44,897 bases of DNA, from assembly GCA_012730045.1 (NCBI GenBank), contig JAAYBR010000028.1, forward strand, positions 1-44,897. The letters run 5' to 3'. The translations under genes were made by a program, and so were the position numbers. The stretch is from Candidatus Hydrogenedentota bacterium. GTDB lineage: Bacteria > Hydrogenedentota > Hydrogenedentia > Hydrogenedentales > CAITNO01. A model generated the notes under the pieces. The model saw only the letters and a list, made by a program, of their open reading frames with translations, did not search any database and had not been told where the DNA came from. The stretch's first letter is position 1. Every line of letters begins with the position of its first letter. Positions 1-44,897 of this stretch are shown here, in pieces.

Positions 1-160
1 TCCGCCGCAGGCGCGGGGGTCTCCGCCGCAGGCGCGGCAGCATCCGCCGCAGGCGCGGGCGCATCCGCCGCAGGCGCGGCAGCATCCGCCTCGGGCGCGG
101 GGGTCTCCGCCGCAGGCGCGGCAGCATCCGCCTCGGGGGCCGGAGCCGCTGCGTCTCCCG
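1..160 (-). repeat. Low-complexity repeats coding the PpiD-like Ala/Pro tail
   Basis: Degenerate direct repeats built on the word gcaggcgcggcagcatccgc (and a tcgggcgcggg variant) fill the first ~160 bases. In the minus-strand frame they read as alternating PAPAADAAAP and PAAET modules. The repeats keep the frame, so they belong to the gene. Such tracts change length easily by slippage and are also prone to assembly error. Confidence 0.8.
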
Positions 161-2012
161 CGGGCTTTTCATCCTCCTCTTTCTCCGGGGCGTATTTTCC
201 CCGGCCCAAAATCCGGTCCATGGCGTCCTGATCCTGGGTAAAACTCACCTGGGCCAGCATGCGCTCGCGGAGGTCCTTCCGGAAGTCGGGCTCGTACTCC
301 GCCAGCAGAGCGCGGATCTCCTGCTCCTTCTTCTGCTTGCGCTCCTCGGGCCACTTGGCCTTGTCCTCCTCCGTCGGGGGGGTCTTCTCAACCAGCTCGA
401 CGAACCAGGTGTCCTGCAGCATGCCCGTGATGGGGCCGGCGACCTTGCCCGGTTCGGCGTTCCCGAGTTTCTCGTAGATGTCGGGCGCGGAGATGTAAAT
501 CTGGTACTGCCAGAGCATGTCCTTGCGGGTGAAGGGCTTCTCGGTGACCTTCACCTCGGCTTTGAGGTCGGGGAACTTCGCCGGAATCTGGTCGAGGGAG
601 GTGATCTCCGCGGCGATGCGCTTGCACAGCTCCTGGAGCTGGGCCTGGGAATCCTCGCGCTTGCGGAGGGCGGCGATGGTGTCGTTGGTCACGCGCTCGC
701 GGATTTCATCGAGCGGGGGCACCACGCCCTCGACAGTCTCCGTCACCTTCGCCACGTAGAGGTAGCTGCGGCCCTGGACCGGGGTGTACAGCGTGTCGTC
801 CTTCTGGCCGGGCACCTGGGAACGGAACGCGGGCACGTCGAAGCGGGGAATGCCGGCGATTTCGGTGCTGGCGGTGGTGAAAACCCCCGTCTGCGCCACG
901 GTGAGGCTGTTTTCCGCGGCGGCGGTCGCCAGATCGGACGCCTTGGCCCGCGCGGCCACGGCGGCCGCCAGGTCTTTGCGCTGCTGCATCTCCTCCTCGG
1001 AGAGCTTCGCCTCCATCACGATCTGCCGGAAGTGGACTTCGCGCGCGCCGTCGTCGGCCGTGCGCTCCTCCTCCACCTTGTAGATGAAATAGCCCGTCGG
1101 CCCGAAGACCGGGTCGCTCACGCCGCCCACAGGCAGGGCGTACAGGGGGGCCATGTGCTCGGTGGGGTTCTCCTCCACTTTCCGCCAGCCCATGTCGCCG
1201 CCCTCGGGGACGGTGAGGGTGGAGTACTCCTTAAACAGGGCGGCGAAGTCCTCGCCGGCGCGGGCGCGGGTGACCGCCTCGACGGCCTTCTCCGGCACGG
1301 GGGGGGCGAGGGACAAGGCGACATAGTCGGCGCGGTTGTCTGCGGGCTTCCGGTACTTCTCCTGATTGTCGGCGAACTGCTTCTGAATCTCCTCCTCCGT
1401 CGGCGTCACGGGCATCTCGATCTTGGCGTACTTGATTTTGAGCTTTGTGTAGTCGGCGGCAAGCTCCTCCTCAATCTTGGCGTCCAGCACGCGCCGGGCG
1501 GGGGCCAGCATGACGGACAGATAGGCCTGCCGGGAGACGCCCTCGCGCATCTCCTGGTAGATGGCATCCCAGTCCTGGGGCATGCTCACCCACTCGTTGT
1601 AGGCCTCGGCATTGAACCGGCCCTCCTCATCCTTGAACATGGGAAGGTCGCGGAGCTGCTTCTCCAGGAAATCCCTGCCCACTTTAAACCCGCGCTTCTG
1701 GTCCTCCACAGTGATCAGCGTGGAGTCAAGCAGCTGCTCCTGGATAGCCTTCACCTGTCCGGCGGCGTCCAGTTCCTCGTAGGTGGGGCGCTGGCCGCCC
1801 CGGCGGGCCATCTGCTGCGCCGTGGCGTCCAGGGCGCGGCGGAACTGGCTTTCGGTGATGGGAACGCCCGCGACCTCCATGACCGGATCGTCGGAAACCT
1901 CGGTGCTCCTCTGCTGGCTGGGCATGCCGAAGAAGAAGACAAAGGGAATGCCGATGAAGATCAGAATGAGCACCAAAATCAGTTTCCGGTGCTTCCGCAT
2001 GAAATCCTGCAT
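1..2012 (-). CDS. PpiD/SurA-like periplasmic peptidyl-prolyl isomerase (3' end beyond window)
   Basis: The protein is an inner-membrane-anchored periplasmic folding factor. About 670 residues are visible and the reading frame is still open at base 1. It begins MQDFMRKHRK and has one membrane anchor at about residues 9-28, then a SurA_N-like helical region (starts VMEVAGVPITESQFRRAL), the arrangement of PpiD. A parvulin-like region lies near residues 230-330, with a GGDMGW motif and a segment PVGGVSDPVFGPTGYFIYKV. I chose ATG 2012 because GGAGG sits about 9 nt upstream; a second in-frame ATG at 2000 is less well placed. The visible C-terminus is a long Ala/Pro/Glu/Asp tail made by DNA repeats. 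Catalytic isomerase activity cannot be judged by eye, since many PpiD parvulin domains are inactive. Confidence 0.85.
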   Translation of the reverse strand, partial: MQDFMRKHRKLILVLILIFIGIPFVFFFGMPSQQRSTEVSDDPVMEVAGVPITESQFRRALDATAQQMARRGGQRPTYEELDAAGQVKAIQEQLLDSTLITVEDQKRGFKVGRDFLEKQLRDLPMFKDEEGRFNAEAYNEWVSMPQDWDAIYQEMREGVSRQAYLSVMLAPARRVLDAKIEEELAADYTKLKIKYAKIEMPVTPTEEEIQKQFADNQEKYRKPADNRADYVALSLAPPVPEKAVEAVTRARAGEDFAALFKEYSTLTVPEGGDMGWRKVEENPTEHMAPLYALPVGGVSDPVFGPTGYFIYKVEEERTADDGAREVHFRQIVMEAKLSEEEMQQRKDLAAAVAARAKASDLATAAAENSLTVAQTGVFTTASTEIAGIPRFDVPAFRSQVPGQKDDTLYTPVQGRSYLYVAKVTETVEGVVPPLDEIRERVTNDTIAALRKREDSQAQLQELCKRIAAEITSLDQIPAKFPDLKAEVKVTEKPFTRKDMLWQYQIYISAPDIYEKLGNAEPGKVAGPITGMLQDTWFVELVEKTPPTEEDKAKWPEERKQKKEQEIRALLAEYEPDFRKDLRERMLAQVSFTQDQDAMDRILGRGKYAPEKEEDEKPAGDAAAPAPEADAAAPAAETPAPEADAAAPAADAPAPAADAAAPAAETPAPAA

Positions 2013-2207
2013 GAAGAAAATCCTCCTGAACCGGTGTGGCCGCTCAGGTCCGAAAGGTTGGGCTGCGAAGGCCGGCGGCCCCGTGCCGCGCGCATTCCTC
2101 GACTGCCGCCCGCGGCGCGCCGCAGGCCGCAAAACTCTATCACACCGCCCCGGGAACGCGCAAACAGCGGGGAATCCAAGAACTCGGGGAACGGGCGGGG
2201 CGGGAGG

Positions 2208-3200
2208 CTAATCGCCCTTGACGCGGTCGAGGAGGACGGCGGCCAGGATGACCAGGCCGAGGGTCACCTGCTGGCCGAAGGTCTCGATGCCGATCCAGTT
2301 GAGGCCGCTGTTGAGGACGGAAACCACCAGCAGGCCGACGAAGGTGCCCGCGATGGACCCGCGGCCGCCGCTGAGGCTGGTGCCGCCGACCACGACCGCC
2401 GCGATGACGGACAATTCGTCGCCGAGGCCGATTTTCGGGTCGCCGGACCCCAAACGGGAGGTCAGCATGAGCCCGGCCAGCACGGCGAGGGCGCCGCACA
2501 GGGTGTAGACCAGCCATTTGACCCGCATGACGGGCACGCCGCTCAGGCGGGCGGACTCCTCGTTGCCGCCGATGGCGCGGGTGTAGCGCCCGAAGCGGGT
2601 GTGGTTGAGCAGGACGAAGCCCGCCGCCAGAACGAGCATGAACAGCACCACGCTCACGGGCAGTTTCCCGAAGAGCTGGCCCCGGCCAAGCCAGGTGTAC
2701 TCCGGGGGCAGGGGGCTGATGGGCTTGCCGTCGGTGAGCAGGTTGCCCAGGCCGCGCAGGGAGCTCATGAGCGCGAGAGTAGCAATGAACGGCGGGATGC
2801 GCAGCCGGGTGACCAGCAGGCCGGTGGCGCTGCCCGCGCACATGCCCACGGCAAGGGCGGCGCACCACCCCGCAAGAATCCAAACCCAGGCGGGGCTCTG
2901 GCCATGCCGGACGACGGTGGCGGAGAGGACGCCTCCGAAGGCCATGAGCGACCCGACGGACAGGTCAATGCCGCCGGTGATGATGACGAAGGTCATGCCG
3001 ACAGCCATCACTCCGAAGATGGCCGACTGGTTCAGCACCATCATCATGGTGTTGAACGAGGTGAACCCGGGGTTGTCCTGCGAGCGGCCGATCATCTCGA
3101 AAACGGCCAGCTCCAGGAAGAGCGCGGCCACCAGGGGGCCGAAGGTCCAGAGATTTCTGCGCAGCGAGTCCATCCGCGCCGCGCCCGCGCCCTCAGCCAT
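2208..3200 (-). CDS. Sugar ABC transporter permease, RbsC family
   Basis: A multi-pass inner-membrane permease of 330 residues, the usual length for the ribose/xylose/galactose (BPD_transp_2) family. Hydrophobic helices run through the protein. Family-typical stretches include GGIDLSVGSLMAFGG near residue 70 and VVVGGTSLSGGRGSIAGTFVG near residue 270. It would pair with the ATPase and binding protein encoded just upstream. The start overlaps the end of the ATPase gene by 8 nt, which indicates translational coupling. The family is certain; the sugar is not. No obvious strong terminator follows in the 195 nt before the PpiD-like gene. Confidence 0.93.
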   Translation of the reverse strand: MAEGAGAARMDSLRRNLWTFGPLVAALFLELAVFEMIGRSQDNPGFTSFNTMMMVLNQSAIFGVMAVGMTFVIITGGIDLSVGSLMAFGGVLSATVVRHGQSPAWVWILAGWCAALAVGMCAGSATGLLVTRLRIPPFIATLALMSSLRGLGNLLTDGKPISPLPPEYTWLGRGQLFGKLPVSVVLFMLVLAAGFVLLNHTRFGRYTRAIGGNEESARLSGVPVMRVKWLVYTLCGALAVLAGLMLTSRLGSGDPKIGLGDELSVIAAVVVGGTSLSGGRGSIAGTFVGLLVVSVLNSGLNWIGIETFGQQVTLGLVILAAVLLDRVKGD

Positions 3201-4698
3201 GCCGCGCCCCTCCGCCCGTGGCCAGCTGCATGATCCGCTCCTGGGTGGCCTCGGCGCGGGAGAGCCCGCCCGCGAGGCGGCCCTCGTGCATCACGAGGAT
3301 GCGGTCGCACATGCCGAGCACCTCGGGCAGCTCGCTGGAGACCATGAGCACCGCGGCCCCGCGCTCCAGCAGGGCGTTCATGAGCCGGAATATTTCGGTT
3401 TTCGCCCCCACGTCCACGCCGCGGGTGGGCTCGTCAAACATGAGGATGCCGGCCTGGGTGAAGAGCCAGCGCGCCAGCACCACCTTCTGCTGGGTGCCGC
3501 CGCTGAGAAGCTGGACGGCCTGCTCCACCGAGGGGGTCTTGATCTGCAGCTCGCGCACGAAGTCCTCGGCGACCCGGCGCTCCTCGCCGCCGCTGACGAA
3601 GCCCCTGCGGACCAGCGCGCCGAGGTTGGCCAGGGTGATGTTCTCGCGCACGGACATGCCGAGCACGAGCCCCTGGTTCTTGCGGTCCTCGGTCAGGAGG
3701 CCGACGCCGTGCGCGATGGCGTCGCGGGGCGAGGAGACGGCCACCTCTTTCCCGTCCACGAAGACGCGTCCGGCGCTGAGCCGGTCGGCGCCGAAGATGG
3801 CGCGGACCACCTCGGTGCGCCGGGAGCCGACGAGGCCGGTCAGGCCGACGATCTCGCCCGCGTGCAGGGAGAACCCCACGTCGTGGAAGAGCCCCTCGCG
3901 GGCGAGCCCCTCCACGCGCAGGCGCTCGGCGCCGCGGGGCAGGGACACCTTGGGGAACTCCTCGGTGAGTTCCCGGCCCACCATCATGCGGATGATGTCC
4001 TCGCGGGTGAGGTCGGCGACGTCGCGGGTGGCGACGTGCCGCCCGTCGCGCATGACGGTGGCGCGGTCGCCGATCTGAAAGACCTCCTCCAGCCGGTGGG
4101 AGATGTAGAGGATGCCCATGCCGCGTCCGCGCAGCTCGCCGATGAGCGTGAAGAGCGAGGCCAGCTCGTGGTCCGTGAGGGTGGCGGAGGGCTCGTCCAT
4201 GACCAGGATGCGGGCGTTGACGGAGACGGCCTTGGCGATCTCCACCATCTGCATCTGGGCCACGCTGAGGCGGTTCACGGGCAGGCGCACGTCCAGCGTG
4301 ACGCCCATGTGCCGCAGCACCTCCTCCGCGTCGCGGCGCAGGCGCGCGCCGTCTATGAACGGGGTCTTTCCGACGCGCGGCTCGCGGCCGAGGAAGATGT
4401 TCTCCGCCACGGAGAGGAAGGGGCTCAGGTTGAACTCCTGGTAGATCATGCTGACGCCCAGCTCCCGCGCGCGGGCGGGGCTGGTGACGGGGGCGGGGCG
4501 CCCCCCGATGAGGATGTCCCCGGCGTCGGCGGGCTGGGCGCCCGCGAGGATTTTCATGAGGGTGGACTTGCCCGCGCCGTTCTCGCCGAGCAGGCAGTGC
4601 ACCTCGCCCTCCCGGAGGTCGAGGGAGACGTCGTCCAGGGCGAGCACGCCGGGGAACTGCTTGGTGATCCCCCGCATTTCGAGGAGCAGGTCAGCCAC
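3193..4698 (-). CDS. Sugar ABC transporter ATP-binding protein, RbsA/MglA family
   Basis: This 501-residue cytoplasmic ATPase has two tandem ABC domains, as is normal for monosaccharide importers. The first domain has an intact Walker A (GENGAGKST, about residue 39) and Walker B (ILVMDEPSATLTDHE). The second has the degenerate Walker A usual for the family (GLTGLVGSRRTEV) but a clear signature LLSGGTQQKV and Walker B ILMFDEPTRGVDVGA. It powers uptake through the RbsC-like permease. It overlaps the downstream permease by 8 nt and the upstream binding-protein gene by 8 nt, so the three genes are one operon. Confidence 0.95.
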   Translation of the reverse strand: MADLLLEMRGITKQFPGVLALDDVSLDLREGEVHCLLGENGAGKSTLMKILAGAQPADAGDILIGGRPAPVTSPARARELGVSMIYQEFNLSPFLSVAENIFLGREPRVGKTPFIDGARLRRDAEEVLRHMGVTLDVRLPVNRLSVAQMQMVEIAKAVSVNARILVMDEPSATLTDHELASLFTLIGELRGRGMGILYISHRLEEVFQIGDRATVMRDGRHVATRDVADLTREDIIRMMVGRELTEEFPKVSLPRGAERLRVEGLAREGLFHDVGFSLHAGEIVGLTGLVGSRRTEVVRAIFGADRLSAGRVFVDGKEVAVSSPRDAIAHGVGLLTEDRKNQGLVLGMSVRENITLANLGALVRRGFVSGGEERRVAEDFVRELQIKTPSVEQAVQLLSGGTQQKVVLARWLFTQAGILMFDEPTRGVDVGAKTEIFRLMNALLERGAAVLMVSSELPEVLGMCDRILVMHEGRLAGGLSRAEATQERIMQLATGGGARHG

Positions 4699-5656
4699 CG
4701 GCGGCCGCCCCTTCCAGGCTTTCCTTGGTGATCATCCCGACGTCCACCGGGCGCTCCTTGGGGAGCTCCACGCCGTTGAGGTGGTCGGCGATGGTCTGAA
4801 TGACCGCCTTGCCGATCTCCTTGGGGAACTGCACGGCGTCCGCCTTGAGGGCCTTGCCCGCGCGGATGGCGTCCGCCGCCTCGGGGGTGCCGTCAAAGCC
4901 GACGATGATGATCTTGTCCTGGAGCCCGGCGGCCTCCACGGCGGCGAGGGCGCCGAGGGCGGAGTCGTCGTTGATGCCGAAGATGGCGGCAAGGTCGGGG
5001 TTCGCCTGGAGCAGGTCCTGGGTCACGCGGAGCGCCTTGTCGCGCTGGCCCTCGCCGGGGACCCGCGCCACGATCTGGATGCCGGGGCTCTTGGCGATCT
5101 CTTCCGTGAACCCCGCCGTGCGGTCCTGCACCGAGGTGACGCTGGGATGGTCCACAATGGCGATTTTGCCCTGGCCGTTGAGCTGCTTCACGAGGTATTC
5201 GGCGAGAATCTTGCCGCCCTTGTAGTTGTCCGAGGCGATGTGGCAGACCACGTCGGCGCCCTTCGCCGCGATGTCGGCGGTGAACACCGGGATGCCCTTG
5301 GCCCGCGCGTCGGCCACCACGGGCGTGATGCCGCTGGAGTCCGTGGGCGCGAGGATGATGGCGTCCACGCCCTGGGCGATGAACATCTCCATCTGGTCGT
5401 TCTGGCGGCGGCTGTCAAACTCGGCGAACTGCGTCTTGAGCTTGAACCCGTGGCGCGCCGCCTCCTCCCGCATCTCCGCGATCATGTCCTGGTAGAAGAT
5501 GTGCGTCTGCGTCAGCAGCGCGGCGCCGATCACCTTCTCCTTGGCGGCGTCCGGCGCCTGGCCGTCCGCGGGCTGCGCCGCGTCCCCGCCGGACCCGCAC
5601 CCCGAGACCACCGCCGCAAGCGCCGCGCACACAATGAGCATTCCCAGTTTTCGCAT
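4691..5656 (-). CDS. Sugar-binding lipoprotein of the ABC importer, RbsB-like
   Basis: A 321-residue periplasmic binding protein of the Peripla_BP_4 family. The N-terminus is a lipoprotein signal with a lipobox ending VVSGCGSGG, so it should be tethered to a membrane. Family features include AALLTQTHIFYQDMIAEMREEA, APTDSSGITPVVADARAKGIPVF and FGINDDSALGALAAVEAAG. It is the first gene of the importer operon (binding protein, ATPase, permease). A good ribosome site AAGGAGA lies about 9 nt before ATG 5656. The ligand is not readable from sequence; ribose, xylose, galactose, inositol or autoinducer-2-like sugars are all possible. No convincing minus-strand promoter was found in the AT-rich stretch near 5800-5850. 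Confidence 0.93.
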   Translation of the reverse strand: MRKLGMLIVCAALAAVVSGCGSGGDAAQPADGQAPDAAKEKVIGAALLTQTHIFYQDMIAEMREEAARHGFKLKTQFAEFDSRRQNDQMEMFIAQGVDAIILAPTDSSGITPVVADARAKGIPVFTADIAAKGADVVCHIASDNYKGGKILAEYLVKQLNGQGKIAIVDHPSVTSVQDRTAGFTEEIAKSPGIQIVARVPGEGQRDKALRVTQDLLQANPDLAAIFGINDDSALGALAAVEAAGLQDKIIIVGFDGTPEAADAIRAGKALKADAVQFPKEIGKAVIQTIADHLNGVELPKERPVDVGMITKESLEGAAAGG

Positions 5657-5825
5657 GGATCGGTTCTCCTTGGGGGCTCCACTCTACCGCGCGGGCATGG
5701 CACGGCGCAAGACGGGCTGGCACCCGGCGCCGTGCGGCGGGCGGCTTCTGTCACCGCGCCCCGTCGGCCTGAGGCGCCGCACATGCTGACTGCGCATTTG
5801 TTTTCACCCTATAAGAAAAAAATAC

Positions 5826-5855
5826 TTGATTGCCTTCCGTTAACCCTGCTAAACT
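5826..5855 (+). promoter_or_regulatory. Candidate sigma-70-type promoter for the DUF2946-like gene
   Basis: TTGATT at 5826-5831 and TAAACT at 5850-5855 are separated by 18 nt and lie in an unusually AT-rich patch. Each box matches the consensus at four of six bases. Transcription would begin near 5862, which supports the start at 5896 over the in-frame ATG at 5830. Confidence 0.5.
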
Positions 5856-5895
5856 CGCCCCGGTTCCGAATAGGCAGGGAAGCAGGCTCCGTTTC

Positions 5896-6210
5896 ATGGA
5901 CACGATCCGAAAACGCGCGATCCGTCGGGCATTTCTGGGCTGCACCGCAGTCCTGCTGCTGATGTTTGGGATTGCGGCGGTGCATGAGAGCATCCCCGGC
6001 CTGTGCGAGGAGCGGGACGATTCCAGCCAAAGCGGCAGGGAATACTGCCCCTTCTGCAAACTGATCCACAGTCCCCTGGTCACGAGCGCTCCGGCGCTCC
6101 TTCCCGCACCGGCGGCGCTGCCGCTCCCGCTCTGCGATGAACGGGCCGTTTCGCCCACCGCGCGCGTGTGGCAGGCCTGGCAGGTGCGCGGCCCTCCCCT
6201 GCCCGCGTAG
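5896..6210 (+). CDS. Small membrane-anchored DUF2946-like protein
   Basis: A protein of 104 residues with one hydrophobic segment (AFLGCTAVLLLMFGIAAV, about residues 13-30), then a short loop holding CPFCKLIHSP, a CxxC pair followed by His. The remaining 50 residues are rich in Pro, Leu and Ala. Short membrane proteins with a CPxC motif of this layout fall in the DUF2946 group, often found beside metal or redox genes; that family match is tentative. ATG 5896 is preferred because an upstream in-frame ATG at 5830 would lie inside the promoter. The CxxC could bind a metal or be redox active, but nothing nearby settles it. Confidence 0.55.
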   Translation: MDTIRKRAIRRAFLGCTAVLLLMFGIAAVHESIPGLCEERDDSSQSGREYCPFCKLIHSPLVTSAPALLPAPAALPLPLCDERAVSPTARVWQAWQVRGPPLPA

Positions 6211-6381
6211 CCCCCATCCCCCCCAAACCCCCTCTGACAAAAAAAAGCGGACAGCGGCTGTCACCGCCATCCGCGCCGCCCCCATCCCATTTTCGGGTGG
6301 AGGCATGCACTCTCATTCTCATTCAAAGAAACATTCCCGCGGCCCGGCGGCATTCCCGCCGGCCGCAGAAAGGCTTGCCCC
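6211..6381. other. Intergenic stretch with a hairpin followed by T8 on the minus strand
   Basis: On the minus strand an imperfect hairpin (about 6247-6271, stem GACAG/CTGTC plus GCG/CGC) is followed by eight T residues (6240-6247). It has terminator shape for transcripts entering from the pseudopilin side, but no minus-strand gene lies upstream, so its role is unclear. The rest shows nothing beyond the leader of the pseudopilin gene. Confidence 0.3.
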
Positions 6382-7332
6382 ATGAAGAACAGACACGGTT
6401 TCACGCTGATTGAACTGCTGGTGGTGATCGCCATCATCGGCATCCTGGCCGCCATCCTGCTGCCCGCGCTGGCGCGGGCGCGCGAGGCGGCCCGGCGGGC
6501 CTCCTGCCAGAACAACCTGAAGCAGATGGGCCTGGTGACGAAGATGTACGCCAACGAGGCGAAGGGGGCGTTCCCGCCCATGAAGACCCGCGGCTGCGAC
6601 GGGTCCGTCCGCGCGATGGAGCAGATGGCGAGCATGGAGGCCCTGTATCCCGAGTACTTGACCGATTTCGCCGTGCTGCTCTGCCCCAGCTCCATCGGCG
6701 GCGCGACGCCCGGGGAGCGCTGGGACGAGGGGGAGACGGTCAGCCCGTGGTTCCGCGAGTGGACGGGGTCGAACAACGGCATCGTGGAGCCCTGCGAGGT
6801 GGGCGACTTCCCGTACACCTATGTCGGCTTCGCCATCACGACGGACATGTCGGACACGGCCGTCAAGTGCCAGGCCCTCTGGGACAGCGTGTTTGACCCG
6901 GCCGACGGTCTGGCGGCGCGCATCACGGCGAACACGGCCGCAGCCGATGAGGACTGGGCCACGTTGGTTCCCGGCACGGGAACGGGCGGCAGCGACACCA
7001 TCTACCGCCTGCGCGAGGGCATCGAGCGCTTCCTCATCACGGACATCAACAACCCCGGCGGCTCCGCCCAGGCGCAGTCCATCCTTCCTGTGATGTGGGA
7101 TGTGATCTGCGACGAGGCGTCCCACTTCAACCATGTGCCGGGAGGGTCGAACGTCCTGTTCATGGACGGGCATGTGGAGTTTCTGCGGTGGCCCGGCGCC
7201 CAGGGGCCCGCGGGTGCCTGGACCAACCCCGAGACCGGCGGACCGCTCCCCGTGGGCACCGCGTTCCCCATGAGCGCGGGGGGCATGATCTTCCACGAGG
7301 CGTCCCACGTCTACGGCGCCCTGCTTCCGTAA
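6382..7332 (+). CDS. DUF1559-type pseudopilin / type II secretion major pseudopilin-like protein
   Basis: The 316-residue protein starts with a classic class III signal: a short basic leader ending in Gly, then [20 protein letters not shown] with Glu at mature position 5. A prepilin peptidase should cut before Phe7 and methylate it. The helix is followed by [21 protein letters not shown], and the C-terminus holds [16 protein letters not shown], the H-x9-DG-type region typical of the large DUF1559 families of Planctomycetota and related phyla. These proteins are thought to form pilus-like or secretion fibres at the surface. The gene stands alone and ends in a strong terminator. An AG-rich GAAAGG lies upstream of ATG 6382. 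Confidence 0.93.
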
Positions 7333-7344
7333 CCTCCCTTTTCG

Positions 7345-7380
7345 GGCCCCGGCATCCCTCGCTCTTGGGATGCCGGGGCC
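7345..7380 (+). terminator. Intrinsic terminator after the pseudopilin gene
   Basis: A perfect 14-bp stem (7345-7358 with 7367-7380) closes an 8-nt loop and is followed by TTCCCGTTCTT. It starts 12 nt after the stop codon. Confidence 0.85.
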
Positions 7381-7503
7381 TTCCCGTTCTTGCCCCGCCC
7401 CCTGCGGTGATTTGACTTGACCCTCCCGGATGGGCGACAACACGGGGGACGGGTTCTCCCGCGCCGGTCAGACAGCGCGCGGGCAAGCCGGGAGGGATGC
7501 GCC

Positions 7504-8988
7504 ATGTCAGACACGCGAAACCAGCCGGAACCCCTCGGGATGGAGATTCCCCCGCGGGGGGTGGACCGGCAGGTGTTGCTGGACCGGCTGAAGGCGCTTC
7601 AGGCCGGGGATGTGCACTGGCGGGAGCACAAGGTGTTCGGGCTGGTCTACAAGCACAGCGACGCCCACACGGAGTTTCTGAAGGAGGCCCACGGCCTCTA
7701 CTTCTCCGAGAACGGCCTCAATCCCATGGCGTTCAAGAGCCTCCAGCAGCTGGAGCGGGAGGTGGTGCGCATGTGCGCCGCCCTGTTCCACGGCGGGGAC
7801 GGCATGGCGGGCTGCATGACCTCCGGCGGCACGGAGAGCCTGCTGCTGACCGTGCTGGCCCACCGGAACCACGCCCGGCGGACGCGCCCCTGGATCCGCC
7901 GCCCGGAGATCGTGGTCCCCGAATCGGCCCACACGGCCTTCACCAAGGCGGGCGAGTGTTTCGGCGTGCGCATTGTCAAGGCACCCTGCGGCCCGGACTA
8001 CGCTGCGGACCTTCGGGAGATGGAGCGGCGCATCACGGGGCGCACAATCCTGCTGGTGGGCTCCGCACCCTGCTATCCCTACGGCGTGCTCGACCCCATC
8101 GCGGAGCTGGGGGAACTGGCGGCGCGGCGCGGGCTGCCGCTGCATGTGGACGCGTGCCTCGGCGGGTTCTTCCTTCCGTGGCTCGGAGACCTGGGCGTGG
8201 ACATCCCGCCCTTCGACTTCCGCGTGCCGGGGGTGACCTCGCTCTCCGCGGACATCCACAAGTACGGCTACGCCGCGAAGGGCGCCTCGCTGCTGCTGTA
8301 CCGCAGCCCGGCGGTCTTTGCGGACCAGGTCTTCGCGGATGTGGACTGGTGCGGCGGGGCCTACGGCGGGGCAACCCTCGCGGGCACGCGCCCCGGCGGC
8401 CCGATCGCGGCGGCCTGGGCGGCGCTGCACGCCCTGGGCCGCGAGGGCTATGCGGCCAACGCGCGGACCATCCTGGACGCCGCCGGACGCCTCATCGAGG
8501 GGGTGCGCGCCGTGCCCGGACTGTGCGTGCTGGGGAACCCGGTCATCGGGGTGGTCGCCGTGGGCGCGACAGACCCCGCCGTGCGAATGTACGCTGTGGC
8601 CGACCTGCTGGAGGCCAAAGGCTGGCACATCAACCGCCTGCAGAAGCCGGAAAGCCTCCAGGTGATCCTGAACGCGGGGCACGCCGCGGTGATTGACCCG
8701 CTGCTGGCGGACCTGAGGGAGGCCGTCGCGCATGTCCGCGCGAACCCGGACACGGCCTTCGAGGGCAGCGCGCCCATGTACGGCCTCATCGCAAACATGC
8801 CGCTCCGGCGGGTGGTCCGAAAGAACCTGGTCTCCATCTTCACCAACATGCACACGGTCGGCGAACCCGGCCCGGAGGACGCCGGGGAGGAGGAGAAGGA
8901 TCCCGTGGCGGTGCCCCCGGCGGTGCTGTGGCTGATGCGCGCCCGCGCGCGGCTTGGGCGGCTTTTCGCGCCGCGGCGGGGGGACTGA
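7504..8988 (+). CDS. Sphingosine-1-phosphate lyase family PLP-dependent enzyme
   Basis: This 494-residue fold-type I PLP enzyme resembles eukaryotic sphingosine-1-phosphate lyase over nearly its whole length rather than only the general decarboxylase fold. Landmarks in order are GCMTSGGTESLLLT (phosphate binding), VPESAHTAFTKAGECFG, LPLHVDACLGGFFLP, FDFRVPGVTSLSADIHKYGYA with the PLP lysine at K253, and AGTRPGGPIAAAWAAL. Known members cleave phosphorylated sphingoid bases to an aldehyde and phosphoethanolamine; related bacterial enzymes decarboxylate amino acids. The start is ATG 7504, with GGAGGG 7 nt before it; longer in-frame extensions lack a ribosome site. Unlike the human enzyme there is no N-terminal membrane helix. 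The downstream TauE gene starts 6 nt after the stop, so the two are probably co-transcribed. Confidence 0.88.
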   Translation: MSDTRNQPEPLGMEIPPRGVDRQVLLDRLKALQAGDVHWREHKVFGLVYKHSDAHTEFLKEAHGLYFSENGLNPMAFKSLQQLEREVVRMCAALFHGGDGMAGCMTSGGTESLLLTVLAHRNHARRTRPWIRRPEIVVPESAHTAFTKAGECFGVRIVKAPCGPDYAADLREMERRITGRTILLVGSAPCYPYGVLDPIAELGELAARRGLPLHVDACLGGFFLPWLGDLGVDIPPFDFRVPGVTSLSADIHKYGYAAKGASLLLYRSPAVFADQVFADVDWCGGAYGGATLAGTRPGGPIAAAWAALHALGREGYAANARTILDAAGRLIEGVRAVPGLCVLGNPVIGVVAVGATDPAVRMYAVADLLEAKGWHINRLQKPESLQVILNAGHAAVIDPLLADLREAVAHVRANPDTAFEGSAPMYGLIANMPLRRVVRKNLVSIFTNMHTVGEPGPEDAGEEEKDPVAVPPAVLWLMRARARLGRLFAPRRGD

Positions 8989-8994
8989 GGGCGC

Positions 8995-9774
8995 ATGATG
9001 ACCTTTCTGGCGGTCGCGGCGGCCTTCGCCCTCGGGGCGTTTGTGCAGACCATCGCGGGCTTCGGCTCCGCGCTGGTGGCCATGCCCATCCTCACCCAGT
9101 TCCTCGGCGTGCAGGCGGCGGCGGGCGTCATGTCCATTGTCGGCGCGACCGTCATTGTGGTCGTGCTTTTCCAAAACCGGCGCGGCCTGCGCTGGCGCGA
9201 GGCGGGCCGCCTGCTCTGCGGCACCGTCGTCGGCATCCCCGTCGGCGCGTGGGCGCTCACGTCCCTGCCGGCCGCGCCGGTGGTCGGCCTGCTCGGGGTG
9301 CTGCTCATCGCCTACGCCCTGCACGGTGTCCGCGCGGTCCTGCGCGGCGTCCCGGAGGCCGAACCGGCGGACAACCCCTCCCAGGACGCAGAGAATCCGT
9401 GGCGGGACCGGATCACCGGAGCGGTGGTGGGGTTCTGCGCGGGACTGCTGGGCGGGGCCTACGCCACGGACGGCCCGCCCCTCGTGATGTACGGGGCCCA
9501 CAGGCGCTGGCCCAAGGAAACCTTCCGCGCCGTGCTGCAGGCGTGCTTCCTGGTGGACGGGCTGCTGATCCTGGCGATGTACAGCGGGAACGGGGTGGTC
9601 AACGCGGGCGTGGTGGTCTACTGCCTCTACGGCGTGCCGGGCATGCTGCTGGGGCTGGCGGCGGGCACCCTGCTCGACCCCCGGATCAACCGCGGGCGCT
9701 TTCACCGGCTGCTGCTGGGACTGCTCTTTTTGCTGGGCGCGGGCCTGCTCGCCCGGGCGCTGTTCATGGAATGA
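8995..9774 (+). CDS. TauE/SafE family sulfite/organosulfur exporter
   Basis: A 259-residue multi-pass membrane protein with the TauE/SafE signature GFGSALVAMPIL near residue 21 and the internal-repeat counterpart GFCAGLLGGAYATDGPPLVMYG in the second half. Family members move sulfite, sulfoacetate or related anions across the inner membrane. The gene follows the PLP lyase by only 6 nt. With a heparinase-like lyase next door, export of sulfite or sulfate released from sulfated substrates is plausible, but this is inference. Confidence 0.88.
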   Translation: MMTFLAVAAAFALGAFVQTIAGFGSALVAMPILTQFLGVQAAAGVMSIVGATVIVVVLFQNRRGLRWREAGRLLCGTVVGIPVGAWALTSLPAAPVVGLLGVLLIAYALHGVRAVLRGVPEAEPADNPSQDAENPWRDRITGAVVGFCAGLLGGAYATDGPPLVMYGAHRRWPKETFRAVLQACFLVDGLLILAMYSGNGVVNAGVVVYCLYGVPGMLLGLAAGTLLDPRINRGRFHRLLLGLLFLLGAGLLARALFME

Positions 9775-9822
9775 CGGCCCCGCCAATTTTACCGGACGGA
9801 TCACCGAAAAGGAGACAGGAAG

Positions 9823-11895
9823 ATGGGTTCATTGGTCCTTATGTGCGCGGCGCTCGCCGCCGCCGCGGCGGACGTGCCGGCGTCGCTGGAAATCCGGGTG
9901 CCGGGGGGGCCGCACCCGCGGGTGTATGTGACGGCGGACGAGCTGCCGGCCCTGCGGGCGCGCGCGGAGACGCAGCCGTGGGCCACTGAGGCTAAACGGG
10001 CAATCCTGGAGGAGGCCGCCGCCCTCGCGGTGGAGCCGATGGACATCCCGCACGAGGGCGGGCAGTGGACGCACTGGTACTCCTGCAAGAAGGACGGCGG
10101 GCCGCTGAACGCGGAGTCGCCGACGCGCCACGTCTGCCAGACCTGCGGGGAGGCGTACTCCGGCCCGCCGTATGACCAGGTGTATGCGACGCACCGGCAC
10201 GGGCACTGGCTGGGCGGCGTGGAGACGCTGGGCCTCGCACACATGCTGGACCCCCGGCCCGAATTCGCAGAGCGCCTGCGGGCGATCCTGATGGAATACG
10301 CGTCGTTCTATGAGACGCTTCCCCTGCACGATGTGAACAACGCCCCGGACAGGGGCGGACGCGTGCTTTCGCAAACCCTGGACGAGTCGGTGCTGCTGTG
10401 CCAGATGGTGCTGGGCTACGACCTGGCATACAACGCGCCGTGCTTCTCCCCCGAGGACCACGCCGCCATCCGCGACGGCCTGATCCTCCCCATGGTGAAA
10501 ACCATCCAGGCGAACCTGCGCGCCATCTCCAACTGGCAGTCGTGGCACAATGCGGCGGTGGGCTGCGCGGGGCTGCTGCTGGGCGACGCGGAACTGGTGG
10601 ACTGGGCCGTGAACGGGCGCAACGGCTTCCTGTACCAGATGGGAAAATCCCTCTTCCCCGGCGGCATGTGGTACGAGGAATGCCCGTCCTACCATTTCTA
10701 CGCCCTGTCCGCCCATGTCTACCTGCTGGAGGCGGCCGCGCGCGCGGGCATGGACCTCTACGCCGTCCCCGTCGTCAAGGGCATGTTCGACGCGCCGCTC
10801 CGGCAGGCGCTGCCCGACCTGACCTTTGTCCCCTTCCACGACAGCGACCGCCTCTCCATTTTGTCCCAGCGGCAATATTACGAGATCGCCTTCGCGCGCT
10901 ACGGCGACCCCGCCTATCTGCCCCTGTTGGGCGGGCGCGGGGGCGTCTGGACCCTGCTGTGGGGCCGGGACACGCTGCCGCCCGCCCCGGAGGCGAAGGA
11001 GCCCGCCGTGTCCACGGCCGGCGAGGGCGAGGGGCTGGTGGTGATTCGGGACGCTGAGAACGAGACGGCGCTGTACCTGGACTACGGCCCGGGCCGCTCG
11101 GGCCACGTCCAGCCCGCCAAACTCAACATGGTGCTCTACGCCCACGGGGACATCCGGTTCGCCGACCCCGGCCGGCTCCCCTACGGCAACCCGATGCACA
11201 GGCAGTGGTTCTGCCAGACCATCGCGCACAACACCGTGGTTGTCAACGGCGCAACCCAAAAGAGGACCCACGCCACGTTGAAGGCCTTCGCAACCGGCGA
11301 GGGATACGCCCTCTGCCGCGCCGCGTGCGACACGGCTTACAAGGGCGTGACGCTGGACCGGACCCTGCTCCTGCGGGGGAACACGGTGGTGGACGTGTTC
11401 CGCTGCGCCTCCGCCGAGGAGGCCACGTTCGACCTCCCGCTGCATTTCGTGGGAACGCTGAAGAACGAACCCGCCGCGGAGCCCGCACCCCTGGGTGAAA
11501 AGGACGGCTACCAGCATCTCCAGCACCCGCGCCGCTGCACGGACGGCACACGGGAGTTCATGATCGCCACGGAGGGAGACCGGGGCATCCATGTCCGCCT
11601 GTTCGGCGACCCGGAGGTGTTCCTGGCGGAGGGCCACGGCGAGGACATGAAAACGCTCTGGCCGATGCTTCTCCAGCGGGTCAAAGGCAAGAGTGCCTGT
11701 TTCGCGGCCGTCTACCAGATCCTCGATGCCGGCGCCGCGCCCGCGCCCGCGTCCGCCAAGGCCAAGACCGGAAAGAAGGACACCACCATCGAAACCGGCG
11801 ACCTGCGGCTGACCGTGGGCGAAGAGACCATCCTTAAGATTGGGGACGAGGTCATCCCCCTCCCCTGCCCCGAACCGACGCCGGAAAAAGAATGA
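9823..11895 (+). CDS. Secreted heparinase II/III-like polysaccharide lyase
   Basis: A 690-residue exported protein with a short signal peptide (MGSLVLMCAALAAAAADVPA). The N-terminal two thirds look like the alpha/alpha toroid of heparinase II/III-type lyases, with LSQTLDESVLLCQMVLGYDL and NWQSWHNAAVGCAGLLLGDA. The C-terminal beta-sandwich contains SGHVQPAKLNMVLYAHGD and FCQTIAHNTVVVNG, the Heparinase II/III repeat region that normally supplies catalytic His and Tyr. These lyases cleave uronic-acid-containing polysaccharides such as heparan sulfate or alginate by beta-elimination. A strong ribosome site (AAAGGAGA) precedes ATG 9823. The substrate cannot be fixed from sequence. It faces the minus-strand glycosidase-like gene convergently. 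Confidence 0.85.
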   Translation: MGSLVLMCAALAAAAADVPASLEIRVPGGPHPRVYVTADELPALRARAETQPWATEAKRAILEEAAALAVEPMDIPHEGGQWTHWYSCKKDGGPLNAESPTRHVCQTCGEAYSGPPYDQVYATHRHGHWLGGVETLGLAHMLDPRPEFAERLRAILMEYASFYETLPLHDVNNAPDRGGRVLSQTLDESVLLCQMVLGYDLAYNAPCFSPEDHAAIRDGLILPMVKTIQANLRAISNWQSWHNAAVGCAGLLLGDAELVDWAVNGRNGFLYQMGKSLFPGGMWYEECPSYHFYALSAHVYLLEAAARAGMDLYAVPVVKGMFDAPLRQALPDLTFVPFHDSDRLSILSQRQYYEIAFARYGDPAYLPLLGGRGGVWTLLWGRDTLPPAPEAKEPAVSTAGEGEGLVVIRDAENETALYLDYGPGRSGHVQPAKLNMVLYAHGDIRFADPGRLPYGNPMHRQWFCQTIAHNTVVVNGATQKRTHATLKAFATGEGYALCRAACDTAYKGVTLDRTLLLRGNTVVDVFRCASAEEATFDLPLHFVGTLKNEPAAEPAPLGEKDGYQHLQHPRRCTDGTREFMIATEGDRGIHVRLFGDPEVFLAEGHGEDMKTLWPMLLQRVKGKSACFAAVYQILDAGAAPAPASAKAKTGKKDTTIETGDLRLTVGEETILKIGDEVIPLPCPEPTPEKE

Positions 11896-11931
11896 CCGGT
11901 GACCAGCATGAAACGGGGTATTGACGGGAAC

Positions 11932-12004
11932 GTAGACGCGCCATCTTGGCGCGTTCTTCGGGTCAACGAAAAACTCCAAGAACGCGCCAAGATGGCGCGT
12001 CTAC
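11932..12004. repeat. Perfect 27-bp inverted repeat between convergent genes
   Basis: Arms 11932-11958 and 11978-12004 are exact reverse complements around a 19-nt loop. It lies 36 nt after the heparinase stop, between two converging genes. It may act as a bidirectional transcription barrier, but neither side has a T run; a palindromic dispersed element is the other reading. Confidence 0.9.
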
Positions 12005-12031
12005 CTTGCGGGCGCTCTCGCCGACTCACTT

Positions 12032-12121
12032 CATTGGCGAGCGAAGCGACGCCATCTCGTTCCCGCCGACGCCCTGCCCACAAGAGGTTGCTTCAGGCGC
12101 TGCGCGCCTTCGCGATGACGG
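12032..12121. repeat. REP-like interspersed palindromic repeats (pair in opposite orientation)
   Basis: Two members of a family repeated elsewhere in the window: 12032-12066 (cattggcgagcgaagcgacg core) and 12087-12120 (gttgcttcaggcgctgcgcg core), the second in reverse orientation. Related copies occur at 32307-32432, 40690-41012, 43500-43670 and 44742-44776. All are non-coding. Confidence 0.8.
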
Positions 12122-12144
12122 GTGTGGCGGTTTCCATGCTCGCT

Positions 12145-12200
12145 GCCTTCTCGGTGCGCTCTGTGACTCCGTGGTGAACCTCTCCGGGGTTTTCACCACA
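12145..12200. repeat. Dispersed 'ctctgtgactccgtggtgaa' repeat
   Basis: The text resembles the palindromic element at 44644-44718 and the shorter 14505-14533 copy (ctccgtgtcctccgtgtgtt). It contains a short inverted repeat GGTGAA/TTCACC. The element runs over the stop codon of the minus-strand gene ending at 12193. Confidence 0.55.
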
Positions 12201-14289
12201 CGGCCACCCGCCCGATGAGGCAGGCCCCCTCGGGGCCGGGCTCGGTGTGGTCCGTTGTGCCGCCGCTGTAGGACACCTTGCCCGCGCTGACACTCTCCGC
12301 AGGACCGGAGAGCGTGCCGCCGTGCTCGAACTTCCAGACGATCTGCCACTCCCCTCCCTCTCCCCGCGCCTCGACGACGCCGGAACGGGACAGCCACCGG
12401 GCCCGCACTTCGGTCCAGGCGGCGGCGTCATGCTTCCCGAAAAGGCGCTGGTCGCCGTTAAGGTCCGCCTGAAGCAGGCCGTCGCTCCGCAGCCCCACGC
12501 GCAGCACGGCGCCGCCTTTCCACCGGACGCAGACGGCGGGCCCCCAGGACTGGCCGGCGTCGGTGCCCTGGCGCAGGCGCGCCTCGAATCCGCGCACGGC
12601 CCCGCCCAGCGGGGCGGTGACAAAGGCGTGGGTGTTCGCGTGGGCGGTGACACGCAGCGCGCCGTCCTCCACGGCGAAGGGGGCGGCGTTCTGCGCGGAG
12701 ATGGACGGCGTCCACGCGGCCATCGCCTCCCCCGCCGCCTCCAGCATCGGGGCGCCCCATTCGGGCGGCGCCTTCAGGGCGCGCTGCTCCTCCAGGCGGA
12801 GGCGGGTTTTCTCCGCGATGCGCGCCTGGCGTTCCTCGCAGCCGCGCTCGACCGACCCCCGCAGCGCGGGCGTCAGCCCGGCCTTATAGTCTTCGTGGAC
12901 CACCTTCATGGTGGCGGGGTCGGACAGCCAGGAGGCGATGGTGTGCATGCGGGCGTTGACCGCCAGCACGCGGTCCACAAGGTCCGCTGTGGGCTTGGGG
13001 CCGTTGTTGCAGAGCACGCCGATGCTGTTGCTGGTGTTGTGGCAGGAGACGAAATAGCGGAGGTAGTCCGGGTTGCCGTAGGCGCTGTCGCGCCCCTCGC
13101 CCCGGAGGATGAAGTCCACATAGGCGTCCGCCTGGGGCACGAAGCACATGCCCGGGCCGAAGGCCCCCGTGGAGTGCCACTCCAGGATGCCGTCCTCCCC
13201 CACAATCTCCCGCGACTTGCGGGCGAGCGCGTACAGCGCCGGGGCGCTCTCGGCATACTGCCCGTCGAAGTAAAGGCCGTCGGGCCGGTGCTCCCGCATG
13301 ACCTTCCCGATCTCCGGCAGGAACAGGTCCATGTTGTCGCCGTGGGGCCAGCCGGGGGGGAAGCCGGTGACGCTGAAGTTCTCGAAACTGTTCATGGCCA
13401 GGTGTTCGAGGGGCGTGCGCTTCAGGAAGTAGTACGGGCTGGTGTAGACGATGAACCGCATCCCGTTCCGGTGGATCGTCTCGCGGACCCGCGCGAACTC
13501 CTCCGGGCCGTGCCGCGGCTCGAAGGCGAGGTTCCAGTCCTTCCACAGCATGACCTCGGCCTGGAGCAGGACAATGTTCCCCTCGGCGGCCCAGGCCGTG
13601 AGGTCGGCGTCCGCGGGGTAGCCGGTCTCCATGGACCAGTGCCAGACCACATGGTCCTTCAGGGACCGGTCCCAGTCGAAGGGCTTCGGCGGGCACACGC
13701 CCACCCACAGCACGGCGTCCGCGGGCAGCGTGTGCCGCGCCACCACGGGCTCGTAGGGCTCCAGCGCGCCGGTGAGGGTGTCGTCGGAGCTGAACAGGCC
13801 GAAGCCGCCGTACTCGTCCAGCACCAGCAGGCTTCCCTTGTGGGACGCCGTGAACCCCACCTCGATGGACCGCGTGATCTCCACCGTCACCGGCTCATGG
13901 GCGTGGAACATGAAGAGGGAGTCGCCGTTCACCCGCAGGTCGAGTTTCGGCGAGGCATAGGAGCAGAACGCGAACCCCGGCCCGGTGTGCGTGAGCGCGG
14001 GGGGGCCGGACAGCCCCGTGACGCGGATCCGCGCCACCTCGCGCGGCGTGCCGACGCGCTGGCGGAACACCCCCTCCCCGGAGGCGTCCATCCGGAACTC
14101 CGCCCCCGTGGTCACCACCTCCAGCGCGCCGCCGGAGACCTCCGCCCGCTCGACGGCCATGCCGCCCTGCGGCGCCGGAAACACCGCCGGGTCCATGAGC
14201 CCCTGAAAGGTCGGCGCCTCCGCCCGGGCCTCCAGGAAAGCCGTTGAAACAAAGGCCAGCAAAACAAACAGCATCTGTGGTGCGCGCAT
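12193..14289 (-). CDS. Secreted glycoside-hydrolase-like protein with C-terminal beta-sandwich domain
   Basis: A 698-residue exported protein; the signal peptide is MRAPQMLFVLLAFVSTAFLEARA. I chose ATG 14289 because AGGAGA lies just upstream; an in-frame start 18 nt earlier has none. The first ~200 residues look like a beta-rich domain. The middle resembles a TIM-barrel glycosidase: WHWSMETGYPAD, MRFIVYTSPYYFLKR, then HRPDGLYFDGQYAES, where the Asp residues would suit a catalytic nucleophile, and ILEWHST. The last ~180 residues (from about WTPSISAQNAAPFAVEDG) resemble a concanavalin-like sandwich as found beside DUF1080-type domains. I do not recognise the exact family. The neighbouring lyase and acyltransferase suggest polysaccharide breakdown. 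Confidence 0.7.
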   Translation of the reverse strand: MRAPQMLFVLLAFVSTAFLEARAEAPTFQGLMDPAVFPAPQGGMAVERAEVSGGALEVVTTGAEFRMDASGEGVFRQRVGTPREVARIRVTGLSGPPALTHTGPGFAFCSYASPKLDLRVNGDSLFMFHAHEPVTVEITRSIEVGFTASHKGSLLVLDEYGGFGLFSSDDTLTGALEPYEPVVARHTLPADAVLWVGVCPPKPFDWDRSLKDHVVWHWSMETGYPADADLTAWAAEGNIVLLQAEVMLWKDWNLAFEPRHGPEEFARVRETIHRNGMRFIVYTSPYYFLKRTPLEHLAMNSFENFSVTGFPPGWPHGDNMDLFLPEIGKVMREHRPDGLYFDGQYAESAPALYALARKSREIVGEDGILEWHSTGAFGPGMCFVPQADAYVDFILRGEGRDSAYGNPDYLRYFVSCHNTSNSIGVLCNNGPKPTADLVDRVLAVNARMHTIASWLSDPATMKVVHEDYKAGLTPALRGSVERGCEERQARIAEKTRLRLEEQRALKAPPEWGAPMLEAAGEAMAAWTPSISAQNAAPFAVEDGALRVTAHANTHAFVTAPLGGAVRGFEARLRQGTDAGQSWGPAVCVRWKGGAVLRVGLRSDGLLQADLNGDQRLFGKHDAAAWTEVRARWLSRSGVVEARGEGGEWQIVWKFEHGGTLSGPAESVSAGKVSYSGGTTDHTEPGPEGACLIGRVAVW

Positions 14290-14694
14290 GGCAGGTCTCC
14301 TGTGCAACCATCATACACCGGAGACGCGCCGACAGCGCACGCCTGCCCACCCGTCTCCCCCGCGCATCGTAGGGGCGAAATATCTTTCGCCCTCTTAACG
14401 CATGCGCGTACCGCCCCCGCCACGCCCTCCGCAACCCAAAGAGGGCGAATGATGATCCACACCGGCCCACTCCAGGACCCCGCCCTGTTTTCCCCCTTCT
14501 CCCCCTCCGTGTCCTCCGTGTGTTCCGTGGTTCGCTCCCGCGGGGAACGTCCCCATTGCCTCTGCGTGCCTGCCGGCGGTTTCGCGGGGTGTCATCGGCG
14601 GGGACGAAAGGGGTACACTACCCGCGCCGGAACGGCTCCGCTCCCCCGCGCCCGCAGCGCGGCGGGGCGGACGACGCCGCCGAAAGGAAACCCC
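14290..14694. other. 405-nt intergenic region between divergent genes, with repeats
   Basis: No gene is supported. A perfect 8-bp hairpin with a TATC loop lies at 14373-14392 (GGGCGAAA / TTTCGCCC) and a partial copy (agagggcgaat) is near 14440. A fragment of the dispersed ctccgtgtcctccgtgtgtt family is at 14505-14533. A TACACT hexamer at 14614-14619 could be a -10 box for the gene at 14695, but no good -35 box is in place. Confidence 0.5.
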
Positions 14695-16299
14695 ATGAAA
14701 CGCCTTCTGAAGATTGTCGCCCTCGCCCTCGCCGGGATCGTGTGCCTTGTGCTGCTGGTCGCCGCCATTGCCCTGGGGCGGTGGTACCTGAAGGCCGGCG
14801 GGCCGTATCCGGACTACAGCCTCGATTTTGCAAAGGCCGGCACGCTCCAGGGCACGCCGCCGGAGACGCCGCTGCTGGTGGGCGTGGCGAAGCGCGACAT
14901 CACGCCGGTCCTCGACGCCTACGACAAGTTCGTGGACAAGGACGGGGACAACAAGTACAACCCCAAGAAGGGGGACTACTTCGAGGACACGAACAAGAAC
15001 GGGAAACTGGACGCGGTGTGGATCGCCGGGTTCGGGAACAACCGGCCCGCGCAGGGGGTCCACGACCCGCTGTGGGCGCGCGCCATCGCGTTCGAGAACA
15101 ACGGGGTGCGCGTGGTGCTGGTGACGGTGGACAGCATCGGCCTCTTCGCCGAGAAGATCATAGACATGCGGAACCGGCTGGACCCGTCGCTGAAGATTGA
15201 CCACCTCGTGGTGTCGTCCACCCACGACCACGAGGCGCCCGACACGATGGGCATCTGGAGCGTGGGGCTGGAGCGGCCCTTCTGGCGCTTCGACTACGGG
15301 TACATGGAGCTGGTGAAGCGGTCGGTGGTGGAGGCGGCGGAGGAGGCGGTACGAAACCTGCGCCCGGCGAAGGGGCACATGGCCGAGGTGACCGCGGGGC
15401 CGGAGGGCTACGTGGACGACAGCCGCATCCCCCATGTCTACGACAACGTGGTCCGCATCGCCCGCTTCGAGGACCCCGCCACGGCGGAGACCATCGCCAC
15501 CATGCTCTGCTGGGGGAACCATCCGGAGACCGTGGGCAGCAGTAACCCGCTGCTCACCAGCGACTTCCCCCACTTCCTGCGCGAGGGCGTCGAGAAGGGC
15601 GTGCCGGACCCCAACGGAATACCCGGCGTCGGCGGCATGTGCCTGTACTTCCAGGGCCAGGTGGGCGGGCTGATGACCCAGCTCCACACGACGGTGCCGC
15701 AGCGCAACACGGGGGCGATGCTGCGGGAGGACACTTTTGAGAAGGCGCAGGCCCTCGGCGAGAATGTCGCCCTGCTGGCACTGGGCGCCCTGCGCGACGG
15801 TGCGCGCCCCATGACGGACAGTTCCGTGGCCGTGGCGGCGAAGACCTTCCACGCCCCCGTGGGAAACCCCGTGTTCAACTTCGCGGTGTTCGTGGGGCTG
15901 GTGCATCCGGGATGGTTCGGCGGAAAGGCGCGCACCGAGGTGAACGCCCTGCGGGTGGGCAACCTGGAAATCCTGACCGTCCCCGGCGAAATCTACCCGG
16001 AAATCTGCGAGGGCGGCGTCGAGGCCCCGGCGGGCCGCGACTTCAACATCGCGCCGGTGGAGGTGCCGCCGCTGCGGTCCCAGCTCAAGGGCGACCTCAC
16101 CATGATCTTCGGGCTGGCCAACGACGAGCTGGGCTACATCCTGCCCAAGAGCCAGTGGGACGTGGAGCCCCCCTTCGCCTACGGCCTCAAGGAGGACCAG
16201 TACGGCGAGGAGAACTCCTTCGGCCCCGAGGCCGGGCCGGCGATCCACAAGGCGTCGCTGGAGGTGATCCAGTCGCTCCACGGCGCACTGGGCCGGTAA
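14695..16299 (+). CDS. Neutral/alkaline ceramidase N-terminal-like hydrolase, membrane anchored
   Basis: A 534-residue protein with an N-terminal membrane anchor (about residues 5-28) and a periplasmic hydrolase domain of the neutral ceramidase fold. The probable zinc site is conserved: STHDHEAPD (H177, H179), WGNHPETVG, VPGEIYPE and NDELGYILPK. The ceramidase Ser motif (GDVSPN in true ceramidases) is replaced by FQGQVGGLMTQ, so ceramidase chemistry is not assured. Residues 81-106 carry two EF-hand/dockerin-like loops (DKDGDNKYN and DTNKNGKLD) that probably bind calcium. ATG 14695 follows GAAAGGAAA. The next gene begins 7 nt after the stop, so the pair is likely one transcript. Confidence 0.78.
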   Translation: MKRLLKIVALALAGIVCLVLLVAAIALGRWYLKAGGPYPDYSLDFAKAGTLQGTPPETPLLVGVAKRDITPVLDAYDKFVDKDGDNKYNPKKGDYFEDTNKNGKLDAVWIAGFGNNRPAQGVHDPLWARAIAFENNGVRVVLVTVDSIGLFAEKIIDMRNRLDPSLKIDHLVVSSTHDHEAPDTMGIWSVGLERPFWRFDYGYMELVKRSVVEAAEEAVRNLRPAKGHMAEVTAGPEGYVDDSRIPHVYDNVVRIARFEDPATAETIATMLCWGNHPETVGSSNPLLTSDFPHFLREGVEKGVPDPNGIPGVGGMCLYFQGQVGGLMTQLHTTVPQRNTGAMLREDTFEKAQALGENVALLALGALRDGARPMTDSSVAVAAKTFHAPVGNPVFNFAVFVGLVHPGWFGGKARTEVNALRVGNLEILTVPGEIYPEICEGGVEAPAGRDFNIAPVEVPPLRSQLKGDLTMIFGLANDELGYILPKSQWDVEPPFAYGLKEDQYGEENSFGPEAGPAIHKASLEVIQSLHGALGR

Positions 16300-16306
16300 A
16301 CACTTC

Positions 16307-17275
16307 ATGGCTCAGACCGGCAACGCGCGCCTTACGGCGCTGGACCAGGCCCGCGGCTACGCCATCGCGGGCATGATCACCGTGAACACGCTGGGGCATT
16401 TCGACCGCATGCCGTGGATGGTGAAGCACCACCACGAGGGCATGTCCTACGCCGACACCATCGCGCCCCTGTTTATCTTCCTCGTGGGCATGGGCTTCCG
16501 CATGTCCTTTCAGCGGCGCGCCGCCGAAAAGGGCCTGTGCGGCGCGCGCCGCGACGCGCTGCGCCGCTACGGCATCCTCATGGGGCTCGGCCTGCTCTAC
16601 GGCGGGTTCAGCCTGCTGGTGGGCGTGTGGGACGCTCTCATGGACATCGGCGCGGCGGGGGTCCTCTCGCTGGCCTTCATCAACGCCGGCCCGCTGGTCC
16701 GGGTGGCCGGGGCAGTTGGCGGACTCGCGCTCTACCAGGCGCTGTGCTCGTTCACGGGATACGGGGCATGGGTGATCGGCCACAGCATCAACGGCGGGCC
16801 CCTGGGCCCGCTGGCGTGGATGTTTATCCTGCTGCTCGGCACGCTCGTGGCCGACTGGCTGCGCGATCCGAAGCGCCTCGCCCGCAATTGCCTGCTCTGG
16901 GGCGCGGCGCTGTGCGCGGCGGGCTGGGCGCTCCGCGCCGAATGGCCCGGCGTCAAGGCGTTCTGGGCCTTTTCCCAGTACGGCATGGGCGCGCCCTACC
17001 CCGTCTATTCCACCGGGCTGTGCTTCCTGACCGTCCTGGTCTTTCACTTGGTCTGCGACCGCGCGGGCCTTTCCTTCCCGCCCCTCACCGTCATGGGCCG
17101 CAACCCCCTCGTGCTCTACCTGCTCCAGGCCGTGCTCGCGCAGGTGGTCGTGGAACAGTTCATCCCCCCGGATGTCTCGGTGCCCGCCGCCCTGGCGAGC
17201 CTCGCAGGCGTCCTCGGCGCCTGCTACGCCCTCGCCCACATCCTCCACCGCCGGGGCAAGATCATCAAGATTTGA
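16307..17275 (+). CDS. HGSNAT-like membrane acyltransferase (DUF5009/DUF1624 group)
   Basis: A 322-residue multi-pass membrane protein. The N-terminus LDQARGYAIAGMITVN followed by HHHEGMSYADTIAPLFIFLVG matches the heparan-alpha-glucosaminide N-acetyltransferase-like family, where a His in this loop is thought to carry the acetyl group across the membrane. LTVMGRNPLVLYLLQAVLAQ near the end is also typical. It lies 7 nt after the ceramidase-like gene. With the nearby heparinase-like lyase, acetylation of glucosamine units during heparan breakdown is an attractive idea, but bacterial members have mixed or unknown substrates. Confidence 0.8.
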   Translation: MAQTGNARLTALDQARGYAIAGMITVNTLGHFDRMPWMVKHHHEGMSYADTIAPLFIFLVGMGFRMSFQRRAAEKGLCGARRDALRRYGILMGLGLLYGGFSLLVGVWDALMDIGAAGVLSLAFINAGPLVRVAGAVGGLALYQALCSFTGYGAWVIGHSINGGPLGPLAWMFILLLGTLVADWLRDPKRLARNCLLWGAALCAAGWALRAEWPGVKAFWAFSQYGMGAPYPVYSTGLCFLTVLVFHLVCDRAGLSFPPLTVMGRNPLVLYLLQAVLAQVVVEQFIPPDVSVPAALASLAGVLGACYALAHILHRRGKIIKI

Positions 17276-17294
17276 CCGGTGGACGCTCCTCGTT

Positions 17295-17340
17295 ATCATT
17301 GAAATCTCAACTCGGAGAGTTGAGATTTCAATGATCTTTT
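17295..17340 (+). terminator. Hairpin terminator after the acyltransferase gene
   Basis: A perfect 19-bp stem (17295-17313 with 17317-17335) with a GGA loop, followed by CTTTT, starts 20 nt after the stop codon. The stem is AT-rich, unlike the surroundings. A related single arm (cttgagatttcag) recurs at about 17445-17460, so it may be a dispersed palindrome recruited as a terminator. Confidence 0.6.
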
Positions 17341-17576
17341 GGGCACCTCCTGGGAACCGTTCCTGCAAGAAGCGCATCCTCTGCCATTATGGGCTCCGAC
17401 GTTCCCGGCCCCGAGAAAGGCCGCCGACCTCCCTCCATCTCAGACTTGAGATTTCAGATTGGGCTCAGCGGCGGGATGACGGCCCAAGGCAGAGAACCGA
17501 AATGGAGAACGGTGCCGCAAGGGTCTGTGCGTGACGGGTGCGCAACATTGCCGGACATTTCCCGAGGCCGGGGCGG
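17341..17576. other. Intergenic, no feature beyond a partial repeat arm
   Basis: The space between the plus-strand acyltransferase and the end of the minus-strand operon is convergent. Apart from the related arm near 17445-17460, I see no gene, promoter or clear terminator. Confidence 0.5.
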
Positions 17577-18347
17577 TCAGTCCGCGCGGCCGCGGAGACT
17601 GTCGAGCACGTTTCGGACGAGGGCCTCGTCGGAGAGGCCGAAGGTGGCCTCCTCGGGAAAGGGGACTTTTTCCCGGAACCGGGCGGCAAACGCCGCGAAG
17701 ACCCTGACGCGCGCGTCGGGGTCGAGGGTGTTGCGGCGCAGGAGGGCGGCCAGCGCGGCCCCCGCCTCCTGGGGCGTGACCAACTGGCGCAGGCGCGCCT
17801 CCAGATGGGGCCAGGCGCGCAGGGAGTTGTATTTCCCGGAAACGGTGGCGGGCAGTTCGATATCCCCCGCCCGGTCGCCCCTGACCACGACGGTGTTCGC
17901 GGCGAGGTCGCCGAGACGCTGCGCCCGGGAACTGAGAACGCAGGCCAGCCCCCCCGCCAGGTAGAGGCCTGGAAGAATGTCCACGGCGCGCAGGAGATTG
18001 CGCAGGGCGATCTGGCTGAACTGGAGGCGCAGCCCGCCGGCGTCCATCACCCGCAGGCCGAGGAGGCGCTTTCCCACGGTCTGCCCGCGCCAGAACCACT
18101 CCGCCGCCAGGCCGTACCCCATGTTGAGCGCGAAAAACAGCAAAATCGCCACGGCGGTGCCCATGTCCGCCCCAATCACGCCCATCAGCGGCAGGAACCC
18201 GGAAAGCGCCGACTGCGCCGCCAGCACGATCCCGCAGTCCACGAGCCAGGCGAGGAACCGGGTCAGCGGTCCGGCCAGGGGCAGGGCGAAGACCACCCCC
18301 TCGGGGGTGCGGACAATCAGGCGGTTTTCGCGGAGCCGTGCGCTCAT
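17577..18347 (-). CDS. RDD family membrane protein (end of MoxR operon)
   Basis: A 256-residue protein with an RDD domain: two to three membrane helices, FLAWLVDCGIVLAAQ (Arg-less variant of the first motif, with the Asp kept), WRGQTVGKRLLGLRVMDAGG, and SRAQRLGDLAANTVVVRG. The last ~100 residues form a soluble helical tail. The start codon overlaps the stop of the SpoIIM-like gene (ATGA). RDD proteins commonly close MoxR/DUF58 clusters; their role is unproven, though transport of small solutes or ions has been suggested for some. Confidence 0.85.
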   Translation of the reverse strand: MSARLRENRLIVRTPEGVVFALPLAGPLTRFLAWLVDCGIVLAAQSALSGFLPLMGVIGADMGTAVAILLFFALNMGYGLAAEWFWRGQTVGKRLLGLRVMDAGGLRLQFSQIALRNLLRAVDILPGLYLAGGLACVLSSRAQRLGDLAANTVVVRGDRAGDIELPATVSGKYNSLRAWPHLEARLRQLVTPQEAGAALAALLRRNTLDPDARVRVFAAFAARFREKVPFPEEATFGLSDEALVRNVLDSLRGRAD

Positions 18348-19345
18348 GCGCGCCCCTCCCCCGCCCTTCCGGCGGCGGCCAGGAAGACCGTGAGCAGCAG
18401 GAGCTCGCCCGCGCCGAAAGTGATCTTGAGCCAGTAGGGCACCACCGGCTCGTGGTACTGGGAGAAGAACGACTCCACAATGCCGGCCCACACGAGCATC
18501 ACGGCCACGCCGCCGACCAGGGTCACGATGTCGGGCGCCGCGGCGCGCAGGCGCGCGCGGACGGGGTCCGGCGAGCCGCCGCCGAGCAGCGCCCCCCCGA
18601 GCACCAGCCCGGCCTGCCCGGCCAGCAGGATCGCCGGAATCTCCACCGACCCGTGGGGCAGCAGCCACCCGGCGAGGAAGGCTGTCTGTCCCGCGAGAAT
18701 GTAGTCCGCGGCGACGGCGCCCAGCATGACACCGTTGTAGAAAAGCAGAACGACGCTCCCCAGGCCGAAGAGGAGGCCGAAGGCCATGGCCGTGACGGAG
18801 ACGCGGATGTTGTGGGTCATCAGGTAGGCGGCAAAGGAGCCGTGGCCGCCGTCCAGCCGGTGCTCCTCCGCGGTTTCCTCCTCCTGCACCCGCTGCGCGG
18901 GGTCCTGCATGAGGTGGGAAAACGGCATGAGCACCCGCTTCGACTCCTGGTCGGCGTAGAGCGCGAGGCCCCCGAAGAGCACCCCCGCGAGCGTCACCCC
19001 GAGGGAGACCCAGAAGGCCGCCGCGCGCCGCCGGAACGTGCGGGGAAACTCGGCGAAGAACCAGACCAGCGGACGGAACCGCCGGCCGGCCGCGCGCGCC
19101 GAGTGCGCCTCCGCGTAGGCGCGGGCGACGAGGGGCTCCAGGCGGCGGCGCGCCGGATGGTCGGGGGGGAACCCGGCAAGCCGGGCAAGCCCGGTGGAGG
19201 CGCGCTGGTAGAGGTAATGGAAGCGCCTGGCCTCCTCCAGCGGGAGCGGCGCGGCGGGGTCGCGGTCAATGCGGTCCAGCATGGCGGAAAGCTCGTCCCA
19301 ATGGGGCGACTCGGCGGCGAGAAAGCGCTGGATGTCCACAATCAT
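18344..19345 (-). CDS. Stage II sporulation protein M-like membrane protein
   Basis: A 333-residue membrane protein of the SpoIIM/DUF95 family. About 100 soluble residues come first, rich in Arg and Ala (LARAYAEAHSARAAGRRFRPLVWFFAEFPRTFRRR in two parts), then five or so helices, with HNIRVSVTAMAFGLLFGLGSV and GWLLPHGSVEIPAILLAGQAG, which are family hallmarks. The organism need not sporulate: SpoIIM-like genes are standard members of MoxR/DUF58 clusters in non-sporulating bacteria. Start and stop both overlap the flanking genes by four bases. Confidence 0.87.
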   Translation of the reverse strand: MIVDIQRFLAAESPHWDELSAMLDRIDRDPAAPLPLEEARRFHYLYQRASTGLARLAGFPPDHPARRRLEPLVARAYAEAHSARAAGRRFRPLVWFFAEFPRTFRRRAAAFWVSLGVTLAGVLFGGLALYADQESKRVLMPFSHLMQDPAQRVQEEETAEEHRLDGGHGSFAAYLMTHNIRVSVTAMAFGLLFGLGSVVLLFYNGVMLGAVAADYILAGQTAFLAGWLLPHGSVEIPAILLAGQAGLVLGGALLGGGSPDPVRARLRAAAPDIVTLVGGVAVMLVWAGIVESFFSQYHEPVVPYWLKITFGAGELLLLTVFLAAAGRAGEGRA

Positions 19346-20676
19346 AGGAGCTGCCTCTGGCGCGCGCCCAGGTATTGGGCGGCCATTTGCGGGCACATGC
19401 GGGCGTCGTCCAGCATCTGGAGGCCCACGCCCCTGCGCCGCAGGGCGAACTCCAGCTCCCTGAGCTGGCGCCACCGGTAATGGCCCGCGAGCCGCCCGTG
19501 GAGGTCCTCCCCCTCACGCGCCTGCTCCGAGAAGAGCCGGCCCACCCCGGGCGGGACCGGCGTGTTCACCAGGACCAGGTGCTTGCGGAAGACCGGCTCC
19601 ATGTTGCGCACGAACTCCTCGGAAAGGACCGGGTCGTCAAGACTGGTCAGGAGGATGACCAGGGCGCGGCGGCGCAGGCGCAGGCGGAGGAAGGCGCACA
19701 GCTCGCCGAAGTCCGGGTTGACCGGCGCGGGTGCCAGGGCGAACACGGCGTCGCGCACGACGGCGTGGTGGCCCGGGCCGCCGCCCGCCCGGACAAATGC
19801 CCGCACGCGGTCGTCGAAGGCGGCCACGCCGAAAAGGTCCCCCTGGCGCCCCGCCACCATTCCCAGCAGCAGGGCCGCGGTGATGAAGCGGTCCAGCAGG
19901 GGCGGCCCCCCGCCGTCCCCCGTCTCCGAGGCGGGCCGCGCGCTGAGGCGCGACGTGTCCATCACCACGTAGACCTCCTGGGACCGCTCGATCTGGTAGC
20001 TCTTGGTTACAGGCCGCGCGCGGCGCGCGGTGGCCTTCCAGTGGATGTCCTCGTAACTGTCCCCGGGGAGGTACTCGCGCAGCTTCTCCACCTCGCGGCC
20101 CTTGCCGACCATGCGCCGCACATGAACGCCCGCCAGCCCCCGGTTCAGGAAGACCGCCGCCATGCCCCGGCGCTCCGCGGAGAGGTCGGGATACACGCGC
20201 ACCGGCTGGTCCAGCGGGAGGCTCCGGCGCACATCCCAAAACCCGAGGCGCGAGGGGGTCTCCGCGCGCGCGAAGGCGATGCTGTGGCGCCCCCGCCGGT
20301 CGGCCATGCAGGGCCAGAGCAGGCGCCCGGGCGCGTCCCCGGGGAGCGCCACCTCCATCACGCGCCGCTCCGGCGCGAACCCGGCGGGCCAGGCGAGGGC
20401 CAGCCGCAGCCGGCGCAGGCCGCAGGAGGAGCCATCCACGAGCAGCTCCACCTCGCCGGGGCGCCCGCAGGTCAGGCGGACATCGCCCGGAAACCGGAGG
20501 CGCAGACCGGCCAGCCGCCCGCGCGAGACCCAGGCGTCCAGCAGGACAACGGCGGCGGACAGCGCGCCGGCCGCCGCCGCGGGCAGGGCCCACCGCGGTT
20601 CGGCGGCCGCGGCGAGCACGCAGGACGCGCCCACCACACCGGTCCAGAGAACCAGTCTTTCCCGGGGAACCATCAT
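19342..20676 (-). CDS. DUF58 domain protein (MoxR partner)
   Basis: A 444-residue protein with two N-terminal membrane helices, a beta-rich region, and the DUF58 core: RDGVAEVEKLREYLPGDSYEDIHWKATARR-like text (here VEKLREYLPGDSYEDIHWKA) followed by YQIERSQEVYVVMDTSRLS. The DTS segment begins a von Willebrand A-like fold, with the usual metal-binding Asp-x-Ser. DUF58 proteins are thought to be acted on by MoxR-type AAA+ ATPases in assembling or gating envelope complexes. It overlaps the MoxR gene upstream and the SpoIIM-like gene downstream by four bases. Confidence 0.92.
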   Translation of the reverse strand: MMVPRERLVLWTGVVGASCVLAAAAEPRWALPAAAAGALSAAVVLLDAWVSRGRLAGLRLRFPGDVRLTCGRPGEVELLVDGSSCGLRRLRLALAWPAGFAPERRVMEVALPGDAPGRLLWPCMADRRGRHSIAFARAETPSRLGFWDVRRSLPLDQPVRVYPDLSAERRGMAAVFLNRGLAGVHVRRMVGKGREVEKLREYLPGDSYEDIHWKATARRARPVTKSYQIERSQEVYVVMDTSRLSARPASETGDGGGPPLLDRFITAALLLGMVAGRQGDLFGVAAFDDRVRAFVRAGGGPGHHAVVRDAVFALAPAPVNPDFGELCAFLRLRLRRRALVILLTSLDDPVLSEEFVRNMEPVFRKHLVLVNTPVPPGVGRLFSEQAREGEDLHGRLAGHYRWRQLRELEFALRRRGVGLQMLDDARMCPQMAAQYLGARQRQLL

Positions 20677-21638
20677 CGGGGAACGGGCACCTCCCTCAGG
20701 ATGCGGGCGACCACATCGGGCACGGACAGCCCCTCAATCTCATATTCCGGACGCAGCACGAGGCGGTGCGTCAGGACGGGGGCCGTGAGGGCCTTCACGT
20801 CGTCCGGGGTGACAAAATCGCGCCCCTCCAGCAGGGCGTTCACGCGGCAGGACAGGAGAAGCGCCTGGGTCGCGCGGGGTCCCGCCCCCACGAGGACCGC
20901 CTGCTCCGCCCGCGTCCTGCGCACAATGTCCACGATGTAGGCGGCGATCTCGTCGCGCACGCCGACCCCGCCGAGATGGGCGCAGTGGGCCGCCAGCTCG
21001 TCCTGGGTGACCACCTGCGCCACCCCGCCCCGCTCCAGCACGGCCTCGGGGGACTCCCCGGCGAGCATGCGCCGGGCCAGCTCCAGCTCCTCGCCGCGCT
21101 CCGGGCAGTCCATGGACACCTTGAGCATGAACCGGTCCTTCTGCGCCTCGGGGAGCGGATAGGTCCCCTCGTACTCAATGGGGTTCTGCGTGGCGAAGAC
21201 GGTGAAGTGCGGCGGAAGCCGGAAGGTTTCCCGGTCAATGGTGACGGCGCGCTCCTGCATGGCCTGGAGGAGGGCGGACTGCGTCTTCGCGGGCGCGCGG
21301 TTGATCTCGTCGGCCAGGAGGAACGACGAGAAGACGGGCCCCTTCACCAGGGAGAACTCGTTCCGCTGGAGGTTGAAGACATTGGTCCCGATGATGTCCG
21401 CGGGCATGAGGTCGGGCGTGAACTGGATACGGGCGAAGGAGCAGCCCATCGCGCGGGCCAGGGTCCGCACGAGCAGCGTCTTGGCCACGCCGGGAACGCC
21501 CTCAATAAGCACGTGCTGCCCCGTGAGAATCGCGATGAGGGCCGCGCGCACCGGGGCGTCCTGCCCGATGACCACCTTCGCGGTCTCCTCCCGCACGCGC
21601 GCGAGCGCGCCCGTCAGCAGGTTCAGGTTGTCGTTCAC
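20673..21638 (-). CDS. MoxR-family AAA+ ATPase
   Basis: A 321-residue AAA+ chaperone-like ATPase. Walker A is GVPGVAKT, Walker B is FLLADEINRAPAKTQSALL, sensor 1 is FTVFATQNPIEYEGTYPLPEAQKDRF, and the C-terminal lid carries VGAGPRATQAL. I place the start at GTG 21638, preceded by GGAGAG; longer readings of this frame run back into the DUF4350 gene. Start GTG overlaps the upstream stop (GTGA). MoxR proteins work with VWA/DUF58 partners, here the next gene. Confidence 0.95.
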   Translation of the reverse strand: MNDNLNLLTGALARVREETAKVVIGQDAPVRAALIAILTGQHVLIEGVPGVAKTLLVRTLARAMGCSFARIQFTPDLMPADIIGTNVFNLQRNEFSLVKGPVFSSFLLADEINRAPAKTQSALLQAMQERAVTIDRETFRLPPHFTVFATQNPIEYEGTYPLPEAQKDRFMLKVSMDCPERGEELELARRMLAGESPEAVLERGGVAQVVTQDELAAHCAHLGGVGVRDEIAAYIVDIVRRTRAEQAVLVGAGPRATQALLLSCRVNALLEGRDFVTPDDVKALTAPVLTHRLVLRPEYEIEGLSVPDVVARILREVPVPR

Positions 21639-22912
21639 CGTTCTCTCCTTTCCTTGAGGATTGCACAGATGCGGTTGTAGGCGGAAACCCGGTCCGGACC
21701 GGCGGCCGCCGCGACAGTTTCGGCCTCCAGACGCCGCCCCGCCCCAGGGGAGGCGGACGGCGCGGGCGGCTCCGTGGCCGCCCACTCCCGGACGCACAGC
21801 CCCAGCAGGGACGCCGGGGGGACGGCCCGATGAAGCAGTCCCGTGAGGGCCTCGCCGCTGCCGCGCCCGGCGGCCTCCCGCACGGAGGCGTCCCGCGGCG
21901 GGCCGGGGTCCAGACTGGTCAGACTCCGCCACGCGAACAGCGCGAAGACGGCCGCAAACACGGCAAGCAGCGGTCCCAGGCCGTATTGGAGGGCCAGGGA
22001 CATGACACCCTCGCTCTCGAACACCCCGAGGTGGGACTCCTCGAAGATCACCCGGCGCGCCCCGCCGAGAAACCACGAAAGCAGGCGCGTCTGGCGGTCC
22101 CCGGCCAGGGCCTCGTTGCTGAAAAGGTAGCTGTCCGAACAGAGGACCACGCTGCCCGCCCCCAGGCCGCGCTCGGCGACCACAGGCGCGCCGCCGGCCG
22201 TGCAGACGGTCCGCCAATGCTCGTCCCCGGTCTCGATGCGGGCGTCTCCCCTCCAGGGCAGCGCCTCCGGAAGGGCGTCCTTCACCGCGTCCACGGCGCG
22301 CGCCTCCTTCACTCCCTTGGACTCCCCCTCTATGAAGGCGGCCCCCCACAGCGACTCGCAGGAGTCGCAGCACGCGGCGCACGCGCCCTTCTTCGGATCA
22401 CAGGCCTGGTTCTTCTTCTCCGGCTTCTCCTCCGCCTTCTCCTCCGCCTTCTCCTCCGCCTTCTTCTCCGCCTTCTCCCCGTCCTTTTCGCTGTCTCCGT
22501 CCCCCTTCTTCGCGGCGTCGTCCCCGGAATCCTTGTCGTCCCCGGAGAGCAAGTCCAGACTTTCCGGAACGGCGATGACCACCCTGCCGCCGGAGGCCGC
22601 AAAGCGGGTCAGGAAACGCACGTCCGCGTCGGAAATGAGCCAGGGCTCGACCCCGACGATGAGCAGGGTGGTGTCGTCCCCCTCCGGCAACCGGTCCAGA
22701 GGGCGGACATTCCGGGAGACGGACCCCTGCGGGAGACCCTCCAGTGCCTCATAGAGGGCGCGGGTCCCCTTGGGGCCGCGCAGGTAGGAGGAGTAGTCGG
22801 CGCCCGCCGCCCCGGCGTCGAAATACCGGTGGAAATAGCGGTGCACCGCCGCGCCGAAGACGGCGAGGGCCAGAAGGGCAAGCACCACGGCCACTCTGTT
22901 AGCTCCGTGCAA
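21635..22912 (-). CDS. DUF4350 domain protein with Lys/Glu and Cys-rich insertion
   Basis: A 425-residue membrane protein. A helix near residues 6-22 anchors it, then a DUF4350 domain (DYSSYLRGPKGTRALYEALE, LIVGVEPWLISDADVRFL, GGRVVIAVPE). Between about residues 125 and 190 lies an insertion of repeated EKAEEKAEEK text followed by a Cys cluster (CDPKKGACAACCDSCES). A second helix (LQYGLGPLLAVFAAVFALFAW) and a soluble tail follow. DUF4350 proteins regularly accompany MoxR, DUF58 and DUF4129. It overlaps the DUF4129 gene by 14 nt. Confidence 0.87.
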   Translation of the reverse strand: MHGANRVAVVLALLALAVFGAAVHRYFHRYFDAGAAGADYSSYLRGPKGTRALYEALEGLPQGSVSRNVRPLDRLPEGDDTTLLIVGVEPWLISDADVRFLTRFAASGGRVVIAVPESLDLLSGDDKDSGDDAAKKGDGDSEKDGEKAEKKAEEKAEEKAEEKPEKKNQACDPKKGACAACCDSCESLWGAAFIEGESKGVKEARAVDAVKDALPEALPWRGDARIETGDEHWRTVCTAGGAPVVAERGLGAGSVVLCSDSYLFSNEALAGDRQTRLLSWFLGGARRVIFEESHLGVFESEGVMSLALQYGLGPLLAVFAAVFALFAWRSLTSLDPGPPRDASVREAAGRGSGEALTGLLHRAVPPASLLGLCVREWAATEPPAPSASPGAGRRLEAETVAAAAGPDRVSAYNRICAILKERRER

Positions 22913-24641
22913 GACGGCGGGTCTCCTCCATGAGGTTCAGCATCCGGTCCACCTGCGTCCGGTCCGCCGGAGACGTCCCATACCATGCGGGCTCAAACAG
23001 CCCCACCCCGTCGGTGAACAGGCGCAGGTATTCGGGCCGCGCGTGGGCGCGGCGGCGAAGCTCCTCCGCGTATTCGCGGTTGGACTTGTGGCGGGCGACC
23101 GCCACCTGGTTGTCCCGCGCCAGCGTGCCCAGCAGCCCCAGAAACGCGGCCCGGAGCGCCGTGCGGAACTCGCCGCGCGCCGCGTGCTCCAGCGCCAGCT
23201 CCCGCCACCGGTCCTCGGGCAGGTCGGCGGCGGTCACCGCCTCGTCCCCGGGGTTGGGTTCGGCGGTCAGGACGGCGGCCTCCAGCAGTTCGACCCTCTC
23301 CCGCCGGCGGCGGGCGTAAAGGACCGCCACCAGCAGAAGCAGCAGTGTCAAAGCCGCGAGCAGCAGCGCGTAGGACAGGCGCACTCCGGCCCCGGCGCCG
23401 CCCCCTTCGGGCGCATCGGGGATTACTTTATCCCACAGGTCTTGGAACCAGGAGACAATCCTGTCCACCCAGTCCACAAACTTCTCCCAGGCGCGCTGGA
23501 CCGCCCTGCCCATCTCCCGGAGGAACGACAGGGCGGGCAGATCGTCCCGCAGATGGAACTCGCGGGAGACGCGCCAGGCGTATTCAGGACGGGCCAGCAC
23601 CTCGTCCAGCGCCGTGTCCAGGGCCGCAGTGTCCGGCGGCGCGGGCGGCGGGTCCGTCCCGGCAAAGGCCGGGCCACCCAGGGCCAGGGCCGCAGCCGCG
23701 AGCAGCAGCGAGACTGCGGTGCGGCTCCGGCGGAGAAGCAGGAGCAGGTCCTCCCCCGTGGCCTCCGTCTCGCAGTGGTGGCAGCGCACCACATGCACCG
23801 CCTTGACCAGGGGGTCGAGACACAGCCAGGACAGCACGGCGACCAGGGCGATGAAGGCGCCGTCCTCCATGAGGCCGGAATCCCACACGGACACGGACCG
23901 GATGCCCAGGAAAATGCGCGCCAACTGGGGAAGCATGAGCAGGGAAAGCGCGACATTGGCCGCAACCACCAGAAAGAACGGGCTCAACAGCAGCGCGGCG
24001 GCAGCGAGAAGCCCCCCCCAGGCGTAGGCCAGGAAACCCACGGGGGTGTACCCCTCCACCAGGGGAAGCAGGAGCAGCCAGAAGAGCGCCGCAAACAGCC
24101 CCAGCGCGGGGGAGAAGGCCCAGATCAGCAGGTGGTTCCCTTTCGGGTTGTGCTTGGCGGCCCGGACGGCCCGTCCGCACAGCGCGCCCAGGGAGGGGTT
24201 CGCGCCGTCATCCAGCACCGTCAGATTCTGGAAGAAGGCGTGCACCCAGGCAAATGGCAGGGTGGCCAGCAGGGCCAGCGGGAGCGCCGCCAGGCTCCAC
24301 GGCTGGAGGGCCGCCTGCCGGACACAGACCCGCAGCCATTCCCCGGGGGTGACGGGTTCAGCGGAAATGTCCAGCAGCGTCTCCCGAAGGCGGCGTGCGT
24401 AAAAGGTCTGCCAGGTCTTCATCCACACAAACAAGGCGGCGAGGCCAAAGGACATCCCCAGGAGTCTGGACCCGTCCAGCACGGGGGCGAGGGCGCAGTC
24501 GGCGTAGAAGAACAGCACCGCCGCGGCGAAGGGCAGGCTTCCCGTCAGATGGAGGGCGAGGGCGGGAAAGCCCGCCGCCCGGACAACATCAAAGGCCTCC
24601 TCGGCCGTCGCGAGAAAAGGGTATGACGGCCTGTCCGTCAT
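22899..24641 (-). CDS. Multi-pass membrane protein with C-terminal DUF4129 domain
   Basis: A 580-residue protein. The first ~350 residues contain about eight membrane helices. A linker follows whose text AAAALALGGPAFAG looks like an exported segment, then an amphipathic stretch (WEKFVDWVDRIVSWFQDLWDK), one further helix (LSYALLLAALTLLLLLVAVLY) and a cytoplasmic DUF4129 domain with FRTALRAAFLGLLGTLARDN and HKSNREYAEELRRR. DUF4129 often appears C-terminal to transglutaminase-like domains in MoxR clusters; here it follows a membrane domain instead. Start and stop overlap neighbouring genes. Confidence 0.83.
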   Translation of the reverse strand: MTDRPSYPFLATAEEAFDVVRAAGFPALALHLTGSLPFAAAVLFFYADCALAPVLDGSRLLGMSFGLAALFVWMKTWQTFYARRLRETLLDISAEPVTPGEWLRVCVRQAALQPWSLAALPLALLATLPFAWVHAFFQNLTVLDDGANPSLGALCGRAVRAAKHNPKGNHLLIWAFSPALGLFAALFWLLLLPLVEGYTPVGFLAYAWGGLLAAAALLLSPFFLVVAANVALSLLMLPQLARIFLGIRSVSVWDSGLMEDGAFIALVAVLSWLCLDPLVKAVHVVRCHHCETEATGEDLLLLLRRSRTAVSLLLAAAALALGGPAFAGTDPPPAPPDTAALDTALDEVLARPEYAWRVSREFHLRDDLPALSFLREMGRAVQRAWEKFVDWVDRIVSWFQDLWDKVIPDAPEGGGAGAGVRLSYALLLAALTLLLLLVAVLYARRRRERVELLEAAVLTAEPNPGDEAVTAADLPEDRWRELALEHAARGEFRTALRAAFLGLLGTLARDNQVAVARHKSNREYAEELRRRAHARPEYLRLFTDGVGLFEPAWYGTSPADRTQVDRMLNLMEETRRLARS

Positions 24642-24964
24642 TCCGCCTCCCCCCCGGTGTCCGCTGCATCCTCATGAAAGGTGTGGGGAAGGGCGTGCAG
24701 GCCGTAGCCCACCCCGAAAAAGACCAGCCACAGCATCAGCAGCCCGGCCAGCGCGGCCAGAAGGGGGAAGAGCCCGCCCGCGCGGCGGTTCCCGGCCGCC
24801 CCGCGCCGTTCGAGCCGCGCGATGCAGGCGGCGCACAGCAGCCGCCCGCCATGCTCCACCACGCATTCCCGGCAGAAGAACTGGCGGCATTCCGGGCACC
24901 GGGCCGCCGCCTCGCGGCCCGCGTGGTTGCTGCAGCGTTTCTCACTGAGCGGTGTCGTCATCAT
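24638..24964 (-). CDS. Small B-box-type zinc-finger membrane protein
   Basis: A protein of about 108 residues. The N-terminal half has Cys/His spacing typical of a B-box-like or double zinc-ribbon fold: CSNHAGREAAARCPECRQFFCRECVVEHGG ends in a third pair CAAC. A single membrane helix (LLAALAGLLMLWLVFFGVGYG) follows. Two adjacent ATGs (24964, 24961) are possible; both overlap the end of the upstream gene. Such zinc-ribbon membrane proteins are frequent beside RDD genes in this type of genome. Its partner is unknown. Confidence 0.7.
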   Translation of the reverse strand: MMTTPLSEKRCSNHAGREAAARCPECRQFFCRECVVEHGGRLLCAACIARLERRGAAGNRRAGGLFPLLAALAGLLMLWLVFFGVGYGLHALPHTFHEDAADTGGEAE

Positions 24965-26018
24965 CCGCCCCCGCCGGTCCGGTTCCCGCAACAGACAGCG
25001 GTGCTTCGCCCCGTTTCTCCGCGTCCCGCTTCCGGACCCACGCCGCCTGGTCCTGGACCAGCATCAGGCCGACCGCCCCCAGCAGCACCGCGACAAACCC
25101 CGAGGCCACGACGAGAACCTGAAACACGGGGCTGGCGTAGCGCGTTTCCTGGGCGGCTGCGGCCGGGTCAAAGTAGGGCAGTATCGCCATGAACTGCATG
25201 ACGAAAACCAGAAACCCGCCCAGATACACCACCAGCGCGATCAGCGCCTGCTTGAGCCAGGGGACCGTCAGGCCGCGCGAATGGCGGGAGAGGGCAACGA
25301 TCGTCAGCCCCACGATGAGCGCGATGAGCCCGGTGTCCGCCGCGTTCTTCCAGGAGTTGGAGACAAAGGCGTCGGCAATGCAGCTTGCCCCCAGCAGCAT
25401 CAGGAACCCGAAGGCGGCGGCGTGCCACCGGACCGAGCGCAGGGGTTCCCGGGGCGTGTCCCGTCCTGCGGAATCCTGCATGTCCGCCCGGTGCCTTCCG
25501 GGCTCCAAAACCGCTGTCTCCCCGGCGGCCTCCAGCTCTCCGGGCTGCAGGGGGCCGCCCTGGGCCGCCACGATGTGCGGCGCCAGCTCGTGGAGCGCGG
25601 CCAGGGCCCTGCGGTGCCGCCCGAGGGCCTTCAGCTCCTCCTCCTGCACGGCGGTGTGGAGCACGCAGACGCTCGTGGGACCGAGGATAAGGCTGCGCGA
25701 AAACGCGAACCCGGCGACCGCCATGGCGGGCCAGGCAAACACGGAAACGACGACCGGAACGGGCACCGGGGAGAAAACATAGACGGCAACGAGCACCGCG
25801 AACACCACCAGAGACACCACCAACACGACGGTCCCGCCCCGGGTCTTTCCCAGGCTCATGCTCTCGATGTCGCTGAGGTAGAAGCGCCGGACACGCTCGC
25901 TGTACCCGTTGTTCGTCACATGCAGCAGATGGTCTCCGGCCAGCCAAAGAGAGTGCCGGCCACCCACGGGGGGGGACCAGCACTTCGCCAGGCGCCGCAT
26001 TTCCCGGGGGTCTTTCAT
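24942..26018 (-). CDS. Multi-pass membrane protein of unknown function in MoxR operon
   Basis: A 358-residue protein I do not recognise. A soluble N-terminal part (HSLWLAGDHLLHVTNNGYSE) resembles a small beta domain and is followed by two helices near residues 63-105, a soluble middle rich in Glu and Arg, and four further helices from about residue 203. The C-terminus ends in an acidic tail (GADDDDTAQ). The DNA-to-protein layout and the four-base overlap with the upstream zinc-ribbon gene place it firmly in the operon. Confidence 0.75.
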   Translation of the reverse strand: MKDPREMRRLAKCWSPPVGGRHSLWLAGDHLLHVTNNGYSERVRRFYLSDIESMSLGKTRGGTVVLVVSLVVFAVLVAVYVFSPVPVPVVVSVFAWPAMAVAGFAFSRSLILGPTSVCVLHTAVQEEELKALGRHRRALAALHELAPHIVAAQGGPLQPGELEAAGETAVLEPGRHRADMQDSAGRDTPREPLRSVRWHAAAFGFLMLLGASCIADAFVSNSWKNAADTGLIALIVGLTIVALSRHSRGLTVPWLKQALIALVVYLGGFLVFVMQFMAILPYFDPAAAAQETRYASPVFQVLVVASGFVAVLLGAVGLMLVQDQAAWVRKRDAEKRGEAPLSVAGTGPAGADDDDTAQ

Positions 26019-26620
26019 GTCGGAAGCCCCCCCTCAACAACGTACAAGTACCACAGGAGCCCGATCAGGAAGAGAATCCCCACCAGCTGAAGCATCGCCA
26101 GCAGCAGCGCCACCACAAACCGCCACCGCCCGCGGGGCACGGCGCTCAGGGGTTTGGACCAGTATTTGAACACGATATACAGGACCACTGGCGCGGTGAA
26201 CGGCGAGAAGTACGGGATCAGGGTCGAGATGAGGGCCATCGTCAAGGCCACCTCATCGTACAGCATCTGGCCGGACCGTTCCCGCACCTTTGCCAGCCCG
26301 GCCTCCCCCTTCGCGTGGCAGGCGGGGCAGTAATGCCCCCCGCCGGGGGCCTCAATGTCGCACAGGGCGCACAGGAAGCATCCGCAGGCGTCGCAGACGG
26401 CCTCGGCGCGTTTCTCGGAGTGGTGGAAGCAGGTGCTTTCGTCCGTGAGCACCACGGCGCCCGCATCGGGGCGCGCGGGCGCGGGCCGCGCCAGCGCCGG
26501 AAACAGCCAGAGGTCCTGCCGGGCCCCGCACCCGGGGCAGAAGACCAGCATCCGGGCGTCCTTCAGCGACGCCTCAAACGAGAGCCGGCAGTTCGCGCAG
26601 CGCGCCGCGTAGACCCGCAT
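26015..26620 (-). CDS. Zinc-ribbon/B-box membrane protein
   Basis: A 201-residue protein. Residues 8-35 carry two CxxC pairs (CANC, CPGC) as a zinc ribbon. Residues 64-101 carry a B-box-like pattern (CFHHSEKRAEAVCDACGCFL, CALC, CPACH). Two membrane helices occupy the C-terminal third. It starts 12 nt after the GYF-RDD gene. Three proteins of this operon (this one and those at 24638 and 26633) share Cys-rich modules, which suggests a common way of binding each other or a metal. Confidence 0.75.
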   Translation of the reverse strand: MRVYAARCANCRLSFEASLKDARMLVFCPGCGARQDLWLFPALARPAPARPDAGAVVLTDESTCFHHSEKRAEAVCDACGCFLCALCDIEAPGGGHYCPACHAKGEAGLAKVRERSGQMLYDEVALTMALISTLIPYFSPFTAPVVLYIVFKYWSKPLSAVPRGRWRFVVALLLAMLQLVGILFLIGLLWYLYVVEGGLPT

Positions 26621-26632
26621 GTCTCCCCTCCC

Positions 26633-27379
26633 CTATTTCCGCACCACGCGCGTGTCGCAAATGCGGTCGTGCAACGTCCGCTTCTCGTCATCAAAGGCCG
26701 CCATGATGAAACCGGCATAGAGGATGACGCTGCTGAGCAGCAACCCGAAATAACGGCCCAGGGCGCGCAGGTAGGAGACCCTTCCCCCGTCGGGGCGCAC
26801 CACGCGCAGGCCCAGCGCCATCTTGCCCGGCGTGGCGCCAAAGCGCCCCGTGAACCCCGTGAAATAGGCGATGGCTATGGAAGAATTCAGGAGCACGGAC
26901 AACAGGATGGTCCAGCCGGACATCCCGCTGAGATCCGTCTGGGACATGCCTTCCATGAAGGGGAGAAGCATGACCAGCACGCTTGTGACGTAGAGAATGA
27001 GCGTGTCCAGGAGGTAGGCGACAACGCGTATCCAGAACCCGGCATAGCGCAGGGAGTACCGCGCGCCGTAGGTCGCCGGAAGGTCTGCCCCCTCGCGCAC
27101 GCGCTGCAGGAACACGGGCTTGCACGCGGCGCAGATGCGGATGCCCTGGTAGTCCATCAGGTCCCCGTCGGGGAACTGCCCCCCGCACTCAACGCAGGTC
27201 CCCGTTGTCCCCGCCGTTTCCGGCGCCGCATTCAGCTGGGCGAAGGGCTTCCACTCGGTCATGCCCTGCCGCCACACCAGGGTGTTGGGAAGGATATCCC
27301 CCGCGTCCACCCGCTGCTGAAACTCCTCCCCGGTGTACGGACCGGTGCGCTCCCCGTTGATCACCGCGTAATACTGCAC
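26633..27379 (-). CDS. GYF_2 / zinc-ribbon / RDD fusion membrane protein
   Basis: A 248-residue protein and the first gene of the ten-gene operon. The N-terminus (YYAVINGERTGPYTGEEF, TLVWRQGMTEWKPFAQL) is a GYF_2 domain. A treble-clef-like ribbon follows (CVECGGQFPDGDL, CAACKPVFLQRVREG). The rest is an RDD domain with RYAGFWIRVVAYLLDTLIL, GRFGATPGKMALGLRVV and DEKRTLHDRICDTRVV. I chose GTG 27379 because GGAGG lies 9 nt before it; the longer frame would need TTG 27418, which falls on the -10 box. Confidence 0.85.
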   Translation of the reverse strand: MQYYAVINGERTGPYTGEEFQQRVDAGDILPNTLVWRQGMTEWKPFAQLNAAPETAGTTGTCVECGGQFPDGDLMDYQGIRICAACKPVFLQRVREGADLPATYGARYSLRYAGFWIRVVAYLLDTLILYVTSVLVMLLPFMEGMSQTDLSGMSGWTILLSVLLNSSIAIAYFTGFTGRFGATPGKMALGLRVVRPDGGRVSYLRALGRYFGLLLSSVILYAGFIMAAFDDEKRTLHDRICDTRVVRK

Positions 27380-27417
27380 AGCCTGGTTCCTCCGCAGATC
27401 CGTTTTGACCTGCGGCA

Positions 27418-27446
27418 AGAATACACTAACGCCGCCGGACGGTCAA
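27418..27446 (-). promoter_or_regulatory. Sigma-70-type promoter of the MoxR operon
   Basis: Read on the minus strand, TTGACC (27446-27441) and TATTCT (27423-27418) are separated by exactly 17 nt. Transcription would start near 27411, giving a leader of about 30 nt before GTG 27379. The boxes lie inside the terminator hairpin of the upstream GH38 gene. Confidence 0.65.
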
Positions 27447-27466
27447 CTTGGACCACCGGCGGCGTT
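27428..27466 (-). terminator. Hairpin terminator after the GH38 gene
   Basis: On the minus strand a perfect 11-bp stem (27466-27456 with 27438-27428) encloses a 17-nt loop and is followed by AGTGTATTCTT. It begins 10 nt after the GH38 stop codon. The T content after the stem is moderate. Confidence 0.55.
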
Positions 27467-27476
27467 GATATGGAGC

Positions 27477-30269
27477 CTACAGGGTGAACTCGACGGTGAG
27501 GATCTTCTTGGGGCCGAAGGCGAGCCTGAGCGTGCTGCCCCCGGGGGCGAGGGTCTCGCGGCGCTCCTCGTTCAGGTTGGTGAGCCACGCGCCGGTGAGG
27601 GGGCGGTGGGTCCGCACCACGCCGTCCACGGGCTTCGCCGTCGGGTTGAACACGCGGAGGATGTAGCTGCCGGGCCGGTCCTCGGCCTGCTTGAAGGCCG
27701 TGACCTGGAGGTTTTCGCCCTCCAGCGTGAGGAAGCTGAGGGCCTTGGGCAGGGTGCCCGTGTGCGGCCCGGCCTGCGCGGGCTCCAGCGGCAGGTTCAT
27801 GTCCTCGGCCTGGGCGTAGACGCCGTTGGTCCAGTCGCCGCTGTGGGGGTACAGGGCGTAGGTCCACTCGAACTTGCCGATGCACTGGGCCAGCTCCATG
27901 TCCGGGAAGGTCTCCCAGCGGCCGAACACGGGGGAGTTGCGGAAGGTGAAGGCGCGCAGGAGCGTGACGGCCAGCGGCTTGTCCGCCCGGTCCATGGCCT
28001 CGTACTCGCGGAGCCCGGAGTTGTTGAGGACGGCGAAGCCGTGGGTGCCGTCCGTCATGTCCACGAAGCGGTGCATGGGGTACTGCGGGTTCGGCTTGCC
28101 GAAGTAGGCGTTCCCCTCCTTGACATGGATGTCGCGGCCGATGACGTCGTAGGAGATTTCCGCGTCCGTGCGGTCGCAGCCCGCGAGGCGGGTGGGGAAC
28201 ACCACGCGGAGACGGTGGTGTTTGCAGGTGTTCTCGAAGGAGGTCTGGATGTCCAGGCGCGGCGAGTCGGCCCGCAGGGTGAAACGGCTGGTGACGACCA
28301 TCTCACGCCGCTCCTTCGTGCGGCCCGTGTCGTTGATGTCGCCCTCGCGGAAGTCCACATAGGGCTCGTCCTCGACGCTGACGGGGATGCTCAGGTGGTA
28401 GTCCACGCGCATCCGAGCGAGCAGGGGCCCGTCCTCCTCCAGGGCGATGTCGCAGGGGCATCCGTGGGAGGTGATGACCTCGTTGCGCTCGGGCTCCATA
28501 TGGATCCACGAGTGGCCGGTCTCGCCGGAGTCCTCGAGGTAGTGCAGGCCGGTGTAGGCGCGGCCCGTCTCCTTGTGGAGGAGATCGAGGGTGCCGTCGC
28601 TGTTGAACCGGACGCGCACGAAGGCGTTCTCCAGCACGTTGACCTCCGGCGCGAGGCTTCCGGGCGCGCGGTCGAACATCTCCTCGCGGGCGACGTGGTA
28701 GGTGGCGTAGCCGTAGGCGGGCACCTCGTCCAGCTCGACATGGCAGCGCACGCGCTCCGTGCGGACCTCGACCGAGATGTCCTGGAGGTTGCGCACGAGC
28801 ACGCCCATGGGGAAGCGCTCCTGCCTCTGCATGCGCAGCTTCTTCCCCGTCGCGGGGTTCACGAGGCTGAAGGCCTCGTAGCCCATGTTCTGCGGCATGT
28901 CCACCAGGCAGGAGACGACGCCCTTGCGCGGGAACGGGCAGGGGTTGAAGACCGTCACCACGCTGTCGCGCGGGGACAGGTCGCCGTTGTCCACCTGCCG
29001 CTGGACGGCCTCCAGGGCGCGGCGGGACAGGCCGTCGCAGATGATGTTGATCTGGTCGAAGCGGAAGTGGGAGTCCTTCTCCATCTGGTCAATGCCGCCG
29101 CCGGTGATGGTGTCGTGCGGGTGGTTCTGGAGGAGGAAGCGCCAGCAGCGGTCGAGGGCGGTCTTGAGGTACTCGCCGCCGGCCATGGAGGCGACGGCGC
29201 TCCAGGGCTCGGCGCGCCGCTGGAGGTTGACCTCGGAGGCGTGGTTGGCCTGCTTCAGGCGGGGCCGCGCGCTGATGACGTCGCCGAAGAGATGGGTCCA
29301 CTTGCCCGTGGCGCCGGGGTCGCGGAACTCGCCGCGCAGGACGATGGGGTCCTTCACCTCGGCGCGGATGCCGTTCATGTACTCCTCCAGGCTGGAGAAG
29401 CGGATGTCATGCTCCGGCAGCAGCTCCTGGCAGAGCTTCATGATCCGCGTCTCCTCGGGGTCCGGGTTCGACGAGTCGAAGCCCTGCATGGCCACGATGT
29501 GGCGCGAGGAGAAGTGCTCCGACTCGTCCCGCACCAGCTTCAGGAGCTGCTCGCGGATGGGCGCGTCGTTCCACTGCTTCTTCTTGTCGTCGAGGATGTA
29601 GTAGTGCTCCCGCGGGCGCGCGTCGGACGCCAGCCGGAACGGCGCCGCGCCCCGGTCCCAGTCGTAGCGCGTGAAAACCTCGTCCGACCCGTAGCGCAGG
29701 ACCCGGTAGACGTAGATGTAATAGCTGAACCGGCTCATCGTGCCGAACCGCGACCCGAAGAGCCGCGAGCCGTCCGGCCCCTCCAGGATGTACTCGCACT
29801 TCGGCGTGTTGATCCCCCGGTAGAAGATGATCGTGTCAATGTCGAAGCCGTTGTAAATCTGGGGAATCTGCGAGGTCTGGCCATAGCTGAACGGGGTGTA
29901 CCCGATCTTGGAGACCTTGCCGAGACTGTCGGCGCTGCGGTGGCCCACCACCAGGTTGCGCACCAGCGACTCGCCGTTGCAGATGTACTCCTCCGGCAGG
30001 GAATACCACGGGCCGACGATGAGGCGGCCGGACTTCACATGCTTCTCGATGTCGGCGCGCCGCTCCGGGCGCAGCTCCAGGTAGTCCTCCACGCACAGGG
30101 TCTGCGAGTCCATGGTGAACGAGTGAAACTCTGGGTCCGTGTCCAGCAGGTCCAGCAGCTCGTCCATGAACTTCAGCAGAAGCAGGCGCGTCTCCTCGAA
30201 GGGGTAGCCCCATTCCCGGTCCCAGTGGGAGTTGGACACGACATGGATGATCTTGCGCTCGTCGGACAT
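27477..30269 (-). CDS. GH38 alpha-mannosidase family protein with atypical nucleophile position
   Basis: A 930-residue cytoplasmic-looking protein (no signal peptide) of glycoside hydrolase family 38. The N-terminal zinc ligands are present in SHWDREWGYPFEETR (H15, D17). A second zinc-ligand motif NHPHDTITGGGIDQMEKD is present, as are the C-terminal beta domains. The region that normally reads D-x-F-G with the nucleophile Asp reads YTPFSYGQTSQIPQIYNG, so Phe127 stands where Asp is expected. ATG 30269 follows AGGAGA by 7 nt; a longer reading upstream lacks support. The family removes alpha-linked mannose, or mannosylglycerate in MngB-type enzymes. The gene sits alone, between a promoter-terminator overlap and the B12-regulated gene. 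Confidence 0.9.
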   Translation of the reverse strand: MSDERKIIHVVSNSHWDREWGYPFEETRLLLLKFMDELLDLLDTDPEFHSFTMDSQTLCVEDYLELRPERRADIEKHVKSGRLIVGPWYSLPEEYICNGESLVRNLVVGHRSADSLGKVSKIGYTPFSYGQTSQIPQIYNGFDIDTIIFYRGINTPKCEYILEGPDGSRLFGSRFGTMSRFSYYIYVYRVLRYGSDEVFTRYDWDRGAAPFRLASDARPREHYYILDDKKKQWNDAPIREQLLKLVRDESEHFSSRHIVAMQGFDSSNPDPEETRIMKLCQELLPEHDIRFSSLEEYMNGIRAEVKDPIVLRGEFRDPGATGKWTHLFGDVISARPRLKQANHASEVNLQRRAEPWSAVASMAGGEYLKTALDRCWRFLLQNHPHDTITGGGIDQMEKDSHFRFDQINIICDGLSRRALEAVQRQVDNGDLSPRDSVVTVFNPCPFPRKGVVSCLVDMPQNMGYEAFSLVNPATGKKLRMQRQERFPMGVLVRNLQDISVEVRTERVRCHVELDEVPAYGYATYHVAREEMFDRAPGSLAPEVNVLENAFVRVRFNSDGTLDLLHKETGRAYTGLHYLEDSGETGHSWIHMEPERNEVITSHGCPCDIALEEDGPLLARMRVDYHLSIPVSVEDEPYVDFREGDINDTGRTKERREMVVTSRFTLRADSPRLDIQTSFENTCKHHRLRVVFPTRLAGCDRTDAEISYDVIGRDIHVKEGNAYFGKPNPQYPMHRFVDMTDGTHGFAVLNNSGLREYEAMDRADKPLAVTLLRAFTFRNSPVFGRWETFPDMELAQCIGKFEWTYALYPHSGDWTNGVYAQAEDMNLPLEPAQAGPHTGTLPKALSFLTLEGENLQVTAFKQAEDRPGSYILRVFNPTAKPVDGVVRTHRPLTGAWLTNLNEERRETLAPGGSTLRLAFGPKKILTVEFTL

Positions 30270-30517
30270 GATGGAGTCTCCTGAAATAAGGCCAGCGGCC
30301 CGCTGCATGCTGGAAACAGCCCCGGGGAACCCGGGGAAACGCCCCGAAATGTACACCGGAACGGGGGGGAAACACAAAAAACGCAGGGTGAAACACGGAC
30401 GAAAAGACGAGGCAGGCGGGACGCCTGCGGTACGCAAGCCCGTACCGCCGCCGTCCCGGCGGCCTTGTCTTCAGTCTTCCGCGTAAACACCGTGTCCCCT
30501 GAGAAGCACCGGGCCCA
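30270..30517. other. Intergenic region with a short hairpin
   Basis: It lies between the stop of the propeller gene and the start of the GH38 gene, both on the minus strand. An 8-bp stem (30427-30434 with 30441-30448) may end the upstream transcript, though it has no T run. I found no convincing promoter for GH38 here. Confidence 0.4.
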
Positions 30518-31867
30518 TCACCGCGCTGATGAACGCCGCCGCGCGCGGCGGGCGCCTGCGGCGGCGAGGACTGTGGCGAGGATGGCTAGGCCCATGCCCT
30601 CGGCGACGGGCAGCTTGGGCGTGACGTCGAGGGTGAACACGGGGGATTTCAGCCCGGTGGTGCCCGCGTCGGAGACGAGGCAGTAGAACTGCGCGCCGTC
30701 GTCGCCCCACTGGGGGGTGACGGTGAGGACGGGCGCGTCGGTGCCGACGAGGGTGTCGGCCTTGCCTGCGGTGACGCGGTGCCACTCGTAGGCCGTGTCG
30801 CCGGAGCCGCCGGAGGCGGTGACGGAGAAGCTGGCGGGCTCGCCCATGACGGCGGACCGCTCCAGCGGCCCGTCGGCGCGCACGGTCAGCACCTCGGGAA
30901 TGCTGTACACGCCCTCGGCGCAGTTCACATAGACGCGTCCGCCGCGCAGGCGGAGGGTCTCCAGGCGCGCGGCGTGGCGGCCGAGGGCGGCCGGGGCCAG
31001 GCTGGCCCCGTCGGCGTCGGCGCGGAAGACCAGCAGCTCGCCGGGTTCTCCCCAAATATTGGCGGTGACATAGACACTGCCCGCCGCATCCACCGCCAGG
31101 CCCGCCGCCCCGGTGAAGGGCGCGGGGATTTCGCCCCAAACATGCCCGGCAGGCAGCAGGGGCGCGCCCGCCGGGTCCGCCAGCGCGGCGGCGACCTCTG
31201 CGGCGGACCAGCGGAACACCAACGGCTGGCCGGAGTAAACGTAGCCCGGCGCGTAGAACAGGTTTCCGTCCGCGTCAAACGCGAGGGGGCCGGAGGAGTC
31301 GCCGGGCTGGCCAATACTCACGAGATTGTCCAGCGCCCCGGTCCCGGACAGGGGCATGTAAAAAATCTCGCTGGGGCCGTAGCCCGTGGCGCCGGAGGCG
31401 AAGAACTGCGCGCCGTCGCGGGTGTCCGCACCCCAGAGGCTGGGCGTGCCCTCGACGGTGGTGTAGGCCAGGAGCGGCGCGCCGCCGGACAGGGGCAGGA
31501 CGTAGTAGTTGAAGTCCCAGCGCGCGTAGTCGCCGCCGTCGTTGAAGTAGAGCCAGGGACCGACGACCGTCACCCGCGATCCGGGGAAGGCGGCGTCGCT
31601 GTCGTAGAGAACCGTGCGGCCCGCACCGACGCCCCGGTAAACCGTCAGGCCCAGCGCCCAGTCCGGGTCGCCGGTCAGCGTGTAGAGGTCGCCCGCGGCG
31701 TCGAAATCAAAGCTGACCACGGACTCCCCGGCCGGGGCCGTGTCATAAGGCATGAAGGTGTACCCCGTGAGGGAGGTGATGGGCTGCGCCGCCCCGGCGA
31801 CGGCGAACAGCGCGGTGGCAAGAAAGAAGACGCAACGGACAGGGAACAGGGAACGGTGAAAAGACAT
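30518..31867 (-). CDS. Secreted beta-propeller/Ig protein with C-terminal sorting tail, under a B12 riboswitch
   Basis: A 449-residue exported protein with a signal peptide (about residues 1-28). At least three propeller-like repeats of the form FDxxGNLY are visible: VSFDFDAAGDLYTL (51-64), GPLAFDADGNLFYA (193-206) and AGLAVDAAGSVYVT (255-268). An Ig-like domain follows (about 325-415, with FSVTASGGSGDTAYEW and AQFYCLVSD). The end is a sorting tail: a Pro-containing motif (KLPVAEG), a helix (MGLAILATVLAAAGA) and a basic cluster RRARRR, as in exosortase-type signals. ATG 31867 follows GAGGG by 8 nt. A cobalamin riboswitch lies upstream, so the protein is probably repressed by B12 and may bind B12 at the surface. 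No direct family match is claimed. Confidence 0.8.
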   Translation of the reverse strand: MSFHRSLFPVRCVFFLATALFAVAGAAQPITSLTGYTFMPYDTAPAGESVVSFDFDAAGDLYTLTGDPDWALGLTVYRGVGAGRTVLYDSDAAFPGSRVTVVGPWLYFNDGGDYARWDFNYYVLPLSGGAPLLAYTTVEGTPSLWGADTRDGAQFFASGATGYGPSEIFYMPLSGTGALDNLVSIGQPGDSSGPLAFDADGNLFYAPGYVYSGQPLVFRWSAAEVAAALADPAGAPLLPAGHVWGEIPAPFTGAAGLAVDAAGSVYVTANIWGEPGELLVFRADADGASLAPAALGRHAARLETLRLRGGRVYVNCAEGVYSIPEVLTVRADGPLERSAVMGEPASFSVTASGGSGDTAYEWHRVTAGKADTLVGTDAPVLTVTPQWGDDGAQFYCLVSDAGTTGLKSPVFTLDVTPKLPVAEGMGLAILATVLAAAGARRARRRSSAR

Positions 31868-31869
31868 GA

Positions 31870-31900
31870 CGGAAACCCTCGTTTCGTTGCGGGGGTTCCG
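31870..31900 (-). promoter_or_regulatory. Hairpin covering the ribosome site of the riboswitch-controlled gene
   Basis: On the minus strand CGGAACCCCCG (31900-31890) can pair with CGAGGGTTTCCG (31881-31870), burying the GAGGG ribosome site (31880-31876) of ATG 31867. This fits translational control by the riboswitch, but alternative pairing with the switch was not worked out. Confidence 0.45.
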
Positions 31901-32018
31901 CAGGACCGGCGGGCTTCCCGGCGGGACGCCTCCGGCACGGACGTGGAACGGGCGTTCCACGGGGTCCGTAACCTCCCGCGAGGAGGGCCGCCGGGGTCGC
32001 GCGGGACACCCGGGCCCT

Positions 32019-32218
32019 GTCGGCAGGTCTTCGGACTCACAGGCGGGCCGCTACGGGCGGCGTCCTACTGGATGCTGCTTCCCAGGCCACAGGGCCCAGT
32101 GCGTCTGGAGCGCGGGGGCGCTCCCGGCATCGTTCGTTCCTGATTACCGCTGCGGGGCAGTTCCGGATTCACACCGGATTCCCTCTTGGCGCGCGCCCTC
32201 GCGGACACGCGAACCGAC
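32019..32218 (-). ncRNA. Cobalamin riboswitch
   Basis: Read on the minus strand, the region carries the conserved core in the right order: GGGAATCCGGTGTGAATCC, then GGAACTGCCCCGCAGCGGTAA, and at the 3' end GTCCGAAGACCTGCC. GTCGG at 32218-32214 can pair with CCGAC at 32023-32019 to close the outer stem. The ~200-nt length is normal. It lies about 150 nt before the start of the secreted propeller gene and in the same direction. Such switches normally turn expression off when adenosyl- or methylcobalamin is plentiful. Confidence 0.93.
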
Positions 32219-32306
32219 GCGGGCAGGATACCGGAGGGGCGTTCCGCGAGTCAAGAAGAGGGCGCAGCAAGCGGCGCCCCTACATGCCCGTGCCCTGGGC
32301 GCTCGC

Positions 32307-32432
32307 GGGAACGAGATGGCTTCGCTTCGCTCGCCATGACGGGTTGAAGCGCGTCGTGGCGAGCGAAGGGGCGCGTCATGGGCATCGAATAAGCTCGTCA
32401 TGGCGAGCGAAGCGAAGCCATCTCTTGCCCGC
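32307..32432. repeat. REP-like palindromic repeat pair
   Basis: Copy 32307-32343 (gagatggcttcgcttcgctc core) and copy 32396-32432 (cgtcatggcgagcgaagcga core) are inverted relative to each other. A truncated copy (gtggcgagcgaaggggcg) lies between. The region between the riboswitch and the aldolase stop holds nothing else. Confidence 0.8.
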
Positions 32433-32473
32433 ATTGACTCCGGTCCGAAGACGGGGTAGCCCATGACGCAGGA

Positions 32474-33494
<1,021 letters not shown>

Positions 33495-33502
<8 letters not shown>

Positions 33503-33878
33503 CGGAAGCCTCCTCTTTCCCCGCCGGGTGCGGCGGTGCGGCGCGCCGGCGGCGGCGGTCCTTCTGCTTGCGCAGGCGCGCGGCCTTTTTAGCCTCGGGG
33601 CTGTCCGCGCCGAGGCTTTGGTTCTCCAGCAGCTCGCACAGGCGCCGCCGCGCGTAGAACCGGTTCAGCGCCTGGGACCGCGCCTCCTGCATCCGCACCT
33701 CCAGCCCCGTGGGCAGGTGGCGGAGCTGGACACACGACGCGGTGCGGTTGATCTTCTGGCCGCCGGGGCCGCCGCCCCGGATGAAACTCTCGCGCAGGTC
33801 CTCCTCGCGCAGGCCGCAGCGGGCCATGCGCTCGCGGAGCTCGGCCTCCTTCTCGGGACGCACGCCGAACGAGGGCAT
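33495..33878 (-). CDS. Peptide chain release factor-like (GGQ) protein
   Basis: A 127-residue protein consisting essentially of the RF-1 catalytic domain. It carries RGGGPGGQKINRTASCVQL with the peptidyl-tRNA-hydrolysing GGQ at residues 39-41, and a C-terminal basic tail (KKAARLRKQKDRRRRRAA) suited to entering the ribosome. It lacks the codon-recognition domain of RF1/RF2, so it may rescue stalled ribosomes like ArfB. ATG 33878 sits 8 nt after GGAGG; GTG 33881 directly before it is an alternative. It lies between the CHAT protein and the aldolase. Confidence 0.9.
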
Positions 33879-33893
33879 CACGCGGGCCTCCGG

Positions 33894-36584
33894 TCAGCGG
33901 AAGTCGCCAGTCAGGCGGAAGGCCGCCCAGTCCGGCGATTCCGGGTGCGCCGCGCGCAGGGCGTCCGCCGCCGCGCGCGCCGCCGAGGCGCGGTCGGCGC
34001 CCGCCTGCGCGGCGAGGAAGGCGGTGAGATACTCCCGCGCCACGGCCGGGGCGACGGGCCAGAGCGGGAGGATGACCGAGGACGCGCCCGCGTGGCGGAA
34101 GGCCTCGGCAAGGACCGAGAACACCTCGGCGCGCGGTGCGCTTCCCGCGGGCTCGGCGGTCCAGTCCAGCATCACGGCGGCGGCGGGCAGGTTGAGCCCG
34201 AGGACGCGCGCGGGCGGGGTCTCCCCCTGCACGCCATCCCCGCCCAGCAGCACCGGGCAGAGCATCGGATCGGGGGGCGTCAGATTCAGGTTGGCGGACA
34301 GGAAAAGCATGTCCTCCGGCGCGGCGCCCTCCAGCAGCCGGGTCAGGGTCGCCTCGGCGCCGAAAACATGGTCGCCCGCGGGCAGGCCGGCCGCGTCGCC
34401 CGGAGCGGCGGCGGGCAGGAAGGCCCGGAGGCGCGCCGCCTTGACGGCGGGTTTTTCCACCGCCTTCAGGAGCAGCCCGGCGCTCTCGGCGAAACTCAAC
34501 ACATGCGACTGCCCAATCGGCGTCCCGGCGGCCGTCATCAACGGCCAGGGGAGCGGGGACAGCACCTCGTCCGGACACAGGACCACCCGCTGCGCCTGCG
34601 CGAGACGCTCCGCGCAGGGGTCCAGCAGCGCGGCCGAAAGCCCCGCCAGGGGGGCGGCGGCATCGGCGGACGCGGCCCGCGCCGCGCGGGCCGCGTGGAG
34701 CCCCGACAGGGCGGCCGCCTCGTTCAAGTCCAGCGCGCGCGCCTCGACGAAATCGGCCCCCGCCATGACCACCACCGCGCCGTAGGCGTCCACAGCATAG
34801 TTCAGAAGAAGGGTCCCCGCGGGCAGGACCGCGCGCAGGGCGGCCAGCTCGCCGGGCTGGACGGCGGGGTAGTTCAGGTTCTCCGGAGATACAAACTCAA
34901 CGGCCCGGTCCAGCCAGGCCAGCCTTTCGACATCGCGTGCCAAACGGCCAAGCAACCGGTCAATTTCTTCGGCATCTCCCGCCGCCTCGGCGTCTTTGAG
35001 GCGGGCCTCAATCCACGGCACCCGGAGGCGGACGGCCTCCCGTTCACTGGCGGCATCGGTGCGGGCGGAGTCGTCGGTGATGCTTCCCCCCAGCAGGGTG
35101 GTGACCCTCGCGGTCTTGAAGGATTCGGCCGCCGCGAAGGCGTCCTCATGTTTCCCCAGGGCGGCGAGTGCCCGGACGCGCGCGACAGCGGCGTAGCGGA
35201 GCATGCGCTGGCCTGTTCCCCGGTTGAAGGCGTCGGCATCCATGAACTGCCTTCCGGCGGCCGCCTTGGCCTCGGCCTTGTCCACGGCGGCCAGGGCGTC
35301 TTCAGGGTGCCCCTGGCGGTTCAGCGCGGCGGCGAGCTTGAGATACACGTCCACCGCGCGCTGGAAGTCGCTGAGATAGGTGGACCCCTCGTAGTAGGGC
35401 AGGGCCATCTCCGCCAGGATGCGCGCCCCCGCGTTGTCCCCCTCGGCGAGGCGGCAGGCCAGCTCCCCGGCAACGGCCTCGGCGGTGAAGAATTCGTTCA
35501 CGGGGCCCTTCCAGGGGACCTCCTTGTCGTTCGCTTCGCGCAGTGCGGTGATCTCCGGGTCGTCCAGGGGCCGGACGGCGGCGAGCGTCTCCAGCAGGCG
35601 CCCCTGGCAGTAGCGGATGTAGTCGGTGTGCGCGATCTCGCGCGCCACGGCGAGGGCGTCGCGCCACGCGCCGGCGGCGCGCTCCATGTGCGCCGCGCCC
35701 GCCCCAGGATCGCGGTCATACAGCATGCGCCACGAAATCGCCAGATTCTGGTGGTTGCGCATCGCGCTCTCGCGGTTTTCACCGCGCGCGGCGTGGCCCA
35801 GCGCCGCCAGGAAATAGTCCACCGCGACATCGGGCTCCTCAATGTAGTTGTACTGGGTGCCCACCTCCTGGTTGATCCACATGAGCCGCAGGTCCCCCTC
35901 CTTGTCCCCGTCGGCAACCGAAGGCGCCACTGCGAGGGCGGTGGCATATTCGGCGATCTGGCGGCGGACCCGGCGGTTCTTGCGGTGCCGCTCGGCAAAA
36001 TCCACATGCTGCCCGACGTTTTCCCAGGAGGGGGTGCGGTCGGACAGGGTGGCGGTGTACCCGACATACTCCTGAAGAGCCGCCTTTTCCGCCTCCGGAG
36101 CGTACTTGACGGCGCTTTCCATGCTCCTCAGCGCCTCCTCGTACCGGCCCAGCAGGCGCTGGGTGTCGGACAGCCACCACCAGTGGTAATAGTTCTCCGG
36201 CGCCTTCTCTGACACCTCTTCCAGAAGACGCAACGCCTTCTCATAGGCACCCGTCTCCTTCAGGGAAAAGCCAAGCCGCCCCGTGACCTCCAGGTCGGCC
36301 GGGTCCAAGGCCTGGGCAGCCGACAGATGCTCGACGGCCTTGGGGTAGTCCTCCTTCTCATATGCATCCATGCCCAGCCTGCGGGGTTCGGCGGCAACAA
36401 TCGCCCCGGGACGCCCTTCGGAAATGGCGGCGGCCGGCGAGGGGGAAGCATCCTGCGCGGCCGGAGTGCCCGTCACCACGGCGGGGTCGCCGGGAACAGC
36501 GGCCAGGGAGACCAGGGAAAGCAGGACACAGCCAACCCAGAGCGGGAGGGCGCGGCGGAGGATGGAAACCGGGGGGATGAGCAT
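33894..36584 (-). CDS. Secreted TPR-CHAT protein with apparently inactive CHAT domain
   Basis: An 896-residue protein with an N-terminal signal or anchor (LPLWVGCVLLSLVSLAAVPG). TPR-like helical repeats run from about residue 75 to 500 (GMDAYEKEDYPKAVEHLSAA and KETGAYEKALRLLEEVSEKA are clear units). The last ~330 residues resemble a CHAT caspase-like domain, with HVLSFAESAGLLL and FRHAGASSVILPLWPV. The catalytic His segment (usually ATHG) reads LFLSANLNL (residues 760-768) and the catalytic Cys segment (usually LSAC) reads MLDWTAEP (805-812), so neither residue is present. It is likely a binding or scaffold protein. ATG 36584 follows AAGGA by about 10 nt. Confidence 0.82.
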   Translation of the reverse strand: MLIPPVSILRRALPLWVGCVLLSLVSLAAVPGDPAVVTGTPAAQDASPSPAAAISEGRPGAIVAAEPRRLGMDAYEKEDYPKAVEHLSAAQALDPADLEVTGRLGFSLKETGAYEKALRLLEEVSEKAPENYYHWWWLSDTQRLLGRYEEALRSMESAVKYAPEAEKAALQEYVGYTATLSDRTPSWENVGQHVDFAERHRKNRRVRRQIAEYATALAVAPSVADGDKEGDLRLMWINQEVGTQYNYIEEPDVAVDYFLAALGHAARGENRESAMRNHQNLAISWRMLYDRDPGAGAAHMERAAGAWRDALAVAREIAHTDYIRYCQGRLLETLAAVRPLDDPEITALREANDKEVPWKGPVNEFFTAEAVAGELACRLAEGDNAGARILAEMALPYYEGSTYLSDFQRAVDVYLKLAAALNRQGHPEDALAAVDKAEAKAAAGRQFMDADAFNRGTGQRMLRYAAVARVRALAALGKHEDAFAAAESFKTARVTTLLGGSITDDSARTDAASEREAVRLRVPWIEARLKDAEAAGDAEEIDRLLGRLARDVERLAWLDRAVEFVSPENLNYPAVQPGELAALRAVLPAGTLLLNYAVDAYGAVVVMAGADFVEARALDLNEAAALSGLHAARAARAASADAAAPLAGLSAALLDPCAERLAQAQRVVLCPDEVLSPLPWPLMTAAGTPIGQSHVLSFAESAGLLLKAVEKPAVKAARLRAFLPAAAPGDAAGLPAGDHVFGAEATLTRLLEGAAPEDMLFLSANLNLTPPDPMLCPVLLGGDGVQGETPPARVLGLNLPAAAVMLDWTAEPAGSAPRAEVFSVLAEAFRHAGASSVILPLWPVAPAVAREYLTAFLAAQAGADRASAARAAADALRAAHPESPDWAAFRLTGDFR

Positions 36585-36741
36585 TCGGGGCGTTCCTTTA
36601 AGGTGTGAGAATCTCGGGCTGAGTATGCGCGCGGCGGACCGCAGGACGCAACAATCCGCCGGAGAACCGCTCCGCGCCGACATCCCCCGGAAATCCAAGC
36701 CGTCCCGCAAATGGCCTTCGTGAGCGCGCTCCGACGGCCAG
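36585..36741. other. Divergent intergenic region between CHAT gene and radical SAM promoter
   Basis: It holds the leader of the minus-strand CHAT gene. I see no other gene and no strong minus-strand promoter. Confidence 0.4.
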
Positions 36742-36772
36742 TTGAGTTCCGCCCCCCCCTGTCTGCTATACT
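36742..36772 (+). promoter_or_regulatory. Candidate promoter of the radical SAM gene
   Basis: TTGAGT (36742-36747) and TATACT (36767-36772) are 19 nt apart. The -10 box matches consensus at five of six bases. Transcription would begin near 36779 and leave a leader of about 200 nt. Confidence 0.5.
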
Positions 36773-36822
36773 CCAGAGGGGTTCTGGAGCCGCGTTTTGG
36801 CGCGTTTCCAACGCCCAAACGG

Positions 36823-36861
36823 GCCCCGGGCAGCCCCCCTGCCGGGGCTTTGTGGTTGTTT
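36823..36861 (+). promoter_or_regulatory. Terminator-like hairpin in the radical SAM leader (possible attenuator)
   Basis: GCCCCGGGCAG (36823-36833) pairs with CTGCCGGGGC (36839-36848) with one bulged base, and TTTGTGGTTGTTT follows. It is located between the promoter and ATG 36980. Just before it, TTTGGCGCG and CGCCCAAA (about 36796-36819) can form another hairpin. Confidence 0.45.
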
Positions 36862-36979
36862 GAAGAAGGGTGGGCCGCCCGCACGCGGGGAACAACACCG
36901 CACCCCCGCGGTTTCCCGACCGGGCAACGGGACGCCCCCGCTGTTTCCCCCAATGAGCGGTACTGGGAGCCTGAAGGCG

Positions 36980-38251
36980 ATGAATTCTGCCCGCCAGGAC
37001 GGACTGAAGAAGACAACTCGACGCGTCATCACCAAACGGGGTGTCATGTGGCTGGGGCAGACCTGCAACCAGCGCTGTTACTTCTGCTACTTCATTGACC
37101 GCATCGAGGACCACGACCACCCCGAGCACGCCTTCATGACCCTGGAGAAGGCGAAGAAAATCTGCCACACCCTGCGGTATGTCTATGGAAACAACGCCAT
37201 AGACATTCAGGGCGGCGAGCCGACGGTCTACCGGGACATTCTGGAACTGGTGCGCTACTGCCGGGAGATCGGCCTGATCCCCACGCTCATCACGAACGGG
37301 CTGGTGCTCTCCGCGCCGGGGCAGATCGAGAAGTACCGGGACGCGGGCCTGCGCGATTTCCTCGTGAGCCTCCACGGCATCGGCGACATCCACGACGAGG
37401 TGGTGCGCGTGAAGGGCGCCCACAAGAAGATCATCGCGGCCATCGAGCGGATGCAGGCGCTGAACTTCCCCTTCCGCATCAACTGCACCATGTCCAAGCC
37501 CGTGGTGCCGATCCTTCCGGAGGTGGCGCGGCACGCCATCCAATACGGCGCCTACGCCGTTAACTTCATCGCCTTCAACCCCTTCGGCGACCAGGAGGGA
37601 AAGCGGCGCTCGGACACGGTGGCGCGCTATTCGGAGGTGGCGGAGAAGCTGACCGAGGCCATGGACCTGCTGGACGCGGCGGGCATCGAGACGAACGTCC
37701 GCTACCTGCCCCTGTGCATGGCGGAGGAGCGGCACCGCAAGAACTTCTACAACTTCCAGCAGCTCACCTATGACACCCACGAGTGGGACTTCCAGAGCTG
37801 GGCGTGGACCATGCGCCAGACCCAGATGCGCAAGGAGGGCGACGTCATGCAGCCCTTCTTCATGGGCAAGCCCTACGGGCGCGAGCTGCAAAACGGCGAC
37901 GCCCTCTACATCCGCGACCATTACGAGCGCAGCCCCGTGATCCAGGGCGTCAAGTTCGCCGGACAGCGCGCGCTGGCAAAAATGGTCCAGACCCTGAGCG
38001 GCCTCGACACCGTGTACCGGGAGGAGGCGCGCATCCGCGCGGAGCGCGACTGCCACTACCAGTACCACCCGGCCTGCGAGGGATGCGCCGCCCGCGACAT
38101 CTGCGACGGCTTCCACGGCGACTACGCGGAGCTGTTCGGCACGGAGGAGGCCAGGCCCATCTCCGGCGCCCCCCGCCTCCAGGACCCCCGCCACTACATC
38201 AAGGACCAGGTGAAAACCGTCGAACCCGAAGACGAGTCCTGGGCGCTGTGA
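36980..38251 (+). CDS. Radical SAM enzyme with SPASM-like C-terminal Cys cluster
   Basis: A 423-residue cytoplasmic enzyme that should bind a [4Fe-4S] cluster through CNQRCYFC (C29, C33, C36) and SAM through IQGGEPTVYRD (GGEP at 78-81). The C-terminus carries further cysteines (C358, C366, C369, C375 in HPACEGCAARDICDGFHGDY), a SPASM-like auxiliary cluster site common in peptide- and sugar-modifying members. ATG 36980 is preceded by an AAGG-containing stretch; in-frame starts upstream have no ribosome site. The downstream gene at 38293 encodes a protein whose first half aligns with this one. The substrate is unknown, and no small precursor peptide gene was found nearby. Confidence 0.87.
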   Translation: MNSARQDGLKKTTRRVITKRGVMWLGQTCNQRCYFCYFIDRIEDHDHPEHAFMTLEKAKKICHTLRYVYGNNAIDIQGGEPTVYRDILELVRYCREIGLIPTLITNGLVLSAPGQIEKYRDAGLRDFLVSLHGIGDIHDEVVRVKGAHKKIIAAIERMQALNFPFRINCTMSKPVVPILPEVARHAIQYGAYAVNFIAFNPFGDQEGKRRSDTVARYSEVAEKLTEAMDLLDAAGIETNVRYLPLCMAEERHRKNFYNFQQLTYDTHEWDFQSWAWTMRQTQMRKEGDVMQPFFMGKPYGRELQNGDALYIRDHYERSPVIQGVKFAGQRALAKMVQTLSGLDTVYREEARIRAERDCHYQYHPACEGCAARDICDGFHGDYAELFGTEEARPISGAPRLQDPRHYIKDQVKTVEPEDESWAL

Positions 38252-38292
38252 CCCGACGTTGACGGCAGGAAAGAGGACAGGCCTGCGGCATC

Positions 38293-40656
38293 ATGCGTGA
38301 ACCGGACGGAAAGGAAAACACCCCCCTCCCGGCGGCGGGGCCCCTGCGGCCCGTCCGCGGGCTGGTCCTCACACGCAACCGCCGCGGCGTCCCCTTCGCC
38401 CTTACCGACCTCCGCAAGTGGATCCGCCTGAACGCGGATGTGTTCAAAACGCGGAAGATGGACCTGCTGGCCGGGGCCGACACCCTGCCCCTGCTGGCCG
38501 ACTTGGCGGATTTCACGCGGCGCGAGAACGCCGTCCTCTCCCTCCGGGTGCAGGACGCGGCACTGCCCGGCCTCTTCACGGCCGCCGCGCATGCCGGGGT
38601 TCTCGACCTCTTCTTCTGTCCGCCCTCCCCGGACCCGGCAGTCCTTGCCGCGTTTCTGGACAGCGCCGAGCAGGCCGGGATGCCGGTGCGGGTGCAGGTC
38701 TCGCCGGTTCCCGGCGCGCTGACGGACCCGGACACGCTGGCGGGGACGCTGAAGCGCGCCGCTTCGGTGAATGTCGCCCTTTCCGACCCCTTTCTCCCCG
38801 CCCCGGCGCGCCCCCTGGAGGACGCGGCAGTGGTCTGGATGAACCGCCTGGTGCGCGCCCTGGACGAGCGGGGCGTCGAGGCGAACCTCGTCGGCCTGCC
38901 CTTCTGCCAGGTGTCCGAAGAAAACCGGCCGCACCTGCTCAACCGCCAGCAGTTCTTCCTGGACCACCAGCAGTACAACAAGGCGTCGTATGAGCTGGCG
39001 GAGAAGGTGTTCGGCTGCGGCCCGCACCGCCTGTCGAAAGTGCTGGAAAACCTGCTCGCGCGGGGGGCCTCGCTCCACCACGCCATTGACCGCGCGCTCC
39101 TGCCGTGGATCCTGGACCATCCCCGGGCGCATGTGCGTACCTGGATGCTGCACAAGGTGACGCGCCATTTCCGCTTCCTCCAGAAGACCGTCCCCCTGCC
39201 GGAGACGGTGTCCGCCTGCGAGGCCGAGGTGGCGAAGCTCCGCGGGGAGCAGCGCCGGACCCTGGGCCCGGTCTGCGCGCAGTGCCGTTTCCAGCGCGTC
39301 TGCGACCACGAGACCCCGGCCTTTCGCGACCTGCTCCCCGGTCTGCGCATCCGCGCCGAAGAAGGAAAACCGCTGCTGGCCGCCCCGTGCGGGGAACGGG
39401 AGCGCCCGCGCCACTACGACGCGGTGGACGAGGCGCGGCGGCGGATGCCGGCGCATCTGGAGGCGCTGGCAGAGAAGGCGCGCATGATCGTCATGCGCGA
39501 CACGCCGACCCGCGAGATTCCGCTCTCCGCCTACGAGATCGAGAACCATTATTCGCCCCTCGACGACGCGTCGCGGCGGTGGTACTCCTTCTCGCGCGGC
39601 GAACTCCTCAGCACCGTGCTCGGCCGGCTGGAGCCGCCCTTCACCCTCACCCTCACCTTCGGCGGCGGCATCGCCGAGCAGATCGGCTTCAGTTTCGGGC
39701 GCAACGCCAAGGTCGTCTGCCCCATGATTGACTACTCCCACCGCCTCGCCTTCCACGTGGACGCCGAAGGGCACTATGTGCTCCTGCGCGACGGCGTGCA
39801 GGTGCGGCCCACGGAGTTCGAGGGCGCCCCCCGCACCCCCGTGGTCCTTTCGGGCGTGCTGGAGCCCCGCATCTCCATCCACAACATAGACGGCTTCCTC
39901 CTCACCCAGTCGCTCATGCTCTGGGAGGGCGACGGCCGCCCGCCGGAGAAGCGCCCCGGCGTCAAGTACTCCGTCGTCATCGTCAGCACCCGCTACGCGC
40001 GCCGCCTCCAGGCCGTGCTACTGGGGTTGGCCAACCAGCGGGACGTGGACTTCTCCCTGCTGGAGGTAGTCGTCGCCCACGTCCCCGGCATTGACGGCAC
40101 CGACGACCTCATCGAGAGCGTGCGCCAGGCCTGCCCCCACCTGCGCATAGTCAACTCCTGCTTCTCCGAGGACCATGTGCGGTCCAAGGGCTTCATGATC
40201 AACGAGTCCCTCCACGTCGCCTCCGGCGAATGGATCGTCCTCATGGACTCCGACATCGTCGTGCCGCCCGACATCTTCCGGCGCATCGAGGAGGTCGAAA
40301 AGGGCGCGCACTTCATCGCCCCCGACGGGCGCCGCATGGTCTCCCCCGAGATGACCGCCCGCATCCTGCTGGGCCAGGTGCGCCCCTGGGAGGACTACGC
40401 CGCCGCTGTCGCCGCCACGCCCGACTACCGCTACCGCGAGGGTGCGGGTGTGCCCTGCGGCTTCTTCCAGTGCGTCCGCAGAGAGGTCCTCGAAACCCTC
40501 CCCTACGAGGAGCTCGACCACTTCGAGGCCTCCGACTGGATCTTCGGCCGCGACGTCATCAACCGCTTCGGCAAAGAGACCCGCCTCGAGGGACTCGACG
40601 TCCTCCACCTAGACCACGGCGGCCGCCAGTGGTACGGCACCCACAAACACCGCTGA
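38293..40656 (+). CDS. Pseudo-radical-SAM / GT2 glycosyltransferase fusion
   Basis: A 787-residue protein. Residues ~20-350 look like a paralogue of the preceding radical SAM enzyme that has lost the cluster motif: the start reads GLVLTRNRRGVPFALTDL with no CxxxCxxC, yet RALDERGVEANLVGLPFC (C205) aligns with LLDAAGIETNVRYLPLC of the neighbour, and CAQCRFQRVCDH (328-339) aligns with its CEGCAARDICDG. Residues ~555-787 are a GT-A fold glycosyltransferase: YSVVIVSTRYARRLQAVLLG, SGEWIVLMDSDIVVPPD with the DxD at 652-654. The centre (400-550) is beta-rich and unassigned. It follows the radical SAM gene by 41 nt. A nucleotide-sugar donor is expected; the acceptor is unknown. Confidence 0.75.
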   Translation: MREPDGKENTPLPAAGPLRPVRGLVLTRNRRGVPFALTDLRKWIRLNADVFKTRKMDLLAGADTLPLLADLADFTRRENAVLSLRVQDAALPGLFTAAAHAGVLDLFFCPPSPDPAVLAAFLDSAEQAGMPVRVQVSPVPGALTDPDTLAGTLKRAASVNVALSDPFLPAPARPLEDAAVVWMNRLVRALDERGVEANLVGLPFCQVSEENRPHLLNRQQFFLDHQQYNKASYELAEKVFGCGPHRLSKVLENLLARGASLHHAIDRALLPWILDHPRAHVRTWMLHKVTRHFRFLQKTVPLPETVSACEAEVAKLRGEQRRTLGPVCAQCRFQRVCDHETPAFRDLLPGLRIRAEEGKPLLAAPCGERERPRHYDAVDEARRRMPAHLEALAEKARMIVMRDTPTREIPLSAYEIENHYSPLDDASRRWYSFSRGELLSTVLGRLEPPFTLTLTFGGGIAEQIGFSFGRNAKVVCPMIDYSHRLAFHVDAEGHYVLLRDGVQVRPTEFEGAPRTPVVLSGVLEPRISIHNIDGFLLTQSLMLWEGDGRPPEKRPGVKYSVVIVSTRYARRLQAVLLGLANQRDVDFSLLEVVVAHVPGIDGTDDLIESVRQACPHLRIVNSCFSEDHVRSKGFMINESLHVASGEWIVLMDSDIVVPPDIFRRIEEVEKGAHFIAPDGRRMVSPEMTARILLGQVRPWEDYAAAVAATPDYRYREGAGVPCGFFQCVRREVLETLPYEELDHFEASDWIFGRDVINRFGKETRLEGLDVLHLDHGGRQWYGTHKHR

Positions 40657-40689
40657 GGCGGGGACGGCGCGGAGCGAAGGCGATCCGAC

Positions 40690-40733
40690 AAGAGATTGCC
40701 ACGCCGGCCCGGGGCGGCCGGCTCGCAATGACG
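40690..40733. repeat. REP-like palindromic repeat (GC-rich variant)
   Basis: The sequence runs from agattgccacgc through a GC-rich palindromic centre to ggctcgcaatgacg, which is the reverse form of the cgtcattgcgag family. It lies 34 nt after the GT2 stop. Confidence 0.75.
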
Positions 40734-40771
40734 TATTAACCGACGGTCCCGCGCCACACAGGCTCTCAACC

Positions 40772-41012
40772 CGTCATTGCGAGCGCAGCGCGGCAATCTC
40801 GTTCTCGCCATCGCCACAGTCTTCCCCCGTCATTGCGAAGGCGCGCAGCGCCTGAAGCAATCCCGTGCCCGCCATCGCCACAGTCTTCCCCCGTCATTGC
40901 GAAGGCGCGAAGCGCCTGAAGCAATCCCGTGCCCGCCATCGCCACAGTCTTCCCCCGTCATTGCGAAGGCGCGAAGCGCCTGAAGCAATCCCGTGCCCGC
41001 CATCGCTACAAT
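40772..41012. repeat. Tandem palindromic repeats, three 64-bp units plus one 56-bp variant
   Basis: Near-identical 64-bp units start at 40828, 40892 and 40956. Each holds cgtcattgcgaaggcgcg and cgcctgaagcaatcc as inverted halves. A shorter variant (cgtcattgcgagcgcagcgc) occupies 40772-40827. The same composite, 56-bp-type plus 64-bp-type, recurs at 43548-43670. There are no spacers, so it is not a CRISPR array. Nothing suggests coding. Confidence 0.92.
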
Positions 41013-41055
41013 GCCCCGCCCCTCCCGTCCGGCAACTGCCCGCGCCGAGAACAAG

Positions 41056-41086
41056 TTGCCCGACACCCCCCGGCGTGCCGTACACT
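41056..41086 (+). promoter_or_regulatory. Possible promoter of the pYEATS-like gene
   Basis: TTGCCC (41056-41061) and TACACT (41081-41086) are 19 nt apart, and would give a leader of about 20 nt before ATG 41114. The spacing is long, so the call is weak. Confidence 0.4.
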
Positions 41087-41113
41087 CTCTCCGAAACGAG
41101 AGGGAGACCCGCC

Positions 41114-42136
41114 ATGCGCCCTGCCCTGTTCCTGCTCCTCGCCGCCATCCTCTGCGCCTTCAACGCCCCCGCCCAGGACGCCCCCGCACCGGCGGCCCCG
41201 CCGCAAAGTGCCCCCCCTGTCGCGGCGATCCCTCCTGCTCCGGCGTCACAAGCAGTCCTTGCCTCCCCGCCCGCCGTCCCAAGTCCCCCGGTGCCTGAGG
41301 ACAAGGAACTCACGCGGCTGGAGGAAAGGATTAACAACCTGGAAGACAAGCGCATTGATGAGGACGACGCGAACGCCACAGTCTTAGAATCATCGCCACT
41401 GAACTCACGCGTGGATCAAACTCCGCGCGACCGCACACAACCTTTGAGGATTGGACTGAATGCCGCATATGTGCCGCTTCTACAGACGCTCGTCTGGCCG
41501 CTCTTCTTGGCAATCCTCATTGCCGTCTTTCGCAGTCACTTCAGCCGACTCCTTGATGCGTTTCGCAGGCGGATCGAAGAAGGAAGCTCTTTCAAAGCTG
41601 GCCCCTTTGAGATTGGTGAGAATCTGAGGTCGTTGGACTACAGACCACCATCCAGCGAGCAACAGCAGACTGCCGTTGCGGAGTCGGCCGGTGAGCAAGA
41701 GGATCAGGGTGAATGGGCGCAGAAGCGAACAGGCATCTATCAGCAGAATCGCGGCATTTTCTTGGCACACGTATTGACGCCGCCGAGAAGAGCGCGAGAG
41801 GGATACGATATCTACATCTACCTGATCCGGCATGCGAGCAATGAAAGTCACAGGCCTCGGGATTTATCCGATGTGGCGTATGCGGAGTTCTTTCTCGGGC
41901 ACATGTGGGGAAACAGAGTGTTTCGGGAGACTCCCCATGACGGCATGATTGGAATGTCCACGTATGCTTACAGCCCTTTCCTCTGCATATGCCGGGTTCA
42001 CCTCAGGGATGGATCCGTTGTGAAGCTGGACCGGTACATCGATTTCGAAATGGGCGACTTCTACAACCGCAAGCACCCGAACAGCGCGCGGGATAACCAG
42101 TCCCCCGCAAGCTGCCACCTGGAAGCGGGGCCGTGA
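41114..42136 (+). CDS. Membrane-anchored protein with C-terminal pYEATS-like domain
   Basis: A 340-residue protein. It has a signal peptide (about 1-20), a Pro/Ala linker, a short coiled coil (LTRLEERINNLEDKR, 66-80), one membrane helix (117-139) and a soluble domain at about 214-312. That domain (YDIYIYLIR, VAYAEFFLGHMWGNRVF, LCICRVHLRDGSVVKLDRY) fits the prokaryotic YEATS (pYEATS) pattern known mostly from predicted conflict and signalling systems; the match is by eye. ATG 41114 follows GGGAGA. From about 41330 the DNA is visibly less GC-rich than the rest of the window, a sign of transfer. The likely partner is the gene at 42377. Confidence 0.65.
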   Translation: MRPALFLLLAAILCAFNAPAQDAPAPAAPPQSAPPVAAIPPAPASQAVLASPPAVPSPPVPEDKELTRLEERINNLEDKRIDEDDANATVLESSPLNSRVDQTPRDRTQPLRIGLNAAYVPLLQTLVWPLFLAILIAVFRSHFSRLLDAFRRRIEEGSSFKAGPFEIGENLRSLDYRPPSSEQQQTAVAESAGEQEDQGEWAQKRTGIYQQNRGIFLAHVLTPPRRAREGYDIYIYLIRHASNESHRPRDLSDVAYAEFFLGHMWGNRVFRETPHDGMIGMSTYAYSPFLCICRVHLRDGSVVKLDRYIDFEMGDFYNRKHPNSARDNQSPASCHLEAGP

Positions 42137-42243
42137 CGCGCAGGCCACCAGACTGGGCCACCTCCAACGAGCTCGCCCTAACAGATCCATTCTTGGCGGT
42201 CCGCTCCGGCTCAGCCTTCGGTTAACCCGAAAAGGAAGCCGTC

Positions 42244-42272
42244 TTGATACCTTCCAGCATATCTGGTAGGAT
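42244..42272 (+). promoter_or_regulatory. Sigma-70-type promoter of the nuclease-like gene
   Basis: TTGATA (42244-42249) and TAGGAT (42267-42272) are separated by 17 nt, and transcription would start about 97 nt before ATG 42377. The second gene of the island can therefore be transcribed alone. Confidence 0.6.
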
Positions 42273-42376
42273 CGTGGTCGAAGATGGTCGGGAAGCGGTT
42301 GGATTGCCGCCCACGCACCGTCATAATTGAGCCAGTCCCTGTCGAAGGAAGGGGATAGCCTCACGGAGGATGCGCA

Positions 42377-43408
42377 ATGTCAGTTTCGAATTTCCTATGG
42401 AGTGAAAAGAACGCTTTTCTTGCGTCTCTTCATACTGGAATTGTCCATGGCATGGTTAACACTTGGAAACGTTGTGCCAGCCTCAAAAACAGTCCACAGG
42501 AGCCGGATCTTGTTGCTGGTTTGGTTCTTGAGAGCACCCCATTCCTTTATGAAGCGCTCCAGGCCATACTGAAGCCGCACCGCATCGGAGTATCGCTTGC
42601 ATCCGTCTTCTGCCATCAGAAGCCGGAAGTCGCATTCGATTCATCCGCGAAACCGTGTGAGCTTGGCGATGTGCTCTTTGTATATGTGCATACGCCCAGG
42701 CGCGGTCCATGCCGCAGGAACGCCTTGCTCTTCCAGGCAAAGATGTCTTCGAAACAACCATATCCCATTCGAGCTGCCGAGCGTCATCAACTTCAGTTGT
42801 ATGCAGAGTGGCCCGATTTCAGGTATGCCCGGTCTTCTGGCCTAACAGGCCAGACCCGGAACGTCAATCCAAAGGCTCCGCACGCTGGCGCACAATACCT
42901 TCTCATTGACGACAGACCGCCCGATGAGCCCGCAAGTGGACTTCTTGGCTTTCCAGGCACGTATCCTATCGGGTGTTGCATGCCTGACGAGTTTCTGCAC
43001 GATCATGCTGACTTGGCCTCCGAGCTCTTCCATCTGTTCCTCTTTCGATCCGGCAGGGCGTTTGAAGATCATGGTGCGGCGGGGTGCGCGAACGATTGGT
43101 CCCAAGTGGTGTGGGACCTCATCGAGTACGGCATGAAGTACCGTTTCAACCGGGCGAGGTCGGATCGCCAGAACAGTCCTCGCACTTATGCGGCTTCCGC
43201 TGACGGACTCTCGTTCTGTCAGACATCACCAAATCGTCGTATTGACACCGTGTCACAGGCAATCGGGCACAGCGATGCATCACGGTTTTTTGAGTCGGGC
43301 GGAGATGAGCCCCCTCGACACTCGGACAGACAGACGAATGATGGCGAGCCGAGATCGGGTGTTTCCTTGATTCTTATCGAGACATGGGAACGGCTCAACG
43401 AGGAATAG
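42377..43408 (+). CDS. Hypothetical PD-(D/E)xK nuclease-like protein
   Basis: A 343-residue soluble protein. I do not recognise a named family. Residues 95-122 hold ELGDVLFVYVH followed by RNALLFQAK, the D...QxK pattern (D98, Q120, K122) of divergent PD-(D/E)xK restriction-like nucleases, and QLQLYAEWPDFRY follows, as in several defence-associated proteins. The rest is mixed alpha/beta, with many Cys and His and a low-complexity tail. Base composition is lower in GC than the flanking genes, as in the pYEATS-like gene before it. GGAGG lies 7 nt before ATG 42377. A toxic effector in a two-gene defence cassette is the most likely role, unproven. Confidence 0.55.
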   Translation: MSVSNFLWSEKNAFLASLHTGIVHGMVNTWKRCASLKNSPQEPDLVAGLVLESTPFLYEALQAILKPHRIGVSLASVFCHQKPEVAFDSSAKPCELGDVLFVYVHTPRRGPCRRNALLFQAKMSSKQPYPIRAAERHQLQLYAEWPDFRYARSSGLTGQTRNVNPKAPHAGAQYLLIDDRPPDEPASGLLGFPGTYPIGCCMPDEFLHDHADLASELFHLFLFRSGRAFEDHGAAGCANDWSQVVWDLIEYGMKYRFNRARSDRQNSPRTYAASADGLSFCQTSPNRRIDTVSQAIGHSDASRFFESGGDEPPRHSDRQTNDGEPRSGVSLILIETWERLNEE

Positions 43409-43499
43409 GGTACGTCGGTCCGTTGCCCCATTGAACGTGCTCAGCGAGCTAGACCGCCATGTAGCGCCGCTAGTGGCTGTCAACTGTGCCAGGGCCACG

Positions 43500-43670
43500 G
43501 CGAGAACGGGATGGCCGCGCTGCGCTCGCCATGACCGCGGAAATGCACGTCATTGCGAACGAGCGAAGCGAGTGCGGCAATCTCGTTCCCGCCATCGCCA
43601 CAGTCTTCCCCCGTCATTGCGAAGGCGCGCAGCGCCTGAAGCAATCTCTTGCCCGCCACCGCCACCTTCC
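43500..43670. repeat. REP-like composite repeat after the island
   Basis: 43500-43542 is a reverse-type copy (ggccgcgctgcgctcgccat core). 43548-43611 and 43612-43670 repeat the 56-bp-type and 64-bp-type units seen at 40772-40891. The lower-GC pair of genes is thus bracketed by the same composite repeat. Confidence 0.85.
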
Positions 43671-43675
43671 GCCGC

Positions 43676-44299
43676 CTACAGCACGACAGCCACGGCGTTG
43701 CCGGGTTCGCCCGGGCCGCCGTGGTTGAGGGCGTGGACGCGGTATTCGAGCTGGAGGCCGCGGGGTTGATCGGTCAGGGTGATGCGCGGAAGGAGTGAGA
43801 CGCCGGCGTGGCGCCATTCGCCGAGGGGGCCTCCGGCGGCGTGTTGTTCGCGCCGTTCGATGATGTAGGTGCGCACGCGGCCGCCGTCGCCGGACGGGGG
43901 CGCCTTCCAGACGAGGGTGAGGGCGGCGCCGTCCTCCTGGGCGACCGTGAGCCCGCGCGGCTGTCCCGGCGGATCGGCGGCGCGGGACCCGGCCTTGGGC
44001 CCCCATCCGATCAGGGCGAGCGTCTTCGGGTCCCCCGCCGTGTCCACCTCGGACTGGCGCAACTGCACCTTGACGAAGGCCTCCAGCCGTTTGAGGGACG
44101 CCTTCTTCTCCTTCGTGGCCATCTGCGCAAGGGCCTGGGCCTTGGTCTGGTTGTCCATCCGCGCGTGGAGGTCGTCGAGGCGCGCCTGGAGGCCGGCGGC
44201 GTCCGCACGGGGGATCAGGGACGGCTCATCGGCATAGCCCGCGATCATGCCGGCGGCCAGGGAGAGCAGATCGGCCTCCCGTTTCGGGAAATCAGGCAT
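43676..44299 (-). CDS. Fibronectin type III domain protein
   Basis: A 207-residue protein with no signal peptide seen. Residues 1-100 are helical (FPKREADLLSLAAGMIAGYA, then ARMDNQTKAQALAQMATKEKK), a segment shared by many short proteins of this kind in Planctomycetota/Verrucomicrobiota-type genomes. The C-terminus is one fibronectin type III domain (PPGQPRGLTVAQEDGAALTL, GGRVRTYIIERR, EYRVHALNHGG). Function is unknown; adhesion or scaffolding is the usual guess. ATG 44299 follows GGAGGGG by about 5 nt. Confidence 0.82.
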   Translation of the reverse strand: MPDFPKREADLLSLAAGMIAGYADEPSLIPRADAAGLQARLDDLHARMDNQTKAQALAQMATKEKKASLKRLEAFVKVQLRQSEVDTAGDPKTLALIGWGPKAGSRAADPPGQPRGLTVAQEDGAALTLVWKAPPSGDGGRVRTYIIERREQHAAGGPLGEWRHAGVSLLPRITLTDQPRGLQLEYRVHALNHGGPGEPGNAVAVVL

Positions 44300-44385
44300 G
44301 ACAACCCCTCCTTTTCCGGGGAAAACGCCCCGTTTCCAAGGAAAAGATAGCACATCCCCCAAAAAATCGCAAGCACATTCTGCGG
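44300..44385. other. Upstream region of the fibronectin gene
   Basis: It is AT-richer than the surroundings (a run of A at 44361-44366) and may contain the promoter of the minus-strand gene; no clear -10/-35 pair was settled. Confidence 0.35.
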
Positions 44386-44625
44386 CATATCGGGCCGCAA
44401 CACACCGCCGCGCCACGCGGCATCCCGTCTCGCTCCGCTACACCCTGTCGCGCTCCGCGATATCCTATCTCGCTCCGCGACAGGCCGTAGCGGAACACGG
44501 ACTTCTATATCGGCCCGAGACACACCATAGCGCGCCGATACGACCTGTCGCGGCCCGCGATACGGCATATCGCCCCGCGACAGGGTATATCGGCCCGAGA
44601 TGCCAAATCGCGAAGCGATGCAACC
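44386..44625. repeat. Array of twelve degenerate 20-bp palindromic units
   Basis: Cutting the sequence every 20 bp from 44386 gives twelve related units; the clearest are tgtcgcggcccgcgatacgg (44546), catatcgccccgcgacaggg (44566) and tatatcggcccgagacacac (44506). The shared form is about YRTMKCGSNCCGMKAYASSC and is itself near-palindromic. No unit is identical to another, and the 20-bp period is not a multiple of three. Iteron-like protein-binding sites or a decayed satellite are the obvious readings. Confidence 0.7.
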
Positions 44626-44643
44626 AAAAGATTCTTCTTTGTG

Positions 44644-44718
44644 TTCTTTGTGTTCTTTGTGCCTTCGTGGTGAAAACTCCGGAAAGATTTACCACGAAGG
44701 CACAAAGGACACAGAGAA
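44644..44718. repeat. Large inverted repeat, 28-bp arms, 'cacgaaggcacaaaggacac' family
   Basis: Left arm 44644-44671 and right arm 44691-44718 pair with two mismatches around a 19-nt loop. Shorter relatives are at 12145-12200 and 14505-14533. It is non-coding, and text of this kind is dispersed in several environmental genomes. Confidence 0.75.
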
Positions 44719-44741
44719 GGCGGTGAAAGTCAAAGCCGTGC

Positions 44742-44897
44742 CGGGAACGAGATGGCCGCGCTTCGCTGCCAATGAAGTGGACGTATTCTTCCGCGCTCCA
44801 AGCCGCCGGTTTTTCTCTGCCAAACGTGGAAATGGCCGAAAGCGAAAGTCTTGGGCATCCCGGAGGGATGCAGGACATTAGCCGGTGGTTGAGCGCA
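44742..44897. repeat. Further dispersed repeats at window end
   Basis: 44742-44776 is a REP-like copy (gagatggccgcgcttcgctg core). 44855-44871 is a 7-bp hairpin GCATCCC-GGA-GGGATGC leading into aggacattagccggtggttg, text I suspect to be another dispersed element that continues beyond the window. No gene was seen in the last 170 nt. Confidence 0.45.

What the first reader, a model, noticed from the sequence alone, without database searches (positions are those of the whole stretch)
36980..40656. Radical SAM enzyme paired with a cluster-less paralogue fused to a GT2 glycosyltransferase
Seen: the first protein has CNQRCYFC, GGEP and a SPASM-like Cys end. The second, 41 nt later, lacks CxxxCxxC but matches the first in its middle (GVEANLVGLPFC against GIETNVRYLPLC) and at the C-terminal Cys set (CAQCRFQRVCDH against CEGCAARDICDG), then continues into a GT-A domain with DSD. 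Inference: duplication, loss of the catalytic cluster and fusion gave a protein whose pseudo-enzyme half may hold the substrate or the active partner while the GT domain adds a sugar. I know no described system with this layout.
Basis: partly seen in the sequence, partly recalled or inferred. Interest (0 to 1): 0.82.

Follow-up and report, generated by a model that had tools for sequence, protein, structure and literature searches.

The report
Inactive radical-enzyme half fused to sugar transferase
A poorly known bacterial phylum almost always carries a sugar-adding enzyme whose front half is a disabled copy of a neighbouring radical enzyme (its main iron-sulphur site gone, its second one kept), probably helping to build a sugar chain for the cell surface, a protein layout that I did not find described.

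Summary
P1 (36980-38251) is a radical SAM protein with one auxiliary-cluster cysteine set. P2 (38293-40656) is a P1-specific paralogue without the AdoMet cluster, fused to a beta domain plus GT2 glycosyltransferase. No P2 of 79 has the AdoMet CxxxCxxC motif. The four cysteines matching P1's auxiliary-cluster set are kept in 66 of 79, including a distant Myxococcales-labelled homologue. So the "cluster-less" half has probably lost only one of two clusters.

P2 is a core gene of Candidatus Hydrogenedentota: 63 of 68 genomes, 38 of 38 good ones. The fusion never comes apart there. P1 occurs only with P2 (42 of 42), but P2 persists without P1 in 16 genomes, so the pseudo-half is not merely a P1 partner. 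Recurrent neighbours are a Wzm/Wzt-type polysaccharide exporter and GT4 glycosyltransferases. The P2 C-terminal model resembles GlfT2, the galactan polymerase whose product is exported by Wzm-Wzt.

Most likely P2 is a cytoplasmic chain-building glycosyltransferase whose inherited radical SAM scaffold binds the growing glycan, which P1 modifies where present. The architecture is shown; the chemistry is inferred.

The parts
36980..38251 (+). P1: radical SAM protein, 423 aa; AdoMet motif CNQRCYFC, GGEP, and one C-terminal set of four cysteines (C246, C366, C369, C375) typical of a single auxiliary cluster
   Evidence: PF04055 E 6.8e-21; no NCBIfam model over its cut-off; alignment A2, 16 orthologues, 73% mean column identity
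38293..40656 (+). P2: 787-aa fusion of pseudo-radical-SAM half, beta domain and GT2 domain
   Evidence: present in 63 of 68 genomes of the phylum
38338..39417 (+). P2 residues 16-375: TIM-barrel pseudo-radical-SAM domain plus cysteine-bearing tail; AdoMet motif and GGEP lost
   Evidence: AlphaFold2 pLDDT 87.8, pTM 0.85; generic TIM-barrel hits in the PDB; homology to P1; no Pfam hit at E<=5
38905..38907 (+). C205 codon, inferred first ligand of the kept auxiliary cluster (aligned with P1 C246)
   Evidence: invariant in 31 of 31 P2s; same position conserved in P1
39274..39303 (+). C328, C331 and C337 (CAQCRFQRVC), other inferred ligands (aligned with P1 C366, C369, C375)
   Evidence: invariant in 31 of 31 P2s
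39484..39951 (+). P2 residues about 398-553: beta-sheet domain before the GT-A domain
   Evidence: AlphaFold2 secondary structure; Foldseek matches to GlfT2 run over about 445 columns, more than a GT-A domain
39958..40653 (+). P2 residues 556-787: GT2/GT-A catalytic domain with D652-S-D654, HFEASDW (743-749) and HLDHGG..WYG (772-782) motifs
   Evidence: PF13641 E 2.9e-9 and PF00535 E 1.5e-6; invariant residues

Best explanation
P2 is a cytoplasmic, chain-building GT2 glycosyltransferase of GlfT2-like layout (beta domain plus GT-A) with a pseudo-radical-SAM scaffold in front of it. The scaffold arose from a P1-like radical SAM protein. It lost the loop that held the AdoMet cluster and the GGEP site, but kept the barrel and the four cysteines of the auxiliary cluster. 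It most likely now acts as the recognition module that holds the growing or primed glycan for the GT domain, with the auxiliary cluster as structural or ligand-binding element. P1 acts on the same glycan by radical chemistry where it is present. The product is exported by the Wzm/Wzt-type ABC transporter encoded beside P1 and P2 in many relatives. Shown: architecture, homology, conservation, genomic association. Inferred: cluster occupancy, glycan binding, P1 substrate, export of this product.
For: Specific paralogy with P1. Outside the AdoMet motifs P1 and P2 share conserved D75/D57, D126/D105, R166/R133, F202/F167, D265/D224 and all four Cys, which suggests a common ligand site. No P2 of 79 has the AdoMet motif; 66 of 79 keep the four Cys. 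Both halves occur only fused in 68 genomes. The recurrent order Wzm - Wzt-like ATPase - P1 - P2 - GT4 - small protein, with NCBIfam best hits to teichoic-acid and galactan exporters, points to surface-polysaccharide synthesis. Best PDB fold match of P2 is GlfT2, a polymerising GT whose product leaves through Wzm-Wzt (PMC10951656). P2 persists with four Cys in genomes without P1, so its front half has a job of its own. Precedent that a twitch auxiliary cluster can interact with substrate: MoaA (PMC9012708).
Against: No ligand, product or cluster has been measured. The GlfT2 match is structural only (whole-chain TM about 0.2-0.25, no Pfam GlfT2 domain), and the GT-A part matches other GT2 enzymes similarly. 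In the window's genome the exporter genes are on another contig (L133). Some P2 copies have lost the four Cys and still exist, so the cluster is dispensable there.
Confidence: 0.5

Rival explanations
1. Heterodimer: the P2 pseudo-half is the partner of P1. P1 and P2 form an active/inactive pair, P2 placing the glycan in P1 or passing electrons through its auxiliary cluster, so that radical modification and glycosyl transfer are coupled.
For: P1 found only in genomes with P2 (42 of 42); adjacency and order P1-P2 kept in 21 Hydrogenedentota genomes and a Myxococcales-labelled one; four shared Cys; intermolecular electron transfer involving an auxiliary cluster is proposed for the radical SAM enzyme PapB (PMC10470005). 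Several P2s without the four Cys sit directly behind other SPASM radical SAM genes, and three P2s in P1-less genomes follow yet another radical SAM gene, as if partners can be swapped.
Against: 16 of 58 P2-bearing genomes have no P1, including all four sampled genomes of family f7 and most of f11; 11 of the 14 with readable P2 keep the four Cys. In three readable f11 loci (G030, G035, G048) no radical SAM gene was recognised next to P2. P1 often lies on another contig, after the exporter rather than beside P2.
Confidence: 0.27
2. Structural relic: the barrel and cluster only hold the protein in shape or at the membrane or exporter, without binding substrate.
For: Sequence of the front half is much less conserved than that of the GT half (mean column identity 49% against 67%); cysteines lost in 13 of 79.
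Against: Ten invariant and many near-invariant residues in the barrel half, several shared with P1; the half is never lost in 68 genomes.
Confidence: 0.17
3. The locus makes a glycosylated ribosomal peptide (RiPP): P1 modifies a precursor peptide and P2 glycosylates it.
For: Radical SAM with auxiliary cluster plus glycosyltransferase is seen in such systems (own knowledge); distant NCBIfam hits of P1 include peptide maturases.
Against: P1 and P2 begin almost directly at the barrel, leaving no room for a leader-binding domain; the linked transporter is Wzm/Wzt-type, not a peptidase ABC; P1 and P2 directly abut exporter and GT4 genes in many loci. Short precursor genes were not searched for systematically.
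Confidence: 0.05

Closest known systems
Radical SAM enzymes with one auxiliary cluster (twitch type, e.g. MoaA, BtrN)
   Same: P1: TIM-barrel core with CxxxCxxC plus one C-terminal cysteine set; P2 keeps barrel and cysteine set
   Different: P2 lacks CxxxCxxC and GGEP, so it cannot be a radical SAM enzyme; the cysteine spacing (one Cys, then CX2CX5C) is not MoaA's (own knowledge); no named family matches P1 over its cut-off
TIGR04347 pseudo-SAM/SPASM proteins of haloarchaea
   Same: by its NCBIfam name a radical SAM relative called 'pseudo'; a distant hit of P1 (65 bits, cut-off 525)
   Different: no match of P2 to it; resemblance of P2 to this kind is by concept only
GlfT2 galactan polymerase and the Wzm-Wzt galactan exporter of mycobacteria
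   Same: beta domain followed by GT-A domain; linked exporter genes match galactan exporter models distantly
   Different: no sequence-family match, and GlfT2 has no radical-SAM-like half (own knowledge)
ABC-transporter-dependent polysaccharide export (Wzm/Wzt, TagGH)
   Same: PF01061 permease and PF00005 ATPase with TagH/Wzt as best hits beside P1/P2 in relatives
   Different: the ATPase has a C-terminal extension of about 450 aa without Pfam match
Paired radical SAM maturases HxsB/HxsC
   Same: paired radical SAM genes; HxsC is the top but sub-threshold NCBIfam hit of P1 (76 against 268 bits)
   Different: both Hxs partners are described as maturases (own knowledge); here one partner lacks the AdoMet site and is fused to a GT

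Membership tests
Radical SAM superfamily (P1) | PF04055 match with CxxxCxxC | tested here: met
   E 6.8e-21; CxxxCxxC kept in the 15 A2 sequences that reach the motif
Radical SAM superfamily (P2 front half) | CxxxCxxC AdoMet-cluster motif at the first barrel strand | tested here: not met
   0 of 79 P2s have it there; the one regex hit lies in the C-terminal Cys set
Radical SAM superfamily (P2 front half) | homologous barrel (descent, not activity) | tested here: met
   TIM-barrel model and specific homology to P1; the fold search itself hit generic TIM barrels, not radical SAM entries, in its top 50
Twitch/SPASM auxiliary cluster | conserved cysteine ligands after the barrel | tested here: met
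   C205/C328/C331/C337 invariant in 31 of 31 closer P2s, kept in 66 of 79 overall; same pattern in P1
Twitch/SPASM auxiliary cluster | bound [4Fe-4S] cluster | not testable with these tools
   needs purified protein
GT2 (GT-A) glycosyltransferases | GT2 profile match and DxD metal motif | tested here: met
   PF13641 over cut-off; D652 and D654 invariant
GlfT2 | sequence-family membership | tested here: not met
   no GlfT2 domain in Pfam scan and no GlfT2 entry in the PDB profile search
GlfT2 | beta domain plus GT-A layout | tested here: inconclusive
   best Foldseek hits, E 6.9e-12 over 446 columns, but rmsd about 21 and TM 0.25 over the whole chain
TIGR04347 pseudo-SAM/SPASM | NCBIfam equivalog score | tested here: not met
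   P1 65 bits of 525, P2 no match
Wzm/Wzt-type export system | ABC-2 permease plus ATPase encoded with the genes | tested here: met
   beside P1/P2 in many relatives; in the window's genome on another contig

The most novel reading that the evidence does not exclude
A radical SAM enzyme was turned into a non-catalytic glycan-binding module that kept only its auxiliary iron-sulphur cluster and became a permanent part of a polysaccharide-building glycosyltransferase, working with an active radical SAM paralogue that chemically edits the chain before export: a phylum-wide surface glycan made with radical chemistry.
Probability: 0.3. Interest if true: 0.82.

Novelty: new variant of a known kind. 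Interest (0 to 1): 0.62.

Why it matters
The AdoMet cluster and the auxiliary cluster of a radical enzyme are usually studied together. Here evolution appears to have deleted one and kept the other across a whole phylum, so P2 is a natural test of what an auxiliary cluster does by itself. It also suggests that radical chemistry takes part in making a core surface polysaccharide of Hydrogenedentota, seen here only through metagenome assemblies, and it gives two uncharacterised protein families, neither named in Pfam or NCBIfam, a testable role.

Tried and rejected
Chance similarity or a generic TIM-barrel match: rejected by controls. Sequencing or frameshift artefact: rejected, the open frame is kept in dozens of genomes. 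A standalone form of either half: none found apart from truncated or split copies. Universal P1-P2 co-dependence: rejected by P1-less genomes. Wide spread in the class of the Myxococcales-labelled genome: rejected, 1 of 290 genomes. Homology of the ATPase extension with P2: none. Foldseek on the whole P2 showed only GT entries in its top 50, so the front half was modelled and searched alone. P1 in plasmids: only distant radical SAM proteins. Literature searches for radical SAM plus glycosyltransferase or pseudoenzyme found nothing relevant in the held library, which lacks most subscription journals.

Full report
Observation. P1 runs 36980-38251 and P2 38293-40656, 41 nt apart. P1 matches Radical_SAM (E 6.8e-21); P2 matches only GT2 families, at residues 559-737. 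No NCBIfam cut-off is reached by either. The front 360 residues of P2 have no Pfam match even at E 5, so the pseudo-enzyme is invisible to routine annotation.

Is the front half of P2 really P1-like? Direct BLASTP gives E = 9e-9. Profile-profile alignment gives 98.8-98.9% probability over most of the barrel and the tail. Two other SPASM radical SAM families from the same loci score 1-3% against it although they score 98% against P1. Run over 68 whole genomes, the P2 front-half profile finds P2s and P1s and nothing else. AlphaFold2 models it well (pLDDT 87.8, pTM 0.85) as alternating strands and helices, and Foldseek returns TIM barrels. The fold search alone does not single out radical SAM; the sequence evidence does.

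What was lost and what was kept. P1's CNQRCYFC loop after the first strand is replaced in P2 by a shorter loop, and GGEP is replaced by AGAD (sequence; alignment). None of 79 P2 sequences has CxxxCxxC in that place. In contrast C205, C328, C331 and C337 are invariant in 31 of 31 closer P2s and align with P1 C246, C366, C369 and C375. Ten positions are conserved and identical in both families: those four Cys plus D57, D105, R133, F167, P203 and D224 of P2, against a mean of 0.4 for shifted alignments. So one cluster site was lost and the other kept. On a tree of 79 P2s, 66 keep the four Cys across the deep branches, and most losses fall inside Cys-bearing groups (the root is not fixed). The homologue in a Myxococcales-labelled genome (29% identity) keeps them too.

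Distribution. P2 is in 63 of 68 genomes of Candidatus Hydrogenedentota and in all 38 that are at least 90% complete and at most 5% contaminated (names). A sample of 290 genomes from the class of the Myxococcales-labelled one held no other case, so that occurrence may be transfer or misbinning; the full gene set there argues that the genes travel or persist as a unit. In the phylum the two halves of P2 never occur apart except in truncated or split copies.

Relation to P1. P1 is in 42 of 60 genomes, all with P2; 16 genomes have P2 without P1 and two have neither. P1-P2 adjacency is seen in 21 Hydrogenedentota genomes and the Myxococcales-labelled one. Of 14 P1-less genomes whose P2 could be read, 11 keep the four Cys. 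A derived group of P2s without the Cys often follows other SPASM radical SAM genes, and three P2s of one family (f7) follow yet another. The front half therefore has a role that does not require P1, while radical SAM partners recur.

Surroundings. Clustering the flanks showed a recurrent set: ABC-2 permease, Wzt/TagH-like ATPase of about 720 aa, P1, P2, one or more GT4 enzymes and a 177-aa protein. Where P1 is not beside P2 it mostly follows the permease-ATPase pair. In the window's genome the permease and ATPase lie on another contig, close to its end. The full P2 model matches GlfT2 best, the polymerising galactosyltransferase whose product is exported by Wzm-Wzt (PMC10951656). That match is at the level of layout only; sequence membership was tested and not met.

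Mechanism. Most likely P2 builds a chain on a carrier in the cytoplasm, its pseudo-radical-SAM half recognising the glycan with the inherited ligand site, and P1 modifies that glycan. Auxiliary clusters can interact with substrate (MoaA, PMC9012708) or take part in electron transfer between proteins (PapB, PMC10470005), which motivates the two main models. Shown here: homology, fold of the barrel, conservation and genomic association. Inferred: bound cluster, ligand, reaction of P1, and product.

Verdict. Its mechanism is half right: substrate holding is plausible, while holding the active partner cannot be the whole story. I found no described equivalent, within a library that lacks most subscription journals.

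Noticed in passing
L194, L057, L193, L192, L200 (genomes G003, G006, G013, G016, G025): A second P2 subfamily that has lost all four cysteines sits directly behind one to three SPASM radical SAM genes and before GT4 and the 177-aa gene, as if the partner radical enzyme had been exchanged.
   Followed up: partly
L133:7682-9883 (and orthologues, e.g. L098:2338-4548): Wzt/TagH-like ATPase with a C-terminal extension of about 450 aa that matches no Pfam family; recurs across the phylum, often just upstream of P1.
   Followed up: partly
L070:12806-13336 and orthologues: Conserved 177-aa protein without Pfam match after the GT4 genes; by eye it resembles the N-terminal half of a GT-B glycosyltransferase.
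   Followed up: no
L059, L062, L065, L068, L072: Tandem P2 copies without adjacent P1 in several genomes.
   Followed up: partly
window 33897-36602, minus strand: Divergent TPR-CHAT domain protein with a probable signal peptide (by eye) directly upstream of P1.
   Followed up: no
window 40865-42136, plus strand: Next gene after P2 carries a prokaryotic YEATS domain (PF20305) at its C-terminus.
   Followed up: no
window 27480-30437, minus strand: Family 38 glycoside hydrolase (alpha-mannosidase), about 6.5 kb upstream of P1.
   Followed up: no
L052 and L083: Public records named Nitrospiraceae and Rhodothermaeota hold Hydrogenedentota-type P2; by contig they appear to correspond to G057 and G041, which the tool places in the window's order, so the record names look wrong.
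   Followed up: partly
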